From the NCBI RefSeq assembly GCF_019613955.1, contig NZ_CP080443.1, positions 2,837,001 through 2,901,000 on the forward strand: a stretch of DNA of 64,000 bases. Reading direction: 5' to 3'. This document shows positions 1 through 64,000 of this stretch, piece after piece. Position numbers and translations under genes: made by a program. Origin of the DNA: Chryseobacterium sp. LJ668. Its GTDB lineage: Bacteria > Bacteroidota > Bacteroidia > Flavobacteriales > Weeksellaceae. The notes under the pieces were generated by a model. The model worked only from the letters and a program-made list of their open reading frames with translations, did not search any database and was not told where the DNA came from. The first letter of the stretch is position 1. Every line of letters begins with the position of its first letter.

Positions 1-119
1 ACGATTACGTGAGCTACGGTACAGAAGCTAAGGTAAAAGAAGCCGGAAAGCTCTCTGTTGAAGGAAAAGAATACATCGTACAAGACGGTGATATTATGCA
101 CTTCAGATTTAATGTTTAA
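1..119 (+). CDS. ychF: Redox/ribosome-associated GTPase YchF, C-terminal end (partial)
   Basis: The frame open from base 3 gives 38 residues ending in [18 protein letters not shown] and a TAA stop. This is the highly conserved C-terminus of the YchF/Ola1 P-loop ATPase/GTPase, part of its TGS domain. YchF is a cytoplasmic ribosome-associated nucleotide hydrolase linked to translation and the oxidative stress response. Only the tail is present because the window begins inside the gene, so the nucleotide-binding motifs cannot be checked. A strong hairpin with a T-run follows directly, so the gene probably ends its transcript here. The identification rests on the conserved tail alone but that tail is very distinctive. 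Confidence 0.9.
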
Positions 120-151
120 AAATATTAAAAGTTAGTTATAGTATTTTAAAG

Positions 152-182
152 AGCGCTCCCATGAATTTGGGAGCGTTTTTGT
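152..182 (+). terminator. Rho-independent terminator after ychF
   Basis: A perfect 7-bp stem, CGCTCCC (154-160) with GGGAGCG (169-175), has an 8-nt loop and is followed by five T residues. It lies 35 bases after the ychF stop. Confidence 0.85.
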
Positions 183-201
183 TATCTTCATAAAAAGTTT
201 T

Positions 202-1278
202 ATGAAATATTTTATGCTTTTACTGTTTATCTTATTTTTTGTATCGTGCTCGAAAAATCCCGAAGAAAATTGTTTTATTGAAAAGGAAGATAAGACTATT
301 TATGAGGAAGAAAAACCATTTACTGCTCAGCAAATTCTTGAAAATAAGCCAGATTATCTTGAAGTGGTAAGTTTAAAAAATTACAGATCGTTCAGGCAAG
401 ACAGTATTGAACGTAATTATTTTCAAGATGAAGAATTAGAAGAAATAAAATGGGAAAAGAAAAAAGAAGAATACAAAGATTTTAAGGAGAAATTTGATGA
501 TCAGTTTTCATGCTCTAATAAACAAGTTTTGGGAAGTGCTCAATACTGTTTGGGGGAAAATAATCTGGGATACTGGCTGTTGAAAATTGAAAATAATAAA
601 ACAAATGCTTATTTTTTAGGATTGAGTTTCAGCCATTATTATTTTAATGAAATTCAGAAAAAGCCAATGATCAATAAGGGTTTTTTAGAACTTGAAGGAA
701 GTCTCGTTAAAATTGTTAAAGTTGCTGGCTTACCTGGATATGATGATTATTCTGCGATTGCAGACGGAAAATTATTTAAAATTAAATTAGAAGATTTAAT
801 GAAAGATTCCGACGATGATGGCTATAATGATATTTTTGAAAACGGTTTTGGTTTAAATCCGGATAGAAAAGATTCGGATGGTGACGGAATTGATGATTTT
901 AAAGACCTCAATCCGATGTTTAAATCTGAGAAAAATAAATTTACCCAACTTTACGAAGATCTTCTTCCTGATTATGGAAATGAAAATCTTCGTGATCATA
1001 ATTATTTTTTTGAAGTTTTTATCAGTGATTGCGATTACTTTCATCAGATAAATCCTAAATATCATGTTTTATTTATTCCAGAAGATTTGAAATCACAAAC
1101 AGATTATGTGAAAATTACTGATGTGTCAAGACATGGAATTGATAAAATCAAGAAAAATAAAAATAATCCGGATATTTTTTATATAAACAGTTGGGGAAGC
1201 GGCAGTTCGAGCGATTTTTCTGCTGAATATAAGAACGGAAAATGGGTTTTAACTATGGTAGGACAAACAGTGTCATAA
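202..1278 (+). CDS. Lipoprotein with thrombospondin type 3-like calcium repeats, function unknown
   Basis: The 358-residue product starts with a typical lipoprotein signal: two lysine-flanked hydrophobic stretches and a lipobox ending FVSC at Cys16. It should therefore be acylated and sit in the cell envelope. Around residues 200-237 it has Asp-rich repeats (DSDDDGYND, DSDGDGIDDFKD) of the kind that bind calcium in thrombospondin type 3 and type IX-secreted proteins. The rest of the sequence, rich in Lys and Asp/Glu, matches no family I recognise. It follows the ychF terminator and runs just ahead of an AraC regulator, 35 bases downstream, without clear functional linkage. A surface-exposed calcium-stabilised lipoprotein is the best inference; no activity can be assigned. 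Confidence 0.75.
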   Translation: MKYFMLLLFILFFVSCSKNPEENCFIEKEDKTIYEEEKPFTAQQILENKPDYLEVVSLKNYRSFRQDSIERNYFQDEELEEIKWEKKKEEYKDFKEKFDDQFSCSNKQVLGSAQYCLGENNLGYWLLKIENNKTNAYFLGLSFSHYYFNEIQKKPMINKGFLELEGSLVKIVKVAGLPGYDDYSAIADGKLFKIKLEDLMKDSDDDGYNDIFENGFGLNPDRKDSDGDGIDDFKDLNPMFKSEKNKFTQLYEDLLPDYGNENLRDHNYFFEVFISDCDYFHQINPKYHVLFIPEDLKSQTDYVKITDVSRHGIDKIKKNKNNPDIFYINSWGSGSSSDFSAEYKNGKWVLTMVGQTVS

Positions 1279-1313
1279 AATTTTTTATATTTGATTCATA
1301 CAAATTCCGCATC

Positions 1314-2252
1314 ATGGAAAAAATTGCTCACGCTTCTTTAGAAGACTTTTATGGAGAAATGGCAAAAATGCTCGGGAAAGATCTGGAAAGTATTTTTCCT
1401 AAAGGACTTCACAAAGATATCGGTCATTTTAATGTTTTTGATATTGCTCAAACCCTTGCGAATGTCAAGAAGACTTCTGAAATGCCTTACAACAGAAGAA
1501 AATATTATAAAATCAGTTTGATTCGGGGTAAAAACAGAGCGGAATATGCAGATAAAGTAATTTCGATAAAAAAGAACGCTTTGCTTTTTGCAACGCCCAA
1601 AGTTCCTTACCATTATGTTCCTGAAGATGAAGATCAGAAGGGAAGTTTCTGTGTTTTCACCGGTGATTTTTTTACTAAAAATTCTTCTCAGAATATATTG
1701 GAAGATCTGCCTTTATTTCAGCCGGGCGCAATTCCTGTTTTTGAAATTGATGATAAAATGGCGGATGAAATTGAATTATTGTTTTCAAAAATCAAAAAAG
1801 AAATTGATTCTGATTATGTCTTTAAATATGATCTGATCAGAAATTATGTTTTTGAACTGATTCATTACGGACAAAAGTTACAGCCCGCCGTCAAATCTTC
1901 AACTTCTCACAACGCTTCGCTGCGTGTCGTTTCTTTATTTATTGAACTGCTCGAAAGGCAGTTTCCTATCGAATCTCCCGATCAACGTATTCAGCTGAAA
2001 GTTGCCAAAGATTATGCGGAAAGATTATCAATTCACGTGAATTATTTAAATAAAAATTTAAAAGAAAGTACAGGAAAAACGACCACCGAATTTATTGCAG
2101 ATCGTGTCATTCAGGAAGCTAAGATCTTATTAAAGCAAACCAATTGGAACGTTTCTGAGATTTCCTACGCATTGGGATTTGAAGAAATTGCTCATTTTTC
2201 AAATTTCTTTAAAAGAAAAACTACAATTGCTCCTCTTGAATTTCGTTCGTGA
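1314..2252 (+). CDS. AraC family transcriptional regulator
   Basis: The product is 312 residues when started at ATG 1314 (MEKIAHASL...). An upstream in-frame ATG at 1242 would overlap the preceding lipoprotein gene and add 24 residues unlike the family. The last ~100 residues form the AraC/XylS double helix-turn-helix DNA-binding domain. The first helix region is seen near AERLSIHVNYLNKNLKE, and the second in SEISYALGFEEIAHFSNFFKR, a classic signature. The N-terminal ~190 residues form a cupin-like sensor region. The gene stands 85 bases before a short-chain dehydrogenase on the same strand, so it plausibly controls that gene, as is common for this AraC type in flavobacteria. The ligand is unknown. 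Confidence 0.88.
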   Translation: MEKIAHASLEDFYGEMAKMLGKDLESIFPKGLHKDIGHFNVFDIAQTLANVKKTSEMPYNRRKYYKISLIRGKNRAEYADKVISIKKNALLFATPKVPYHYVPEDEDQKGSFCVFTGDFFTKNSSQNILEDLPLFQPGAIPVFEIDDKMADEIELLFSKIKKEIDSDYVFKYDLIRNYVFELIHYGQKLQPAVKSSTSHNASLRVVSLFIELLERQFPIESPDQRIQLKVAKDYAERLSIHVNYLNKNLKESTGKTTTEFIADRVIQEAKILLKQTNWNVSEISYALGFEEIAHFSNFFKRKTTIAPLEFRS

Positions 2253-2337
2253 TTTGAATTATGCAAATTTCAGATTGATTGAAGCAAATAAAGAACTTAC
2301 AAAATGACGGAACTTTGTCTCAATAAAAATATCAAAA

Positions 2338-3102
2338 ATGGATAACAGAACAAAAGTCGCAGTAATAACAGGCGGAAGTCGTGGATTAGGAAGAAATTCT
2401 GCATTGAAAATCGCTCAAAAAGGTCTAGATGTCATTATTACTTATCATAGCAATAAAGAAGAAGCTGAAAATGTAGTGAGCGAAATTCAGGCTTTAGGAA
2501 GAAAATCGATGGCTGTGCAATTAGATACTAGAGATGTAAAAAGTTTCGATCACTTTATTAAAACCGTCACCGAGCATTTACAAGAAAATACAGGAAGCCC
2601 GAATATAGATTTTCTGATCAATAACGCAGGAACGGCTTTGTATTCTCCAATCACAGAAACCACTGAAGAGCAGATGGATGATATGTTCAACATTCATTTC
2701 AAAGGTGTTTTCTTTTTAACTCAGAAATTTTTGCCATTCATCAATGATGGTGGCGGAATCATCAATATTTCTTCAGGATTGGCAAGATTTGCCTTACCGG
2801 GATCATCAGTTTACGGTTCTATGAAAGCCGGAGTTGAAATGTTGACGAAATACATGGCGAAAGAATTAGGTTCAAGAAGAATAAAAGTCAATGTGGTCGC
2901 TCCGGGAGCCATTGAAACCGATTTTGGTGGAGGAAGAACAAGAGATGATGAAAATATCAATGCAATGATTGCTTCAAATACCGCATTGGGAAGAGCAGGT
3001 TTGCCAGACGATATCGGTGGAGTAGTAGCATTTTTGTGTACCGAAGATGCAAGATGGATCAATGCACAAAGAATTGAAGCTTCTGGCGGAATGTTCTTTT
3101 AA
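2338..3102 (+). CDS. SDR family NAD(P)-dependent oxidoreductase
   Basis: This 254-residue protein is a classical short-chain dehydrogenase of normal length. The cofactor motif TGGSRGLG lies at residues 11-18, NNAG stabilises the central sheet, a serine sits in NISSG, and the catalytic pair is Tyr159/Lys163 in the YGSMK motif. The arginine-containing glycine motif and the nearby basic residues favour NADPH. It resembles the FabG/3-oxoacyl reductase branch, but the substrate cannot be read from sequence. It sits 85 bases after an AraC regulator, its likely controller, and ends before a long hairpin shared with the convergent aminotransferase gene. Confidence 0.9.
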   Translation: MDNRTKVAVITGGSRGLGRNSALKIAQKGLDVIITYHSNKEEAENVVSEIQALGRKSMAVQLDTRDVKSFDHFIKTVTEHLQENTGSPNIDFLINNAGTALYSPITETTEEQMDDMFNIHFKGVFFLTQKFLPFINDGGGIINISSGLARFALPGSSVYGSMKAGVEMLTKYMAKELGSRRIKVNVVAPGAIETDFGGGRTRDDENINAMIASNTALGRAGLPDDIGGVVAFLCTEDARWINAQRIEASGGMFF

Positions 3103-3134
3103 ACTGACAAAAAATAATTTCTTTTAATTCATTA

Positions 3135-3190
3135 TCTCTAGCGGATTTTGCGAATTGTACAGATCAATCAAAATCTGCTAGAGATTTTTA
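3135..3190 (+). terminator. Long hairpin terminator between convergent genes
   Basis: TCTCTAGCGGATTTTG (3135-3150) pairs with CAAAATCTGCTAGAGA (3169-3184) with one G-T pair in 16, followed by a T-rich run into 3190. It ends the SDR transcript. The stem may also act on the opposing aminotransferase transcript, but that side has no clear T-run. Confidence 0.8.
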
Positions 3191-4339
3191 TTACAACTTA
3201 GCCAAATTCTCGATCGCTTTTTCCAATGTTTCCTGCTTTTTAGCAAAACAAAGTCTGATTACATTTTCGTTCAGTTTATTTTTATAAAAAGATGAAAACG
3301 GAACGCTCGCCACTTTATGTTTAACCGTTAATTCCTGAGCGAAATCAAAATCAGATTTGTCTGAGATTTTATCATACTTCAAAGCCTGAAAATAGGTTCC
3401 TTCACAATCGAGCAATTCAAATGAAGTTTGCGCTAAACCTTGTCTTAAAAAATCTCTTTTTTCCTGGAAAAAATGATTCAGACCCAAATAATGCTCATCA
3501 TTTTTCATATATTCCGCCAAAGCCATTTGAATGGGTGTGTTGACCGAGAAAACATTGAACTGATGTACTTTCCTGAACTCGTCTGTCAAAGCTTTTGGAG
3601 CGGCACAATATCCGATTTTCCAACCGGTAACGTGAAAAAGTTTTCCGAATGAAGCAACTAAAAGACTCCTTTCTTTCAGTTCGGGATATTTGCAGATGCT
3701 CAAATGTTCTTTTCCGTCAAAAATAATATTCTCATATACTTCATCGCTTAAAATGAGGATCGAAGTGTCCTTTACAATAGAAATAAGTTCCTTAACATCG
3801 TTTTCCTTTAAAATCTTTCCTGAAGGATTGTTGGGATTGTTTATAATAATCATTTTGGTTTTTTCCGAGACTAAATTTTTCACAACATTCCAGTCAATTT
3901 CATAATCGGGAGCTCTCATTTCAAAACGTTTTATAATTCCTCCGAAAAGCTCTACTGTAGGCTCATAACAATCATAGGCAGGTTCAAAAATAATGACTTC
4001 ATCATCTTTTTTAATGAAAGTAGCAATTGTCGTAAAAATAGCTTGGGTTCCGCCTGCGGTAATGGTTATTTCAGAGTCCGGATGATAAGCCGTCTGATGA
4101 CTGTTTTCGATCTTTCTAGCTATTTCTTCTTTTAGACCCATTATTCCACCCATTGGCGCATATTGGTTAAAACCTTTTTGAATGAAATGATTTACAAAAT
4201 TTAAAAGTTGAGAATCGGGCATAAAATCAGGAAATCCCTGCGATAAATTGATGGCCTCATTTTCATTGGCCAATTGAGTCATCTGACTGAAAATTGTGGT
4301 TCCTACATTTGAAAGTTTTGAAAAAGGGAGTTGTATCAT
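3191..4339 (-). CDS. Methionine aminotransferase-like PLP enzyme (YbdL family)
   Basis: The 382-residue protein is a fold-type I pyridoxal-phosphate aminotransferase of class I/II. The N-terminal NLSQGFPDF motif, the substrate-loop sequence NQYAPMGG, NNPNNPSG at about 168-175 and the PLP lysine Lys233 in SFGKLFHVTGWKIGY all match the YbdL / kynurenine aminotransferase group. That group prefers methionine and related amino acids, transferring the amino group to a 2-oxo acid in the cytoplasm. The gene stands alone, converging with the SDR gene and divergent from parE. The exact substrate is inferred from family resemblance only. Confidence 0.88.
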   Translation of the reverse strand: MIQLPFSKLSNVGTTIFSQMTQLANENEAINLSQGFPDFMPDSQLLNFVNHFIQKGFNQYAPMGGIMGLKEEIARKIENSHQTAYHPDSEITITAGGTQAIFTTIATFIKKDDEVIIFEPAYDCYEPTVELFGGIIKRFEMRAPDYEIDWNVVKNLVSEKTKMIIINNPNNPSGKILKENDVKELISIVKDTSILILSDEVYENIIFDGKEHLSICKYPELKERSLLVASFGKLFHVTGWKIGYCAAPKALTDEFRKVHQFNVFSVNTPIQMALAEYMKNDEHYLGLNHFFQEKRDFLRQGLAQTSFELLDCEGTYFQALKYDKISDKSDFDFAQELTVKHKVASVPFSSFYKNKLNENVIRLCFAKKQETLEKAIENLAKL

Positions 4340-4521
4340 GTGATAAAAAATAATAAACTCTAATGTACAGCAATTTTTGAAATTTCAATTATATAACACT
4401 ATTGAAATTTCTAACTTAATCAATATTTAAACTTAAGTATCTGTCAATTTTTAAGGTTTAAACTTTAAACCGACCCCTATAAAATATAGTAGAAAAAACG
4501 GTCTCAAATATTCGGATATTT

Positions 4522-4549
4522 TTGTTTATTTCGTACTTTTGTATGTTTG
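4522..4549 (+). promoter_or_regulatory. Candidate promoter for the parE operon
   Basis: TATGTTTG (4542-4549) matches the Bacteroidota -7 consensus TAnnTTTG. A TTG at 4522-4524 lies 17 bases upstream; the usual spacing is about 19. The box ends 12 bases before the parE ATG, giving a very short leader. Confidence 0.45.
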
Positions 4550-4561
4550 CTGAAATAATCT

Positions 4562-6448
4562 ATGTCACAAGAAATAAACCCTGTATATTCCGAAGATAAC
4601 ATCAGAACCCTCGATTGGCAGGAGCATATTCGTTTACGTCCCGGTATGTACATTGGGAAGTTGGGAGACGGCTCATCTGCCGATGACGGTATTTATATTT
4701 TACTGAAAGAAATTCTTGATAACTCAATTGATGAGTTCAGAATGAAATCCGGGAAAAGAATTGAAATAAAAGTCGACGACGGGAGAGTAACGATTCGCGA
4801 TTTTGGGCGTGGAATTCCGTTAGGAAAAGTGGTTGATGCAGTTTCAAAAATGAATACCGGTGGAAAATATGACAGTAAAGCCTTCAAAAAATCTGTTGGT
4901 TTAAATGGAGTGGGGACTAAAGCTGTGAATGCACTTTCAGATTACTTCCGTGTACGGTCTTTCCGGGAAGGGAAAATGAAAATGGCAGAATTTTCAAGAG
5001 GAATCATTACCGAAGATCATGTAGAAAAAGAAACTTCAGACCGTAACGGAACTGAAATTTCATTTGTTCCGGATGCTGATATTTTTCTTCATTTTAAGTA
5101 CAGAAAAGAGTATATCGAGAGAATGCTCCGTAATTATTCTTACCTGAATCCGGGGTTAAAAATTCTTTTTAACGGCGAAACTTTTTATTCTGAAAACGGT
5201 CTTAAAGATTTACTGGAAGAAGAACTGGAAAATGATGTATTGTATCCGATTGTCCATTTACGCGATAATGACATCGAATTGGCGGTGACGCATACTGATA
5301 AATCACAAACAGAAACGTATTTTTCTTTCGTCAACGGACAAAATACTACCCAGGGCGGAACACATTTGAATGCATTTCGTGAAGCTTACGTAAAAACGAT
5401 CCGTGAGTTTTTTAATAAAAATTTTGATGCATCAGATATCAGAAAATCTATTGTCGCAGCAATTTCAATCAATGTCGAAGAACCGGTTTTTGAATCTCAG
5501 ACGAAAACGAAATTGGGCTCAAACGATATTGGCCCCAATGGTCCGACCGTAAGAATTTTTATTATCGATTTCTTAAAAAGTAAGTTGGATAATTTCCTGC
5601 ATAAAAATCCTGAGATTGCAGAAGCGATTCAGAGAAAAATTTTAATTTCAGAAAGAGAAAGAAAAGAACTTTCAGGAATTCAGAAGTTGGCGAGAGAAAG
5701 GGCAAAAAAAGTTTCGCTTCACAATAAAAAATTGCGTGACTGCAGACAGCATTACAACGATCAAAAAGCAGAAAGAAAAGCCGAAACTCAGATTTTCATT
5801 ACCGAGGGAGATTCTGCATCAGGATCTATCACAAAATCTAGAGATGTAGAAACACAGGCTGTATTTTCTTTAAAAGGTAAACCGTTGAACTGTTATGGTT
5901 TAACCAAAAAAGTAGTTTATGAAAATGAAGAATTCAACCTTTTGCAAGCTGCTTTAAACATTGAAGAAAGCCTTGAAGATTTAAGATATAATCAGGTTAT
6001 TATCGCAACCGATGCTGATGTTGACGGAATGCACATCAGACTTCTGATGATCACTTTTTTCCTTCAGTTTTTCCCTGATGTGATCAAGAACGGACATTTG
6101 TATATCCTCCAGACACCATTATTCAGAGTGAGAAATAAAAAGGAAACCAGATATTGTTATTCTGAGTTGGAAAGGGTAAAAGCTTTAAATGAACTAGGTA
6201 AAAACCCTGAGATTACCCGATTTAAAGGTTTGGGAGAAATTTCGCCCGATGAATTTAAGAATTTCATTGGAAAAGATATTCGCCTAGAACCTGTTGTTCT
6301 GGGAAAAGATCAAACGATTGAGCAGCTGCTCGAGTTTTATATGGGCAAAAATACGCCTGACAGACAGGTTTTTATTCTTGAAAATCTAGTGGTTGAAGAT
6401 TCTAATATCAGTGATAAAGAAATAGTAATAGAAGCTGAAGAGTTATAA
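4562..6448 (+). CDS. parE: DNA topoisomerase IV subunit B (type IIA, ATPase subunit)
   Basis: The 628-residue protein has the GHKL ATPase signature: [10 protein letters not shown] (the Asn that binds magnesium), DFGRGIPLG and [14 protein letters not shown]. The transducer domain follows, then the TOPRIM motifs EGDSASG (about 415-421) and [10 protein letters not shown] (from about 484), which coordinate the metal ions for cleavage. With ParC it decatenates chromosomes after replication using ATP. The length and the pairing with the parC-type gene downstream favour topoisomerase IV over gyrase B. It is the first gene of a four-gene run with parC and rhomboid genes. Confidence 0.93.
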
Positions 6449-6461
6449 AATATGAACACAA

Positions 6462-6935
6462 ATGAGATTAAGTAACCGAAGTAAAGCTCCAATCTACAAT
6501 TTTGTCAATACATTATTATTGATGACATTATTAATAGGAATCATTGCATTTTTATTGGAAGAATATAAGTTTAATATTTTGGGATTAGAAAGCTATCTTT
6601 TAATCATCATTCCACTCATTTTATTAACTCTTTATTATCTTAACGGCAGGCAGATTTTTGAATATGACAGTGATGGTGAAGCCATTCATTTTAGAAACAG
6701 AAATATTATACCCTTTTTAAGCAAAGCTTTAAGTGATGAATTTCCAAAATACAAACTCATTAAGTATGATGTGGTGAACATATTTTTTGTAAAAAGATTG
6801 TATTTAACAATATCTAGCAAAAACAGTGGTTCTACCATTTTAAAATACGAAATATCATATCTGACGCAGAAAGAAGTCAATGATTTGAAATTTTCGCTCA
6901 GTAAAGTAATCAAAGCAAATAAAGAAAGAAGATAG
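6462..6935 (+). CDS. Small membrane protein of unknown function between parE and parC
   Basis: The 157-residue product has two hydrophobic helices (about residues 15-35 and 42-60) followed by a soluble tail of about 95 residues rich in Lys, Ser and Ile. The topology resembles small bacterial PH-like membrane proteins, but I recognise no signature. It starts 13 bases after parE and ends 10 bases before parC, so it must be co-transcribed with the topoisomerase genes. Nothing suggests a role in DNA topology and the membrane location makes a direct role unlikely. Codon use looks like its neighbours. Confidence 0.7.
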   Translation: MRLSNRSKAPIYNFVNTLLLMTLLIGIIAFLLEEYKFNILGLESYLLIIIPLILLTLYYLNGRQIFEYDSDGEAIHFRNRNIIPFLSKALSDEFPKYKLIKYDVVNIFFVKRLYLTISSKNSGSTILKYEISYLTQKEVNDLKFSLSKVIKANKERR

Positions 6936-6945
6936 TAAGAAAGCA

Positions 6946-9531
6946 ATGATAGAAGAAAACGCTCACGAAGGCGAAAGCTTAAAAAAAGTTTCAGGACTGT
7001 ACAAAGACTGGTTTCTGGATTATGCATCTTATGTAATTTTAGACAGAGCCATTCCGTCTGTTTATGATGGCTTCAAACCTGTTCAGCGAAGAATTATGCA
7101 TTCCATGCGTGAATTGGAAGACGGCAGGTACAATAAAGTTGCCAATATTGTAGGGAATACCATGAAATATCACCCACACGGTGATGCATCAATTACTGAT
7201 GCGATGGTAGGAATAGGGCAGAGAGAACTTTTAATTGACACGCAGGGAAACTGGGGAAATATTTATACAGGAGATTCTGCAGCTGCCGCAAGATATATTG
7301 AAGCAAGATTGACACCGTTTGCTTTGGAAGTGGTTTTTAACCCAAAAACTACAGTTTGGTCTAAATCTTATGATGGCAGAAATAATGAACCTGTAGATTT
7401 GCCCGTAAAATTTCCTTTACTTCTGGCACAAGGTGTTGAAGGAATTGGAGTAGGACTTTCCACAAAGATTCTTCCGCACAATTTTAATGAATTAATTAAT
7501 GCATCTGTTGCTCATTTAAAAGGAAAAAAGTTTGAGCTTTTTCCCGATTTTTTGACGGCAGGTTTTCTCGATGTTTCAGAATATAACGATGGCCACAGAG
7601 GCGGAAAAGTAAGAGCAAGAGCCAAAATTTCTCAGGTCGACAAGCATACTCTGATGATTTCTGAGCTTCCCTTTTCTAAAAATACAGGCGATCTGATAGA
7701 TTCGATCATCAAAGCCAACGAAAAAGGTAAAATTAAAATTAAAAAAATTGAAGACAATACTTCAGATAAGGTTGAAATTCTGATTTATCTTCATAATGAG
7801 GTTTCACCCGACAAAACGATTGATGCATTGTACGCATTTACCGATTGTCAGGTTACTATTTCTCCAAATGCCTGTGTGATTGTCGGCGACAAGCCAATGT
7901 TCCTTAATGTTTCTGAAATTCTGAGAATGAATACCGATCACACGGTTTCACTGCTTAAAAAAGAATTGGAAATTGAACTCAATGAGCTGCAGGAAAGCTG
8001 GCATTTTTCTTCACTGGAAAGAATCTTCATTGAAAACAGAATCTATCACGACATTGAAGAAGTAAAAAGCTGGGAAGATGTTTTAACAACAATTGCAATT
8101 GGTTTAAAGCCCCACACAGCGCATCTTTTAAGAGAGGTTACTGAAGAAGATATTCTGAGACTAACAGAAATAAGAATTAAAAGAATTTCAAGATTCGATT
8201 TAGATAAATTTAAAGAAAATATTGCTGCGCTCGAAGGTAAAATAGAGCAGGTAAGGTATCATTTGGGCAATTTGACAGCTTATGCTATTGATTATTATTT
8301 AAATATACAGAAAAAATACGGAAAAGGAAAGGAGCGTAAAACCGAATTAAGGATTTTTGACACCATTGATGCCTCGAAAGTTGCCGTGGCCAACGAAAAA
8401 TTCTACGCCAATTTTGAAGAAGGTTTCGTAGGAACTTCATTGAAAAAAGATCAGTTTTTATTTGATTGTTCAGACATTGATGACATCATTACCTTCCGGA
8501 AAGACGGATGCATGAAGGTTGTAAAAGTAGAAGCCAAAACATTTATCGGAAAAGATATTCTCCACGTTGCGATCTGGAAGAAAAATGATAAACGTACCGT
8601 CTACAATATGATTTACCGTGAAGGAATGCAAGGTCCGTACTACATGAAACGTTTTTCTGTAACCGGTGTGACAAGAAATACAGATTACCCTTTAGCATCA
8701 GACACAAAAGGTTCTGAAACACTTTATTTCTCAGCAAATCCTAATGGTGAAGCGGAGACAGTGACGGTTCTTTTAAAGCCGAACCCAAGAATCAGAAAAA
8801 ATAAAATGGATATTGATTTCTCTGAAATAGGGATCAAAGGACGTGACTCTAAAGGAAATCTGGTTACCAAATATTCTATAAAAAAAGTAGATCTCAAAGA
8901 AGAGGGTGTTTCTACTTTGGCACCACGAAAAATCTGGTTTGATGATACGGTAAGACGCTTAAATGCCGATGTAAGAGGAACTCTACTGGGAAGCTTCAAA
9001 GGAGATGACAAAATCCTGACCGTTAATTCTCAGGGTGAAGCAAAACTGATTAGCTTTGACCTTGGAAACCGATTTGATGACGAATATATCATCCTCGAAA
9101 AGTGGCGACCACAACAGCCTATCACCTGTATCTATTATGATGGCGAAAAAGATATTTATTTTATCAAAAGATTTTTGCTTGAAAATACAACCAATCCGCA
9201 GACCTTTATGCCATCTGAGCATCCGAAATCTTTTATTGAAAGAATTTTAGTCTCTAATGGCGCAACAGCAGAGATCATTTTCGCAAAAGACAAAGGAAAA
9301 GAGCGTGAACCGGAAACGGTAAACGTAGATGAATTTATTGGTGTAAAAGGAATTAAGGCAATCGGAAATCAATTTACCAAATTTAAGGTAAAAACAATTA
9401 ATATCACCGTTCCCGAACCGGAAGAAGAGGAAGAACCTGAAGTGTATGAAGAACCAGAAATTACGCCTTCACCAGACGATGACGGCGGAACGATTGGTAA
9501 TCTTTTTGAAGAGGGAAGTATAGAAAATTAA
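6946..9531 (+). CDS. parC: DNA topoisomerase IV subunit A
   Basis: The 861-residue protein is the DNA-cleaving partner of ParE. The winged-helix region contains QRRIMHSM and KYHPHGDASITDAMV. The catalytic tyrosine is Tyr117 in AAAARYIEARLTPFA. The C-terminal half carries beta-pinwheel repeats, and the last ~45 residues are an acidic Glu/Pro-rich tail. No GyrA-box is seen, which supports ParC rather than GyrA. The residue after HPHGD, which is Ser in E. coli ParC and GyrA, is Ala81 here. The gene follows the small membrane protein by 10 bases and precedes the rhomboid gene by 6. Confidence 0.93.
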   Translation: MIEENAHEGESLKKVSGLYKDWFLDYASYVILDRAIPSVYDGFKPVQRRIMHSMRELEDGRYNKVANIVGNTMKYHPHGDASITDAMVGIGQRELLIDTQGNWGNIYTGDSAAAARYIEARLTPFALEVVFNPKTTVWSKSYDGRNNEPVDLPVKFPLLLAQGVEGIGVGLSTKILPHNFNELINASVAHLKGKKFELFPDFLTAGFLDVSEYNDGHRGGKVRARAKISQVDKHTLMISELPFSKNTGDLIDSIIKANEKGKIKIKKIEDNTSDKVEILIYLHNEVSPDKTIDALYAFTDCQVTISPNACVIVGDKPMFLNVSEILRMNTDHTVSLLKKELEIELNELQESWHFSSLERIFIENRIYHDIEEVKSWEDVLTTIAIGLKPHTAHLLREVTEEDILRLTEIRIKRISRFDLDKFKENIAALEGKIEQVRYHLGNLTAYAIDYYLNIQKKYGKGKERKTELRIFDTIDASKVAVANEKFYANFEEGFVGTSLKKDQFLFDCSDIDDIITFRKDGCMKVVKVEAKTFIGKDILHVAIWKKNDKRTVYNMIYREGMQGPYYMKRFSVTGVTRNTDYPLASDTKGSETLYFSANPNGEAETVTVLLKPNPRIRKNKMDIDFSEIGIKGRDSKGNLVTKYSIKKVDLKEEGVSTLAPRKIWFDDTVRRLNADVRGTLLGSFKGDDKILTVNSQGEAKLISFDLGNRFDDEYIILEKWRPQQPITCIYYDGEKDIYFIKRFLLENTTNPQTFMPSEHPKSFIERILVSNGATAEIIFAKDKGKEREPETVNVDEFIGVKGIKAIGNQFTKFKVKTINITVPEPEEEEEPEVYEEPEITPSPDDDGGTIGNLFEEGSIEN

Positions 9532-9537
9532 GAAAAT

Positions 9538-10200
9538 ATGAATTTGAGTGTTATTGTTATCATACTTATTGCTATCACATGTATTATCAGTTATTTTGGA
9601 TTGAATAATATGGCAATATTTGAAAAATATAAATTTAATGTTGCTGCAATAAATAATCGGAAAGAGTATATCAGATTGATTAGTTCAGGATTTTTGCACG
9701 CAGATTTTATGCATTTATTTTTTAATATGTTTTCTTTATTTCTATTTCAAGGCGCTGTAATACAGTTTTTTGGAGAAATAGGATTTCTGATCATTTACTT
9801 TGCCTCAATGTTTTTAGGGAATTTATTTAGTCTGTTTATCTATAAAAAGCAACCTTGGTATTCTGCCATTGGTGCAAGTGGAGGAGTTTCGGGGATTCTG
9901 TTTGCGGCTATAGCAATGGCTCCTAAAATGAGTTTGTTTCTGTTTTTTATTCCAATTCCGATTCCGGGATTTGTATTTGGACTTTTATACTTTGGTTATT
10001 CAGTTTACATGATGCTGAATCCGAAACAGTGGGATAATTTGGGACATGCTGCCCATTTGGGAGGGGCATTTTTCGGATTAGTTTATGCAATCGTTAATCA
10101 GCCAGAAGCAGCATTAGAGAACTCTTTATTTATAGGCATTATGTCGCTGCCTCTTTTATATCTATCTTACGAAATATTTATTAGAAAAAAAATCGGATAA
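9538..10200 (+). CDS. Rhomboid family intramembrane serine protease
   Basis: The 220-residue protein has six hydrophobic segments and the rhomboid hallmarks. These are an HADFMHLFFNM motif in the second helix, the serine motif GASGGVSG with the likely catalytic Ser114, and the GHAAHLGGAFFG helix giving the catalytic histidine (His173 is the best candidate). It would cut transmembrane segments of other membrane proteins within the inner membrane. It is the last gene of the parE-parC run, starting 6 bases after parC and ending before a strong terminator. Its substrate is unknown. Confidence 0.88.
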   Translation: MNLSVIVIILIAITCIISYFGLNNMAIFEKYKFNVAAINNRKEYIRLISSGFLHADFMHLFFNMFSLFLFQGAVIQFFGEIGFLIIYFASMFLGNLFSLFIYKKQPWYSAIGASGGVSGILFAAIAMAPKMSLFLFFIPIPIPGFVFGLLYFGYSVYMMLNPKQWDNLGHAAHLGGAFFGLVYAIVNQPEAALENSLFIGIMSLPLLYLSYEIFIRKKIG

Positions 10201-10220
10201 CATTTAGTATTTAAAATATC

Positions 10221-10252
10221 AAAACCAATGATTTACTCATTGGTTTTGTTTT
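10221..10252 (+). terminator. Terminator of the parE-parC-rhomboid operon
   Basis: An 11-bp perfect stem, AAAACCAATGA (10221-10231) and TCATTGGTTTT (10237-10247), has a 5-nt loop and is followed by a T-rich stretch. Confidence 0.85.
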
Positions 10253-10331
10253 ACTTTAAACGATATCCATCAACATTTGATAACAAGTGTTAAAAATTCT
10301 TATTGGAATATTAATTTCTTAAAAAGATCAA

Positions 10332-10371
10332 CGGAAAAAAAAGAGTTCGCCTTCATTTAGTAGACGAACTC
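10332..10371 (-). terminator. Terminator of the pectate lyase gene
   Basis: On the minus strand GAGTTCG (10371-10365) pairs with CGAACTC (10349-10343). The arms are separated by 15 bases and followed by a run of eight T residues. It lies 27 bases after the pectate lyase stop codon. Confidence 0.75.
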
Positions 10372-10397
10372 CTGATTAACATGATAATTGTTTATGG

Positions 10398-12905
10398 TTA
10401 CTTTTTAATAATTTTTTGATTGAAAATTCCTTCCTTCGTTTTAATTTGTAAAAAATAAACCCCATTACTCAAGTTGCTCATATCAACCTTTGTGATGGTT
10501 TCGTTTATTTTTTTTACTACTTGTCCCGCAGAGTTGGTTACAATTACCTTCTCTACCAAACTGTTGCTAGGCGTTGCAATAGTAAGTACTGAACTGACAG
10601 GATTTGGGTAAACAGAAAATTTTCCTTTGCTATTCTCTTGAGTTCCTAATGTTCCTGAATTGAAAACTGTTTTAATGTAGAACAAGTTGGCAACACTTCC
10701 TTTTGTAATCGTATGTGCTCCTGCTGCAACATTTTGTATTGTAACAATACCAGCCGATGCAGTATAGTTTACATTGTCAAACTTCACAGTTCCGGTGAAT
10801 GTCGGATCAAAAACCAGTGTTAACGTTGAAGCCTGTAAAGTGTTGTAAGCTATAGAAGTCGCCGATTCTAATTTTAGACGTTTTGTTAAAGTAAGTCCAT
10901 CGTATGTGGCTGATCCGTCAGTTGAATTGATGTTTGCTGATGTGAATGTATAAAATGAACTGCTTAAAGCTGATGTTGTGAAATTATGAATTTCATTTCC
11001 TTGTGCAGTTCCGGGCGCAATCACACTGATGCCTCCTGTTCCTGAAACCGGTGTTCCTGCTGAGCCAACAGTAATTACAGTAAAGCTTACATCATCCGTA
11101 GGATTTCCAGAGACTGTAACTGTTTTGTTGGTAGTATTTTTCACAAAACTTACTCCCGATACAGGTAATCCCGTTACTGTTACATCGGTTGCAGTTCCGC
11201 CCCAAGTGAATATCATGGGCGACATTGCAGTTGCCGTCACTATAGTTTGGTCGTTGTTTGCGGGGATTGTTAATGTTTGGGAGCTTATTGTGGGTGAAGT
11301 AATTCCTTGTACAGAAACCAACTGGGAAGTATAATTTTGTAATAATGCCATTAATCCTGTATTTACAGAAGAAGAGGTGTCATCTCCTGCATTGCTGAAT
11401 GTCCAGCTGATATCTCCACCAGAAACTCTACCTGAAAACTGCATTGTTTTATCTCTTCCCTGCAACGGATTATCAATAACTAAAGAATTGATGTACAAAG
11501 CTGCATTTGTGTCAAAATTATTATAGGTCGCACCGCCCTGAGCAGCTGTAATACTGCTGGTTAGTACTTCATTTCTGTTAGTGGCAACATAGGCATCAAA
11601 CTGAGTTAATGCTGCTGAACTGTAAGGGACAAAAGCGGTCTGACCTGTCATATAGTTGTTATGAGCTTTGATCATTCCCCCGTCTTCATTAGAAAATGTT
11701 CCTGGTGCACCTCCGGCAATATCAGTTCCTTGTTTAGAAATCAACATTGGATATTTACAGTTTCTGAAATAATTTCCTTCCACAAAAATTGATGATCCTA
11801 AAGTTGAACCCACACCATATTTAGAATTTCCGTCATAATAGTTGTTATAAACGTGTGCAGAAAAATAACGTACACGTGGATGTCTAGAATCTGAATGATC
11901 AAACCAGTTGTGGTGATAGGTAATGTACAGATCAGTTGTAGTTCCTTCACTTAAACCCAATAGGCAACTCTTTCCGTTATCCCAAAAGTGATTGTAAGAA
12001 AATGTTACATAAGTAGATTTTTTTGAATCAAGAGCGCCGTCTCCTTTTGCCTGATCGGCATCAGATCCCGGAGCACCATAAAATAGATCATTATTGTGAG
12101 CCCAAACATAAGAATTGTCTTGTTGAAGACTCAGATTATCACCTTCAGACGCATCAGTCAGCATAAATCCCAAATTACGAACCTCAATATTGGTCGCAGA
12201 TTTTATCCTGATGCCCCAACCATTTACCAATGCATCAGATCCTACACCTTCAAAGGTTATAGAGCTGGCTGCGATTTTTTTATTTTCTATCACAATATCT
12301 CCATTCAACATATAATTAGGATCAGTAACATTTCCAATCATCCTAATATCTAGAGGTCGAGTATCCAGACCTTTTTTGAAACCATCCAAGATTGTCTGTA
12401 AGCCTACGCACGGATTTGCATTTGCCCCCGTAACATTCATTGAAATAGTATTTTTTGTATCCTGAGTGACGTATAAAACTACTGCATTGGCTTTAAGTGT
12501 ACCGTCAAGATTATACGCTCCAGGTATTCTTCCGTTGCTGTGGGCGAAACCAGATCTGTCATGCGCGGTTACAGTAATTGGTGCAGATACAGTTGCCGGT
12601 CCGTCAACATTTGCGGTAACAGGAACTACTTTTATCGTGTATATCCCTGCACTCAGCCCAAGAACATCAGCTCTGTAATAAGAACCATAATTTCTGATTA
12701 ATTGGGTATCGATGATTTTATCGGTGAAAGTTCCTCCCGTATAATACACTTTATAGCTGTCGACACCACTTACTGGCGTCCATTTTACATAAGCTGTTTC
12801 CATCCAGCCTGTTGCCTGGGTGATGGTGACATTTTGTGCATGCATGCTTAGGAATCCCATAAACAGTACATAAAATATAATTATTTTCTTCATAAAGTTG
12901 ATCAT
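10398..12905 (-). CDS. Secreted pectate lyase (PL1-like) with type IX secretion tail
   Basis: The 835-residue protein begins with a signal peptide that ends near HAQ at residue 24. The true start may be the second Met at base 12893. A fibronectin III-like module (about 26-113) comes first, then a right-handed beta-helix pectate lyase domain (about 118-400). It contains the family 1 motifs NHFWDNGKSCLLG, YHHNWFDHSDSRHPRVR (catalytic arginine region at 341-346) and AHVYNNYYDG. Ig-like repeats follow. A beta-sandwich region around 640-750 resembles part of the divergent neighbour's product. A type IX sorting domain from YPNP (about 765) runs to the end. It would cleave polygalacturonate by beta-elimination outside the cell. 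A LacI-like palindrome lies just downstream of its promoter. Confidence 0.92.
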   Translation of the reverse strand: MINFMKKIIIFYVLFMGFLSMHAQNVTITQATGWMETAYVKWTPVSGVDSYKVYYTGGTFTDKIIDTQLIRNYGSYYRADVLGLSAGIYTIKVVPVTANVDGPATVSAPITVTAHDRSGFAHSNGRIPGAYNLDGTLKANAVVLYVTQDTKNTISMNVTGANANPCVGLQTILDGFKKGLDTRPLDIRMIGNVTDPNYMLNGDIVIENKKIAASSITFEGVGSDALVNGWGIRIKSATNIEVRNLGFMLTDASEGDNLSLQQDNSYVWAHNNDLFYGAPGSDADQAKGDGALDSKKSTYVTFSYNHFWDNGKSCLLGLSEGTTTDLYITYHHNWFDHSDSRHPRVRYFSAHVYNNYYDGNSKYGVGSTLGSSIFVEGNYFRNCKYPMLISKQGTDIAGGAPGTFSNEDGGMIKAHNNYMTGQTAFVPYSSAALTQFDAYVATNRNEVLTSSITAAQGGATYNNFDTNAALYINSLVIDNPLQGRDKTMQFSGRVSGGDISWTFSNAGDDTSSSVNTGLMALLQNYTSQLVSVQGITSPTISSQTLTIPANNDQTIVTATAMSPMIFTWGGTATDVTVTGLPVSGVSFVKNTTNKTVTVSGNPTDDVSFTVITVGSAGTPVSGTGGISVIAPGTAQGNEIHNFTTSALSSSFYTFTSANINSTDGSATYDGLTLTKRLKLESATSIAYNTLQASTLTLVFDPTFTGTVKFDNVNYTASAGIVTIQNVAAGAHTITKGSVANLFYIKTVFNSGTLGTQENSKGKFSVYPNPVSSVLTIATPSNSLVEKVIVTNSAGQVVKKINETITKVDMSNLSNGVYFLQIKTKEGIFNQKIIKK

Positions 12906-12934
12906 TAAAATAGTTTGCTAATAGTTTCTAAGAA

Positions 12935-12948
12935 TGTAATCGATTGCA
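12935..12948. promoter_or_regulatory. LacI-like palindromic operator for the pectate lyase gene
   Basis: TGTAATCGATTGCA is a 14-bp near-perfect palindrome (6 of 7 arm positions) centred on CG, as in LacI/GalR operators. It lies immediately downstream of the minus-strand -7 box, where a bound repressor would cover the transcription start. A sister site lies at 13078-13091. Confidence 0.7.
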
Positions 12949-12950
12949 CG

Positions 12951-12979
12951 TAAATATAGTAAATTTTTTAATTTAACAA
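12951..12979 (-). promoter_or_regulatory. Candidate promoter of the pectate lyase gene
   Basis: On the minus strand a TTG (12979-12977) is followed after 18 bases by TATATTTA (12958-12951), one base from the Bacteroidota -7 consensus TAnnTTTG. The operator starts 2 bases further downstream. This mirrors the promoter on the other strand. Confidence 0.55.
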
Positions 12980-13047
12980 AATTTGTTGCCAAAAATTTAT
13001 TTTTTAGTACTATTATATGACGTATTTAAATTAATTTAAATTTTTTC

Positions 13048-13077
13048 TTGCGTATATCGAAATTAGATTTAACTTTA
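13048..13077 (+). promoter_or_regulatory. Candidate promoter of the secreted 265-residue protein gene
   Basis: TTG (13048-13050), a 19-base spacer, then TAACTTTA (13070-13077) fit the Bacteroidota promoter, with A instead of the final G of TAnnTTTG. The LacI-like palindrome starts at the very next base. Confidence 0.6.
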
Positions 13078-13091
13078 TGCAATCGATTGCG
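13078..13091. promoter_or_regulatory. LacI-like palindromic operator for the 265-residue secreted protein gene
   Basis: TGCAATCGATTGCG contains a perfect 12-bp palindrome GCAATCGATTGC (13079-13090) with the central CG typical of LacI/GalR operators. It nearly repeats the site at 12935-12948 and directly abuts the -7 box, a position that suggests repression. Confidence 0.7.
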
Positions 13092-13135
13092 TTCACATTA
13101 AATTTATATAATAATAACATTAAAAGTCTTTAATT

Positions 13136-13933
13136 ATGAAAAACACATTTATCTTATCGTTGCTGTTTGGCTTGTTTTTTACAAGCCTGATCAACGCACA
13201 AAGCAAAACCTGGGATTTTGGAAACAGCGCTACATGGCCGGTTTCTTCCGGATATTCTGCAGATACATTGTATGATAACTTAGCGATGATTCCGGGATCG
13301 AGTGTCACCAATCTCGGTGCAGTAGAAGCAAACAGTGCAACCTTCCTTGATGGATATACTGCGGCAAAACGTTTTAAACTAAATGGAGGTAGCTGGGATA
13401 CGGGTGCAACTTCTTTTGTGATGCCCACTAAAAGGTATATTTATTTTGCAGTAACCGGTGCATGTACCATAAAAGTATGGTTCAAAAGCGGGGGCTCTGG
13501 TACAAGAACTTTATATGTTACTAATGGAACCAGCATTATTGGTTCTTTAGGAAGTGCCAGTTCTTCAGATCCTTTGTTATTAACTGCTAACTATGCGGGC
13601 GGAGCCGGAATTATTTATGTGGCGGGTGATCAGGCGATGAATATCTATAAAATTGAAGTTTCAAACAATGTAGGTACAACTTCCCTTGCAACTTTAGGTC
13701 TACATGACGGAGTGAAAAAAGCTCAGGCGACAGTTTATACGAAAGGAAATTCTCTATTTGTATCTAACCTGAATAACACAAACACTGAAGTAAAAGTGTA
13801 TACAGCAACAGGAAATTTGGTGAAGACTGCAAAATCCAGCTCAGAAATGAATTTTGATCTTGAAAGTGGTTTTTATCTTGTGCATTTGAAATCTGCGACA
13901 GGTGAAAAATCTGTAAAAGTCGCTCTCAGATAA
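13136..13933 (+). CDS. Secreted type IX-sorted protein, pectin-associated beta-sandwich
   Basis: The 265-residue protein has a signal peptide ending at INAQ (residue ~22). A beta-rich domain (about 24-180) follows, and then a type IX sorting tail that ends with [25 protein letters not shown] strands. The central domain shares a pattern with the C-terminal region of the neighbouring pectate lyase. DGYTAAKRFKLNGG here matches DGLTLTKRLKLESA there, and both end in a conserved IYKI/FYIK strand. It has no catalytic motif that I recognise. A carbohydrate-binding or pectin-presenting role is inferred from the shared domain and the shared operator with the divergent lyase gene. Confidence 0.75.
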   Translation: MKNTFILSLLFGLFFTSLINAQSKTWDFGNSATWPVSSGYSADTLYDNLAMIPGSSVTNLGAVEANSATFLDGYTAAKRFKLNGGSWDTGATSFVMPTKRYIYFAVTGACTIKVWFKSGGSGTRTLYVTNGTSIIGSLGSASSSDPLLLTANYAGGAGIIYVAGDQAMNIYKIEVSNNVGTTSLATLGLHDGVKKAQATVYTKGNSLFVSNLNNTNTEVKVYTATGNLVKTAKSSSEMNFDLESGFYLVHLKSATGEKSVKVALR

Positions 13934-13950
13934 TTAAAAAACAGCACCGA

Positions 13951-13988
13951 AAAGAGTCTTGTGAAAAAAAATTACAAGGCTCTTTTTG
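13951..13988 (+). terminator. Terminator after the secreted 265-residue protein gene
   Basis: AAAGAGTCTTGT (13951-13962) pairs with ACAAGGCTCTTT (13974-13985) with one G-T pair, and is followed by T residues. Confidence 0.8.
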
Positions 13989-14096
13989 ATTTAAATATCT
14001 AATGTTTGAAAATTCAATTCACTAAAATTCTGATAAATGAAGGGCTTTGATTATCATTTAAATGGCTTAATCATGATAAAATGGATAAATAAGCAA

Positions 14097-14948
14097 TTAT
14101 TTTATTCCAAAAATAAAACGGTCATTTCCGCTTAAATCTTTAATTAATTCAGCTTTTAAAAAACTATTTTGATATAATTCTAAAGTTTGCTGACCTAATT
14201 TCTGATTGATTTCCAAAAAAAATAACCCATTTTTATCTAAATATTTTTTAGCATCTTCGGCAATCTTTCTATAAAAGATCAAAGCGTCTGACGTTGGTGA
14301 AAACAGTGCCATTTTCGGCTCAAATCCTTTCACAGAATCATCAATTTCCCGTTCTTCTTCAATCCCGATGTAGGGCGGATTTGAAATGATGACATCATAC
14401 ATTTCATTCAAATTATAATTCAAATAGTCTGTATGAATAAAATCGATGTCAAACTGATGAAATGCTGCATTTTTTTTGGCAACTTCTAAAGCTTTTTCCG
14501 AAAAATCAATGGACGATACTTTAGAATTTGGAAAATATTTTTTTAAAACCAAAGGAATAATTCCGCTTCCGGTTCCGATATCTAAGATTTTTAAATTTTT
14601 ACTTTCAGAGAATAAATTTTGAATGTTCTGAATTGCTATTTCCAGTAATTCTTCCGTTTCCGGACGAGGAATCAGCACATTTTTATTCACGTAAAAAATC
14701 ATTCCATAAAACTCCGTTTCGCCCAAAATATGTTGATAAGGTTTTCCTGCTTTTAGTTCTGAAATAATATTCTGAATCTGATTTTCTTGCTCGACGGATA
14801 ATTCATTCCCTGAAAATATCCTTTGCTGAACCTTATTAAATCCTGAAATTTTCTCGATAAATATTGAATAAATAAAATCGCTTTCAGAATCTGTATATAA
14901 TTCTGAAAGTTCATCTTTAAATTGAATTTTGAATTCTGCAATTTTCAT
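14097..14948 (-). CDS. prmC: Peptide chain release factor N5-glutamine methyltransferase
   Basis: The 283-residue protein has the PrmC/HemK layout: an N-terminal helical release-factor-binding region (about 1-90) joined to a SAM methyltransferase fold. The SAM motif DIGTGSGIIPLVL lies near 123-135. The signature NPPYI at 190-194 binds the glutamine amide. It methylates the GGQ glutamine of release factors RF1/RF2, which speeds translation termination. It is the last gene of a tight leftward operon: its ATG immediately follows the yaaA stop codon, with no gap. Confidence 0.92.
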   Translation of the reverse strand: MKIAEFKIQFKDELSELYTDSESDFIYSIFIEKISGFNKVQQRIFSGNELSVEQENQIQNIISELKAGKPYQHILGETEFYGMIFYVNKNVLIPRPETEELLEIAIQNIQNLFSESKNLKILDIGTGSGIIPLVLKKYFPNSKVSSIDFSEKALEVAKKNAAFHQFDIDFIHTDYLNYNLNEMYDVIISNPPYIGIEEEREIDDSVKGFEPKMALFSPTSDALIFYRKIAEDAKKYLDKNGLFFLEINQKLGQQTLELYQNSFLKAELIKDLSGNDRFIFGIK

Positions 14949-15707
14949 TTATCTCGTGAAAACAAGTTTTGTATCAGTCGATTTTTCCTCATCAATTCTG
15001 TAGCCATCATAATTAAAAGCTTTCACATCATTTAAAGTCTTAGCTTGAGTTTCTGCACAAAATCTTACTACCAAACCTCTTGCATGTTTTGTATAAACAA
15101 CGATGGTTTTCAGTTTTCCTTCTCTTATTTCGTAAAATTCAAAATCGATTACTTTGTGATTGAGCTTTTTACGATCAATTACTTTGAAGTACTCATTGCT
15201 GCCAAGATTCAAAAGGATTTCATTCTTTTTCATTTCGTCATTCAGCTGGCCGGTGATTTTTTCACTCCAGAATCCATATAAATTTTTATAGTCATCAAAC
15301 TGAAAAGGTCTTCCCATTTCCAATCGGTAGAGCATGATTTTGTCGGAAGGTTTCAGCAGGCCATACAATCCGGAAAGTATTCTGTAATTTTTCTGTAAAT
15401 AATCAACCGCTTTTTTATCTAAGGATTGTGCATCCAGACCTCTGTACACTTCTCCCGTAAAGGCAAAAAGGGCGGGAGCAGATTCTTTTGCTTTTGGTTT
15501 TGAGTTCCACTTTTGATTTCTTTCCCAGTTTTCATCTGCCAGCTTTGTCGAAATATCCATCAGTTCCGAAAGATATTTGGGAGATTTATTTTTTAAAAAA
15601 GAATGTATAAATGCTGCACCATTAATGAATTTAGGGGTTGTACTTCTCAAGAAATCTGTTGAGTTTTCTATATTCATCAATTTGGCAGGTGATGTGATTA
15701 TTTTCAT
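14949..15707 (-). CDS. yaaA: Peroxide stress protein YaaA (UPF0246)
   Basis: The 252-residue protein opens with MKIITSPAKLMN and carries the conserved YaaA patterns PALFAFTGEVYRGLDA, YRILSGLYGLLKP and NLGSNEYFKVID. The E. coli family member limits intracellular free iron and DNA damage under hydrogen peroxide stress, and the fold has a helix-hairpin-helix type DNA-binding cleft. The length is normal for the family. It sits directly between a CPBP protease gene (3 bases upstream) and prmC (no gap), so it is co-transcribed with both. Confidence 0.92.
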   Translation of the reverse strand: MKIITSPAKLMNIENSTDFLRSTTPKFINGAAFIHSFLKNKSPKYLSELMDISTKLADENWERNQKWNSKPKAKESAPALFAFTGEVYRGLDAQSLDKKAVDYLQKNYRILSGLYGLLKPSDKIMLYRLEMGRPFQFDDYKNLYGFWSEKITGQLNDEMKKNEILLNLGSNEYFKVIDRKKLNHKVIDFEFYEIREGKLKTIVVYTKHARGLVVRFCAETQAKTLNDVKAFNYDGYRIDEEKSTDTKLVFTR

Positions 15708-15710
15708 GAT

Positions 15711-16412
15711 TTAAAAAGCTGATAATTGTTTAATATCAACCAGATTCAGAAGGATTAAAGATATAAAATCAATCAAAAAATGGCAGATAATCAGGATTTT
15801 GATGTTAGAATATTTCTTGTAAAAAATTGCAAATACGATTCCAATAAAAAAAGGAACTACAACTTGACCAATTGTTCCATATGTGCTGTGAAGAATTCCG
15901 AATAGCAGCGCCGAACCAACAATTCCTGCGGCTGGACTATTGTATATTTTTTCGATTCTGGGCTGGATGTAGGCTCTCATCAGTAGTTCTTCAATGATAC
16001 CGGCGGTAAGACATGTGAAAATAATCAGAAAATAATTGCTTTTAAAAATTGAATTGAGCTGTAACATCTTATCGCTTATTTTTTCCTGTGTCACAATCAT
16101 AATGGCGGCATTTAAAAAAGCTCCGCCAAAGCTACAGATCAGATAAAGCCCAATAATAGATGCCAAATAGAATTTAGTGGGATATTTCTTATCTTCCCAA
16201 GCAAAGAATGATCTGTTTTCAAGAAAAAAATTATAAATTAATATAAGTAATAAAACAAGCCAGAGAACCAATCTGTCATAGAAAAAAAGTTCAGCAGTAA
16301 AAGTTTTAAAATTAAAAAATAAATTAATTACAGGAATTGAATACAACATTGCAGAGGCAAGAAGTACAAAAGTAAAAATAATGCCTACCGAGTATTTTCC
16401 GTTCAGACTCAT
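15711..16412 (-). CDS. CPBP family intramembrane glutamic endopeptidase
   Basis: The 233-residue membrane protein has about seven hydrophobic segments and the full set of CPBP/Abi motifs. These are the Glu pair at 141-142 followed by Arg146 (EELLMRAYIQPR), FGILHSTYG in the next helix, and HFLIDF near the end. Homologues such as Rce1 and the bacteriocin self-immunity proteins cleave peptides within the membrane. The substrate here is unknown. It lies between the tsaC/yciO-type gene (15 bases upstream) and yaaA (3 bases downstream), so it belongs to a housekeeping operon rather than to a bacteriocin locus. Confidence 0.85.
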   Translation of the reverse strand: MSLNGKYSVGIIFTFVLLASAMLYSIPVINLFFNFKTFTAELFFYDRLVLWLVLLLILIYNFFLENRSFFAWEDKKYPTKFYLASIIGLYLICSFGGAFLNAAIMIVTQEKISDKMLQLNSIFKSNYFLIIFTCLTAGIIEELLMRAYIQPRIEKIYNSPAAGIVGSALLFGILHSTYGTIGQVVVPFFIGIVFAIFYKKYSNIKILIICHFLIDFISLILLNLVDIKQLSAF

Positions 16413-16427
16413 AGTTTACAAGCAGTT

Positions 16428-17039
16428 CTAGATTTCACCTTTGCCTTGTCTTATTATTTCCGGTTCACCAGACGTCAAATCTACAATCGTTGATGCTACA
16501 TTATCACCGTAGCCTGAATCGATTACAATATCAACCAAGTGATCATATTTTTCAGCGATTAATTCGGGATCTGTGGAGTATTCTATAATCTCGTCATCAT
16601 CTTTAATAGAGGTTGATGCAATAGGATGTCCCAATTTTTCAACAATCAGTTGCGGAATCGGATGATCCGGAACGCGTATTCCTATTGTTTTGTGATTTTT
16701 ATAAGCCAGAGGCAAACCTTTATTGGCTTCTAAAATGAAAGTAAATGGACCAGGTAAATGGTTTTTTAAAAATCTGAATACAGAAGTGTCGATGGGCCTG
16801 GTAAAATCTGAAAGATGGCTAAGATCATTGCATATAATTGAAAATTTCGCTTTTTCCAGTTTCTGTTTTTTTATCTGAGCGAGTTTTTCCATGGCTTTAA
16901 GATCAAAAATATTGCAGCCCAATGCATAAACGGTATCAGACGGGTAGATAATGAGTCCGCCATTATTCAGGGATTTAATCACCTCGTTGATAAGGTTTTC
17001 CTGAGGATTATCGGGATAAATTCTTAGTATTTTTGCCAT
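16428..17039 (-). CDS. L-threonylcarbamoyladenylate synthase family protein (TsaC/Sua5/YciO)
   Basis: Started at ATG 17039 (MAKILRIYPDNPQ) the product has 203 residues. An ATG 15 bases further up adds five residues and is less likely. The YrdC fold is seen in GGLIIYPSDTVYALGCN, LPGPFTFILEA and TIGIRVPDHP. Family members make threonylcarbamoyl-AMP for the t6A37 modification of ANN-decoding tRNAs. The PDHP form and length lean towards the YciO branch, so assignment to TsaC function is not certain. It is the first gene of the tsaC/yciO-CPBP-yaaA-prmC operon and diverges from three initiator tRNA genes, a fitting neighbourhood for translation-linked functions. Confidence 0.85.
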   Translation of the reverse strand: MAKILRIYPDNPQENLINEVIKSLNNGGLIIYPSDTVYALGCNIFDLKAMEKLAQIKKQKLEKAKFSIICNDLSHLSDFTRPIDTSVFRFLKNHLPGPFTFILEANKGLPLAYKNHKTIGIRVPDHPIPQLIVEKLGHPIASTSIKDDDEIIEYSTDPELIAEKYDHLVDIVIDSGYGDNVASTIVDLTSGEPEIIRQGKGEI

Positions 17040-17098
17040 AAAACAAAGATACAAATATTTAAATTATTTTGTTGAAGTACCGTATTTAAAAGAAAAAC

Positions 17099-17128
17099 TT
17101 GCATTTTCAAAAAGTATTCGTATATTTG
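17099..17128 (+). promoter_or_regulatory. Canonical Bacteroidota promoter of the tRNA cluster
   Basis: TTG (17099-17101), a spacer of exactly 19 bases, and TATATTTG (17121-17128) match the TTG-N19-TAnnTTTG consensus perfectly. The first tRNA starts 12 bases downstream. Confidence 0.85.
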
Positions 17129-17139
17129 CAATCCAATAT

Positions 17140-17212
<73 letters not shown>

Positions 17213-17252
17213 CTAAGTTTAAGTGCTTTCGGTAAGCACTCTAAAGATACAC

Positions 17253-17325
<73 letters not shown>

Positions 17326-17364
17326 CTAAGTTTTAGTGCCTCGGTTGCACTCTAAAAAATATAC

Positions 17365-17440
<76 letters not shown>

Positions 17441-17442
17441 AT

Positions 17443-17475
17443 AGGAGAATTACGAAAGTAGTTCTCCTTTTTTTG
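17443..17475 (+). terminator. Terminator of the tRNA cluster
   Basis: AGGAGAA (17443-17449) pairs with TTCTCCT (17462-17468) and is followed by a run of seven T residues (the pairing T included). Confidence 0.85.
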
Positions 17476-17696
17476 TGCTTATATTTTTACTAAAATGCCC
17501 TAGAATATATTTTCGCCATAATTTATAAATGTTAAAGAAACCCATTTTTTATTAAAAAAATACTAAATAGGAAAGATTATCGGAAAATTATTAATAAAAT
17601 TGGATAATTAAATTTAATTATGCTTTTAAACTATGAAAACAGTTATGAAAAGCTTAATAATTTTTAGATAATTAAACAATACACAAATAAAAAATT

Positions 17697-18095
17697 ATGG
17701 AAAATTTACGGCAAGAAGATGTGGAAAAGATTGAAGCATTTATGAGAAGATGGTTTAAGCATTTTGATGATCTGGATGAAAACAGCTTCTTTCTGCAATA
17801 TTTATCAGACGATGTAAAGATGAAATTCCCAGGAAATGACGTGTTTATAGGGCATGAAGGATTCATTAATTGGTTCACAGAATCTAAAAATAATCTTCTA
17901 GACAAAACAACGCATCATATTTCAGACATTGAAATAAAAGAAAATCCTAAAAACCTGTTTGCTATCAATTTTAAAGTAAGATACATTGCTGATATGAAAG
18001 ACAATAGGATTGATATGAATGTAAGGGAAGACTGGAAGCTAATTTGGAATGAAGAGAATGATCAACCTATAATATTAGAATACTTAGTAAGCTAA
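17697..18095 (+). CDS. SnoaL/NTF2-like small protein
   Basis: The 132-residue soluble protein fits the NTF2-like/SnoaL fold. An N-terminal helix region (EKIEAFMRRWFKHFDDLD) comes first, then a strand with PGND and GHEGFINWF, and later curved strands (FAINFKVRYIADM, REDWKLIWNEE). Such proteins bind or convert small hydrophobic ligands, and many have no known role. No catalytic residues can be assigned. The 230 bases ahead of it hold only the tRNA terminator and AT-rich DNA. It ends before a bidirectional hairpin shared with the convergent secreted protein gene. Confidence 0.7.
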   Translation: MENLRQEDVEKIEAFMRRWFKHFDDLDENSFFLQYLSDDVKMKFPGNDVFIGHEGFINWFTESKNNLLDKTTHHISDIEIKENPKNLFAINFKVRYIADMKDNRIDMNVREDWKLIWNEENDQPIILEYLVS

Positions 18096-18110
18096 AGTAA
18101 ATACAAAATA

Positions 18111-18142
18111 AAAATCCCGTTTCAAAAAACGGGATTTTTTAT
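18111..18142. terminator. Bidirectional terminator between convergent genes
   Basis: AAAATCCCGTT (18111-18121) pairs perfectly with AACGGGATTTT (18128-18138), with A-rich sequence before and T-rich sequence after. It serves the NTF2-like gene and the convergent 189-residue gene. Confidence 0.85.
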
Positions 18143-18156
18143 ATACTGAAGTATAA

Positions 18157-18726
18157 TTAATTTACAAGCATATCAAAATTCTGAAGCTTAAAATCATCAG
18201 ATTTTAACTGCTCAAAATAAGTCGATTTGTTGTTTCCTTTCATCTTCTTCACTGCACCTACAGCACCTGAGAAATCTTTATCAATTTTTGTGGCAATTTC
18301 TGTTGGTTTGAAATCAAGCTTTATACTGTCGTCTGCAACTCCTAAATATCCGTTCTTTTTGGTAACATAGGTAATGTAGTTTTCGTAGATACCGAGTGTA
18401 TTTCTAAAGTACTGTGTATGGTAGTTCATACATTTTGTTGCTTTTTTAGATCTTCCTAAAATACAGCTTGCCATATTGCCTTTATAAAGCTCAAATTCCT
18501 GAGAAACTTTATCGTATTCATTTTTCAAAGCCGCTTTTCCATTATTTAAAACAGTTGCATCACCTTGCTTTTCACTGATCTTTTTCAAATGTTCCACAAC
18601 AACAGGAACGGTACCTTCGATTTTTGATTTTGCTTCGGTAACCGATCCAAAAACAGACGACATCTGAGCCGATGTTACACTAAAAACAAACAATAATAAT
18701 ACAGGTAATAGATTATATCTTTTCAT
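18157..18726 (-). CDS. Secreted helical protein of unknown function
   Basis: The 189-residue product starts with a clear signal peptide (MKRYNLLPVLLLFVFSVTSAQ), so it is exported. The mature part looks alpha-helical, with many Lys/Glu pairs, and has two cysteines (in SCILG and KCMNYH) that could form a disulfide. I recognise no domain. It is a single gene with its own terminator, facing the NTF2-like gene. It diverges from the BlaI operon, with 324 bases between the start codons. Confidence 0.65.
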   Translation of the reverse strand: MKRYNLLPVLLLFVFSVTSAQMSSVFGSVTEAKSKIEGTVPVVVEHLKKISEKQGDATVLNNGKAALKNEYDKVSQEFELYKGNMASCILGRSKKATKCMNYHTQYFRNTLGIYENYITYVTKKNGYLGVADDSIKLDFKPTEIATKIDKDFSGAVGAVKKMKGNNKSTYFEQLKSDDFKLQNFDMLVN

Positions 18727-18943
18727 GAGAAATTTTTAAAGCACTAAAATAAATATATTTTCTGAGTTTAAGCAAGTAGATTTTAATTTTATTTAATAAA
18801 TTTTAACAAGTTTTATGAATTTTCAGTAATCTCCGATCAAATGGTGTAATATAATTACCCATAAAACAATCTTTAATATAAATTTGATATATTTTAATAA
18901 AATTTATATATTTGATAATCAATCATTTATAAATAAATATTTG

Positions 18944-19014
18944 CTATCACTAAAAAAATAGTTTTATGAATGAATAAAATTTCTACATTTGTATAACTAA
19001 ATTATTAGTGATAG
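18944..19014 (+). promoter_or_regulatory. Operator/promoter region of the BlaI-M56 operon
   Basis: A perfect 10-bp inverted repeat, CTATCACTAA (18944-18953) and TTAGTGATAG (19005-19014), brackets a -7 box TACATTTG (18984-18991). The -7 box overlaps TACATTTGTA (18984-18993), which resembles the TACA/TGTA core of BlaI/MecI operators. No good -33 TTG is seen. The rest of the 324-base gap (18727-19050) is AT-rich with nothing else recognised. Confidence 0.6.
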
Positions 19015-19050
19015 TTAATTATTACATATTACACCAACAAAAAGCAGCTT

Positions 19051-19416
19051 ATGAAAATTCAGAACCTAACAAAAGCAGAAGAGCAGGTAATGCAGTATTT
19101 ATGGAAGCTAAATAAAGGTTTCCTGAAAGATGTTCTTGATCTTTTTCCAGAACCAAAGCCTCACACAAACACCGTTTCAACGATTTTAAAGGTTTTGAAA
19201 GAGAAAGATTTTGTTGACTATAATATATACGGTAGACAGCACGAATATTTTCCTTTAGTTTCTAAAGAACAATTTTCGGGGAAAACGATGAACAGCCTGG
19301 TGAAAAATTATTTTAAAGGATCTTATAAGAGTGCCGTTTCTTTCTTAGTGGAAAAAAATGAAATGACTGTTGAAGATCTTGAAATGCTTTTAAACGAACT
19401 TAAAAACAAAGATTAA
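19051..19416 (+). CDS. BlaI/MecI/CopY family transcriptional repressor
   Basis: The 121-residue protein is a full-length BlaI-type winged-helix repressor. The first two-thirds carry LTKAEEQVMQYLWKL and the recognition helix in HTNTVSTILKVLKEKDFV. The C-terminal dimerisation helices are in VKNYFKGSYKSAVSFLV and VEDLEMLLNEL. In the known systems the repressor is inactivated by proteolysis triggered by the M56 membrane sensor. Here the sensor gene starts 1 base after the stop. A TACA/TGTA palindrome over the promoter is the likely target, so the operon should repress itself. Confidence 0.9.
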   Translation: MKIQNLTKAEEQVMQYLWKLNKGFLKDVLDLFPEPKPHTNTVSTILKVLKEKDFVDYNIYGRQHEYFPLVSKEQFSGKTMNSLVKNYFKGSYKSAVSFLVEKNEMTVEDLEMLLNELKNKD

Positions 19417-19417
19417 C

Positions 19418-21250
19418 ATGGAAGCACTGATTTTATATTTCGGAAAAGTAGTCATCTGCTCAGGTGTAATGTTTTTGTACTATCAGTTGTCTTTAAAAGA
19501 CAAGACATTTCATCATTATAACAGATTTTACTTATTGTCGGCAATATTGGTATCTATTTTATTACCGTTGATCAGCGTTGACGATTTTACCATTGAAGTA
19601 AATAATGATGTTTTTGTATTGATCAATAAAATACAGAATTTAAACTCAGATAAAACTACAGACCATGATTACATTTATTTTAGAATTATTTTTTCAGCTT
19701 TGGGATTGGTGTCTCTCTATTTTTTAGGAAAACTATTGTATGGAATACTAAAGATTTCTCAGTTTAAAAACCAATTTCAAAAAGAAACGTTCGAAGGAGT
19801 CAATTTTTATCAGACCAACCTTTCAGAAGCTCCGTTTTCATATTTTAAAAATCTGTTTTGGAAGAATACGATAGTGATCAATTCTGACATCGGTAAGCAG
19901 ATTTTAAAGCACGAAATGGTGCACATTGAGCAGAAGCACTCGTATGATAAGATTTTTATAGAAATCATTACCTCTGTTTTCTGGTTCAATCCTTTTTTCC
20001 ATATTATCAAAAAAGAAATCAGTTTAATTCACGAATATCTGGCTGATAAAAAAGCCGTCAAACAATCGGACACAAAAGCATTTGCGCAAATGCTTTTAGC
20101 AAGCCACTTTTCCGGAAACCAGTTGCCTGCGACCAGTCCGTTCCTAAGTTCAAACCTTAAAAAAAGACTCAAAATGTTACAAAAACCACAAACCAAATTC
20201 GGATATGCGCGTAGAATTCTTGCATTACCCGTTTTATTTACCATTGCTTTTGCTTACATGGTGAATGCTAAAAATAAAGAAATCACAGAAACCAATATTG
20301 AGATTGAGAAAGCAGTTTCTGAGATTAAAAAAGATACGATACGACCGGAAAAAACAGAGCGGGTAGAAAGAATTTTCAGAAAATCAAATGAAAATAAAAA
20401 AATTGCAGACCTTAGCAAAAAGATTGAAGAGAAAAGCAAATCGCTGAAAAACCTGAAACCGGAAAGCAAAGAATTTGAAAAAAATGTTGAGGAAATAGGT
20501 AAGCTGTCTGAAGAAATTGGCAGGATTTCCAGTTCAGATGAATTCTTAAATTCAGCAATGGCCTTCAGAATGGATGGCAATGACATGAAAATCAATGAAT
20601 TTTTCAAGTCTGAAGATTGGAAAAATAATATAAAAGAGCTTAAAAAAATGGAAATCGAAATGCCGGATTTATCTGAGCTTGATTTTGATTTCCCGGAAGC
20701 ACCGCTGCCGCCACATGCCCCCAATGCTCCGAAGGCTCCAAAAGTAAAGATATACAGATATAATGATAACGCAGACATGCAATGGTCTCCGGAATTAGGA
20801 TCTATTTACAGACCTTCTGAAAGAATGAAAGATTCTCCGGAAATTGCAAAGAAGAAAGCCGGATTAGATAGAAAAAGAGCAAAGCTAAATGAAAAAAGAG
20901 CCAAACTTGAAGGTGAAAGAGCTAAGATTGAGGCTGAAAGAAGAGCTTTAGAAGGAAATAACAGACGGGTTTATATCTACAACAATACTTATGGGAGTAT
21001 TCCTACTGATAAAAGACTGAAGATCAATACCAATTATATCCGAAGCAATAGCAAAGATCCAATTATTCTCGGAAGAGACTTTAAAACAATTGATACAGAT
21101 TCTGATCATCTTAAAATCTACATCGACGGAAAAGAAGTGACAAAAAAAGAGATGGATGCCCTGAATCCGAATTCGATTAAAAATGTCAATGTCAACAAGA
21201 CGAAAAATAATGGTGTTTCTTCAGGCGAGATCAAAATAGAAACAAAATAA
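19418..21250 (+). CDS. M56 family (BlaR1-like) membrane metallopeptidase with coiled coil and plug-like tail
   Basis: The 610-residue protein has four membrane helices (about 4-24, 36-53, 88-110, 267-283). Between the last two lies a zinc protease domain with HEMVH at 165-169 and HEYLAD near 205-210. The C-terminal half lacks a penicillin-binding domain. Instead it has a charged coiled coil (about 320-370), a short Ala-Pro repeat (PPHAPNAPKAPK), and RAKL/KRAK heptad-like repeats near 465-500. It ends in a TonB-plug-like segment, IYIDGKEVTKKEMDALNPNSIKN. It probably senses an envelope signal and cleaves the adjacent repressor; the signal is unknown and need not be a beta-lactam. Confidence 0.88.
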   Translation: MEALILYFGKVVICSGVMFLYYQLSLKDKTFHHYNRFYLLSAILVSILLPLISVDDFTIEVNNDVFVLINKIQNLNSDKTTDHDYIYFRIIFSALGLVSLYFLGKLLYGILKISQFKNQFQKETFEGVNFYQTNLSEAPFSYFKNLFWKNTIVINSDIGKQILKHEMVHIEQKHSYDKIFIEIITSVFWFNPFFHIIKKEISLIHEYLADKKAVKQSDTKAFAQMLLASHFSGNQLPATSPFLSSNLKKRLKMLQKPQTKFGYARRILALPVLFTIAFAYMVNAKNKEITETNIEIEKAVSEIKKDTIRPEKTERVERIFRKSNENKKIADLSKKIEEKSKSLKNLKPESKEFEKNVEEIGKLSEEIGRISSSDEFLNSAMAFRMDGNDMKINEFFKSEDWKNNIKELKKMEIEMPDLSELDFDFPEAPLPPHAPNAPKAPKVKIYRYNDNADMQWSPELGSIYRPSERMKDSPEIAKKKAGLDRKRAKLNEKRAKLEGERAKIEAERRALEGNNRRVYIYNNTYGSIPTDKRLKINTNYIRSNSKDPIILGRDFKTIDTDSDHLKIYIDGKEVTKKEMDALNPNSIKNVNVNKTKNNGVSSGEIKIETK

Positions 21251-21298
21251 TAATGATCAGCTTTGTCAAAATTTTTGGCAAAGCTTATTTTTAAGCCT

Positions 21299-22123
21299 AT
21301 GAAAAAAACGGTATTATTTTTTATGTTTTTGGGTTTCTTTGCGAATGCTCAAAACAAACGTTTCATTTATGAATACCGATTCGTACCCGATTCTACAAAC
21401 ATTTCCAATATCAAGACTGAAGTCATGAATCTTGATGTTTCACCTGCCGGATCAAAATTCTACAGTTATACCGTCTACAATTCAGATTCTATAATGAAAG
21501 CTGATCTGGATAAACAGCTGGCTGCAACAGGCTCAATCAATATAAGGTCTGACATGCGGAAAGGTTTGGTGAAATATTCTGTGACAAAAAACTATCCAAA
21601 ATATGAAGTGTTTTTGCATGACAGAATTTTAGCGGATAAATATAAAGTTTCTGAAGAAAGACCCATCAACTGGAAAATAACTTCCGAAAAAAAGAAAATT
21701 GGCGAATGGACAACACAAAAAGCAGAAGCAGATTTCGCAGGAAGACATTGGTATGCGTGGTTTACTACAGAAGTTCCCATTCAGGACGGACCCTACAAAT
21801 TTCATGGTCTTCCGGGACTGATTGTGAAGATAGAAGATCAAACACGGTCTCATCTTTTCACACTTCAGGCGGTAAAAAATATCAATTCGATTCAGGATGA
21901 TGTTTTTGATTCGCAAGAAATTCCGGTCAGTTTAAAACAATATAGTAAATTGATGAAAGATTACGAAAACGATCCGACAAAAGGTCTTAAACAGATGCAG
22001 ATAGGTGGTATAACAATGATCATTACAGATGGACAAAACAATCACATGAAAGATCAGGAAATACTTTTAAAAGAGAAAATAAAAAAAGATAACAACAAAA
22101 TAGAAATCAATAAAAGCAAATAG
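21299..22123 (+). CDS. GLPGLI family secreted protein, copy 1
   Basis: Started at ATG 21299 (MKKTVLFFMFLGFFANAQ) the product has 274 residues and a clean signal peptide. The 36-base upstream extension begins with TTG and would disrupt the signal peptide. The family-defining motif GLPGLIVKIED lies near residue 169, preceded by WYAWFTTEVPIQDGPYKF. The function of the GLPGLI family is not known. It follows the M56 gene by 48 bases, with a weak hairpin (21259-21285) between. A paralogue follows one base after its stop, and both presumably answer to the BlaI repressor. Confidence 0.85.
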   Translation: MKKTVLFFMFLGFFANAQNKRFIYEYRFVPDSTNISNIKTEVMNLDVSPAGSKFYSYTVYNSDSIMKADLDKQLAATGSINIRSDMRKGLVKYSVTKNYPKYEVFLHDRILADKYKVSEERPINWKITSEKKKIGEWTTQKAEADFAGRHWYAWFTTEVPIQDGPYKFHGLPGLIVKIEDQTRSHLFTLQAVKNINSIQDDVFDSQEIPVSLKQYSKLMKDYENDPTKGLKQMQIGGITMIITDGQNNHMKDQEILLKEKIKKDNNKIEINKSK

Positions 22124-22124
22124 T

Positions 22125-23033
22125 ATGAAAAAATTATGTATCGCTTTATTTTTATCAGCAGGAATGGGAATTTTTGCACAGACCAACCGTTTTTTCTACG
22201 AATACAAATACATTCCGGATTCTACCGATAAAGCAGATGTAAAAAAAGAAATGATGCTTCTGGATATCGACAAAAACGGATCTCAATATTACAGCCGAGA
22301 TAAATTTGTCGCAGATTCTACTTCAAAAGCAGATCTGGAAAAACAATTGAAATCGAGTCCCGGAAACATTAGCGTTAACAGAAGAGATAGACCAGGACAA
22401 GTTTCATTTAAGGTAACAAAACAATATCCCGACTTCAAAACCTATCTTTTCAGAAGCATCTCTACAGATCAGTACAAAATAAACGAAGACAAAAAACCGG
22501 AATGGAAAATTCTACCGGATAAGCAAAAGATCGGCGAATATAATGCTCAAAAAGCGGTGACCAATTTTGGAGGAAGACAATGGACAGCCTGGTTCAGTAC
22601 AGAAATTCCTTTCCAGGACGGGCCTTACAAATTTTACGGTTTACCGGGATTAATTGTAAAGATTGAAGATGCTTCAGGATCACATTCTATGACATTGATC
22701 GGTAACAAAACAGTTCAGGCTTCCAATGTAGGCAAAGAAACCCAGCTTCCTGAAAATATTCAGATCATAGGAATGGGAGGGAAAGAAATTGAAGTTACAA
22801 AAGATCAGTTTAAAAAAGCATGGAAAGCATACGCAAATGATCCCAGCAAAAATATGCGGGAAATGATGATGAAAAACGGCGGAGATTCTAATACAAAAAT
22901 GGTCTTTAAAATGAAAACTCCGGACGGAAAAGAACTTTCAGATCCTAATCAGGTTTTCAGAGAGATGGAAAAAAGAACTAAAGAGGCCCTGAAAAAGAAT
23001 AACAATTCTATCGAACCGGATTTGTTTAACTAA
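22125..23033 (+). CDS. GLPGLI family secreted protein, copy 2
   Basis: The 302-residue protein has a signal peptide ending at FAQ and the motif GLPGLIVKIED near residue 172. It follows the same framework as copy 1: FYEYKYIPDSTDKADVK, then WTAWFSTEIPFQDGPYKFY. The pair therefore arose by tandem duplication. It has a longer C-terminal region rich in Met, Asn and Lys. The role is unknown. It starts 1 base after copy 1 and ends the BlaI operon before a strong hairpin. Confidence 0.87.
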   Translation: MKKLCIALFLSAGMGIFAQTNRFFYEYKYIPDSTDKADVKKEMMLLDIDKNGSQYYSRDKFVADSTSKADLEKQLKSSPGNISVNRRDRPGQVSFKVTKQYPDFKTYLFRSISTDQYKINEDKKPEWKILPDKQKIGEYNAQKAVTNFGGRQWTAWFSTEIPFQDGPYKFYGLPGLIVKIEDASGSHSMTLIGNKTVQASNVGKETQLPENIQIIGMGGKEIEVTKDQFKKAWKAYANDPSKNMREMMMKNGGDSNTKMVFKMKTPDGKELSDPNQVFREMEKRTKEALKKNNNSIEPDLFN

Positions 23034-23049
23034 ATTTTAAACTATTAAA

Positions 23050-23088
23050 AAAACAAAAGCGAGGAATAATCCTCGCTTTTGTTTTTGC
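23050..23088. terminator. Bidirectional terminator of the BlaI operon and the M61 gene
   Basis: A 16-bp perfect stem, AAAACAAAAGCGAGGA (23050-23065) and TCCTCGCTTTTGTTTT (23070-23085), has a 4-base loop. It is A-rich on one side and T-rich on the other. It lies between the convergent GLPGLI and M61 genes. Confidence 0.9.
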
Positions 23089-23091
23089 TAT

Positions 23092-24948
23092 TTATTTTTT
23101 ACCGGTCAGCCACTGATTTTGAAGTTTCTGCTCAGTTGGGGTCGGATTGGCTTTAAACTTCAATGTCTCTATGGTCATCTTATCTAAAACAGCTTTACCT
23201 TTCAATTCTATTTTATCGTTTTTGTCACCATTCTTTCTCAAAACAGTTACCGTCACATTCTGTCCGTCTTTGATCGTTTTAGAATAGCTGATAAAATCCT
23301 GTATTTTTTGTACGTCAATTGTTTTACCGTCTAATGCTACAATCTCATCTGTAATTTTGAAACCGATACTTTTTGCAAACGGAGATAAAGCAGAGCTTTC
23401 GTCAAAAATAAAAGTATTGTTTTTCTCATTGTAACCGGTTTGATTAGGATCTTTTACAAACCAGAAAATCGGCGGAGTTTCCTGCTTGCTGATCTCTACA
23501 CCTGCCTGACTCAGGTATTCTGCGTAAGGAGTTGGTTGGCTTCCAGCAATATATCTGTTATAAAAATCTTTTACCTGAGGAAATCCTGTAATTGTTACCA
23601 GCTCATCAATCAGTTTGTCATCTTTGAACGGTTTGTTTTCACCAAATCTCTGCGACAGTTTTCTAATCATATCACGATAACCCATTTCGCCATTAGAAAG
23701 TTTTCTCAGCTCAATATCAAGACACATGGTCAGAAGAGTTCCTTTTTCATAAACATTCCTGTACTGATCTTTATACTGATCCTGAAGAATATTTTTACTC
23801 ATCACTGTAAATGGCATTGTGTCATTATAGCTTTTTGAGTTTTTGATCTTATCACTCATTCTCTGAAGAAACTGATCTTTTGTAATCAGGCCTTCCTGAA
23901 TTTGGAATAAATTGGCAAAATACTCTGTTCCGCCTTCATACATCCAAAGGTGCTGAGACATTTTCGGGTCTGCGTAATCGAAATAATGAATTTCCTCAGA
24001 ATGTGTTTTCAACGGATTCACTGTATGGAAAAACTCATGGGAAACAACATCTACAATAGCCTCATCGATGGCTTCTTTAGGCATCATCTCGTGAAGCACA
24101 ACACTTGTAGATTCGTGATGTTCCAATGCTCCGAAACCTTTGATCTGCGGACCTTCTGTTCCTGCAAGATAAAGCATGATCGCATATTTCTTATTGGTAT
24201 TCATATCGCCCAAAAATTTCTTTTGAGCAACCACCATTTTTTCTAAATTTTCTTTAAAATCTGCTGCTTTATACTTTCCTGTTGGAGAATATACTCCCAA
24301 AACCAAATCCATTCCGCCTGCATTGAAGGTAATAAAATCAGGTTTAGAATACATTAGCGGAGAATCTGTCAGTTTAGCATAATTTGCCAAAGTGAATGTA
24401 TCTGTAGCCTCAGATTTATCCTGGTCAACCAAAGCTGTAGTTCCATAAAAATCGGTAGGTTTCTGAATGGTCAACTGATACGGGACATCCTGCATATTAT
24501 CAATATATCCTACAAAACCGTGGGTATTGATTAGATACAATTTACCTTGCTCAATATCGGTTCCGGATGGGGAAAATACAGCTTTATGCTTGTCTGTCTG
24601 ATTTTCTTCATCGAAGCTGTCATTTACCAGGTAAGTGATTTTAGTTAAAGCTTGAGCATTTTTAAGAGAATAGGTATTGTCACCCACTTTTGTAAAGGCT
24701 ATTTCTTTTCCTTTATTATCTAAAAATTTAATTCCTTCTATAAATCGTCCGTAATCATCCACAGAATACGTTCCGGGAACTGTTTTTGGAAAGTGAAATT
24801 TCACATCTCCTGATTTCATTTTCGGAAATTCCATGGTAACGGCAATTTTGTCGTCTTTCACATTCACAAGATCAATATTTGTTTTGATCGACTGCGCATT
24901 GATGAAAGCGGCCGAAAGAATTCCTAAGCTTATCGCTATTTTTTTCAT
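23092..24948 (-). CDS. M61 family glycyl aminopeptidase-like metallopeptidase with PDZ domain
   Basis: The 618-residue protein has a signal peptide ending near INAQ (residue ~19) and an N-terminal beta domain. The M61 catalytic region follows, with HEFFH at 304-308 and the third zinc ligand Glu338 in MYEGGTEYFA. A PDZ domain lies around 510-585 (PFAKSIGFKITDEIVALDGK). M61 peptidases of this kind remove N-terminal glycine or similar residues in the periplasm. It stands alone between a terminator and the unrelated 203-residue gene, with no obvious operon partner. Confidence 0.9.
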   Translation of the reverse strand: MKKIAISLGILSAAFINAQSIKTNIDLVNVKDDKIAVTMEFPKMKSGDVKFHFPKTVPGTYSVDDYGRFIEGIKFLDNKGKEIAFTKVGDNTYSLKNAQALTKITYLVNDSFDEENQTDKHKAVFSPSGTDIEQGKLYLINTHGFVGYIDNMQDVPYQLTIQKPTDFYGTTALVDQDKSEATDTFTLANYAKLTDSPLMYSKPDFITFNAGGMDLVLGVYSPTGKYKAADFKENLEKMVVAQKKFLGDMNTNKKYAIMLYLAGTEGPQIKGFGALEHHESTSVVLHEMMPKEAIDEAIVDVVSHEFFHTVNPLKTHSEEIHYFDYADPKMSQHLWMYEGGTEYFANLFQIQEGLITKDQFLQRMSDKIKNSKSYNDTMPFTVMSKNILQDQYKDQYRNVYEKGTLLTMCLDIELRKLSNGEMGYRDMIRKLSQRFGENKPFKDDKLIDELVTITGFPQVKDFYNRYIAGSQPTPYAEYLSQAGVEISKQETPPIFWFVKDPNQTGYNEKNNTFIFDESSALSPFAKSIGFKITDEIVALDGKTIDVQKIQDFISYSKTIKDGQNVTVTVLRKNGDKNDKIELKGKAVLDKMTIETLKFKANPTPTEQKLQNQWLTGKK

Positions 24949-25002
24949 TAGAATTTATTTTATAGATAAGTAGTTGACAGAAAATTGATTTTGTTACAGA
25001 TT

Positions 25003-25614
25003 TTAAATTTTTTCCTCCATCTTTTTAATATATCTAAAAAGTGGAGTTTTTTTTTCAATAATTATTTTATCTGTATATGGAGTTTTAAAATACGATTCCA
25101 TGACAATTTTATCATCCTCATCACCTAATGATTTTAATATATAATGAGTTAAAAGAAATTTTGGGTAATCATTATGAAAATAAAAAATATTTTCCTCTGA
25201 GTTGCTATGTAATACTCCAAGCAGGAAATATATACGCTCCATATATAATAATGAGTTTCTATCATTTAAATTAATAGGACTGAAAATTGAAGTGGGAAAA
25301 GAAAAATGATTGTTTATAATAGGATTACCTCTCTTTTCGAAAAAATCTATAAATGCTTTTATAAGGTTGACAGATTGTAAAGAGGCACCTTTTTTCCCTT
25401 CAAAATAATTAATTGTTAAATCATTTTCAAGTCTAGATTCTTTTAAAATTTTGGCTGAATACTTTAAGAGCACTTCGAAATTGCGCAGTTTTTGGTCATC
25501 AATTTTCCAATCAAAATTTAAGAAACTCATTGTCTTAAAATTTCCATTTATTGAATCAAAACCGCCAGAATAGTTATTAATCCATCCTGCTAAATAAAAA
25601 AACGATAAACTCAT
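25003..25614 (-). CDS. Hypothetical protein downstream of the M1 peptidase
   Basis: The 203-residue protein has no signal peptide or membrane helix that I trust, and matches no family I recognise. Its composition is rich in Phe, Asn, Lys and Ile, and the DNA is more AT-rich than the flanking peptidase genes. It begins 8 bases after the M1 peptidase stop on the same strand, so it is co-transcribed with it. It may be a recently acquired or fast-evolving gene. No function is suggested. Confidence 0.55.
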   Translation of the reverse strand: MSLSFFYLAGWINNYSGGFDSINGNFKTMSFLNFDWKIDDQKLRNFEVLLKYSAKILKESRLENDLTINYFEGKKGASLQSVNLIKAFIDFFEKRGNPIINNHFSFPTSIFSPINLNDRNSLLYMERIYFLLGVLHSNSEENIFYFHNDYPKFLLTHYILKSLGDEDDKIVMESYFKTPYTDKIIIEKKTPLFRYIKKMEEKI

Positions 25615-25622
25615 TTACTATA

Positions 25623-27254
25623 TTAATTAATCTTTTTATATCTCAAATAATAATTTTTATTAAACTTCACAGGATTTGCGTTTTTCAAAGTTATTTTCTG
25701 CCATGATTCCGTAGGAGAAATCATCTGGTCACTAAATCTTATAGGAAGATTAATGTTTTTGATAACATCTGTGAAACGATATTTCAGTTCGGTTCCGTTC
25801 TGCGAATATTCTAGAACCGGAACTTTGGTAGTTCTTAAATATTGATTGAAAATACTCGAAAAATCAATTCCTGATTTCTCTGAAATATACTTTTCAATCT
25901 GCTCTGTCGTCACCGTTTGATGATAAAAATCTTTATTTAAGCCTCTTAAAATTTGTCTGAATTTCTCATCATTATTAATAATTTGTCGGATGGTGTGAAG
26001 CATGCTTGCACCTTTCGGGTACATATCACCGCTTCCTTCGTTTCTAACACCGTATTTTCCGATGATTGGCACATCGTTGTTAATGGAATTTTGAATTCCC
26101 TGAGCATAGGTTTCTGCAGATTTTTTGTCCATATAGTTTTCGGTAAAAAGCACCTCAGAATACATGGTAAAACCTTCATGCACCCACATATCAGCCTGAT
26201 CTTTTACCGTAATATTATTGGCAAACCATTCGTGGCCGCTCTCATGGACGATGATATAATCCCAGTTTAGGCCAACTCCGGTTCCCGAAAGATCGGTTCC
26301 CAAATAACCGTTGACATATTGATTGCCATAAGCAATATTGCTCTGATGCTCCATTCCCAGATAAGGTGAGTCTACCAGTTTATAAGAATCTTCGTAAAAA
26401 GGATAAGGACCAAACCAGTATTCAAAGGCCTTCAACATTGGTTTTACCTGCTGAAACTGTTTTTTAGCTTTATCTAAATTGTATTCAATCACCCAGTAAT
26501 CAAGATCGAGCTTTCCATTTTCTCCATTGTAAGAATCTTTAAAGTTGACATACTTACCGATATTCGGAATTATAGAGTAGGCGTTGATTGTATTTTTAAC
26601 TTCCCAGGTAAAAATGTTTTTGCCGTTTACTGTTTTTTTATCAGTTAGCCTTCCATTTCCGATTCCGACTAAATCTGATGGTGTTATAATTTTCATCACG
26701 ATTCCGTTTTCAGGCTCATCACTCCAGATATCTTTTACGGGTAGCCATATTGATGCACCAATCCCTTCATCAGCAACACTCATCCAGGGATTTCCTTTTT
26801 CATCCTTCGTAAAAACCCAACCGCCATCCCAAGGTGCATTCTTAGCAATCAAGGGATTACCGGAATATGCTACGTCAATTGTATATTTTTCTCCTTTTTT
26901 GAAATTTTTATTGGCTGTGATGAATATGAAATCTCCGTCTCTTTTAAAATCACCTTTTACGGGAAAACTGCACTCTACCTTATCCGCCTTCATCGGTCGC
27001 TGAAGATCTATCTGAAAGACAGGATTTGTAATGTCTTTGGTGATTGTAAAAACAATTGTGTTATTTCCTTTGATACTTTTTGATTTAAAATCGGGTTCTA
27101 CAGAAAGATCATATTTTTTAACATCCCAAAAATTACGGTATTCTGTATCTGAACCTTTTAAAGTGTCTTGTTTTGTGAAGGCTTTGTTTTGTTCAAAAAA
27201 CTGACCGAAAGCAAATCCGGAAGCCAGTAAAAATGAGTAGGAGAGTTTATTCAT
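25623..27254 (-). CDS. M1 family aminopeptidase-like metallopeptidase
   Basis: The 543-residue protein is exported (signal peptide ending near AFGQ, residue ~18). The M1 zinc site is complete: HESGH at 337-341 and Glu360, 18 residues further. The substrate-loop motif that is usually GAMEN reads GMEHQ at 300-304, as in a subgroup of bacterial M1 proteins. The size lacks the large C-terminal helical domain of aminopeptidase N, a short form common in Bacteroidota. It should trim peptides in the periplasm. A 203-residue hypothetical gene follows 8 bases after the stop. Confidence 0.9.
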   Translation of the reverse strand: MNKLSYSFLLASGFAFGQFFEQNKAFTKQDTLKGSDTEYRNFWDVKKYDLSVEPDFKSKSIKGNNTIVFTITKDITNPVFQIDLQRPMKADKVECSFPVKGDFKRDGDFIFITANKNFKKGEKYTIDVAYSGNPLIAKNAPWDGGWVFTKDEKGNPWMSVADEGIGASIWLPVKDIWSDEPENGIVMKIITPSDLVGIGNGRLTDKKTVNGKNIFTWEVKNTINAYSIIPNIGKYVNFKDSYNGENGKLDLDYWVIEYNLDKAKKQFQQVKPMLKAFEYWFGPYPFYEDSYKLVDSPYLGMEHQSNIAYGNQYVNGYLGTDLSGTGVGLNWDYIIVHESGHEWFANNITVKDQADMWVHEGFTMYSEVLFTENYMDKKSAETYAQGIQNSINNDVPIIGKYGVRNEGSGDMYPKGASMLHTIRQIINNDEKFRQILRGLNKDFYHQTVTTEQIEKYISEKSGIDFSSIFNQYLRTTKVPVLEYSQNGTELKYRFTDVIKNINLPIRFSDQMISPTESWQKITLKNANPVKFNKNYYLRYKKIN

Positions 27255-27307
27255 ACGATGTGGAATTTGATGTATTCAAAAATATAAAATAAAATCTATA
27301 CTAAATA

Positions 27308-27706
27308 TCAGTGATTAAAATATATGATCCAAAACACAAAACTTATGTAAACCCAAAGTAATGAGAAGATAACGTGTATAATGGTTTCGAAAATTTTTCC
27401 TTTCCATAATTTTGATGAATATCCGAAAAACTGTATAATCAGCCGGATTGTCCAGAAAATTGCTAATCCGAGCGTAATTTTCATTCCTAGACTGGTTTCA
27501 ATCAATTCATGTGAAGAAGTAAAACAAAGCAAACCCATCAAAAATACAGTTAAACCGATAAAAATAGTATGGACTTTCATGATCTGGCGGTTGATCAGAC
27601 TTAAAGATTTAAATTCTTTTTCCCATTCAAAATATTTCGGAAAAATAAAATGGATCAATGCCAATACTATGAACAGAATTCCGATGATAACTAAATGAGT
27701 CTGCAT
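27308..27706 (-). CDS. Four-helix membrane protein, unknown function
   Basis: The 132-residue protein consists almost entirely of four hydrophobic helices, about residues 5-24, 46-66, 75-96 and 108-130. Between helices 1 and 2 lies a short basic/acidic stretch. No signature is recognised. It is the last gene of a four-gene leftward operon with a DoxX-like protein, a DUF2071 protein and a methyltransferase; the gap to the methyltransferase gene is 10 bases. The operon context suggests a membrane or redox role, but that is inference. Confidence 0.65.
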   Translation of the reverse strand: MQTHLVIIGILFIVLALIHFIFPKYFEWEKEFKSLSLINRQIMKVHTIFIGLTVFLMGLLCFTSSHELIETSLGMKITLGLAIFWTIRLIIQFFGYSSKLWKGKIFETIIHVIFSLLWVYISFVFWIIYFNH

Positions 27707-27716
27707 TTTATAATTT

Positions 27717-28493
27717 TTAAGGTTTACAAATGAAAATAGACATAAAGGGAGTGAATTTTATTTCTTCAAAAGATGTAAAACCTGCACTTTTAAAAGCATT
27801 CCTCCAGACTGCCCGAGAAAAAAAGTGTGTAAAACCGACTGAAAAGGCTAGAAAATTTGGTAAATCCCTTAAATGTTCGACCATGATTATTTTTCCGTCG
27901 TACTTACAAACCCGATGACACTCTTTCAAAAATTCAATTTTTTCTTTGTGAGATCTGATCTCATGTACAGCCGAAAGCAGAAATATAAGATCAACAGAAT
28001 GATTATTCATTGCTATTGAATTTGATTGCATTTGTTGCGTATCCGGATAAACAGTACTTACTTTTCTGGCTCTGATAATTGCGGGTTCGGTGTGTCGTTC
28101 TGCATCATAAAAATCAAAAACCTTCAGATCTGAATTTGGAAAATTATTTTTAATAATAAAACTTGTCTCGTCAAAGCCTGCATTGATATTGATTATCTGT
28201 TTGATCTGTGAATCGTTGATTGCACATTTTTTCAGCCAATTAAAATTATAATATCCTGAAAAATCATAAACATATGCGGAGACAATCAAAGGCACAATCA
28301 GTCCATACAAAAATGAAATAATAAGAATCCAAAACAAAATGCCGGACCAGCTAAAGAGTTGGTAACTGATGATAATTAAAACTAAAATACCGATTCCGAA
28401 AAAATAAAAATGTCGGTTAAAGCTTAATATATTCAATACACCTTGAAATTTTCTTCTATTTATTTCCATAATTCTATTTTTCCTTTTTTCCAA
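27717..28493 (-). CDS. Class I SAM-dependent methyltransferase with N-terminal membrane helices
   Basis: The 258-residue protein starts with two hydrophobic helices (about 25-70) and then a Rossmann methyltransferase fold. IININAGFDETSFIIK looks like a degenerate SAM motif, and HSVDLIFLLSAVHEIRSHKEKIEFLKECHRVCKYDGKIIMVEHLRD is typical of class I enzymes. Starts at 28493 or 28469 (MEINRRKFQG) are both possible and both overlap the DUF2071 gene. It sits third in the DoxX-DUF2071 operon. The substrate is unknown, and the membrane anchor suggests a lipid or quinone-like target. Confidence 0.75.
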   Translation of the reverse strand: MEKRKNRIMEINRRKFQGVLNILSFNRHFYFFGIGILVLIIISYQLFSWSGILFWILIISFLYGLIVPLIVSAYVYDFSGYYNFNWLKKCAINDSQIKQIININAGFDETSFIIKNNFPNSDLKVFDFYDAERHTEPAIIRARKVSTVYPDTQQMQSNSIAMNNHSVDLIFLLSAVHEIRSHKEKIEFLKECHRVCKYDGKIIMVEHLRDLPNFLAFSVGFTHFFSRAVWRNAFKSAGFTSFEEIKFTPFMSIFICKP

Positions 28494-29200
28494 TAATATG
28501 GAACATTTTTAATGATAAAAGCATTGGCTAAAATCGGATTTTTCAGTTTTAAATTTTTTAAAAAATTAAATTGATAGTCAATAACTTCCAGAGGTTGTGG
28601 AGTCCAGTTCTGTCTTACGCCTTCAATGATGAGAACTTTTTTGGTGTTGTGATTATACGTAAAAGTGAAAGGCAGTGGACCTGCAAATCGCCTAGCTTCT
28701 TTCCAGTCAGTAAACGGCGAATTTTTCGGTAGGGAAATATTATTCTCCGTTTTGTTGATAATGACTTTAAATTTTGACTGAACCGAATAAATCTCCTTAA
28801 AGAATTCATTGTCAGTTTGAGTAATATCGGTTGTTGTATAATTGTAATGGGTGAAAATATTTCCCATCAGTTCCATTTTCTTTTTATCAGTTTCAGATTT
28901 AAGAATGTATAAACCGCGAAGTCTTTTGCCGTTATTGTTGGTGTACTTTACAAATAAACGATAACCAATAAGGAAAAAATCATTCCCCATGAATTTCGGA
29001 AAGCCCTTCGGCCGCAGATCTTTTGTCTGCACCAGTGCTACAGCGATGAAAGCCCATTTTTCCTGAAAAATTTCCAATTCTAAACATTCCGGAATAAGAT
29101 TTTGGAGCTCTTCCTTCGGAACAGCAAATGTAAATACAAGCGAACTTTCAAAAAAAGCTTCTACGGCAAACGGATGGTTTTTTAAATAGTTGAGCATCAT
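28460..29200 (-). CDS. DUF2071 (YqjF-like) family protein
   Basis: The 246-residue soluble protein resembles the DUF2071/YqjF family, which has an acetoacetate decarboxylase-like beta fold. The evidence is the opening region with FAVPKEELQNLIPECLELE, then FPKFMGNDFFLIGYRLFVKY, and the repeat of aromatic strands near RRFAGPLPFTFTYN. The role of the family is unsettled. The ATG overlaps the stop of the preceding DoxX-like gene by 4 bases (ATGA type), a sign of translational coupling. The 3' end overlaps the methyltransferase gene by up to 34 bases. Confidence 0.75.
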   Translation of the reverse strand: MMLNYLKNHPFAVEAFFESSLVFTFAVPKEELQNLIPECLELEIFQEKWAFIAVALVQTKDLRPKGFPKFMGNDFFLIGYRLFVKYTNNNGKRLRGLYILKSETDKKKMELMGNIFTHYNYTTTDITQTDNEFFKEIYSVQSKFKVIINKTENNISLPKNSPFTDWKEARRFAGPLPFTFTYNHNTKKVLIIEGVRQNWTPQPLEVIDYQFNFLKNLKLKNPILANAFIIKNVPYYWKKGKIELWK

Positions 29201-29577
29201 ACTTTTATTGTTTTAGGTTTTAATTGAAATTCATTAAAATAAATCAATAGAATAAACCAAAAAGCAAATAATGAATTGTAATGTCCCCAAAGCAATAAAT
29301 CAGGAACTAGAATAAACTCAAGAATATTCATCACTGCAATAATGATAATTTGTGTGACTGCATTGAGTTTTGTTTTAATTCCGGATAAAACCCAAAAAGC
29401 CATGAGTATTTCGGAACATCCAATAAGTATGGTTAAGATTCTTGAATGACCCTCACTTAGAATTCTAGAAACGATTTCCTCGTGACGGGGAACAAAGTTC
29501 AGAGCTTTGCAAATCAGACCATTAATGAGCCAGACTACTGCAATGAAATAGTTTAATAGTTGATAGATTTTAATCAT
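29197..29577 (-). CDS. DoxX-like family membrane protein
   Basis: The 126-residue protein has four hydrophobic helices and matches the DoxX-like pattern. ALNFVPRHEEIVSRIL follows the first helix, then helices with GCSEILMAFWVLSG and ITQIIIIAVMNILEFILVPDLLLWG. DoxX-like proteins are membrane proteins of poorly defined redox or stress function. It is the first gene of the four-gene operon and overlaps the DUF2071 gene by 4 bases. Confidence 0.78.
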   Translation of the reverse strand: MIKIYQLLNYFIAVVWLINGLICKALNFVPRHEEIVSRILSEGHSRILTILIGCSEILMAFWVLSGIKTKLNAVTQIIIIAVMNILEFILVPDLLLWGHYNSLFAFWFILLIYFNEFQLKPKTIKV

Positions 29578-29726
29578 TTTTGAAGTGATTAGTTTTAAAC
29601 AAATGTAGATAAATATTTTTGAACTTTCAGTAATTATTGAAAATAAATGTTAAAAAATAATTTGTGAAACTTCACAAATTATTTTATATTGAACAAGAAA
29701 TGTCTAAATATACAATCTCCAAAATT

Positions 29727-30551
29727 TTATCTCACAGCAGGAAGTTTAGCTTCTCTTTTTTGCACTTTTTTATAAGTATAAGCGCACATCAAAATACTAA
29801 ATTCGTAAAGAAATAACAACGGTAAAGCTGCCATCATCATACTCAAAACATCTGCAGGAGTAATAATTGCAGCTACAACCATGATTAAAACCACTGCATG
29901 TCTACGGTATTTTTTCATGAAAGCAGGATTCAGGATTCCTATTGATGTTAAAAAGTAAATTAATACCGGGAAAAGAAACACAACACCCATACCCAAAACA
30001 ACCTGCAGGAAAAGAGTGGTGTAATCACTTAGATCATACAATGGTATAATAATGTCGGAAATTTTGAAAATAACCCCGAAATTAACGGCGAAAGGCAATA
30101 TCAGAAAATAACCGCACAAAACGCCCATCAGAAAAAGAATCCATACGGAATTGATGATGAAGATTGAATTTTTTCTTTCATTAGGATGCAAAGCCGGTCC
30201 GATAAATCGCCACAATTCCCAAACAATATATGGGAACCCAATTACCAAACCTCCAAATATAGAAACCGCCATCATTACATTAAACTGCTGATACAATCTC
30301 TGCACACGCACCGGAAATTCATTGGGCAGCTCAATACTGTCTTCGCCCAAAATCATTCTCGAAAAATGATTAACAATTTTAAAGGTGGGAAAATCGTTTC
30401 TGGTAGGTCCGAAAAAGATATGATCCATAATCCAGTTAATATTGAACCCCACTACAAATGCAGCGATAATAATAGCAATAATTGAACGGATAAGATGACC
30501 TCTTAATTCTCCTATATGCCCGAAAAAGGACATTTCTTTACCTTCACTCAC
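29727..30551 (-). CDS. tatC: Sec-independent protein translocase subunit TatC
   Basis: The 274-residue protein has six membrane helices and the TatC signature: an N-terminal FFGHIGELRGHLIRS (the site that receives the twin-arginine signal), then FIGPALHPNERKN before the third helix. It moves folded proteins with RR signal peptides across the inner membrane together with TatA/B, which are not in this window. It follows the kdsD gene by 145 bases on the same strand, and both could share a transcript. Confidence 0.93.
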   Translation of the reverse strand: MSEGKEMSFFGHIGELRGHLIRSIIAIIIAAFVVGFNINWIMDHIFFGPTRNDFPTFKIVNHFSRMILGEDSIELPNEFPVRVQRLYQQFNVMMAVSIFGGLVIGFPYIVWELWRFIGPALHPNERKNSIFIINSVWILFLMGVLCGYFLILPFAVNFGVIFKISDIIIPLYDLSDYTTLFLQVVLGMGVVFLFPVLIYFLTSIGILNPAFMKKYRRHAVVLIMVVAAIITPADVLSMMMAALPLLFLYEFSILMCAYTYKKVQKREAKLPAVR

Positions 30552-30696
30552 AGAATATTTTTTAATGTTTCAAATGTATGAAAAAAAGCGGGGAGTTAAA
30601 TGATGGAAGCGGGAAGTTATAATTCAATCTTAAAATTAACATTATAAAAATATATTATTTAATTAATTTTGTTCTCAGCCTCAATCTCGCCTTTTC

Positions 30697-31656
30697 TTAA
30701 TTAATTCCTTCGTCTAATAACTTATGAATATCAATAATTCCAAAATATTTTCCCTTTTCTGTTACAATAAGCTGTCCGATATTATTGTCTTTCAAAACTT
30801 TCATTGCTGATTTTGCCAGAGAATCTTTCTCAATTGTTTTTGGATTTGCCGACATAATATCTTTAGCCAAAACTTTAGAAATATCTTCACCATTCAGCAA
30901 CATTCTTCTTAAATCACCGTCTGTAATCACGCCGAGAATTTGCTCATCATTCGTTACTACAGTGATCCCATGACTTGAGGCGCTGATAGATATAATCACA
31001 TCTCTGATTGAAGATTCCTGCGTAACCTGCGGCTTTTGTGATGAAACAAACTGCTCTACTCTTGACGTCAGATTTTTGCCTAAACTTCCGCCGGGATGAA
31101 ATTTTGCGAAATCGTTTTCTTTAAAGTCATTCAGTTCCATCAGGCAAATTGCCAAAGCATCTCCTAAAGCCATTTGTAGAGTAGTCGAACTTGTTGGGGC
31201 CAATTTATTCGGGCATGCCTCCAAATCAACATGAGTATCCAAAATAACATCAGAATATTCAGCTAATTTGCTTTTTTTATTTCCTGTCATTCCTATCAAT
31301 GCTGATGAATAGTCTTTCAGGTAAGCAACAAGATTGATAATTTCAGGTGAATTCCCTGAATTTGAAATGCATAGAACCACATCTTGCTTTTGAATAACGC
31401 CCAAATCCCCATGAATAGCTTCCGATGCATGCAGAAATTGTGACGGAGTGCCTGTAGAATTTAAAGTGGCTACAATCTTATTTCCTACGTGAGCAGATTT
31501 TCCGATTCCTACCACAATTAATTTTCCTTGCGCAGAATGAATAATTTCTACCGCTTTTACAAAGTCTTCGTCGATCCTGTCTTTAAGTTTTTCTAATTCG
31601 GTAATTTCTATGGCTAATGTGCTCTTTGCAATTGAAATAATGTTTGATGCGTCCAT
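30697..31656 (-). CDS. kdsD: D-arabinose 5-phosphate isomerase (KpsF/GutQ family)
   Basis: The 319-residue protein has an SIS domain (about 35-180) with GIGKSAHVGNKIVATLNSTGTPSQFLHASEAIHGDLG, the classic KdsD/GutQ signature, followed by two CBS domains (about 205-260 and 270-319). It interconverts ribulose 5-phosphate and arabinose 5-phosphate, the first step to KDO for lipopolysaccharide. The CBS pair probably senses a nucleotide sugar. It lies upstream of tatC on the same strand and diverges from recQ with a 158-base gap. Confidence 0.92.
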   Translation of the reverse strand: MDASNIISIAKSTLAIEITELEKLKDRIDEDFVKAVEIIHSAQGKLIVVGIGKSAHVGNKIVATLNSTGTPSQFLHASEAIHGDLGVIQKQDVVLCISNSGNSPEIINLVAYLKDYSSALIGMTGNKKSKLAEYSDVILDTHVDLEACPNKLAPTSSTTLQMALGDALAICLMELNDFKENDFAKFHPGGSLGKNLTSRVEQFVSSQKPQVTQESSIRDVIISISASSHGITVVTNDEQILGVITDGDLRRMLLNGEDISKVLAKDIMSANPKTIEKDSLAKSAMKVLKDNNIGQLIVTEKGKYFGIIDIHKLLDEGIN

Positions 31657-31814
31657 TTTTCCGGTTTGATTTCTTTCTGTAATATTCCAAAGAAAAACGA
31701 TGATTTTTGAAAATCTTAAAAGCTGATTCTATTTTTTATAAATCTCTTTCCTTTTATTTTCAGTAAAAATGTTATAACTTTGGGTAAGATGCAAATTTAG
31801 CAATACAAAATTAG

Positions 31815-34019
31815 ATGAGCGCAAAAAAAGCCAATTTATCAGGCGAATTAAAGAAATACTTCGGGTTTTCTACTTTTAAAGGTCAGCAGGAACTTATCAT
31901 AGAAAAACTATTGGAGGGGAAAGACATTTTTGTACTGATGCCTACAGGAGGAGGTAAATCTTTGTGTTATCAGCTTCCCGCACTTATTTCTGAAGGTACT
32001 GCCATTGTAGTTTCACCATTAATAGCTTTAATGAAAAATCAGGTAGATGCCGTCAACGGATTGTCATCTGAAAATGGTGTAGCCCATGTTCTTAATTCTT
32101 CTCTCAATAAAACCCAGACCAAACAAGTTTTTGATGATATAAAAAGCGGAAAAACAAAGCTACTGTATGTAGCCCCGGAATCTTTAATTAAGGAAGATTA
32201 TCTTGAATTTTTCAGAGATGTGAAAATTTCATTTGTCGCCATTGATGAAGCTCACTGTATCTCAGAATGGGGACACGATTTCAGGCCGGAATACAGAAAT
32301 TTAAAATCAATAATCGATAAAATTGCTGATGTTCCTGTTATCGCTCTTACAGCTACTGCAACTCCAAAGGTTCAGGATGATATTCAGAAAACTTTGGGTA
32401 TGACGGATGCGCTTGTTTTTAAAGAAAGTTTCAACCGTCCCAATTTATATTATGAGGTTTGCCCCAAAGTAAATGTTGATAAAGAAATTGTAAAATTTAT
32501 CAACAAGCACAAAGGAAAATCAGGAATTGTGTACTGTCTGAGCCGAAGAAAGGTGGAAGAGTTTTCGCAGCTTCTTCAGGTAAACGGTATCAATGCTCTT
32601 CCTTATCATGCAGGTTTGGATCAAAAAGTAAGAGTGACCAATCAGGATAAGTTTCTGATGGAAGAAGCCGATGTCATTGTTGCTACTATTGCATTTGGGA
32701 TGGGGATTGATAAACCGGATGTCCGCTTTGTAATTCATTATGATTTTCCGAAATCACTAGAAAGTTATTATCAGGAAACAGGCCGTGCAGGCCGTGACGG
32801 GGGAGAGGGGCACTGCCTTGCTTTTTATGATCCTAAAGATATCGAAAAATTAGAAAAATTCCTAGCTCAGAAGCCGGTTTCGGAAAGAGAAATCGGGTTA
32901 CAACTTTTAAACGAGGTAGTAGGTTATGCAGAAACTTCAATGAGCAGAAGGCAATATATTTTGTACTATTTCGGCGAAATCTTCGATCCTGTTACAGGGA
33001 ATGGAGCCAATATGTGCGATAACGCATCCAATCCGCCTAAGCTTAAAGATGCAACAAAAGATTTAAAAAAAGTTTTAGAATTAATAAAAGATACCCAGGA
33101 AAAATTCAAGTCAAAAGATCTTATTTCGGTGATTGCAGGAAAAGAAAATGCAGTGACAAAATCCTATAAAATGGAACAAAGCTCATTTTTCGGTTTCGGG
33201 AAAGCTGAGACAGACAACTATTGGAAAACAATTCTCAGACAGGCAACCGTTCAGAATTTTTTATTAAAAGATATAGAAACGTATGGCGTTTTAAAAATTT
33301 CGCCAAAAGGTCATTTGGTCATTGACGGAAAGTTTAAGGATTCTTTCTTAATTGCTGAAGACCGGGAATTTGATCTGTCACAAACTAAGGCAGACAGCGA
33401 TCAGGTACAGATGCAGGCGAGTGGAAGTCTTGATCAGAATTTATTTGGTCAGCTGAAAGATCTTAGGAAGAAAGTTGCAAAAAAATACGGAATTCCGCCT
33501 TATACTGTTTTTATGGATCCGAGTCTGGAAGACATGACCGTGCAATATCCCATTACCGTTGAAGAAATTGCAAAAATATATGGTGTAGGTGAAGGGAAAG
33601 CGAAAAAATACGGTAAAGAATTCGCAGATTTTATTTCTAAATATGTTGAAGACAACAGTATTGAGCGTACGCAAGATATGGTGTTGAAAAATGTGGCAAA
33701 TAAATCGAGCCATAAAGTTTTCATCATCCAAAGCACCGACAAAAAGATTGATCTTGAAGATATCGCAAGAGCCAAAAACCTATCGATGAACGATTTGCTG
33801 AAAGAAATGGAACGTATTGTTTATCAGGGTACAAAATTAAATATCGATTACTATATTGAAGAAAATTTTGATGAAGATACGGTAGATGATTTTATGGAAT
33901 TCATGACCGAATCTGAAAGCGACAGCATGAAAGTTTTGCTGGATGAGTTTGGAGATGAACTCTCAGATGAAGAAGTGAGAATGCTGAGAATTAAGTTTAT
34001 CAGCGACGTTGCGAATTAA
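31815..34019 (+). CDS. recQ: ATP-dependent DNA helicase RecQ
   Basis: The 734-residue protein has the RecQ order: Walker A MPTGGGKS near 42-49, DEAH at 144-147 in DEAHCISEWGHDFRPEY, then YYQETGRAGRDG of the helicase C lobe. After that come a zinc and winged-helix RQC region and a C-terminal HRDC domain around 550-620. It unwinds DNA 3' to 5' in recombination repair. The length exceeds E. coli RecQ by about 125 residues, mainly from a C-terminal extension rich in Asp/Glu that is usual in Bacteroidota. A TAACTTTG box lies at 31775-31782. Confidence 0.93.
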   Translation: MSAKKANLSGELKKYFGFSTFKGQQELIIEKLLEGKDIFVLMPTGGGKSLCYQLPALISEGTAIVVSPLIALMKNQVDAVNGLSSENGVAHVLNSSLNKTQTKQVFDDIKSGKTKLLYVAPESLIKEDYLEFFRDVKISFVAIDEAHCISEWGHDFRPEYRNLKSIIDKIADVPVIALTATATPKVQDDIQKTLGMTDALVFKESFNRPNLYYEVCPKVNVDKEIVKFINKHKGKSGIVYCLSRRKVEEFSQLLQVNGINALPYHAGLDQKVRVTNQDKFLMEEADVIVATIAFGMGIDKPDVRFVIHYDFPKSLESYYQETGRAGRDGGEGHCLAFYDPKDIEKLEKFLAQKPVSEREIGLQLLNEVVGYAETSMSRRQYILYYFGEIFDPVTGNGANMCDNASNPPKLKDATKDLKKVLELIKDTQEKFKSKDLISVIAGKENAVTKSYKMEQSSFFGFGKAETDNYWKTILRQATVQNFLLKDIETYGVLKISPKGHLVIDGKFKDSFLIAEDREFDLSQTKADSDQVQMQASGSLDQNLFGQLKDLRKKVAKKYGIPPYTVFMDPSLEDMTVQYPITVEEIAKIYGVGEGKAKKYGKEFADFISKYVEDNSIERTQDMVLKNVANKSSHKVFIIQSTDKKIDLEDIARAKNLSMNDLLKEMERIVYQGTKLNIDYYIEENFDEDTVDDFMEFMTESESDSMKVLLDEFGDELSDEEVRMLRIKFISDVAN

Positions 34020-34058
34020 AAATAACCTTGTCCAAATTCAAGAATAGGGTTTTCTATT

Positions 34059-35144
34059 ATGAAAAAGAAAATTTCTGTCATGTTTATTCTGCCGGATTTA
34101 GAGACCGGAGGTGCAGAAAGAATCGTTACAACCATTGCAAATCATCTTTCACGTGATCGGTTTGAGTCAAAGATTTTGCTTTTGCGCAAACAGGGAGGCT
34201 ATCTTGATATTTTAAAAAAAGATGTTGAGATCATTGATATCGAAACCGAAAGAATAAGACATTCGTTAAAACCTATTTTAAAAGAAATTTATCGCAGAAA
34301 ACCTGATATTGTATTTTCAGGATTTGGCGAAGTAAATGCTTATCTGGCATTATTTATTAAACTTTTCCCGAAAGTAAAATTCATAGCGCGTGAAACGAAT
34401 GTAGTTTCCCAGCATGTGAGTAAAAAAGAGATTAAATTTTTCTACAATTTTTACAATAATTACCAGCAGATTATTGCACAAAGCGACGATATGCTGAATG
34501 ATCTCGTTAATAATTTTAAAATAAGCCGTTCAAAAATCATTAAAATTAATAATCCTGTTGATTTTGATTATATCAATGAAAAACTTTTGTTTTCTCATAA
34601 GCCCGAAAGCTTTAAATATAATTATAAACATGTTATAGCCATAGGAAATTTATCTGCCAGAAAAGGCTTCGACAATCTACTGAAAGTGTTCTCCAGATTA
34701 AAAAACGAGAAAATTATTTTACATATTTTAGGTGATGGGAAAGATCGTGAAATTCTTCATCAGATGAAAGATTTTTTAGGTTTGAAAAATGTTGTATTCC
34801 ATGGAAGACAAGAAAATCCGTATGAGTTTTTGAAGTACGCAGATTTGTTTATTCTTTCTTCTAGGTATGAAGGTTTCCCAAATGTTTTGCTTGAAGCCGG
34901 GGCTTGCGGTACCTATTCTTTAGCGAACAATTGTCCGGGCGGAATCAATGAAATCATTCAGAATGAAATCAACGGAGAAATTGGAAATATTGATAATCAC
35001 GAAGATTTTGCACAGAAAATACGATCTATTTTGCAGCAAAATTATGATAAAGAATGGATCATCAATTCCATCAAATCAAGATTTTCGAAAGAAATTATTT
35101 TAGAAAAATACGAAAAAATTTTACTGGCTCTGATGAATCAATAA
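34059..35144 (+). CDS. Glycosyltransferase family 4 protein
   Basis: The 361-residue enzyme has a GT-B fold. DLETGGAERIVTTIANHL near the start is a family 4 opening motif, and SRYEGFPNVLLEAGACG near 275-290 is the nucleotide-sugar E-x7-E motif. GNLSARKGFDNLLKVF begins the C-terminal domain. It transfers a sugar from a nucleotide donor, probably to a cell-surface polysaccharide or LPS outer core. Neither donor nor acceptor can be told from sequence. It starts 39 bases after recQ and could share its transcript. No other polysaccharide genes are near. Confidence 0.87.
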   Translation: MKKKISVMFILPDLETGGAERIVTTIANHLSRDRFESKILLLRKQGGYLDILKKDVEIIDIETERIRHSLKPILKEIYRRKPDIVFSGFGEVNAYLALFIKLFPKVKFIARETNVVSQHVSKKEIKFFYNFYNNYQQIIAQSDDMLNDLVNNFKISRSKIIKINNPVDFDYINEKLLFSHKPESFKYNYKHVIAIGNLSARKGFDNLLKVFSRLKNEKIILHILGDGKDREILHQMKDFLGLKNVVFHGRQENPYEFLKYADLFILSSRYEGFPNVLLEAGACGTYSLANNCPGGINEIIQNEINGEIGNIDNHEDFAQKIRSILQQNYDKEWIINSIKSRFSKEIILEKYEKILLALMNQ

Positions 35145-35162
35145 TTTGTTTTTCTAAAATAT

Positions 35163-35792
35163 ATGGTAAGAATTATCTTATTTTTTTTATTGATGATCAT
35201 GTTATCTTGTAAAGAGAAAGAAACAAATATCTTACCCCAAAAAGATACAATAAAGTATAATTCTACAAATTGGCAAGATGATCTTGAATTAACTCATTCT
35301 ATTGATCTTGATTCAGTATGGAATAAGCCTGTAAGATTTTATGTGACAAATAAAAAACTTGATTCTACTGCATTAAAATTTTATTTAGGATCTTACAGAC
35401 CGAAAGACGAACCCGAAACTGCAAGATTACTAAACCTTGTCACAGCAAAAAACGATAGTCTACGACCATTTAATCGTTGGATTTTAAATAACACGATTCT
35501 CATTCAGGACGGAGCTTTAGCAGAATACAGCGGAGTTCCTGCAAGAAAGTATGCTGAAAAATTTCCTAAAGAGTTTTTTGATTATATGGATTTTGATAAA
35601 TCCGGGAAAAAATATTTTGATTGGTATAATTCAATTTCGTATAGTGGATTGTATGATTTTGAAAATTATAATGACCAAAAAACAATAAGGGAAAATCTTA
35701 TTACAACGATGATGCATAATTGTAATGATTGTGATGCAAAGTATGAGAAAAGAATAAGAAAATTTGCTGAAGATTGTTTTTCAAAGCGATAG
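35163..35792 (+). CDS. Small lipoprotein of unknown function
   Basis: The 209-residue product has a lipoprotein signal (MVRIILFFLLMIMLSC, Cys16), so it would be anchored in the envelope. The mature part shows no known domain. It has a CNDC cysteine pair near the C-terminus, in HNCNDCDAKYEK, which might bind a metal or form a disulfide. It follows the glycosyltransferase by 18 bases on the same strand. Confidence 0.65.
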   Translation: MVRIILFFLLMIMLSCKEKETNILPQKDTIKYNSTNWQDDLELTHSIDLDSVWNKPVRFYVTNKKLDSTALKFYLGSYRPKDEPETARLLNLVTAKNDSLRPFNRWILNNTILIQDGALAEYSGVPARKYAEKFPKEFFDYMDFDKSGKKYFDWYNSISYSGLYDFENYNDQKTIRENLITTMMHNCNDCDAKYEKRIRKFAEDCFSKR

Positions 35793-35851
35793 TTTTGAGA
35801 AATTTTCTTTAGATTTCCTTACATTTGACCTTTCCAAAATCAAATTCACCA

Positions 35852-36199
35852 ATGAAAAAAATCCCTAAATTAGGATGTGGCTGCGAAAAGCCCGGCCAAA
35901 GCTCCTCGGATTACAGAACTTCAAAAATAGGAACAGATAAAACTAATGAGAGAGATGCAGAGGTGAGTGTTTTGCAGTGCAGACTTTGCCAAAGAATATG
36001 GATTATTTATCTTGTCAATTCTAAGTTACCACAGTCAGAAAAATGGTTTAGAGGAATAGTAGCTAAAAAAGATCTCTCATCAATCATCCCCGAAAATGCC
36101 GTACAACATTTAGAAAACTTAGAATGGTATCTTTACGGAGGTTCTTATTTTGAAAGTGAAGGAACATTTGGAGAAGGAAAGATTATTGTAGACATATAA
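35852..36199 (+). CDS. Small cysteine-motif protein, unknown function
   Basis: From ATG 35852 the product has 115 residues (MKKIPKLGCGCEKPGQ). A frame extension to 35825 uses TTG and is unlikely. The C-x-C near the start and the later CRLC look like a four-cysteine zinc-ribbon site, with a second half (KWFRGIVAKKDL and LEWYLYGGSYF) of unknown fold. I recognise no family. It lies between the lipoprotein gene and lpdA, with a strong lpdA promoter just downstream. Confidence 0.55.
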   Translation: MKKIPKLGCGCEKPGQSSSDYRTSKIGTDKTNERDAEVSVLQCRLCQRIWIIYLVNSKLPQSEKWFRGIVAKKDLSSIIPENAVQHLENLEWYLYGGSYFESEGTFGEGKIIVDI

Positions 36200-36228
36200 T
36201 GTTTACCTTAAACTTGACAAATCTCACT

Positions 36229-36258
36229 TTGCTGCATAGCAATTAATCAGTAAATTTG
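36229..36258 (+). promoter_or_regulatory. Canonical Bacteroidota promoter of lpdA
   Basis: TTG (36229-36231), a spacer of exactly 19 bases and TAAATTTG (36251-36258) match TTG-N19-TAnnTTTG. The lpdA start lies 41 bases downstream. Confidence 0.85.
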
Positions 36259-36298
36259 TAATCATAAAGAATAGCTAATAATAAATTATCAAAATAAA

Positions 36299-37702
36299 AT
36301 GAGTCAATTCGATGTTACCGTAATAGGTTCTGGTCCTGGAGGTTATGTAGCTGCAATTCGTGCTGCACAATTAGGTTTCAAAACAGCAATTATTGAAAAA
36401 TATTCAACTTTAGGCGGAACATGTCTTAACGTTGGATGCATACCCTCAAAAGCACTTCTTGACAGTTCTGAACACTTCGAAAACGCAAAACACAATTTTG
36501 CAGGCCACGGAATCATTATTAATGAGCCTCAGGCAGATATTGCAAGAATGATTGAGCGTAAAAACGAAGTTATTAAGCAAAATACAGACGGAATCAGCTA
36601 TCTGATGAACAAAAACAAAATTACTGTTTTTGAAGGTCTTGGAAGCTTCGAATCTGCTACTCAGGTTAAAGTAACAAAAGCTGACGGTTCTACAGAAACG
36701 ATCGATTCTAAATATACAATCATTGCAACAGGTTCTAAGCCAACATCTTTACCATTCATCACTTTAGATAAAGAAAGAGTGATTACTTCTACGGAAGCTT
36801 TAAATCTTAAGGAAATTCCAAAGCATTTAGTAGTTATCGGTGGTGGGGTTATTGGTCTAGAGTTAGGTTCTGTTTACCTAAGATTAGGAGCTCAAGTAAC
36901 TGTGGTTGAGTTTATGGATAAGATCATTCCTACGATGGATGGAGCTTTAAGCAAGGAATTGACTAAAGTTCTTAAAAAGCAGGGTATGAAATTCATGCTT
37001 TCCACAGCAGTTTCAGCCGTTGAAAGAAATGGTGATACTGTAAAAATTACAGCAAAAGATAAAAAAGGAGAAGAAGTAACCGTTGAAGGAGATTATTGTC
37101 TGGTTTCTGTAGGTAGAAAGCCTTTCACAGATGGTCTTGGATTAGAAAAAGCGGGTGTTGAGCTTGATGAAAGAGGAAGAGTGAAAACTAACGATCACCT
37201 GCAGACTAACGTTGCAAACATCTATGCAATCGGAGACGTCATCAAAGGGGCAATGCTGGCTCACAAAGCTGAAGAAGAAGGTGTTTTTGTAGCTGAAACA
37301 TTGGCCGGACAAAAACCTCACGTTAATTATAACTTGATCCCTGGAGTTGTTTACACTTGGCCTGAAGTTGCCGGAGTTGGTAAAACTGAAGAGCAACTGA
37401 AAGAAGAAGGGCTAGCTTACAAAGTCGGGTCTTTCCCGATGAGAGCTTTGGGAAGAAGCCGTGCAAGCGGTGATGTAGATGGTTTGGTAAAAATCTTAGC
37501 AGACGAAAAAACAGATGAAGTTTTAGGGATGCATATCGTGGGTGCTAGAGCTGCTGATCTTATTGCAGAAGGAGTAATAGCAATGGAGTTCCGTGCAAGC
37601 GCAGAAGATATTGCAAGAAGTTCTCATGCTCACCCAACGTACGCTGAAGCTATCAAAGAAGCTGCATTGGATGCTACGGGAAAAAGACCGATTCATATGT
37701 AG
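36299..37702 (+). CDS. lpdA: Dihydrolipoyl dehydrogenase (E3)
   Basis: The 467-residue flavoprotein carries the FAD motif GSGPGGYVAAIRA near 10-22 and the redox disulfide GGTCLNVGCIPSK with Cys42 and Cys47. The NAD motif VIGGGVIGLELGSVY is in the middle, and the C-terminal SSHAHPTYAEAIKEA supplies the catalytic His-Glu pair. It re-oxidises dihydrolipoamide with NAD in the pyruvate and 2-oxoglutarate dehydrogenase complexes. The length is standard. It is transcribed alone from its own promoter and ends before a T-rich hairpin, so it is separate from E1/E2 genes. Confidence 0.95.
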   Translation: MSQFDVTVIGSGPGGYVAAIRAAQLGFKTAIIEKYSTLGGTCLNVGCIPSKALLDSSEHFENAKHNFAGHGIIINEPQADIARMIERKNEVIKQNTDGISYLMNKNKITVFEGLGSFESATQVKVTKADGSTETIDSKYTIIATGSKPTSLPFITLDKERVITSTEALNLKEIPKHLVVIGGGVIGLELGSVYLRLGAQVTVVEFMDKIIPTMDGALSKELTKVLKKQGMKFMLSTAVSAVERNGDTVKITAKDKKGEEVTVEGDYCLVSVGRKPFTDGLGLEKAGVELDERGRVKTNDHLQTNVANIYAIGDVIKGAMLAHKAEEEGVFVAETLAGQKPHVNYNLIPGVVYTWPEVAGVGKTEEQLKEEGLAYKVGSFPMRALGRSRASGDVDGLVKILADEKTDEVLGMHIVGARAADLIAEGVIAMEFRASAEDIARSSHAHPTYAEAIKEAALDATGKRPIHM

Positions 37703-37736
37703 AATCAATAATAATTTCATCATTTAAAATAGAAGA

Positions 37737-37763
37737 CTGTCATCATTGATGGCAGTTTTTTTT
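37737..37763 (+). terminator. Terminator of lpdA
   Basis: CTGTCAT (37737-37743) pairs with ATGGCAG (37749-37755) with one G-T pair, and is followed by eight T residues. Confidence 0.75.
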
Positions 37764-37844
37764 GGACTAAATAAAAGCCAAATTTCATTAACGCTGAAAC
37801 TCTCAAACTAATTTCCGTACCTTTGCCAACTAAATTTATCATCA

Positions 37845-38669
37845 ATGCAACTCGGGAAAACTCAGACTTTAAAAATTTCAGAAAAAAACAATTCAGGATG
37901 GATGCTGGAATCCGAAACTGGCGAGACCGCTTTTATGTCAAAAGTTTTCATTCGTGAAGAAAAAGAAATTGGCGATGAAATAGAAGTTTTTGTATATCAG
38001 GACGACCATAAACTGAAAGCAACAACAGAAACGCCGTTGGCTGAAGTGGGTGAATTTGCGGTGATGAGCTGTGTGCAGAGTCTTCCGACCGGCGCGTTTA
38101 TGGATTGGGGGATCATCAAAGATCTTTTTATTCCGTACAAACAGCAAAAATCTAAAATCCTTGAAGGGAAAAGATATCTGGTTAATCTTTATGTAGACGA
38201 AGATCTGGACCTGATTACCGGAACGACAAAATTCAAAAGAAATCCCCAGTATGATAATGTACCTTTCCAGAGAGGAGATAAAGTAGAGCTTATCATGATG
38301 AACGAAAGTGAACTTGGATGGAACGTTGTCGTAAACAAAAAATATATCGGATTGATCTATGCTTCTGATGTTTATAAAAAATTATATCCTCTATCTGAAG
38401 AGGAAGGTTACATCAAAGCCATCCGGGAAGATGGTAAAATAGATGTCTCGCTTCAGCCGGAAGGTTTTGAAAATATCGATGAATTTAAGCAGAAAATTCT
38501 AAACAAATTAGAAGAAAATTTTGGTTTGCTGCATCTGTCAGACAAATCTTCTCCCGAAGAGATAAAAAGTGAACTCCAGATGAGCAAAAAGAATTTTAAA
38601 AAAGCTCTTGGTGGTTTATATAAGGATAAAATCGTTGATATTTTAGATGATAAAATCAAACTTGTATAA
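37845..38669 (+). CDS. cvfB: S1 RNA-binding protein of the CvfB family
   Basis: The 274-residue protein has consecutive S1-like beta-barrel segments. The clear parts are VMSCVQSLPTGAFMDWGIIKDLFIPY, RGDKVELIMMNESELGWNVVVNKKYIGLIYASDVY and EGYIKAIREDGKIDVSL, then a C-terminal winged-helix region (SPEEIKSELQMSKKNFKKALGGLYKDKIV). This is the layout of CvfB/YitL, an RNA-binding regulator of virulence and stress in Gram-positives with wide bacterial distribution. It is monocistronic, with a TACCTTTG box at 37818-37825 and a hairpin after the stop. Confidence 0.87.
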   Translation: MQLGKTQTLKISEKNNSGWMLESETGETAFMSKVFIREEKEIGDEIEVFVYQDDHKLKATTETPLAEVGEFAVMSCVQSLPTGAFMDWGIIKDLFIPYKQQKSKILEGKRYLVNLYVDEDLDLITGTTKFKRNPQYDNVPFQRGDKVELIMMNESELGWNVVVNKKYIGLIYASDVYKKLYPLSEEEGYIKAIREDGKIDVSLQPEGFENIDEFKQKILNKLEENFGLLHLSDKSSPEEIKSELQMSKKNFKKALGGLYKDKIVDILDDKIKLV

Positions 38670-38693
38670 AGTCTGCTCTTAAAAATAATATTG

Positions 38694-38724
38694 AAGTCTG
38701 AACATTTGTTCAGACTTTTTTTAT
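38694..38724 (+). terminator. Terminator after cvfB
   Basis: AAGTCTGAACA (38694-38704) and TGTTCAGACTT (38707-38717) are perfect complements, followed by a T-run. The functional loop must open a few of the innermost pairs. Confidence 0.8.
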
Positions 38725-38755
38725 GATAATAATCACAGAAAACTACTTAATTATT

Positions 38756-38780
38756 TTGTTTAACAATTTTGTCAAAACAA
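38756..38780. promoter_or_regulatory. TetR operator copy 1
   Basis: A 25-bp element begins TTGTTTAACAA and ends GTCAAAACAA, forming an imperfect palindrome. It overlaps the -33 TTG of the TetR promoter and matches copy 2 at 22 of 25 bases, 50 bases apart. Confidence 0.7.
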
Positions 38781-38798
38781 ATGTTTGATATATATTTG
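38769..38798 (+). promoter_or_regulatory. Canonical Bacteroidota promoter of the TetR-efflux operon
   Basis: TTG (38769-38771), exactly 19 bases, then TATATTTG (38791-38798). It lies between the two operator copies, so repressor binding at either would block initiation. Confidence 0.8.
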
Positions 38799-38805
38799 CA
38801 CAAAA

Positions 38806-38830
38806 TTGTTTAACAAAAATGTCAAAACAA
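38806..38830. promoter_or_regulatory. TetR operator copy 2, overlapping the start codon
   Basis: A 25-bp element starts TTGTTTAACAA and ends GTCAAAACAA. It matches copy 1 except for three central bases (AAA instead of TTT), and the start codon at 38819-38821 lies inside it. Confidence 0.7.
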
Positions 38831-39412
38831 GAAAAAAAAGATCAAACACAGGAATTAATAAAAGAAACTGCGAAAAATTTATTCTTTGTACAGGGGAAAT
38901 TTAATGCAACTACACAGGAGATTGCAGACGAAGCGGGTGTCAACCGTACTTTAATCAACTATTATTTCAGATCAAGAGACAATCTGATTCAAATTATTTT
39001 TGATGATGCTCATCGCGTAGAAAAAGAAAAATCTGAAATCATTATGAATTCTGATCTGCCTTTCAAAGAAAAAATAGCCAATTTTATCGACGGAAGCTTA
39101 TCGACAAGTCTCCAATACCCTTATCTGGAAACCTACATCGTTTCACAGATCAACAAAGGGAGCTGCCACAAAAAAGATGTGGAAGAGGAAGAGCTGAAAA
39201 AATTATACAAAGATATTGAGCGAGAGATGCAGTTAGGAAATATTGAACTAATGGCTCCGGTGCAGTTTCTTCTCAATATGGTTTCGCTTTTAGTATTTCC
39301 AAGTGCGGTTCGTCCGTTATTTTTAGAAAATTTAATGATCACAGATAAAGAATTTGATCAGATCATTTCAGAAAGAAAAGATATTATACTAAACATGCTT
39401 TTTAAGAAATAA
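38819..39412 (+). CDS. TetR/AcrR family transcriptional regulator
   Basis: The 197-residue protein has an N-terminal helix-turn-helix (TTQEIADEAGVNRTLINYYFRSRDNLIQII, about 31-60) typical of TetR repressors, and a helical ligand-binding C-terminal domain. Two near-identical 25-bp operators bracket its own promoter, and one even covers its ATG, so it is almost certainly autoregulated. It lies 93 bases before a TolC-HlyD-RND set on the same strand, which it probably controls through read-through. The inducer is unknown. Confidence 0.88.
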   Translation: MSKQEKKDQTQELIKETAKNLFFVQGKFNATTQEIADEAGVNRTLINYYFRSRDNLIQIIFDDAHRVEKEKSEIIMNSDLPFKEKIANFIDGSLSTSLQYPYLETYIVSQINKGSCHKKDVEEEELKKLYKDIEREMQLGNIELMAPVQFLLNMVSLLVFPSAVRPLFLENLMITDKEFDQIISERKDIILNMLFKK

Positions 39413-39505
39413 TTAAGACTTGTTAAAGTAATTACTAAAATGAATCGTTCTTTAAGAATGATACATAAGAATCAAACTATTAAAAAATAAACGAAGTAAC
39501 AAATT

Positions 39506-40864
39506 ATGGATAGAAAACGTATAACTGCAAAAAAACTAAGATTTGGGGTAGTTGCAGCATTTATGATTTCCGGTTTTTTACAGGCTCAGCAAAGCTTTAC
39601 GGTAGAACAGAGTTTAGACTATGCTATTGCAAACAATGTCAATGTAAAAAAGGCGAAAATAGATCAGCTAAAAGCTTCCCAGAAGGTGAAAGAAACTACG
39701 GGAATCGGGCTCCCTCAGATTGATGGACAAGCAAAATACAACTATTATTTGAAGACACCTGTGATGTTGATTGACGCAAGTGTATTTGATCCGAATGTTC
39801 CAGCTGGCTCAATCCAAGAGTTTCCGCAGGGATTAAAACACAATACAAATGCTGGATTAACACTAACACAAATTCTTTTTAATGGTTCATATTTGGTAGG
39901 TTTAAAGTCTGCAAAAGCGTATAAGGAAACTGCAGCTCTTACAAGAGAAAAAACTGAAATAAGTGTAAAAGAAGGAATTATGATGGCATATGCAGCCGTC
40001 ATCGTCACTGATGAAAACATTAACACTTTAGAAGAAAACATAAAAGTCGCCGAAAAAACGCTGCATGATACTAAAGAGACATATAAAGTTGGTTTGACGG
40101 AAGAACAAAACGTAGAGCAGCTGGAATACAGCTATAAAAATCTGCAGACCAATAGAGATAACCTGAAGAGAACGAGAACAAAGCTTTTGATGACACTAAA
40201 ATATCTAATGGGTTATCCTTTGGATCAAGATATTGAACTTGCCACAACAATTGATCAAATGATTGAAAAGAATCAGGTTTTGGTAGATCAAAGTGCAAAT
40301 TTAGATCTAAGTAATCATATAGATATAAGATTGAGAAACAACGCCCTTAAGGTTTCAGAATTGCAATTGAGATATCAAAAATCAAAATCTTTACCGTCAT
40401 TATCAGGTTTTGCAAATTATGGTATTAATACAGGAAGTAACCAGTTTAATATTTTCAATACACAAACAAAATGGTTTGGTTCATCTATTTTAGGGTTGCA
40501 ATTAGATGTCCCTATTTTCAGCGGATTGCAGAGACATTGGCAAACGCAGCAAGCCAAGCTTGACGTGCAAAAAGCCCAGCTGGATAGAGAAGATACAGAA
40601 AAAAGTATTAAAAGAGATTATTACGAAAGATCTGTAGAATACAATAATGCCTTTGAAAGCTATAAAACAGCACAGGACCTGATCAAATTGTCTTCAAATA
40701 TTTATCGCAAAGAACAGATAAAATTCAAAGAAGGTCTGGGAAGCAGTTTCGATTTGCAAAACAGTGAATCGCAATTATATAATTCTCAGTCTCAGCTTTA
40801 TGAATCTGCAATTAATTTAATTCAGACCAAAGTTGCTCTTGATAAATCAAAAGGTGAACTATAG
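39506..40864 (+). CDS. TolC family outer membrane efflux protein
   Basis: The 452-residue protein has a signal peptide ending near LQAQ (residue ~28). After it come two long helical hairpin regions (KKAKIDQLKASQKVKE..., SLRN/ALKVSELQLRYQKSKSLPSLSGF) separated by beta strands, the OEP/TolC repeat architecture. It would form the trimeric outer membrane channel of a tripartite pump. It is the first of three genes of a complete efflux system (channel, adaptor, pump), 93 bases after the TetR gene and 48 before the adaptor. Confidence 0.9.
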   Translation: MDRKRITAKKLRFGVVAAFMISGFLQAQQSFTVEQSLDYAIANNVNVKKAKIDQLKASQKVKETTGIGLPQIDGQAKYNYYLKTPVMLIDASVFDPNVPAGSIQEFPQGLKHNTNAGLTLTQILFNGSYLVGLKSAKAYKETAALTREKTEISVKEGIMMAYAAVIVTDENINTLEENIKVAEKTLHDTKETYKVGLTEEQNVEQLEYSYKNLQTNRDNLKRTRTKLLMTLKYLMGYPLDQDIELATTIDQMIEKNQVLVDQSANLDLSNHIDIRLRNNALKVSELQLRYQKSKSLPSLSGFANYGINTGSNQFNIFNTQTKWFGSSILGLQLDVPIFSGLQRHWQTQQAKLDVQKAQLDREDTEKSIKRDYYERSVEYNNAFESYKTAQDLIKLSSNIYRKEQIKFKEGLGSSFDLQNSESQLYNSQSQLYESAINLIQTKVALDKSKGEL

Positions 40865-40912
40865 ATATTGTTATTCTAATCTTTAAATCATTCAAATAAA
40901 ATAATATTCCAC

Positions 40913-42166
40913 ATGAAAAAAATATTCCTTCCATTAGCATTAATTCTTACTCTTGCAGCCTGCAAAAAAGAAAGTGCTACACAAGATAAAACTCTAGAAG
41001 CTCTTATAAAAACCAAAGATGTAAAAGGACTGCAAGCATACAAAGATCGCCAGAAAGCTAAAATGGACAGTCTCAACAATATCATGTCTGAGGTAGATAA
41101 AAATCTTACGGCATTAGGAGTAAGTCAAACATTAGGATATGTTTCTGTACAAAAATTAGAGTTAAATTCATTTGCCCATAATGTTGAGATACAGGGAAGT
41201 GTTACAACAGATCAGGATGTGAATGTACAGGCCCAGTTCAACGGAACATTAACGCTTTATGTAAAAGAGGGTCAGAGAGTAAATAAAGGTCAGGTATTAG
41301 GCAGAATTGCAGATGGAGGTCTTAATGACCAGCACAAACAGGCTTTAATTCAGGTTTCTGCATCCAATGCACAGCTTCAGCAAGTAAAATCTCAGGCTAA
41401 TTTATCAAGAATTACTTTTGAAAAGCAAAGTGCACTTTGGAAACAAAAAATCGGTTCAGAATTCCAGTATCTTCAGGCTAAAACCAATTATGAATCTGCC
41501 CAGAAGCAAATTTCAGCTGCGCAAAGTCAGGTCGCTGCCACGCAAAAAGCTGCAGATGCAATAAGAGCCAACTTAATTAAAACAACAATTGTTGCCCCTT
41601 TCAGCGGGGTGATCGATAAAGTAATAACGCAAAACGGGCAGGCTGTTTCTGCCGGACCGGCAACTGATATTGTTAAACTAATTAGCCTGGGAGTGATGCG
41701 TGTGGAAGCTAAAGTTCCTGAAACTTATCTGGCAAAAGTAAAACCGGGAACAGGGGTAGAAATTAATTTCCCAGCTCTTAATAAATCTGTGAAATCAAGC
41801 ATAAGATTGGTTGGAAACTATATTGATCCTGCAACAAGAACCTTCCTGATTCAGATTCCTGTTTCAAATGATGGGGGGTATATAAAACCAAATTTATTGG
41901 CGCAGATAAAAATTCAGGATTATGTAAATCCTTCTGCATTACAGATTCCGGGTCAGTATATTTATGAAGACGCAGCGCATAAAAGCTATGTTTTTGTGGC
42001 GACAAACATCAAAGGAGAAAACGCAGTTGCCAAAAAAGTTTATGTAGAAACCGGAGAAAAGTCTGAAAATAATGTAGAAATTACAAGAGGTCTTAAAGCC
42101 GGAGATACGGTGATTACTGACGGTTCTAAAAATCTTACAGAAGGACAGAAAATTAAAATTTCTTAA
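40913..42166 (+). CDS. RND efflux periplasmic adaptor lipoprotein
   Basis: The 417-residue protein starts with a lipoprotein signal whose lipobox ends LAAC (Cys17), so it is lipid-anchored. A HlyD/AcrA fold follows: lipoyl half-motifs around GTLTLYVKEGQRVNKGQVLGRI and LIKTTIVAPFSGVIDKV, a helical hairpin between them (about 155-205), and beta-barrel and membrane-proximal domains after. It joins the TolC channel to the RND pump. Its position between those two genes (48 and 28 bases) fits this role. Confidence 0.9.
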   Translation: MKKIFLPLALILTLAACKKESATQDKTLEALIKTKDVKGLQAYKDRQKAKMDSLNNIMSEVDKNLTALGVSQTLGYVSVQKLELNSFAHNVEIQGSVTTDQDVNVQAQFNGTLTLYVKEGQRVNKGQVLGRIADGGLNDQHKQALIQVSASNAQLQQVKSQANLSRITFEKQSALWKQKIGSEFQYLQAKTNYESAQKQISAAQSQVAATQKAADAIRANLIKTTIVAPFSGVIDKVITQNGQAVSAGPATDIVKLISLGVMRVEAKVPETYLAKVKPGTGVEINFPALNKSVKSSIRLVGNYIDPATRTFLIQIPVSNDGGYIKPNLLAQIKIQDYVNPSALQIPGQYIYEDAAHKSYVFVATNIKGENAVAKKVYVETGEKSENNVEITRGLKAGDTVITDGSKNLTEGQKIKIS

Positions 42167-42194
42167 TTAAACTCATTGAAATAAATAAACAATT

Positions 42195-45100
42195 ATGGGC
42201 GAAAATAAGCACCACGAAAAAGAATCTTTCTTTTCAAGCTGGGCGGTAGACAATAGAACCACAGTATACGTACTTACATTTATCATTGTGATTCTTGGGA
42301 TCTTTGCTTACACTTCTATGCCAAGAGAAAGCTTTCCGGAAGTGGTAGAAAATAAGATATATATTTCTTCAGTGTACCCGGGGAACTCAGCAGAAGATGT
42401 TGAAAAGCTGATCACTAAAGAACTTGAAGATAAGTTTAAAAATGTTTCGGGAGTAGATAAAGTGACTTCAAATTCCTTTCAGGATTACTGTCTGATTACA
42501 GTTGAATTTGAAGAAAAAGTAGCTTTAGCCGAAGCGAAGCAAAGAATTAAAGACAAAGTAGATGAGGCAAAAGGAGATCAGGACTGGCCGACAGTAGACT
42601 CTGGTTCTAAAGTAGAACCTAGTGTTTTTGATCTTAATATTTCTGAGGAAATGCCGATCTTAAATGTAAATTTAAAAGGAAATTATCCAAAATTTACGCT
42701 TAGACAATATGCAGATGACATCAAAGACGATCTTGAAGATATTCCTGAAGTAAAGGAAGCAACAGTTTTGGGAGTAGATGACAATGAAGTGGAAGTTGCG
42801 CTGGATATCTTTAAAATGAATGCCGCAGGAGTAAGTTTTGATCAGGTGATTACTTCTATCAAAAATGAGAACATTACCATTTCCGGGGGAAATCTTGTTA
42901 CCGAAGGAAACCGTGAAAATGTCAGAATCAAAGGTCAGATTTCAGATCCGGCAGATATCAATAATTTCGTCATAAAACCAGGTGTAAGAATCATGGATAT
43001 TGCGAAAGTGGAATTTAAAGAAAAAGAAAAAACTACCTACGCAAGAGAATCCGGAGAAGATGTAGTCATGATCAATTTGAAGAAAAGATCGGGTACTAAC
43101 ATGATTGCAGCGATAGAGCAGGCAAAAGAAAAAATTAAAAAAGCACAGGAAACGTATATTCCGAAAGATATTGATATTTCTTTAACATCTGACCAATCTA
43201 CAGATGTTGAGCATCAGGTAAACGAATTGGCAAACCACATTCTGATCGGTATTCTTTTGGTAATGTGTGTGTTGAGTTTCTCGATGGGGCTTAAAAATGC
43301 ATTATTTGTGGGTACAGCAATTCCGCTTTCCATGTTGATTGCCTTTGCGATATTAAGTGCTTTTGGAGTCACCTTAAATACCATGGTGCTTTTCGCAATG
43401 GTAATGGGACTCGGTATGCTCGTAGATGATGGTATTGTAGTTGTAGACAACGTTTACGCTAACATGGAAAAAGGCTACAAACGTAGAGAAGCTTCTAAAT
43501 TTGGGATCGGAGAGATCGCTTTTCCGGTTATTACTTCCACTTTAACTACCGTTTGTGCATTCTTACCGATGTTGATGTGGCCCGGAATTATGGGAAAATT
43601 CATGAAATATTTCCCGATTACGATTTCTGTAACCTTAATGGCTTCATTATTTGTGGCGTTGATTATTAACGCTTCCATGACAGCAGGAGGAATGACATTA
43701 GATAATAAAAACCTTACCGGTTCTCAGGCTAAAAAATACACCCTTATCTTTGCAATTCTGGCAGTAGTTTTTGGAGCATTAAGATTAATTACAGGGGTAG
43801 AGTTTTTCCTGGCAATCGTAACACTTTCTGTATTGGCCATTGCAGCGATATGGCTGTATAAAGGATTTTTTCATGACAGAATTGAGCATTTCCAATATAC
43901 TTTCTTTCCGAATCTTGCTAAAAGATATCAGAAATTTTTAAAAAATCTATTGCAGGGTAAAAAACCGAGATATTGGTTCTTAGGCGTTATTGGAGTGCTT
44001 ATTTTCTCATTCATTCTGTATGGAATGATGATGGGAATCGGACGTTCAAAAGTCCTTTTCTTCCCTGAAAATATTCCTAAACAGGTGATTGTTTATATGG
44101 AATATCCTCAAGGAACAGATATTGCCAAGACAAATACGGCTACAAAACAGGTTGAAGCAAGGATTTTAAATGTTTTAAAGCAATATAAGGACGAGAAAAC
44201 CGGAGAAAACTTTCTTGCAGAATCAATGGTAACCCAAGTAGGTAAAGGTGCGATCAATCCACAGGTTGATGCAGGTTCTGAAGCAGATACGCCATTTAAA
44301 TCAAAAACGACAATCACGTTCGTAGAATTTGCAAAACGTAGGGGTATTGATACAGGTGAAGTAATGGAACAGATCCGAAAAGCAGTTCCAAATATTCCCG
44401 GGTTTACGTTTACCGTTGAAAAAGATGCCAACGGTCCGCCAGTAGGTTATCCTGTTTCAATTGAACTTAGAGGAGACGATTATGATCAATTGTTGACTGA
44501 AGCTCACAATATGATCACGTATATAAACAAGCAGGGAATTTCAGGAATCGAAAAACTGCAGTCAGACATCAATAAGGAAAGTCCGGAGCTGATTATAGAT
44601 ATCGATAGAGAGGCAGCAGGAAACATGGGAGTTTCGACGGCTTATACAGGGATTACACTTCGTAGAGCTCTATTCGGACAGGATATTTCTACCTTCAAAG
44701 ATGTTAAAGATGATTATGATATTTCAGTAAGATTACAACAGGATCAAAGAAGAAATACGAGCTTGCTGTTTAATCAGCCGATTACGCTGCAAGGACAGAG
44801 CGGTCCTGTTCTGGTTCCGATGTCTACGTTCTCTACCATGAAGGAAGAAACAACTTTCAATAAAATCAAGAGAAAAGATAATACAAGAACTATTATGGTT
44901 TACTCTAACGTATTGAAAGACTATAATGCCAATGAGATCGTTCAGAAAATTCAGGAATCATTGAAAAACTATAAGACTCCGGAAGGGATTACCTATAGTT
45001 TTGGCGGAGAGCAGGAAGAGCAGGGCAAGAATATGAATTTCCTTTTATTTGCATTATTCCTGGCAATGGCATTGGTAACATCCATTATTGTATTCCAGTT

Positions 45101-45767
45101 TAACTCACTTTCAAAAACTTTGATCATTATGACTACGATTTTCTTAAGTTTTGCAGGAGTGTTTTTAGGACTGTCAATTTTCGGGATGGACTTTGTAATT
45201 CTGATGACGATGATGGGAATCATTTCGTTAGCCGGAGTTGTAGTGAAGAACGGTATCGTATTGATGGACTTCTTTGTTCTTAAACTCGACGAACTGGTGT
45301 ATAAAAAAGGTGTTGAAACTCACGATGACCTTGAGCTTGAAGAAGTAAAAGAAGTCATCATCGAATCCGGAAAAGAACGTCTGAGACCGGTGTTGCTGAC
45401 TGCTACAACAGCGATCTTGGGTCTGATTCCGTTAGCAATCGGTTTAAACTTCGATATATTTTCTTTCCTTACCACATTGAATCCTCATTTTTCATTAGGG
45501 GGCGACAACGTAATGTTCTGGGGACCATTGGCATGGACGATTATTTTCGGACTATCATTTGCTACTTTCCTTACCTTGATCATCGTTCCGGTAATGTTCT
45601 ACATTATCTCAAAACGTAAAATCAACAGAAGAAAAAAGTTTGTTGCAAAACATGCGCATGATGCAGAAGATGAAGCTGAAGAGCAGGAAAGATTGAAGAA
45701 GCTGTATCCTCAGGAATTTGAAGAATATCACAAGAAAAATGATGATAATTTAGGTCTGGAATCATAA
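42195..45767 (+). CDS. RND family efflux pump permease
   Basis: The 1190-residue inner membrane protein belongs to the AcrB-like RND superfamily. It has the TM1 start (TVYVLTFIIVILGIFAYTSMPRESFPEV), the helix-4 motif FAMVMGLGMLVDDGIVVVDN with adjacent Asp residues that carry protons, and SLAGVVVKNGIVLMDFF in the second half. It is longer than AcrB (~1050) because of extra hydrophobic segments and a linker around 505-590, between the two repeat halves. It expels small toxic molecules with proton motive force. The substrate cannot be read. It ends the operon before a strong terminator. Confidence 0.92.
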   Translation: MGENKHHEKESFFSSWAVDNRTTVYVLTFIIVILGIFAYTSMPRESFPEVVENKIYISSVYPGNSAEDVEKLITKELEDKFKNVSGVDKVTSNSFQDYCLITVEFEEKVALAEAKQRIKDKVDEAKGDQDWPTVDSGSKVEPSVFDLNISEEMPILNVNLKGNYPKFTLRQYADDIKDDLEDIPEVKEATVLGVDDNEVEVALDIFKMNAAGVSFDQVITSIKNENITISGGNLVTEGNRENVRIKGQISDPADINNFVIKPGVRIMDIAKVEFKEKEKTTYARESGEDVVMINLKKRSGTNMIAAIEQAKEKIKKAQETYIPKDIDISLTSDQSTDVEHQVNELANHILIGILLVMCVLSFSMGLKNALFVGTAIPLSMLIAFAILSAFGVTLNTMVLFAMVMGLGMLVDDGIVVVDNVYANMEKGYKRREASKFGIGEIAFPVITSTLTTVCAFLPMLMWPGIMGKFMKYFPITISVTLMASLFVALIINASMTAGGMTLDNKNLTGSQAKKYTLIFAILAVVFGALRLITGVEFFLAIVTLSVLAIAAIWLYKGFFHDRIEHFQYTFFPNLAKRYQKFLKNLLQGKKPRYWFLGVIGVLIFSFILYGMMMGIGRSKVLFFPENIPKQVIVYMEYPQGTDIAKTNTATKQVEARILNVLKQYKDEKTGENFLAESMVTQVGKGAINPQVDAGSEADTPFKSKTTITFVEFAKRRGIDTGEVMEQIRKAVPNIPGFTFTVEKDANGPPVGYPVSIELRGDDYDQLLTEAHNMITYINKQGISGIEKLQSDINKESPELIIDIDREAAGNMGVSTAYTGITLRRALFGQDISTFKDVKDDYDISVRLQQDQRRNTSLLFNQPITLQGQSGPVLVPMSTFSTMKEETTFNKIKRKDNTRTIMVYSNVLKDYNANEIVQKIQESLKNYKTPEGITYSFGGEQEEQGKNMNFLLFALFLAMALVTSIIVFQFNSLSKTLIIMTTIFLSFAGVFLGLSIFGMDFVILMTMMGIISLAGVVVKNGIVLMDFFVLKLDELVYKKGVETHDDLELEEVKEVIIESGKERLRPVLLTATTAILGLIPLAIGLNFDIFSFLTTLNPHFSLGGDNVMFWGPLAWTIIFGLSFATFLTLIIVPVMFYIISKRKINRRKKFVAKHAHDAEDEAEEQERLKKLYPQEFEEYHKKNDDNLGLES

Positions 45768-45792
45768 ATTTATACTATCAATATTAACCTGA

Positions 45793-45826
45793 AAAACCGT
45801 ATCGCTCTTGATACGGTTTTTTTATT
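45793..45826 (+). terminator. Terminator of the RND efflux operon
   Basis: AAAACCGTATC (45793-45803) pairs perfectly with GATACGGTTTT (45810-45820) around a 6-base loop, followed by T residues. Confidence 0.9.
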
Positions 45827-45839
45827 TAAGGTTTTTTAC

Positions 45840-46030
45840 GTATCATAATGATCATGCATAGATTTTTCGGGTGGTAAATTGAGTGAAAATGCACGATACA
45901 AACTGAAAGTATAAATTATTATTTGTGCAAAATATTTAAAAATAAATTGTTTAAATAATGAATTTTGTAATTTTATATAAATTATAGTATGATATATACA
46001 TATATTTAACATTTTTTAAAGGTTAGATAT
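45840..46030. other. Very AT-rich intergenic segment before the peptide gene
   Basis: From about 45900 to 46030 the DNA is strikingly A+T-rich and more so than the surrounding genes. No gene, terminator or promoter with a good -33/-7 pair is recognised. It is the left border region of the RiPP-like remnant that follows. Confidence 0.5.
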
Positions 46031-46282
46031 ATGTTAAATGTGATTTTTTTTATAAAATTAATTATTAGTTTTGATATGTCAATTGTGACAAATAACAAAA
46101 TTTATATTTTAATTATAAAGAAATTAAAAAATTTAAAAAACACAGAAATTAACAATCTATCAAAAATTAAAGGTGGGGATTATTACAAAATGACCGAATA
46201 CCAACGAGGAAATTGCACTGTTACAGATGTTATAAACTATGATGACAATATGGGAAAGAAACTGGTAGGGATAATGAAGTAA
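46031..46282 (+). CDS. Putative RiPP precursor with double-glycine leader
   Basis: The 83-residue reading frame contains KKLKNLKNTEINNLSKIKGG at residues 30-49. This is a Lys/Leu/Asn-rich leader ending in the Gly-Gly cleavage site used by C39 peptidase transporters, typical of Bacteroidota natural-product precursors. Cleavage would release a 34-residue core that starts DYYKMTEYQRGNC and holds one cysteine and several Thr, Asp, Tyr and Lys residues. The start at 46031 is uncertain: ATG 46076 gives a 34-residue leader and is at least as likely. It lies ahead of a DUF6624-like gene and an ATP-grasp maturase fragment. I infer a grasp-with-spasm type precursor, but the core has no diagnostic motif that I can verify. 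Confidence 0.55.
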   Translation: MLNVIFFIKLIISFDMSIVTNNKIYILIIKKLKNLKNTEINNLSKIKGGDYYKMTEYQRGNCTVTDVINYDDNMGKKLVGIMK

Positions 46283-46406
46283 CAGTATCTTGCCCTTCGT
46301 TGTCTATTAATTAAAATTTCGCAAAATTTTTCTTTAAAGAAATTGGTCTCGTCATTCATTACTGACAAGGCTAATCTTTTGTTATTAACTTTTAAAAGAT
46401 TATAAA

Positions 46407-47365
46407 ATGATAAAAAGAGGGTATCTACTGGTGTGCATTGTGATTTTTACATTCACTCATGCGCAGCAAAAATATTATGAATCTATGATTGCTATAGATG
46501 TAGCAATCAAACAAAATAATTACAAAGAAGCTTATACTATATTACAAGGAATAAAAGAACCTTTGTCAGATTTAAATAAGAGAACTGCATTAGATATATA
46601 TCTGAAAAACGATAAAAAGAAACCGGCTCTGAAATTAATACGAGAATTGGGTGAGATAAATTATCATGTAAAATATATGCTTACAAAAGATTCATTGATA
46701 TTGAAGGCTATGACCAAAGAAAGATTTTACAAAGCATATAACAAAGGGCTGAAAAAATTTATTGTAAACTATAATCAAGAATTTAGTGATATCATCACCG
46801 AATCTCAGTATTTGGATCAATATGTAAGAACCAATGAATCATTTACTAAACTAAAAAGGGAAACAGATTTTCTAAAAGAAACTGATCTATCTAATTATAA
46901 AAGGATTTCACAGCAAATCGATAAATATGGTTTCCCTACCGCTAAAACTATTGGTCAGCATAACCTTAATAATCTTGATCTTATTTTAATGCATTGCACC
47001 CGATATGATGACAGCATATATACCAAAGTAGTATCTTATTATGAAGCTGCCATAAAAAATAAGAATTTAAGACCAACGGACTTAGGATATCTAATAGATG
47101 ATCATGATGCGGTTATACAAGAAAAAGCGACAACTTTTGGGCTTAAAACGCAGACCTCAAAGGAAGGACAAAAGCTATATGAAGAAAAAAAAATAACTAT
47201 TATGGATTTGATTAAAGATAAAAAATATATTGAATTTAACCCATAAAAGATATAAAAAACGTAGATGCTCTGCGAAAAAAATATTTTCTTCCGATGGTAT
47301 GGCAACAGGCTATATTAAATGAGATAAAAAAGCTGCCACCTGGATATGAAAGAAAATACGATTAA
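46407..47365 (+). pseudogene. Secreted DUF6624-like protein, broken by a one-base frameshift
   Basis: The first frame (46407-47246) gives 279 residues with a signal peptide ending near THAQ (residue ~19). A C-terminal region follows with YGFPTAKTIGQHNLNNLDLILMH, RPTDLGYLIDDHDAV and TTFGLKTQ, the layout of DUF6624 proteins. It stops at a TAA right after EFNP. A different frame continues without a break: IKDIKNVDALRKKYFLP... to YERKYD and a stop at 47363-47365. This matches the usual DUF6624 ending PI-D--NVD--R----LP. Restoring one C in the run of C at 47240-47242 joins both into a 319-residue protein. The new 3' end overlaps the next gene's start by 20 bases. A sequencing error cannot be excluded. 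Confidence 0.6.
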
Positions 47366-47528
47366 TATAATTACCCAAGCAAATAATACAGTCTCTGATA
47401 CAGTATGTGAATATCTTTTAGGAAAAAAAATACTTTTTAACAGAATTAACGATAACGATTTTTATCCCGTTACTTTTGATGTTAAGACTATAAATAAAGA
47501 GCTTAGGATAAAGATTATAAATCAGAAA
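47346..47528 (+). pseudogene. Truncated grasp-with-spasm type ATP-grasp peptide maturase (N-terminus only)
   Basis: The first 61 codons read like the start of bacterial ATP-grasp peptide maturases. An opening strand INIITQANNTVSDTV, then EYLLGKKILFNRINDNDFYP, fits the pattern I-I-x-x-N-x-x-x-S-x-x-V then F-x-R-I-N-x-x-D of the pre-ATP-grasp domain. Normal members have over 300 residues, so the ATP-grasp core is missing. Homology ends where the frame meets the stop codon of the convergent J-domain/KTSC gene at 47529. Although the frame stays open to 47690, that part is antisense to the KTSC gene. The gene overlaps the restored end of the DUF6624-like gene by 20 bases. I infer deletion of the rest of a RiPP cluster. 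Confidence 0.6.
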
Positions 47529-47975
47529 TTAATCTGCCATTACTTCACCAGACTTTCTGTAGATGAAATTTCCATAGATATGTCTTCTGGCAAAACGGCT
47601 TGGCGAATCAGAATTCACCATTTTGATGTAAGTATTTCTTGGGACACCGATATATTCAAACATTTTACCATTCAGATGCTGCACTTTTAAAATCTGTTTT
47701 TCAAGATAAAAATCTGTAATGATAGATGTTGTGATCGTCTCCGTATATTCTTCTCTATATTTTTCCTGTGTTTCTTCGTTGATGCTTACCAAAAAATGAT
47801 AGGCTTCAATGATTGATTTGCTTTTTTCTTCAGCTTCTAATTTCCCTTCTTCATCATTGATAAATTTATCAGGATGCGTATCTTTCATCGTATTCCTGTA
47901 AATGGTTTTTAAGTCTTTTAAAGTTGCCGTTTTATCAACGCCAAGAAGCTTTCTGTGCTCGCCAATTCTTTTCAT
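47529..47975 (-). CDS. J-domain protein with C-terminal KTSC domain
   Basis: The 148-residue protein has an N-terminal DnaJ-like domain with the HPD motif in MKDTHPDKF (residues ~30-38) and a helical region around 45-70. A KTSC-type domain follows (about 100-148, LNGKMFEYIGVPRNTYIKMVNSDSPSRFARRHIYGNFIYRKSGE). The J-domain should stimulate an Hsp70 partner; the KTSC domain is of unknown function and is often fused to or encoded with nucleic-acid and stress proteins. Its stop codon coincides with the junction of the truncated maturase gene on the other strand. Confidence 0.8.
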   Translation of the reverse strand: MKRIGEHRKLLGVDKTATLKDLKTIYRNTMKDTHPDKFINDEEGKLEAEEKSKSIIEAYHFLVSINEETQEKYREEYTETITTSIITDFYLEKQILKVQHLNGKMFEYIGVPRNTYIKMVNSDSPSRFARRHIYGNFIYRKSGEVMAD

Positions 47976-48200
47976 ATGAAGATATTTATTGATTTTAAAA
48001 GGTCATAAGCAATCGCTTTATCGTGTATATTTGTATACAAAATTCTGTCTAAGCGTTTTCATACGATATAATCCTTTTTACGGGATGCAAAATTAGGCTT
48101 TTTAATTGTAAAACTGTAAGTTATTCATTATTAATTTATTTGGAAATGAAATGCTTGTCAAATTTTACATAAATCATTAATCGTCATATTCATACAATAG

Positions 48201-48767
48201 TTATTCCTGATCAATATAAGTCAGCTTGGCATCTTTTAAAAATTCATCAAGATTTATATTTTTAGCAGCCTTCGAATTAGTTAATTCAATAAAATAAACA
48301 ACAGAATTGGGAAGGTTCCGATTTTTGGTTATCAATCGGAATCTTTTTACTTTATCGTTTAAATTGAGAAACGTCATTTCAGAAATTTTCACAGTGATAT
48401 TATTGACATCAAAAGAAGCTTTCGGGTCTTTCTGCAATTTCAAAAATCTTTTCTGTGTTTTATCAGTGGTTTCATCCAGAAACTTCTCCATCTGATAGTC
48501 TGTCAAAAGCTGCGGATAAATCAAGCCTTGCTTTAAGATCGAAACAGTTAATTGATCAGATTTATCAAATAAAATCGCTTTGTCGTCAAACAAAACCTGA
48601 TTATCCCTTACGGTAATTTTTCCGTCAAACCTTTTATAACTTTTCTTTTTATATTCCCTCTTAAAATGTTCGGAAGCGTGCTGATCTTTTGCATTCAGTA
48701 CTTCTTTTTTCTGACCAAAAGCTACAGAAAATAATAGACAAAGGATCAGCGAAAATTGCAGTTTCAT
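48201..48767 (-). CDS. Secreted protein of unknown function
   Basis: The 188-residue product has a signal peptide ending at AFGQ (residue ~19). The mature chain contains strands such as FDGKITVRDNQVLFDDKAILFD and FDVNNITVKISEMTFLNLNDKVKRFRLITK. It lacks recognisable motifs. It lies 20 bases downstream of a Nudix hydrolase gene on the same strand, so the two can share a transcript. The 225 bases between it and the KTSC gene hold nothing that I recognise. Confidence 0.65.
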   Translation of the reverse strand: MKLQFSLILCLLFSVAFGQKKEVLNAKDQHASEHFKREYKKKSYKRFDGKITVRDNQVLFDDKAILFDKSDQLTVSILKQGLIYPQLLTDYQMEKFLDETTDKTQKRFLKLQKDPKASFDVNNITVKISEMTFLNLNDKVKRFRLITKNRNLPNSVVYFIELTNSKAAKNINLDEFLKDAKLTYIDQE

Positions 48768-48787
48768 AATTTCTATTTTATTTAAAT

Positions 48788-49369
48788 CTACATTAAATTT
48801 TTAAGGCGCAAATGTTGAAGAAGCATAATGGTTTTTGCATCTTTGATATCACCGGAATCAATCATTTTATGAGCTTTTTCAATATCGATTTCCAGAACTT
48901 CAATATCTTCTCCCTCTTCTTGCAGACCACCACCATTGTTGATTTTCATTTCATCAGAATATTCTGCAATGAAGAAATGAAGAATTTCTGTGACAGATCC
49001 GGGTGACATATAGGCTTCAAAAACTTTTTCAACCTTCGATATTTTGTAGCCTGTTTCTTCTTCGGCCTCTCTTATTATACAATCTTCAGGATGATTATTG
49101 TCTAATAATCCTGCACATGCTTCGATCAGCATTCCGGTAGAATTTCCGTTGATGTAAGTCGGCATCCGGAATTGTCTCGTTAAAATTACCGTTTTTTTGG
49201 CTGCGTTATATAACAAAATCACAGCACCATTTCCCCTGTCATAGGCTTCTCTGCTTTGGGTTTCGGTCTTGCCGTCATTTTTTAAAACATTGAAAGTGAT
49301 CTTTTTTAAAGTGTACCAGTTATCTGATAAAATTTCAGTCTTTTCTATATGTATGTTTGTATTCTGCAT
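48788..49369 (-). CDS. nudK: NUDIX hydrolase, GDP-mannose pyrophosphatase-like (NudK)
   Basis: The 193-residue protein follows the NudK form closely: an opening domain with [11 protein letters not shown] and [16 protein letters not shown], then the Nudix box in [22 protein letters not shown], and [18 protein letters not shown] after it. NudK hydrolyses GDP-mannose and related nucleotide sugars to the nucleoside monophosphate and sugar phosphate. The Glu/Arg residues of the box that bind magnesium are present. It is followed by a secreted-protein gene and lies 20 bases after a TIGR01777-type oxidoreductase gene. Confidence 0.85.
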
Positions 49370-49389
49370 AGATTGTACAATCTTATTGA

Positions 49390-50307
49390 TTATGTAAGTT
49401 TATTATTTTTGAATAAATCTTCTAAAGCATTTTTTAAATCAGGAAATTTAAATTGAAAACCTGCGTTCTGCAGTTTTTCTGAAGAAGTTCTGGAGCCTTC
49501 AAGCAATACGACAGCGAGTTCACCAAAGATAAGCTTCATTACAAACCCCGGAACATTGGGCATAAAGAGAGGTTTGTCTAAGACTTCAGCAATTTCTTTC
49601 GTCAAGTTTTCATTATCAGTATGTTGTGGCGCAGAAGCATTGTAAGCACCGCTTACATTTTCGTTTTTTAAAGCAAATTCAAAGACCGAACAAATATCAT
49701 CAATATGAATCCACGGTATGTACTGTCTGCCGCTGCCAATAGGCGATCCGATCCCAAATTTTACAGGAACAGACATCTTTTTTAAAGCTCCTTCTTTTTC
49801 GGAAAGTACAATAGATGTCCGAACTTTTACCACTCTTTCAGCGAGACCCTTCTCCAAAAATTCATCAGCAGCTTTTTCCCAACGGATAACGACTTCACTT
49901 AGAAAATCATTTCCCTTTTGGTCATCTTCCTTAAATATTTTCTCTGAAGTAATGGCTCCGTAAATGCCGACAGCTGATGCCGAAATAAAAGATTTAAGCT
50001 GAATATTTTTCTTTTGTAAGGCTTTAAGAATTAATTGTGCAGAGTCAACACGGCTCGAGATGATTTCTTTTTTTCGCTCTTCAGTCCATTTTTTTTCTGA
50101 AATATTGGCTCCGGCAAGATGTATGATATGACTTACATTTTCAAATGCATTTTCATCAATGATTCCTTTCTCAATATTCCATTCAAATTCATTTTCATGC
50201 TTTTTTGTTCTTGTTAAAAACCGGATAGCATATTTATTTTCAAGTTTTTTAGCCAAAGCTTTTGCTAAAGTTCCGCCTGCTCCGGTTATGATGACAATTT
50301 CTTTCAT
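49390..50307 (-). CDS. TIGR01777 family (epimerase-like) oxidoreductase
   Basis: The 305-residue protein begins with a Rossmann motif ([16 protein letters not shown]) and continues with [36 protein letters not shown] and [15 protein letters not shown]. These are typical of the YfcH/SDR39U1 branch of extended short-chain dehydrogenases. The last ~50 residues fit the DUF1731 domain ([27 protein letters not shown]). The substrate of the family is unknown. It lies in a leftward run with the Nudix gene and the zinc-ribbon and HPP genes. Confidence 0.87.
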
Positions 50308-50340
50308 GTTTGATTTTTATTTTTCTGCAATTTGTAAAGA

Positions 50341-50679
50341 TTAATTTTTAACTATTAAAATATAATCATCATCCAAAATTTTGTAACCCTGGTCATAGAC
50401 AAATTTGTATTCCGAGCCATTTTTATAAACTTTAATCTGCGTAAAATAATTAAAATCAAATCCTAAGCCACCGAGTTTAGACTTGCTGATTTTAGTTTTA
50501 CCTTCTATATTGGTTTCGCTCAAAATCCGGTAATTGCGGCGGAGTTTATTATTTACATTCCGCATCAGATTGCTCGAGTCTTTATTTTGTTTATTGTTGT
50601 AAGCGTTTCTACAGGCATCATTGCAGAATTTTTTATCTGATCTTCCAATGATTTTTTCGCCACATTCCAGACAGTTCAT
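50341..50679 (-). CDS. Small zinc-ribbon protein (DUF2116-like N-terminus)
   Basis: The 112-residue protein opens with MNCLECGEKIIGRSDKKFCNDACRNAY. This is a four-cysteine zinc ribbon of the kind found in DUF2116 and related small proteins. A Lys/Asn-rich linker follows, then a C-terminal strand region (IKVYKNGSEYKFVYDQGYKILDDDYILIV). No catalytic residue is recognised. It starts 5 bases after the HPP gene stop, within a leftward run. Confidence 0.65.
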   Translation of the reverse strand: MNCLECGEKIIGRSDKKFCNDACRNAYNNKQNKDSSNLMRNVNNKLRRNYRILSETNIEGKTKISKSKLGGLGFDFNYFTQIKVYKNGSEYKFVYDQGYKILDDDYILIVKN

Positions 50680-50684
50680 AGTGT

Positions 50685-51281
50685 TTAATTTTTCAATGGG
50701 TGTTTGTGTTTTTTATGTAAAAGCTTTTTCCACTTAGCACTTGTAGGATAACTTCTGTTTTTGGTAACATTGTTAAAAATCAATGCCGTTACAAGCAAGA
50801 TAATACACCCAGACAAAACGGGTGATAGTGCATACCAATATCCTAAATCAGAGATTTTTCCTGGTGATGTCACCGCGATCAAAGCTGTAGCTCCGCCTGG
50901 AGGATGAAGTGTTTTTGTGTACTGCATCAAAACAATCGAAAGCGCAACTGCCAAAGGTGCAGAAAGCCACAAAACATCTGGAACGATTTGATAAACCGTA
51001 ACTCCCACCAAAGCCGAAATTACATGGCCACCGACAAGATTTCTAGGCTGAGCCAGAGGACTTTGTACTGCCCCGTAAATCAAGACACTTGATGCACCAA
51101 ACGAGCCTATAAGAAATACATTTTCTTGTTCCAGCAAATAGTGAGACTGTAAAAATGCAATAATTCCTATTCCGAAAAAAGCGCCCAGAAATGACCAGAA
51201 ATGTTCTTTATAGTCAACCAGCGTCTCCTTATAAATTACATATTTTGATACCCGATAGGTTCTCTTTAAAGCTTTCCTCAC
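50685..51281 (-). CDS. HPP family membrane protein
   Basis: The 198-residue integral membrane protein shows the HPP-family signature HPPGGATALIAV and repeated hydrophobic helices (at least four). The function of HPP proteins is uncertain; some have been linked to nitrite transport in plastids and cyanobacteria, which I cannot confirm here. It is transcribed leftward, followed by the zinc-ribbon gene after 5 bases. A perfect 12-bp palindrome lies at 51318-51329, 36 bases before its start. Confidence 0.82.
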   Translation of the reverse strand: MRKALKRTYRVSKYVIYKETLVDYKEHFWSFLGAFFGIGIIAFLQSHYLLEQENVFLIGSFGASSVLIYGAVQSPLAQPRNLVGGHVISALVGVTVYQIVPDVLWLSAPLAVALSIVLMQYTKTLHPPGGATALIAVTSPGKISDLGYWYALSPVLSGCIILLVTALIFNNVTKNRSYPTSAKWKKLLHKKHKHPLKN

Positions 51282-51317
51282 AGTTTGATATTTTAAAATT
51301 TAAAGATACAAAATATC

Positions 51318-51329
51318 CGTTTGCAAACG
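51318..51329. promoter_or_regulatory. 12-bp palindrome upstream of the HPP gene
   Basis: CGTTTGCAAACG is a perfect palindrome 37-48 bases before the HPP start codon, in its presumed promoter region. Its shape suits a LacI/GalR-type operator, but no regulator is nearby. Confidence 0.3.
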
Positions 51330-51455
51330 ACTACAAATGTATTTAAATATTTTTCTACCGATTCTCATTTCAAAATTCAACAATCTTTGCAACAGAGATT
51401 TGAGAAAAAAGTGAACGTCTCTTATCTGAATTATTAATCTTTAAAATATAAAGTT

Positions 51456-51788
51456 ATGTCACTAAGAAACAAAGTAACATTGATTGGTTACACAGGAAAA
51501 GAAGTAGAAATGATGACTTTCGACAACGGAACTCTAAAATCAACTGTATCATTAGCTACAAACGATCATTACACCAACGCAAAAGGTGAAAAAGTAGAAG
51601 AAACGCAATGGCACAGCCTTGTTGCATTTGGTAAAACAGCAGAAATATTTCAGAAATATGTTCCGAAGGGTAAAGAAATTGCTGTTGAAGGTAAAATTAC
51701 CTACAGATCTTATGATGATAAGGATGGCGTGAAAAGATATATTACCGAAATCAGGGTTGAAGAAATATTGCTTTTGGGCGGAAAATAG
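51456..51788 (+). CDS. ssb: Single-stranded DNA-binding protein, short form
   Basis: The 110-residue protein is an OB-fold SSB: KVTLIGYTGKEVE, STVSLATNDHY, TQWHSLVAFGKTAEIFQKYVPKGKEIAVEGKI and ITEIRVEEILLLG match the family core. It ends straight after the OB fold, without the flexible linker and acidic tip (DDDIPF-like) through which standard SSB recruits partners. It is therefore probably a second, specialised SSB, not the housekeeping one, as is common in Bacteroidota. An HRDC-domain gene follows on the same strand 22 bases later. Confidence 0.88.
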   Translation: MSLRNKVTLIGYTGKEVEMMTFDNGTLKSTVSLATNDHYTNAKGEKVEETQWHSLVAFGKTAEIFQKYVPKGKEIAVEGKITYRSYDDKDGVKRYITEIRVEEILLLGGK

Positions 51789-51810
51789 ACATAAAATTCT
51801 AAAATCACAA

Positions 51811-52272
51811 ATGATGAATATAAAAGTTTTAAAAGTAAGAATTGCAGATGAATTTCTACTCCAGGATCAGCATATGATTGATGATTTTTTGAATAAGCAT
51901 GAGATTATTAAAGTAGAAACCGCATTTGTGCATGATGAAAGTTTCTGGTCTGTTGTCTTATATTTTAATGAATATAAAAGTACTTCAACCAATAATGTTG
52001 TCAAAGATTCAAAAGTAGTAAAATACTCTGCAGAAGATGAAATCCTCAATGATGATGAGATTAAAATTCTGGATGCATTAAAACTTTGGCGTTCCGAAAA
52101 AGCGAAAGAACAGAATCTTCCTTCATATTTTATAGCAACCAATAAAGAGCTGATTTCTGTAGCAAAATATAAGCCTGTGAAAATTGAAGAATTGCTTGAT
52201 ATCAAAGGTTTCGGAAAGCATAAAATTGAAAATTATGGCGAAGAAATTTTAGAAATTCTTGAAAGTGTCTGA
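51811..52272 (+). CDS. HRDC domain protein
   Basis: With ATG 51811 the product has 153 residues (an upstream start at 51757 overlaps ssb and is unlikely). The second half is an HRDC domain: DEIKILDALKLWRSEKAKEQNLPSYFIATNKELISVAKYKPVKIEELLDIKGFGKHKIENYGEEILEIL. It is the helix bundle used by RecQ and RNase D to bind nucleic acid. The first half (about 75 residues) matches nothing that I know. Placement 22 bases after the ssb gene suggests a joint role with single-stranded DNA. Confidence 0.82.
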   Translation: MMNIKVLKVRIADEFLLQDQHMIDDFLNKHEIIKVETAFVHDESFWSVVLYFNEYKSTSTNNVVKDSKVVKYSAEDEILNDDEIKILDALKLWRSEKAKEQNLPSYFIATNKELISVAKYKPVKIEELLDIKGFGKHKIENYGEEILEILESV

Positions 52273-52409
52273 AATAAAAAACACTAAAACACAAATGATG
52301 AAATAAAGGGCAGGCGAAACAATATCTCCAGCCTTTTTTATTAATTTAAAAGTCCTTTCAATTCCTTATTTTTGCACTTTAAATCATTTATTAATCATCA
52401 ATTATAATA

Positions 52410-53780
52410 ATGAAGCCAAGCTTAGCAAAAGGAACGAGGGATTTTACATCATTAGAAGTTTCAAGAAGAAAATACATCATCAATATATTACAGAAAAACT
52501 TTGAACTGTTCGGATTTCAGCCATTAGAAACTCCAAGCTTTGAAAATCTTTCAACTTTAACCGGAAAATACGGAGAAGAAGGAGACCGTTTGATTTTTAA
52601 AATTTTAAATTCAAGCATCAACGAGTCTAAAGATGAAAAGAAAACTCAGATGTTAAATGATTTTCAAAAAGCTTTAGATAAACCGTTCAGTGCTGAAAGT
52701 CTTACAGATAAAGCTTTGCGCTATGACCTAACGGTTCCTTTCGCAAGATTTGTCGCGATGAATCATGGGAAACTGACTTTCCCCTACAAACGTTATCAAA
52801 TCCAGCCGGTTTGGAGAGCAGACCGTCCGCAAAAAGGAAGATTCAGAGAATTTTATCAGTGCGATGCCGATGTAGTAGGAAGCGAAAGTTTATGGCTGGA
52901 GGTGGATTTGGTACAATTGTATTTAAAATCTTTTGCTGAATTAAAAGTTTCGGTGACTATTCACATCAATAACCGAAAAATTCTTTCCGGTTTGGCAGAA
53001 TATGCAGGAATTACAGAAAAGCTGATCGATTTTACCGTTGCTTTAGACAAACTGGATAAAGTTGGGAAGGATGGAGTAGTAAAGGAACTTTTAGAAAAAA
53101 ACATTTCGCAGGAATCAATTGATAAATTAGATTTCCTCTTTAACCAATCGACTGATGCATTAGAAAATCTTCTTCAGCTTAAAGAAAAATTTATTGGAAA
53201 TGAGATAGGCCTGAAAGGTGTTGAAGAATTAGAATTCGTTATTACTCAATCGATTAATCTCGGTATCAATAGTCAGGATCTGGTTTTTGATATTACATTG
53301 GCTCGAGGTTTAGATTATTATACAGGAGCGATTTTCGAAGTGAAAGCAGATGAAGCACAAATGGGCTCAATTGGCGGAGGTGGAAGATATGACAACCTTA
53401 CAGAAGTTTTCGGAGTAAAAAATATTCCGGGAATCGGAATTTCTTTTGGTTTAGACAGAATTTATCTTGTTATGGAAGAATTAAATCTTTTCCCAGAAGA
53501 TGCAACCTCAAACGTAGAATATCTGTTCGCTAATTTTGGGGGTGATGAAACTTTGGAAGCTTTAAAACTAATCAACCAGCTGAGAGAAAAAGGTATTTCT
53601 GCAGAATTGTATCCCGAAAACGCGAAAATCAACAAGCAATTCACATACGCAGAAAAGAAAGGAATTAAAAATCTTGTCTTCTTAGGCGAAGAAGAAATTA
53701 AAACTAAAACGGTTACTTTTAAAAATCTGGAAGCTGGGGAACAGAAAACGCTTTCTCTTGAAGAGTTTTTAAATCTATAA
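52410..53780 (+). CDS. hisS: Histidyl-tRNA synthetase
   Basis: The 456-residue class II synthetase begins [12 protein letters not shown]. It has motif 2 around [26 protein letters not shown], the histidine-binding [15 protein letters not shown], and motif 3 in [14 protein letters not shown]...[15 protein letters not shown]. The anticodon-binding domain is at the C-terminus. It charges tRNA-His with histidine. The length is normal. It has its own upstream -7 box (TATTTTTG, 52367-52374) and is followed by a PH/SHOCT protein gene. Confidence 0.95.
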
Positions 53781-53797
53781 TTGCATAAACAAAAACA

Positions 53798-54334
53798 ATG
53801 GATGAAAAATCAAGACTTAAGCAAATAAGAGAAGAACTAAATCAATTAGATATAAGTCCTACTTTTTTTGCCAGAAAAGAAATCAAAGAATTGCCAAACA
53901 TTCTTTCTGAAGGTGAAAAGATCATTTACTTAGTTGAGGGCAGAAACAAAACAACAAAGCATCACATTGTTTTGGTCGGAACCGACAGAAGGTTGATTTT
54001 CATCGATAAAGAATTCCTGTACGGATTAAAAGTGGAGGATTATTCTTATGATAAAGTTGCTTCCATTCAATATGAAACCTCATTTATGCTGGCTTCGATC
54101 GATGTCAATGTTTCAGGCGATATCGTTGAGATTGATGGAGTTGGGAAGTATGAAGCTGAATTGTTCTGTGAGAAAGTGCGAGATTTTATGTCTCGTCCGA
54201 AAGAATTTTTTCAGACAAAATCTGAACCCACTATTCTTGATCAGTTAGAACAATTGGGAAGATTAAAGGAAAGCGGAGTTCTGACCGAACAAGAATTTGA
54301 TGAACAGAAAAGAAATCTACTTGAAAAACTATAA
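53798..54334 (+). CDS. PH-like domain protein with C-terminal SHOCT motif
   Basis: The 178-residue protein has a central bacterial PH-like beta sheet (GEKIIYLVEGRNKTTKHHIVLVGTDRRLIFIDKEFLYGLKVEDYSYDKVASIQYE). The last ~30 residues form a SHOCT motif (LDQLEQLGRLKESGVLTEQEFDEQKRNLLEKL), a short helical element that promotes oligomerisation in many Gram-negative envelope and phage proteins. The protein lacks a signal peptide and is probably cytosolic. It starts 17 bases after hisS and ends 11 before a methyltransferase gene. Confidence 0.82.
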   Translation: MDEKSRLKQIREELNQLDISPTFFARKEIKELPNILSEGEKIIYLVEGRNKTTKHHIVLVGTDRRLIFIDKEFLYGLKVEDYSYDKVASIQYETSFMLASIDVNVSGDIVEIDGVGKYEAELFCEKVRDFMSRPKEFFQTKSEPTILDQLEQLGRLKESGVLTEQEFDEQKRNLLEKL

Positions 54335-54345
54335 ATTTAGAATCA

Positions 54346-55143
54346 ATGGAAAACTATCTCGATATCAATAAAAATTCATGGAATGCAAGAGTAGAACCTC
54401 ATCTGAAATCTGACTTTTATTTTTTGGAAGAATTTTTACAGGGAAGAAATTCACTTAATTCTATTGAATTAGAACTTTTTGGAGATATAAAAGATAAAAG
54501 TATCCTGCACCTGCAATGCCATTTTGGTCAGGATTCTATTTCGCTTTCCAGAATGGGCGCAAAAGTTACGGGAATCGATTTGTCTGATAAAGCAATTGAT
54601 GCTGCAAAAGATTTGGCAAAACAATGCCACACAGATACCCAATTTATCTGTACAGACGTTTATAATCTTCCATATGTTTTAGATGAAAAATTTGATATCG
54701 TATTTACAAGTTATGGTACCATTGGCTGGCTGCCAGATTTAGAAAAGTGGGCACATGTTGTTAATCACTTTTTAAAGCCAGAAGGTAAGTTTATCATGGC
54801 AGAATTTCATCCCGTTGTTTGGATGTATGATGATGATTTTAACAGAATAGTATATAATTATTTTAATGAAAAACCAATTATAGAAACATCTGAAGGAACT
54901 TATGCTGATACTTCTGCAGAGATTGTTCAGGATTATATATCATGGAATCATCCTTTATCAGACGTTCTGCAAAATTTAATGGATAAAGAGATGGAAATAG
55001 AAAAATTTCAGGAATTTGACTGGTCACCGTACCCTTGTTTCAAAAACGTGGATCAATTTGAAAATGGAAAATGGAGAATCAATAAATTCGGAAATAAAAT
55101 TCCGTTGATCTATGCAATAAAAGCAAAAAAGAAGTCATCATAA
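54346..55143 (+). CDS. Class I SAM-dependent methyltransferase
   Basis: The 265-residue protein has a Rossmann methyltransferase core: LHLQCHFGQDSISLSRMGAKVTGIDLSDKAIDAAKD is a degenerate motif I (Cys replaces the usual Gly), then FDIVFTSYGTIGWLPD and LKPEGKFIMAEFHPV. This group is close to the UbiE/BioC-like small-molecule methyltransferases. The substrate is unknown. It lies 11 bases after the PH/SHOCT gene. A hairpin with its 5' arm over the last codons ends transcription. Confidence 0.82.
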   Translation: MENYLDINKNSWNARVEPHLKSDFYFLEEFLQGRNSLNSIELELFGDIKDKSILHLQCHFGQDSISLSRMGAKVTGIDLSDKAIDAAKDLAKQCHTDTQFICTDVYNLPYVLDEKFDIVFTSYGTIGWLPDLEKWAHVVNHFLKPEGKFIMAEFHPVVWMYDDDFNRIVYNYFNEKPIIETSEGTYADTSAEIVQDYISWNHPLSDVLQNLMDKEMEIEKFQEFDWSPYPCFKNVDQFENGKWRINKFGNKIPLIYAIKAKKKSS

Positions 55144-55160
55144 CGATGGCTTCTTTTTAT
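55127..55160 (+). terminator. Terminator overlapping the methyltransferase stop codon
   Basis: AAAAGAAGTCATC (55127-55139) pairs with GATGGCTTCTTTT (55145-55157) with one G-T pair. The loop contains the TAA stop codon, and a T-rich tail follows. Confidence 0.8.
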
Positions 55161-55196
55161 ATAGAATGTAAATAATATTAAAGTGTAATTTCAAAT

Positions 55197-55439
55197 TTAA
55201 TAATTTGATGTCGTGTCTTCAACTTTTGTTTTTGCTTCGTCAAATTTATTCTGAGCCTGTGAAGCTACATCATTAGCCTTTTCTTTAAGATCATTTCCCC
55301 ATTTATTAAGGTTATACTTTGCACTGTTAATCTTATCTTTTACAGCTTGCTGCTGCTCCGGCGTCGATTTTTTGTATTTCCAGTATGCTAAAGCACCTAC
55401 TCCTAATAACGCTAATAATCCGTTTGTCTTATTTCCCAT
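55197..55439 (-). CDS. YtxH-like small membrane-anchored stress protein
   Basis: The 80-residue product begins with one hydrophobic helix (about 8-22), followed by a charged amphipathic helical tail (STPEQQQAVKDKINSAKYNLNKW...). This is the YtxH pattern of small stress-associated proteins in bacteria. It is a single gene, and its terminal part resembles LEA-like repeats (KEKANDVASQAQNKFDEAKTKVEDT). The function is unknown. Confidence 0.7.
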   Translation of the reverse strand: MGNKTNGLLALLGVGALAYWKYKKSTPEQQQAVKDKINSAKYNLNKWGNDLKEKANDVASQAQNKFDEAKTKVEDTTSNY

Positions 55440-55538
55440 GATTTCTGATTTTAAAAGTTATATTTAAATTTGTTATACAACTTAGTATGTAAAATACGTG
55501 CCAAAAAAAACCAGGGATTAATAAAGTAATGTTAAAAT

Positions 55539-56381
55539 TTATTTAAATGATTCAAAATTTTCTCCGTCGAAACTTGCAAAAACCATTGTGGGATGAGAAT
55601 CCTTATGATACAAATTTCCGCTTTGATCAATAGCAATTGCGCCAGCGAAACCATCAATTTTCTTTAGTTCTGTAAAAGTTTTGCTAAATGCCTCTTCGAG
55701 ATCCATACCATCGGTCACCCTTGTGACAATTTTTGTTGCTGTGGCATTGCTTACAATATCTTCTCCCACTCCGGTACAGCTTACTGCACAAAATTCATTG
55801 GCATAATTCCCTGCAACAGTTGCAGAATCAGAAATTCTCCCGGGAAGTTCAAAACCTTTGCCACCGGTTGAAGTTGCAACCGCTAATTTTCCTTCTCTAT
55901 CAATAGCAACGCAGCCCACGGTTCCTTTTCCACCGTTATTTAGTTTGGCAACATATTCCTTTCGTCGTTGGGGAATTTCGGTTGAATAATTTTCAAAACC
56001 ATGTTCTGAAGCATATTTTTTCGCACCGTTTCCGCCAAGAACACGGTCATCTTCCTTCATTAGATATTTTGCAACTAAAATCGGATTTTTTACATCCCGT
56101 ATATTGATAACGCCGCTCATTTTCTGAGTTTCACCATCCATCATTGCAGCACTCATACGAATAATACCGTCACTTTGTATTTGTGAGCCGGTTCCTGCAT
56201 TATATAATTCATCATCTTCTAAAAGTGAAACTGCGTAAGCCACGGTTTCAAAAGCTGAATGGGTTTCTAAATATTGGTAAGCCTTTTTAGCAATCTCTTT
56301 TAAAGAATTTTGTTTAGCAACCTTCACCTCATGGCTTTGGTCACTTTCAGAGAAAAAACCTCCGTGGATGATGATTTTCAT
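55539..56381 (-). CDS. iaaA: Isoaspartyl peptidase / L-asparaginase (Ntn hydrolase)
   Basis: The 280-residue protein is a plant-type asparaginase. It is made as a precursor that cuts itself at Thr154 in the sequence NGGKGTVGCVAIDREG, and that Thr then becomes the nucleophile. GTGSQIQSDG and DSATVAGNYANEF complete the family signature. It hydrolyses beta-aspartyl dipeptides, including the beta-Asp-Arg released from cyanophycin. It sits 81 bases downstream of cphB, and cphA is just upstream and divergent, so the three form a cyanophycin module. The two hydrolase genes may be co-transcribed. Confidence 0.9.
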   Translation of the reverse strand: MKIIIHGGFFSESDQSHEVKVAKQNSLKEIAKKAYQYLETHSAFETVAYAVSLLEDDELYNAGTGSQIQSDGIIRMSAAMMDGETQKMSGVINIRDVKNPILVAKYLMKEDDRVLGGNGAKKYASEHGFENYSTEIPQRRKEYVAKLNNGGKGTVGCVAIDREGKLAVATSTGGKGFELPGRISDSATVAGNYANEFCAVSCTGVGEDIVSNATATKIVTRVTDGMDLEEAFSKTFTELKKIDGFAGAIAIDQSGNLYHKDSHPTMVFASFDGENFESFK

Positions 56382-56462
56382 AGAAATATGTTTGATATAA
56401 AATAATTGCTGATTAATGTTCGCAAAATACCATTTGTCAACAATCAGTTACTATTAGGTGTT

Positions 56463-57356
56463 TTAAATTTGAGGGATTGGATTAAATTGTGAATTTTCAA
56501 TTGTTAATTTTCGGGTTGTCAGATCATAATGATCATTCATTGACATCACATGCACCGTAAGATTGTCAATGGAAATAGGTTCACCCAAATTAATATTTGT
56601 AAGATTGGTATCTTTTATAAATCTTCCGTCAACAATAATGACAAGTCCAGATCCTACAGCAGTCATCGTATCATTGTGGATGAATAACCCGGTATCTTCA
56701 CCTAAGCCTATTCCCAAAGTCCTCGGATTGTTGACAACAGCCTGAAAAAGACGTCCGATTCTACCTCGTTGCACAAAATGAGTATCAACGATGACATTAT
56801 CTATTAACCCAAGACCTTGTGTAGTTTTTATTTCACCTTTCAACAAAGCTTCAGAGCTGCTTCCTTGATAAATCATGTTTTCAGAAGCCGCAGCTGCACC
56901 AGCAGATGTGCCAGAATAGATAAAATCCTGCTCCTGATATTTCAGTAAAATGGTATCGTGAAATCTTGTTCCGCCAAGAATAGAGGTGAGCCGCAGCTGA
57001 TCACCACCGGTAAACATGACAACATCGGCAGCATTAGCTCTGGCGACAATAGCATCAGAATTGGCCTCTTCACGGTTGTGAACGTCAAGTATATTTACAT
57101 TTTTAGCTCCTAAAAATTCAAAAGCCTTTTTATATTCCGCACCTACAATTTGAGGGATTTGTGATGCAGTAGTAATTACTTCAATAATCGAATTTTCTTT
57201 ATTTTTAGATTCGGTAATGATCTTTCTTAAGATTCCTCTTTCAAAAAAGTTAAGATTTTTTTCAATATTCTGATCGTAATCGGTTTCGGAGAAACTGCCT
57301 TTATTAACTGCTCCACCGATAATAATTAATTTTCCAACAGGTTTCATAGTTTGCAA
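56463..57356 (-). CDS. cphB: Cyanophycinase
   Basis: The 297-residue enzyme belongs to peptidase family S51. The catalytic serine Ser151 lies in the motif SGTSAGAAA, with GGDQLRLTSILGGT before it and DTHFVQRGRIGRLFQAV and GLGEDTGLF after it. It degrades the multi-L-arginyl-poly-L-aspartate polymer to beta-Asp-Arg dipeptides. No signal peptide is present, so it acts in the cytoplasm on the organism's own storage polymer. The second Met (MKPVGKL) is an equally good start. It diverges from cphA with 177 bases between the start codons. Confidence 0.93.
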   Translation of the reverse strand: MQTMKPVGKLIIIGGAVNKGSFSETDYDQNIEKNLNFFERGILRKIITESKNKENSIIEVITTASQIPQIVGAEYKKAFEFLGAKNVNILDVHNREEANSDAIVARANAADVVMFTGGDQLRLTSILGGTRFHDTILLKYQEQDFIYSGTSAGAAAASENMIYQGSSSEALLKGEIKTTQGLGLIDNVIVDTHFVQRGRIGRLFQAVVNNPRTLGIGLGEDTGLFIHNDTMTAVGSGLVIIVDGRFIKDTNLTNINLGEPISIDNLTVHVMSMNDHYDLTTRKLTIENSQFNPIPQI

Positions 57357-57533
57357 AGTTAGAAAATTATTAATTGTTGAGAAAATAAGAAAGGCTTTTT
57401 AATGCATTTGCTTTGATTTTAAATTGATTATACATTTTAAAGTTTTTTAATAAATCTTTAAAGAGTCTGTGGTTTTTTTTAAGGTTTTACATTATCTTTG
57501 ATTTTAGAAGATACTTTTATTAAAAGATAAACT

Positions 57534-60161
57534 ATGAAAATTGAGAAGATACAAGCTTTGAGGGGACCTAATATCTGGAGCATTAGAAGAAAGAAGCTGA
57601 TACAAATGCGTTTGGATCTTGAAGAGATGGAGAATTATCCAACCAATAAAATCGAAGGTTTTCGTGAACGAATAGAAAAGCTGATCCCATCATTGATTAC
57701 GCACAGGTGTTCTGAAGGTACACATGGTGGCTTTTTCCATCGTGTAGAAACAGGAACATGGATGGGACATGTGATAGAGCATATTGCTTTAGAAATTCAG
57801 ACATTGGCAGGTATGGAAACCGGCTTTGGAAGAACCCGCGAAACACGAACACCCGGAGTATATAATGTAGTTTTTGATTATATTGAAGAAAATACAGGTA
57901 TTTATGCTGCCGAACAAGCCGTAGAAATAGCTAATGCATTAATAGAAGGTACTGAATATGATATTGTTGCCTGTATCCAAAGGTTAAAAGAAATAAGGGA
58001 ACGTGTACGTTTGGGTCCTTCTACAGGAAGTATCGTTCAGGAAGCGGTATCCAGAAAAATTCCCTGGATAAGACTTGGTAGCAATTCATTGGTTCAGCTC
58101 GGCTATGGTGTTAATCAGCAGAGATTTCAGGCAACCATTACCGGAAAGACGAGCTCTATCGCGGTAGACATTGCATGCAATAAAGAACTGACTAAGAGAA
58201 TGCTGCATGATGCAGCAATTCCTGTTCCTACAGGTGATGTAATTACTGATGAAGAGCAGCTTCGAAGTGTAATTGACAAAATAGGCTATCCTATTGTAAC
58301 CAAACCTTTAGACGGTAATCATGGAAAAGGTTCTTCAATTAATGTAAATGATTGGGAAGCTGCAAAAATTGGTTTGGAGCACGCTCAGAAATATTCCAAT
58401 AAAGTAATTGTTGAGAAATATATTACCGGGTATGATTTCAGAGTTTTGGTCATAAACAATAAAATGGTTGCTGCGGCACGGAGAGTTCCGGCCCATGTTG
58501 TAGGTGACGGCGAAATGAATATTCAACAACTGATTGATAAAGAAAATAAAGACACTAGAAGAGGATACGGACATGAAAATGTACTTACCGAAATCGCAGT
58601 AGATAAAGATACTACAGAATTACTTGATAAACTTCAATATACTTTAGAAACTGTTCCTCAAAAGGGAGAAGTCGTTTATCTAAAATCCACAGCCAATCTT
58701 TCAACAGGGGGTACTTCCATTGATGTTACCGATATGGTACATCCGGAAAATATCACGATGGCAGAAAGAATTTCTAAAATCATCGGTTTAGATGTTTGCG
58801 GAATTGATATTATGGCCGAAAACCTTACCCAGCCTCTAAAGGAAAGCGGCGGAGCAATTATTGAAGTAAATGCTGCACCGGGTTTCAGAATGCATCTTGC
58901 ACCTAGCGAAGGCCTTCCGAGAAACGTCGCAGCACCGGTTGTAGATATGTTATATCCTCAGGGGAAACCATTCACAATTCCTATTATTGCGGTTACGGGA
59001 ACAAATGGGAAGACGACTACCACAAGACTAATATCGCACATTGTTAAAAATAATGGGTACAGAGTTGGTTTTACTACATCAGACGGTATTTACATTCAAA
59101 ATACAATGCTGACGAAAGGCGATACCACCGGACCGGTCTCTGCAGAATTTATATTAAAGGATCCAACGGTAGAATTTGCCGTACTTGAAACTGCAAGAGG
59201 CGGAATTCTTCGTTCAGGATTAGGTTTTTCTCAGTGTGACATCGGAGTTTTGACCAATATCAAAGAAGATCACTTAGGTTTGAATGACATCCATAATCTA
59301 AAAGATTTAACCAAGGTAAAAAGGGTAGTACTCGACAGCGTAAAGAAAAACGGCTGGAGTGTTCTGAATGCCCAAGATGAATATTCTATGAGAATCATCA
59401 ATGATTTACCGAGCAATGTTGCTATTTTTAGTTTAGACGAAAACAATGAGTACATCAAGAAGTTTGCTAAAGAAGGAAAAATTACCTGCGTTTATGAAGA
59501 AGGTTTTGTAACCATCAAAAAAGGCGATTGGAAAATAAGAATCGGAAAAGCCAAAGACTTCCCGATTACAATGGAAGGAAAGGCGAAATTCATGATTGAT
59601 AATGTATTGGCAGCGAGTTTAGCTTGTTATCTTCAAGGTTTCGGAATTGAGGATATTTCAAATTCATTAAGAACATTCATTCCGAGTGCACAGCTTACAC
59701 CGGGCAGACTGAATATTTTTAAATTTAAAAACTTCAAGGTTTTAATAGATTTTGCGCACAATCCTGCCGGATATGAAGCTATTGAAGATTATCTTAAAAA
59801 TGTAGAATCAACCAAAAAAATAGGTATTATTTCAGGAGTGGGCGACCGTAGAGATGAAGACATCACATTGTGCGGACAAATCGCCGGAAGAATGTTTGAT
59901 TATATTATTATCCGAAACGAAAAACATCTTCGTGGAAGAAAAGAAGAAGAAATCAACGGTTTGATTATCGACGGAATACAAAAATCCGGAAGAGATGTCA
60001 GCTATGAAATTATTCCGAAGGAAATTGAAGCCTTAAAGCATGCGATGAGCATGGCTGAAGAAGGCACATTCATTACCGCTTTAAGCGATGTTATTTCAAA
60101 TGCTATTGATCTCGTACAGGAATATCAGGCAAGAGAGTTGCTAGAAGATGGTAAAGTTTAA
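57534..60161 (+). CDS. cphA: Cyanophycin synthetase
   Basis: The 875-residue protein has the length and layout of standard CphA. An N-terminal domain (SEGTHGGFFHRVETGTWMGHVIEHIALEIQ) is followed by an ATP-grasp domain (about 225-480, with YPIVTKPLDGNHGKGSSI and IIEVNAAPGFRMHL), then a Mur-ligase-like domain with P-loop GTNGKTTTTR near 490. The domains add Asp to the chain backbone and Arg to each side chain, forming the polymer from ATP and the two amino acids. Divergent cphB and iaaA degrade the product. A -7-like box TATCTTTG lies at 57493-57500; no good -33 was seen. Confidence 0.95.
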   Translation: MKIEKIQALRGPNIWSIRRKKLIQMRLDLEEMENYPTNKIEGFRERIEKLIPSLITHRCSEGTHGGFFHRVETGTWMGHVIEHIALEIQTLAGMETGFGRTRETRTPGVYNVVFDYIEENTGIYAAEQAVEIANALIEGTEYDIVACIQRLKEIRERVRLGPSTGSIVQEAVSRKIPWIRLGSNSLVQLGYGVNQQRFQATITGKTSSIAVDIACNKELTKRMLHDAAIPVPTGDVITDEEQLRSVIDKIGYPIVTKPLDGNHGKGSSINVNDWEAAKIGLEHAQKYSNKVIVEKYITGYDFRVLVINNKMVAAARRVPAHVVGDGEMNIQQLIDKENKDTRRGYGHENVLTEIAVDKDTTELLDKLQYTLETVPQKGEVVYLKSTANLSTGGTSIDVTDMVHPENITMAERISKIIGLDVCGIDIMAENLTQPLKESGGAIIEVNAAPGFRMHLAPSEGLPRNVAAPVVDMLYPQGKPFTIPIIAVTGTNGKTTTTRLISHIVKNNGYRVGFTTSDGIYIQNTMLTKGDTTGPVSAEFILKDPTVEFAVLETARGGILRSGLGFSQCDIGVLTNIKEDHLGLNDIHNLKDLTKVKRVVLDSVKKNGWSVLNAQDEYSMRIINDLPSNVAIFSLDENNEYIKKFAKEGKITCVYEEGFVTIKKGDWKIRIGKAKDFPITMEGKAKFMIDNVLAASLACYLQGFGIEDISNSLRTFIPSAQLTPGRLNIFKFKNFKVLIDFAHNPAGYEAIEDYLKNVESTKKIGIISGVGDRRDEDITLCGQIAGRMFDYIIIRNEKHLRGRKEEEINGLIIDGIQKSGRDVSYEIIPKEIEALKHAMSMAEEGTFITALSDVISNAIDLVQEYQARELLEDGKV

Positions 60162-60180
60162 TTAAAATTTGCTTAAAATT

Positions 60181-60209
60181 ATCGGCGGGCTTCGAAGAAG
60201 CCCGCCGAT
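60181..60209. terminator. GC-rich hairpin downstream of cphA
   Basis: ATCGGCGGGCTTC (60181-60193) pairs perfectly with GAAGCCCGCCGAT (60197-60209) around a GAA loop. It is unusually GC-rich for this genome. No T-run follows, so it may act together with the next hairpin. Confidence 0.6.
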
Positions 60210-60223
60210 AATCACTATTTTAC

Positions 60224-60249
60224 AAAACCTCAGAAGTTCTGAGGTTTTT
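60224..60249. terminator. Bidirectional terminator between cphA and the ATP-grasp gene
   Basis: AAAACCTCAG (60224-60233) pairs with CTGAGGTTTT (60239-60248) around a 5-base loop, with T residues at the end. It serves the converging cphA and ATP-grasp genes. Confidence 0.75.
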
Positions 60250-60264
60250 ATGTTTTGCTTTCAT

Positions 60265-61446
60265 TTAATCTGCAAAAAAAGCATTGGAACTCCCAATCCA
60301 GATCGCATCTTTTTTATTAAAATCCACATTTACCATAGCAGCTTTAGTCATTCGTCCTAAATTTTCAAGGAGAATAGGCCGCTCATCCTGATCTCTCCAA
60401 ATATACAACAAGCGTATTTCCGCCTTTGAAAATTCACCGTTGATATCTTCAAAAACCGGTTCGTAAGTAACTTTTCGCTGTAGGATATAATTTTCTTTAT
60501 CCTCGATTTCATCAGTAATTTCTTTTGTCGGATTTAGATTGACCCCGCTTCCTGCAAATGAAAACAAAGGTTTCAGGACAAAATTTTCTAAGCTTTCATG
60601 ATCTGGAAATTCGTGTAGAAAATAACTTTTCGGAACAAACTGATGTTTCAGCATGGGCAAAAGAAACTTAGAAATTTTAAAAAACCAGTTCGGATGCGTA
60701 ACCCATTGTACGTCTGCCTCTTCACGGAAATCAAATTCAAGCTGAAGATCCGGAATTCGATCTAATTCATCAAAAATAACCCGGTTATAAATTCTTTTAA
60801 TCTGAATCTCTCTCCCGTCATTTTCATAAAACAATTTATTACCTTTTTTCTTCACTTTCGTAAGACAAACTGTTTTTATTCCCAATAGTTTTTCCGTTAA
60901 GGCAAAATCTATTGCTGTTTTTTGTTTCTCCGGAAATATTTCTAGCAAAATTACATTCTCAGAGTCTTCATTACCAACAATCAACTCCTTCATATAGTTT
61001 TCAAACTCTTCATGAGGCATTTTGTTTTTAATTTCATTTAAGAAAGGATAAATTTCGCAAAATGTTTCTTCAAAAACTTTTTGAAATGCGTAAAGCGAAG
61101 GAAAGGCCTGCAATTCTATCAATTGCGGTTCAATTTCTCCGTTCTCACTTCTGCATATCCCAAAATCGATGGTGAAAAAATGAGGTTGAGCAGTATCATT
61201 CGGGACTTTACAATTTTCCGGAATGGCTTTTTCTAGAGTGCCTGAAGGTAAAGCTTTGATTTGATCGATAATGCTTTCGCTTGCATCAATCAATTTATTT
61301 TTAAAGTCATTGGTAAGAAACATCGGGCTTTCAGACAATCTGAATGCGGGTTCGATGCCACTTTTTTCCTTTAGAGTTTGTTTAAACTGCTGATATTTTT
61401 CCTGGGTAAATTCCTGATTAAATTGTTCTCGGTATTTTGAAATCAT
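60265..61446 (-). CDS. ATP-grasp-like amide ligase, substrate unknown
   Basis: The 393-residue protein looks like a divergent ATP-grasp amide ligase. The N-terminal half has FFTIDFGICRSENGEIEPQLIELQAFPSLYAF. The C-terminal half has FVLKPLFSFAGSGVNLNPTKE, as in the nucleotide-binding loop of ATP-grasp enzymes, then YILQRKVTYEPV and IRLLYIWRD. A homologue to which I could assign a substrate is not apparent. It is the last gene of a leftward set with a glutamine amidotransferase, a GCS2-like ligase and a RimK-like ATP-grasp, so an amide or peptide product is inferred. A hairpin separates it from the amidotransferase gene. Confidence 0.65.
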   Translation of the reverse strand: MISKYREQFNQEFTQEKYQQFKQTLKEKSGIEPAFRLSESPMFLTNDFKNKLIDASESIIDQIKALPSGTLEKAIPENCKVPNDTAQPHFFTIDFGICRSENGEIEPQLIELQAFPSLYAFQKVFEETFCEIYPFLNEIKNKMPHEEFENYMKELIVGNEDSENVILLEIFPEKQKTAIDFALTEKLLGIKTVCLTKVKKKGNKLFYENDGREIQIKRIYNRVIFDELDRIPDLQLEFDFREEADVQWVTHPNWFFKISKFLLPMLKHQFVPKSYFLHEFPDHESLENFVLKPLFSFAGSGVNLNPTKEITDEIEDKENYILQRKVTYEPVFEDINGEFSKAEIRLLYIWRDQDERPILLENLGRMTKAAMVNVDFNKKDAIWIGSSNAFFAD

Positions 61447-61468
61447 ATTTCTTTTCTTTGTGATTTTA

Positions 61469-61496
61469 AAAAATCGAGCAGTTGTGCTCGATTTTT
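61469..61496 (-). terminator. Intercistronic hairpin within the amidoligase operon
   Basis: On the minus strand AAAAATCGAGCA and TGCTCGATTTTT (61496-61485 and 61480-61469) form a perfect 12-bp stem with a 4-base loop, followed by T residues. It lies between the amidotransferase and the ATP-grasp genes and could attenuate the latter. Confidence 0.65.
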
Positions 61497-61519
61497 TGTA
61501 TTAATAGTTATTATTTACA

Positions 61520-62353
61520 TTAAGCCAAAGCCTTAATTTCTCTCAAGATGTTTTTTTTTGCAAAACTCAAAAATCTGGGCAAAATCTGAGCTTGTGTAAG
61601 AACGATTTTATCATCATCATTCATTCTGTCTAATGTTTCAAGATATTTCTCTGTTCCGAAATTCTCTATCATGGCATTTTTGTTCTTTTCGTCTTTCAGA
61701 TTTTCAATCATCCCTGCAGGATTGGCTTCAGGATGAAACTGTGTTCCGAAAATTTCTTCGGAAAAACGAATAGCCATAATTGCTCTTTCCAGATTAATAT
61801 GCGGACGGAATTTTTCAATTGCAACAACCTTCATTCCCAACTCATTAAATCTAGGATAATCGGGCTCAATAAATTGATAAGCCCTTGAATCTACTGCATA
61901 AAAAGGATCGGGCAAGTTTTTTAATAAGAATTCTTGCTCACCTTCTTCAGTTTTGTGCACAGGCATTACACCAAAAGAATAAGATTTTCTTTTACATATA
62001 TTTCCTAATTTCCAATGTATGCTTGCCAGCTGAAAAGAATGACAAATTAAAAACAGGTATTTTTTTGAATCATTTTCCTTGTTGTAATAATATACTGAAT
62101 CTAAAAAATCGGCAAATTTCTGTTCCCAATCATGTCCTTCCCTGTGAGGATTTCCGGGACCTCCTGATGAAATAAATATATCAAAATCTTCAATATTCGG
62201 CATTTCATTTTTATATCTTACATCAAAAACCTGAATGCTGATATTCTCTTCAGATTGTTGCCGGAAAGCCTCAGAAATTTCTTTGATATTTTTAAATCCT
62301 TGATTGACATGGTTATTATTCATGTCTAGCAAAGCAATTCTTACATCTTTCAT
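61520..62353 (-). CDS. Class I glutamine amidotransferase-like protein
   Basis: The 277-residue protein has the class I (GMP synthase-like) amidotransferase fold. The nucleophile is Cys104 in FLICHSFQL, with GTQFHPEANPAG supplying His207 and Glu209, and SSGGPGNP (62-69) the oxyanion loop. It would release ammonia from glutamine for a partner enzyme. In the usual motif the Cys is flanked by Gly (GxCxG), but here it is ICHS, so glutaminase activity is likely but not certain. It starts 33 bases after the carboxylate-amine ligase gene in the same operon. Confidence 0.8.
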   Translation of the reverse strand: MKDVRIALLDMNNNHVNQGFKNIKEISEAFRQQSEENISIQVFDVRYKNEMPNIEDFDIFISSGGPGNPHREGHDWEQKFADFLDSVYYYNKENDSKKYLFLICHSFQLASIHWKLGNICKRKSYSFGVMPVHKTEEGEQEFLLKNLPDPFYAVDSRAYQFIEPDYPRFNELGMKVVAIEKFRPHINLERAIMAIRFSEEIFGTQFHPEANPAGMIENLKDEKNKNAMIENFGTEKYLETLDRMNDDDKIVLTQAQILPRFLSFAKKNILREIKALA

Positions 62354-62386
62354 AACTTCATAATTTATGCAAAGTTATTAAAAATA

Positions 62387-63505
62387 TTACGAAGCATTTT
62401 CGCTATGCGTAATACCATATTCTGTTTCAGAGATCATGTAATCAACGACTTTCTTCAGATCTCCCGTTTCTTCAAAGACTTTAAGTTGTCGGTCTGCACC
62501 TGTTCCGTTTTCTAGAATCGTCCATGCATATTCGACCTCTTTTCTACATCCTAAATCGTCTACAACATCATCTATAAATTCTAGTAATTCTTTCAACAAA
62601 TCCGCATAAGGAACAGATTCTTCTTTTCCAAAATCGATCAATTGAGAGTGAATTCCGTCTCTTGAAGCACGCCATTTATTTTCATTCAACAATAATCTTC
62701 TGTAGCTTCTGAAACTTAAATTCTGCTGGTGCAATTTGTAAATTTTTGCTACCAAGCTTTGCATGATTGCAGCCAGACAAACTGTTTCTTCAATTCGTAA
62801 AGGCATATCACAAATCCTGAATTCGATAGTGGGGTAGAACGGATGAACACGCAGATCCCACCAGATTTTTTTCGCATTATCGATCGTTCCTGTTTTTACC
62901 AAAAGATCAACATAGCTGTCAAACTCTGCCAAAGAATTGAAATAGCTAGGAATTCCTGTTCGCGGAAATTTAACAAAAATCTCCTGTCTGTATGATCTGA
63001 AACCTGTGTTTCTACCAATCCAGAAAGGTGAATTTACGGAAAGCGCATAAACGTGCGGTAAAAAATATCGCATTACATTCTGAATTCTTACTCCTTCCTC
63101 ACGGTTTGGAATCCCGATGTGAACATGCAGACCAAAAATAAGATTTCCACGGGCCACATCGCCCATGTCATCTACAATTTTGTTGTAACGCTCGCCATTG
63201 GTGATAGTATTGTGTTCCCAATTTGAAAAAGGGTGCGTTCCGCCACCGGATACACGAAGTCCTTGTTCATGCGCAGTATTAATGAGGTGTCTCCTCAGAT
63301 TCGTCAGCTCAGTCTGAGCTTCCTGAATGTTTTGGCAGATTCCGGTCTCCATTTCAATCATTGATTCGTGCATTTCGTGCTTTAAGTTTTCACTTAAAAC
63401 CGCCTTTCCTCCTTCAATGATTTTTGAAACATGTGAAACCAAATCTCTGCTTTCCAAATCGATGATCTGATATTCTTCTTCAATGCCAATAGTAAACTGA
63501 TGCAT
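62387..63505 (-). CDS. Carboxylate-amine ligase, GCS2/YbdK family
   Basis: The 372-residue protein matches the YbdK-type glutamate-cysteine ligase 2 family. The signature parts are IGIEEEYQIID, MHESMIEMETGICQNI, SGGGTHPFSNWEHN, FGLHVHIGIPN and RTGIPSYFNSLAEFDSYV. These enzymes use ATP to join a carboxylate to an amine, and most members lack a confirmed substrate. The gene is 23 bases after a RimK-like ATP-grasp gene and 33 before an amidotransferase gene, so it is part of a multi-ligase operon. Confidence 0.87.
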   Translation of the reverse strand: MHQFTIGIEEEYQIIDLESRDLVSHVSKIIEGGKAVLSENLKHEMHESMIEMETGICQNIQEAQTELTNLRRHLINTAHEQGLRVSGGGTHPFSNWEHNTITNGERYNKIVDDMGDVARGNLIFGLHVHIGIPNREEGVRIQNVMRYFLPHVYALSVNSPFWIGRNTGFRSYRQEIFVKFPRTGIPSYFNSLAEFDSYVDLLVKTGTIDNAKKIWWDLRVHPFYPTIEFRICDMPLRIEETVCLAAIMQSLVAKIYKLHQQNLSFRSYRRLLLNENKWRASRDGIHSQLIDFGKEESVPYADLLKELLEFIDDVVDDLGCRKEVEYAWTILENGTGADRQLKVFEETGDLKKVVDYMISETEYGITHSENAS

Positions 63506-63528
63506 TTTTTTTCTGTGTTTTATTTAAA

Positions 63529-64000
63529 TTATTTTACTGAATTTTTTACGAAAGTTCCCCAAGAGATATTCTGTTTTCCAGGAACATATTCTTTTGCTTT
63601 TTCGATAGCCAATTTTGCAGAATGTTCTACAATCCACGCAAAGTTTTCTTCACCAACGGAGTTTCTGTCAGCATCAGGTGCAGGATTACAGAAATCAATA
63701 GCATACGGAATACCATCTCTTACCGCAAATTCTACGGTATTGAAATCATATCCTAAAGCTTCATTCATTTTGATGGTGTAATCATGAATGACTTTCAGCA
63801 ATTTTTCTAAATCTTTTCCTTCTGTCTGATGTGTAGTAGCATATCTCAAATGATGCGGATTTCTTGGTTCGTACGGCATAATGTGAACATATTTTTTACC
63901 TAAGCAATACACCCTGTAATAATCCTGGAAAACAATTTCTTCCTGTACCATCATGACCAATTGCTCTGTCTCTCCCAGTTTTTCCCAAAGATCTTCTGCA
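63529..64000 (-). CDS. RimK-like ATP-grasp ligase, C-terminal part (partial)
   Basis: The frame is open to the right edge of the window; the product here has at least 156 residues and ends at 63529. YYRVYCLGKKYVHIMPYEPRNPHHLRY and TVEFAVRDGIPYAIDFCNPAPDADR are the late ATP-grasp strands, with the Glu and Asp/Asn metal ligands in EFAVRDGIPYAIDFCNP. It is similar to RimK-type and other peptide ligases, but lacks the N-terminal two-thirds in this window. It is the first gene seen of the operon. Confidence 0.75.
   Translation of the reverse strand, partial: AEDLWEKLGETEQLVMMVQEEIVFQDYYRVYCLGKKYVHIMPYEPRNPHHLRYATTHQTEGKDLEKLLKVIHDYTIKMNEALGYDFNTVEFAVRDGIPYAIDFCNPAPDADRNSVGEENFAWIVEHSAKLAIEKAKEYVPGKQNISWGTFVKNSVK

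Follow-up and report, generated by a model that had tools for sequence, protein, structure and literature searches.

Broken remains of a probably laterally acquired grasp-with-spasm RiPP cluster flanked by an RND efflux operon and a J-domain/KTSC gene in Chryseobacterium

Closest described systems and the features of the locus

According to PMC8939145, the graspetide 'branch 5' loci encode an ATP-grasp and a SPASM enzyme together with a secreted 'cluster 23' protein, and the gene just before that of the SPASM enzyme encodes a small protein. The cluster of one same-genus genome (G063), to which we compare our locus below, resembles this branch in having a secreted protein, an ATP-grasp maturase and a small protein before the SPASM protein, and resembles the grasp-with-spasm systems (TIGR04192 GwsG, TIGR04193 GwsS), which we take to correspond to branch 5, in having a precursor with an MKKL-like leader and a conserved Cys. 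Unlike full grasp-with-spasm systems, the locus described here keeps the first three genes only, all of them broken. The chryseoviridin-type microviridin clusters come from the same genus and also make ATP-grasp RiPPs, whereas the relic belongs with the SPASM-linked systems; for the chryseoviridin loci of Chryseobacterium, PMC8939145 infers whole-locus exchange between species, or one unknown source. Judged by titles and the beginnings of abstracts, none of the papers retrieved by a search on degraded RiPP clusters dealt with that subject, and a literature search for 'grasp-with-spasm' as a term found nothing.

The window, by which we mean the whole stretch of 64,000 nucleotides that was analysed, very probably holds what is left of a laterally acquired grasp-with-spasm cluster that came to lie between an RND operon and a KTSC gene and was then truncated and rendered non-functional. 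The features of this locus are as follows.

42195..45767, + strand: RND efflux pump gene (AcrB family), left flank, intact (PF00873, 3.7e-166; its orthologue adjoins KTSC in five relatives)
45791..45822, no strand assigned: hairpin with a T-run after the RND gene, probable bidirectional terminator (fold z -6.9 on +, -6.4 on -)
45827..46043, no strand assigned: left part of the insert, probably the precursor's upstream region (no convincing relative among the matches listed)
46115..46314, + strand: RiPP precursor gene relic (DNA alignment to G063, translations, alignment of three precursors)
46407..47246, + strand: secreted-protein relic, first piece, 279 aa (87% identical to the intact 319-aa P0003 and P0004)
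47240..47365, + strand: secreted-protein relic, second piece, 41 aa, in another frame and overlapping the maturase start (matches the C-terminus of the intact proteins)
47346..47510, + strand: gwsG remnant, first 55 codons of an approximately 307-codon ATP-grasp maturase (46/55 identical to G063 gwsG)
47511..47528, no strand assigned: non-gwsG bases, probably the leftover KTSC 3' region without its terminator (KTSC 3' ends compared by eye; folds)
47529..47975, - strand: J-domain/KTSC gene, right flank, intact, 148 aa (PF13619, 2.4e-11; PF00226, 5e-10; conserved in relatives)

An intact relative and three broken genes

At another locus, G063 carries an intact cluster, to which positions 46044-47505 of the window align at 82% DNA identity. 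Its order is a precursor, a secreted 319-aa protein, gwsG overlapping the end of the secreted-protein gene, a 59-aa ORF and a SPASM protein (gwsS). The G063 maturase matches TIGR04192 at 9.6e-64 with 215.7 bits, just below the curated cut-off of 230, and the SPASM protein matches TIGR04193 at 1.9e-102, above the cut-off. The 59-aa ORF directly upstream of the SPASM gene has no LPL string and reads LPI instead. By hmmscan the 319-aa homologue, a candidate cluster 23/DUF6624 protein, has no match to DUF6624; compared with the DUF6624 protein of a second cluster, at 1.50 Mb in our own genome, it gives a weak local match (E 2e-6, for this one comparison). The next gene past the G063 SPASM gene lies 13 bp off on the other strand and is one that we take to be an NhaA antiporter; a transporter, which an earlier sequence-only reading of this DNA had counted among the distal genes of the cluster, is thus missing between the SPASM gene and its next gene. 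A related cluster lacking the secreted-protein gene is found in G084 at a third locus.

That reading had implied intact genes upstream of the maturase, and here it does not hold, since the precursor and the secreted-protein gene have both lost their frame, and the precursor its start codon too. The precursor relic, which can be aligned with the G063 and G084 precursors, has its leader and part of its core in one frame up to 46282 and the end of its core in another, at 46270-46314. No ATG, GTG or TTG occurs at the start position of the relatives; because two in-frame ATGs are found further upstream, 13 and 28 codons before the lost start, some translation of the relic may still take place. None of the G063 and window precursors matched NCBIfam. 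In the secreted-protein gene the frame is lost near 47240, beside a short A run. Five proteins were found for it. Three have 319-323 aa, a fourth has 202 aa and sits on a contig of 1771 bases, and the fifth is the 279-aa form of the window itself, a representative of two member sequences from two contigs.

The maturase remnant opens at the ATG at 47346 and runs for 61 codons (47346-47528) before it reaches the opposing J-domain/KTSC gene, whose low end, at 47529, is where the two meet. As the sequence-only reading had it, these codons resemble the start of a grasp-with-spasm maturase: residues 1-55 are identical to the 307-residue G063 gwsG at 46/55 positions (84%, E 4e-30) and share 72-85% identity over 52-55 residues with five close relatives besides it; identity to P0008 is 85%. 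Residues 56-61 are non-homologous to gwsG. Full members are several times longer, again as had been stated, the six closest relatives having 305-316 aa. Matching the 61 residues against other proteins, the check that had been proposed, left the profiles silent but recovered full-length ATP-grasp maturases over residues 1-55. Neither the 61 nor the 114 residues of the open frame matched a gwsG/TIGR04192 profile in NCBIfam, where a single unrelated weak match appeared (E 0.077); the 61 residues found no match in Pfam, and a TIGR04192 profile search of our own genome gave none at the position of the remnant. Since the short piece matches no gwsG profile, its identification rests on the full-length relatives; the remnant is too short for a profile to judge. 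In the relative from G063 the RimK-like ATP-grasp match covers residues 117-304, beyond the break, so the ATP-grasp catalytic domain is missing from the remnant, and about five sixths of the maturase are missing at the locus.

The maturase frame does not end at its neighbour's stop codon, where it had been said to be cut exactly. Homology to intact gwsG ceases at about 47505 in DNA and 47510 in protein, which puts the break approximately 18 nt before that stop codon, and the frame from 47346, having no stop at 47529, forms an ORF of 114 aa open to 47690. It thus runs on into antisense DNA of the KTSC gene, as the sequence-only reading had described. We considered whether the short gwsG gene might be a working unit by itself, for example a leader-binding fragment, as its open frame and conserved start would allow. 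Such a unit would have to continue into KTSC antisense DNA and act beside a broken precursor, its six closest relatives are all full-length, and no protein of similar length was matched (one candidate, none with E <= 0.001). We regard this explanation as barely credible.

Judged by their sequence, then, all three surviving cluster genes are broken. Assembly or base-calling errors, which the short A run beside one of the frame losses (that of the secreted-protein gene) might suggest, are a highly improbable source of these lesions: approximately 2 kb are missing relative to G063 together with a terminator, three genes are affected independently, and the neighbouring genes, one of 1190 codons, are intact.

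The insertion site and the junction

The genus set comprised 173 genomes, our own included, with one strain of our own species. The RND gene occurs at more than 80% identity in eight of the 173, namely our own genome and seven relatives, and nine others gave only short matches. In five of the seven (G135, G072, G187, G008, G060) the KTSC gene follows the RND gene without a cluster, 138-295 bp apart if counted between the last matched codon of RND and the last codon of KTSC; G062 and G169 have other genes after RND, and in none of the seven does a cluster lie beside the RND gene. Since five relatives lack the cluster between RND and KTSC, we take it to be an insertion here. Comparing this region among related genomes had been proposed as the way to settle the event, and it yielded empty sites in five relatives; the intact cluster of G063 lies elsewhere. 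A reciprocal site exists as well: where G063 has its cluster, our own genome (G000) has none and the two flanking genes are adjacent. When the genus was searched with the relic DNA, only G063 and G084 gave substantial matches within the cluster, the others being at most 53 bits or lying on the KTSC end; because two candidate places were scored per genome, weaker relatives may have been missed in this search.

The site itself has a further history in G169, in which the gene after RND (L108 4157-4729), presumably encoding a Crp-type regulator, is split by an in-frame stop into pieces of 104 aa and 69 aa, so that another lineage also has a broken gene at the RND site.

On the left, the DNA shared with the relatives ends between 45743 and 45826 depending on the relative, and the two longest alignments (G135, G187) end at 45822 and 45826, which makes the RND hairpin the left limit of the DNA common to the empty sites. 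A simple terminator scan reported no terminator, this hairpin included despite its strong fold, which we attribute to the stem absorbing the T-run. The approximately 217 bp that follow (45827-46043) have no counterpart in the empty sites or in the G063 cluster, the best among the matches listed being 38 bp long (E 9e-4).

On the right, shared DNA resumes at 47525-47529, and the approximately 18 nt after the break look, on visual comparison, like the A/T-rich DNA found ahead of the KTSC stop codon in relatives. In all three relatives that were folded (G008, G135, G187) a KTSC terminator hairpin with z of -4.3 to -5.0 sits close to the KTSC stop codon, no more than some tens of bases away, and hairpin-like KTSC 3' stretches were seen by eye in most of the same-genus sequences listed; the corresponding stretch of the window has no terminator hairpin (z -0.1). 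As far as these alignments and predicted folds tell, the break removed the KTSC terminator and ended just short of the KTSC coding end. The junction thus falls at the 3' end of the KTSC gene, as the sequence-only reading had proposed, but about 18 nt before the stop codon rather than on it. That a break survived so near the coding end would fit selection for the KTSC gene and would call for no special mechanism. We also consider, as a very doubtful joint reading, that the 279-residue secreted protein, minus its C-terminal 41 residues, is kept for self-protection against, or uptake of, the peptides of related clusters, and that transcripts from KTSC, no longer stopped by the lost terminator, read on in antisense for approximately 1.7 kb, across the relic and as far as the terminator of RND.

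Origin of the cluster and fate of its distal part

The divergence of the relic from the G063 cluster suggests a common history more recent than that of the two genomes. Between relic and G063, pS was 0.43 over 278 codons and 0.385 over 55 codons, against 0.61-0.72 for six other genes compared between G000 and G063, all of these being rough values from short AT-rich genes. Of the twelve genes tried in this codon comparison, six matched and were counted, one of them over just 97 codons. Excluded were a regulator and a 183-aa protein of G063 that had no match in the stretch of G000, and four genes of the window that had none in the stretch of G063. Given the lower pS of the relic, the cluster seems to have separated after the genomes had done so, a pattern in favour of lateral transfer or a common donor. 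Against this background, an ancestral cluster at the RND-KTSC site that was lost independently in the relatives is most improbable. The relic and G063 would be similar enough for such a common source, but their pS lies below that of the other genes compared, none of the seven relatives with the RND gene has a cluster there, G063 and G084 carry theirs at two other sites, and in the search of the 173 genomes, with two places scored in each, no other genome had one at the RND-KTSC site.

Our preferred explanation is therefore lateral transfer, and we picture it as follows. A graspetide-type RiPP cluster, which in its intact form would have consisted of a precursor, a secreted protein, gwsG, a 59-residue protein and gwsS, would have been placed between the RND efflux operon and the J-domain/KTSC gene. 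One break would then have fused codon 55 of gwsG to DNA approximately 18 nt from the KTSC stop codon, and the same break would have taken the KTSC terminator along with roughly five sixths of the maturase and all that lay distal to the maturase. Both the precursor and the secreted-protein gene would have lost their frame, the precursor its start codon as well. The homology, the empty sites, the breakpoint region, the lesions and the failure to find a distal part elsewhere in the genome are direct results; we infer the transfer, the order of events, deletion as the mechanism and the lack of function. Of the sequence-only claim that a cluster had been present here and lost its distal part by deletion, insertion and distal loss are borne out, deletion is our reconstruction, and the upstream genes it took as intact are not.

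Deletion after insertion of the full cluster is likely, and insertion of a piece only fits the same data. According to the latter, the insertion never comprised more than the 5' part of the cluster, which took the place of the KTSC 3' region in one and the same recombination event and was dead on arrival. Replacement of this kind would give a right junction without the KTSC terminator, as is seen, and no distal remnant was found in the genome; a later deletion, however, would yield the identical junction. The dN/dS of 0.155 in both relic pieces against G063 indicates constraint for most of their separate history, with breaks that came late or a short time since, yet this value also covers evolution in the donor line and so separates neither order of events from the other. 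We rate insertion of a piece only as unlikely but worth keeping in view; it is a variant of the preferred explanation, with which it shares its probability.

Our own genome was searched with the G063 region, TIGR04192 and TIGR04193, and no distal remnant of the relic's cluster was found. It holds one gwsG and one gwsS match, both in the other cluster at 1.50 Mb, to which the matches of the G063 region there also belong; the SPASM partner (TIGR04193) is absent beside the relic and has its sole genome match at 1.50 Mb. The rest of the maturase and the SPASM partner are thus gone from the locus, as the sequence-only reading supposed, the only copies found being in that other cluster, whereas the transporter it listed with them drops out. 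The cluster at 1.50 Mb (L001 246-3705, G000 contig 1) is of the same system type as the relic but intact, with a DUF6624 protein, two short precursor-like genes, gwsG and gwsS, and its GwsG scores 227.6 bits, just below the TIGR04192 cut-off. We tried it as the parent of the relic and rejected it, the 61 residues having no significant match to its GwsG.

Among the SPASM proteins, those at L001 2605-3705 and L092 8268-9356 share 72-85% identity in alignment columns 241-360, 26-50% before these and 62% in the last short block, in clusters that have otherwise diverged. Their third-position identity is only modestly raised, so that domain constraint explains most of this pattern and recombination perhaps some. 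Across the genus, a TIGR04192 match with E <= 0.001 occurs in 156 of the 173 genomes and exceeds the curated cut-off in 111 of these, and since there are often several matches per genome, multiple copies seem usual.

A DNA search of plasmid and phage collections for a vehicle gave no match in either, and no perfect 9-base repeat common to both flanks was found by script. With the G063 maturase as query, 21 plasmid records were matched, among them three with genes annotated gwsG, at 29-32% identity.

In mechanism this is ordinary pseudogenisation and gene decay, unusually well documented, and not new. With a decayed copy that can be set beside an intact relative and empty sites, the locus offers a clear before-and-after picture of a RiPP cluster changing place between genomes, and it carries a warning for genome mining, in that a hit on precursor-like or 5' sequence may come from a dead cluster.
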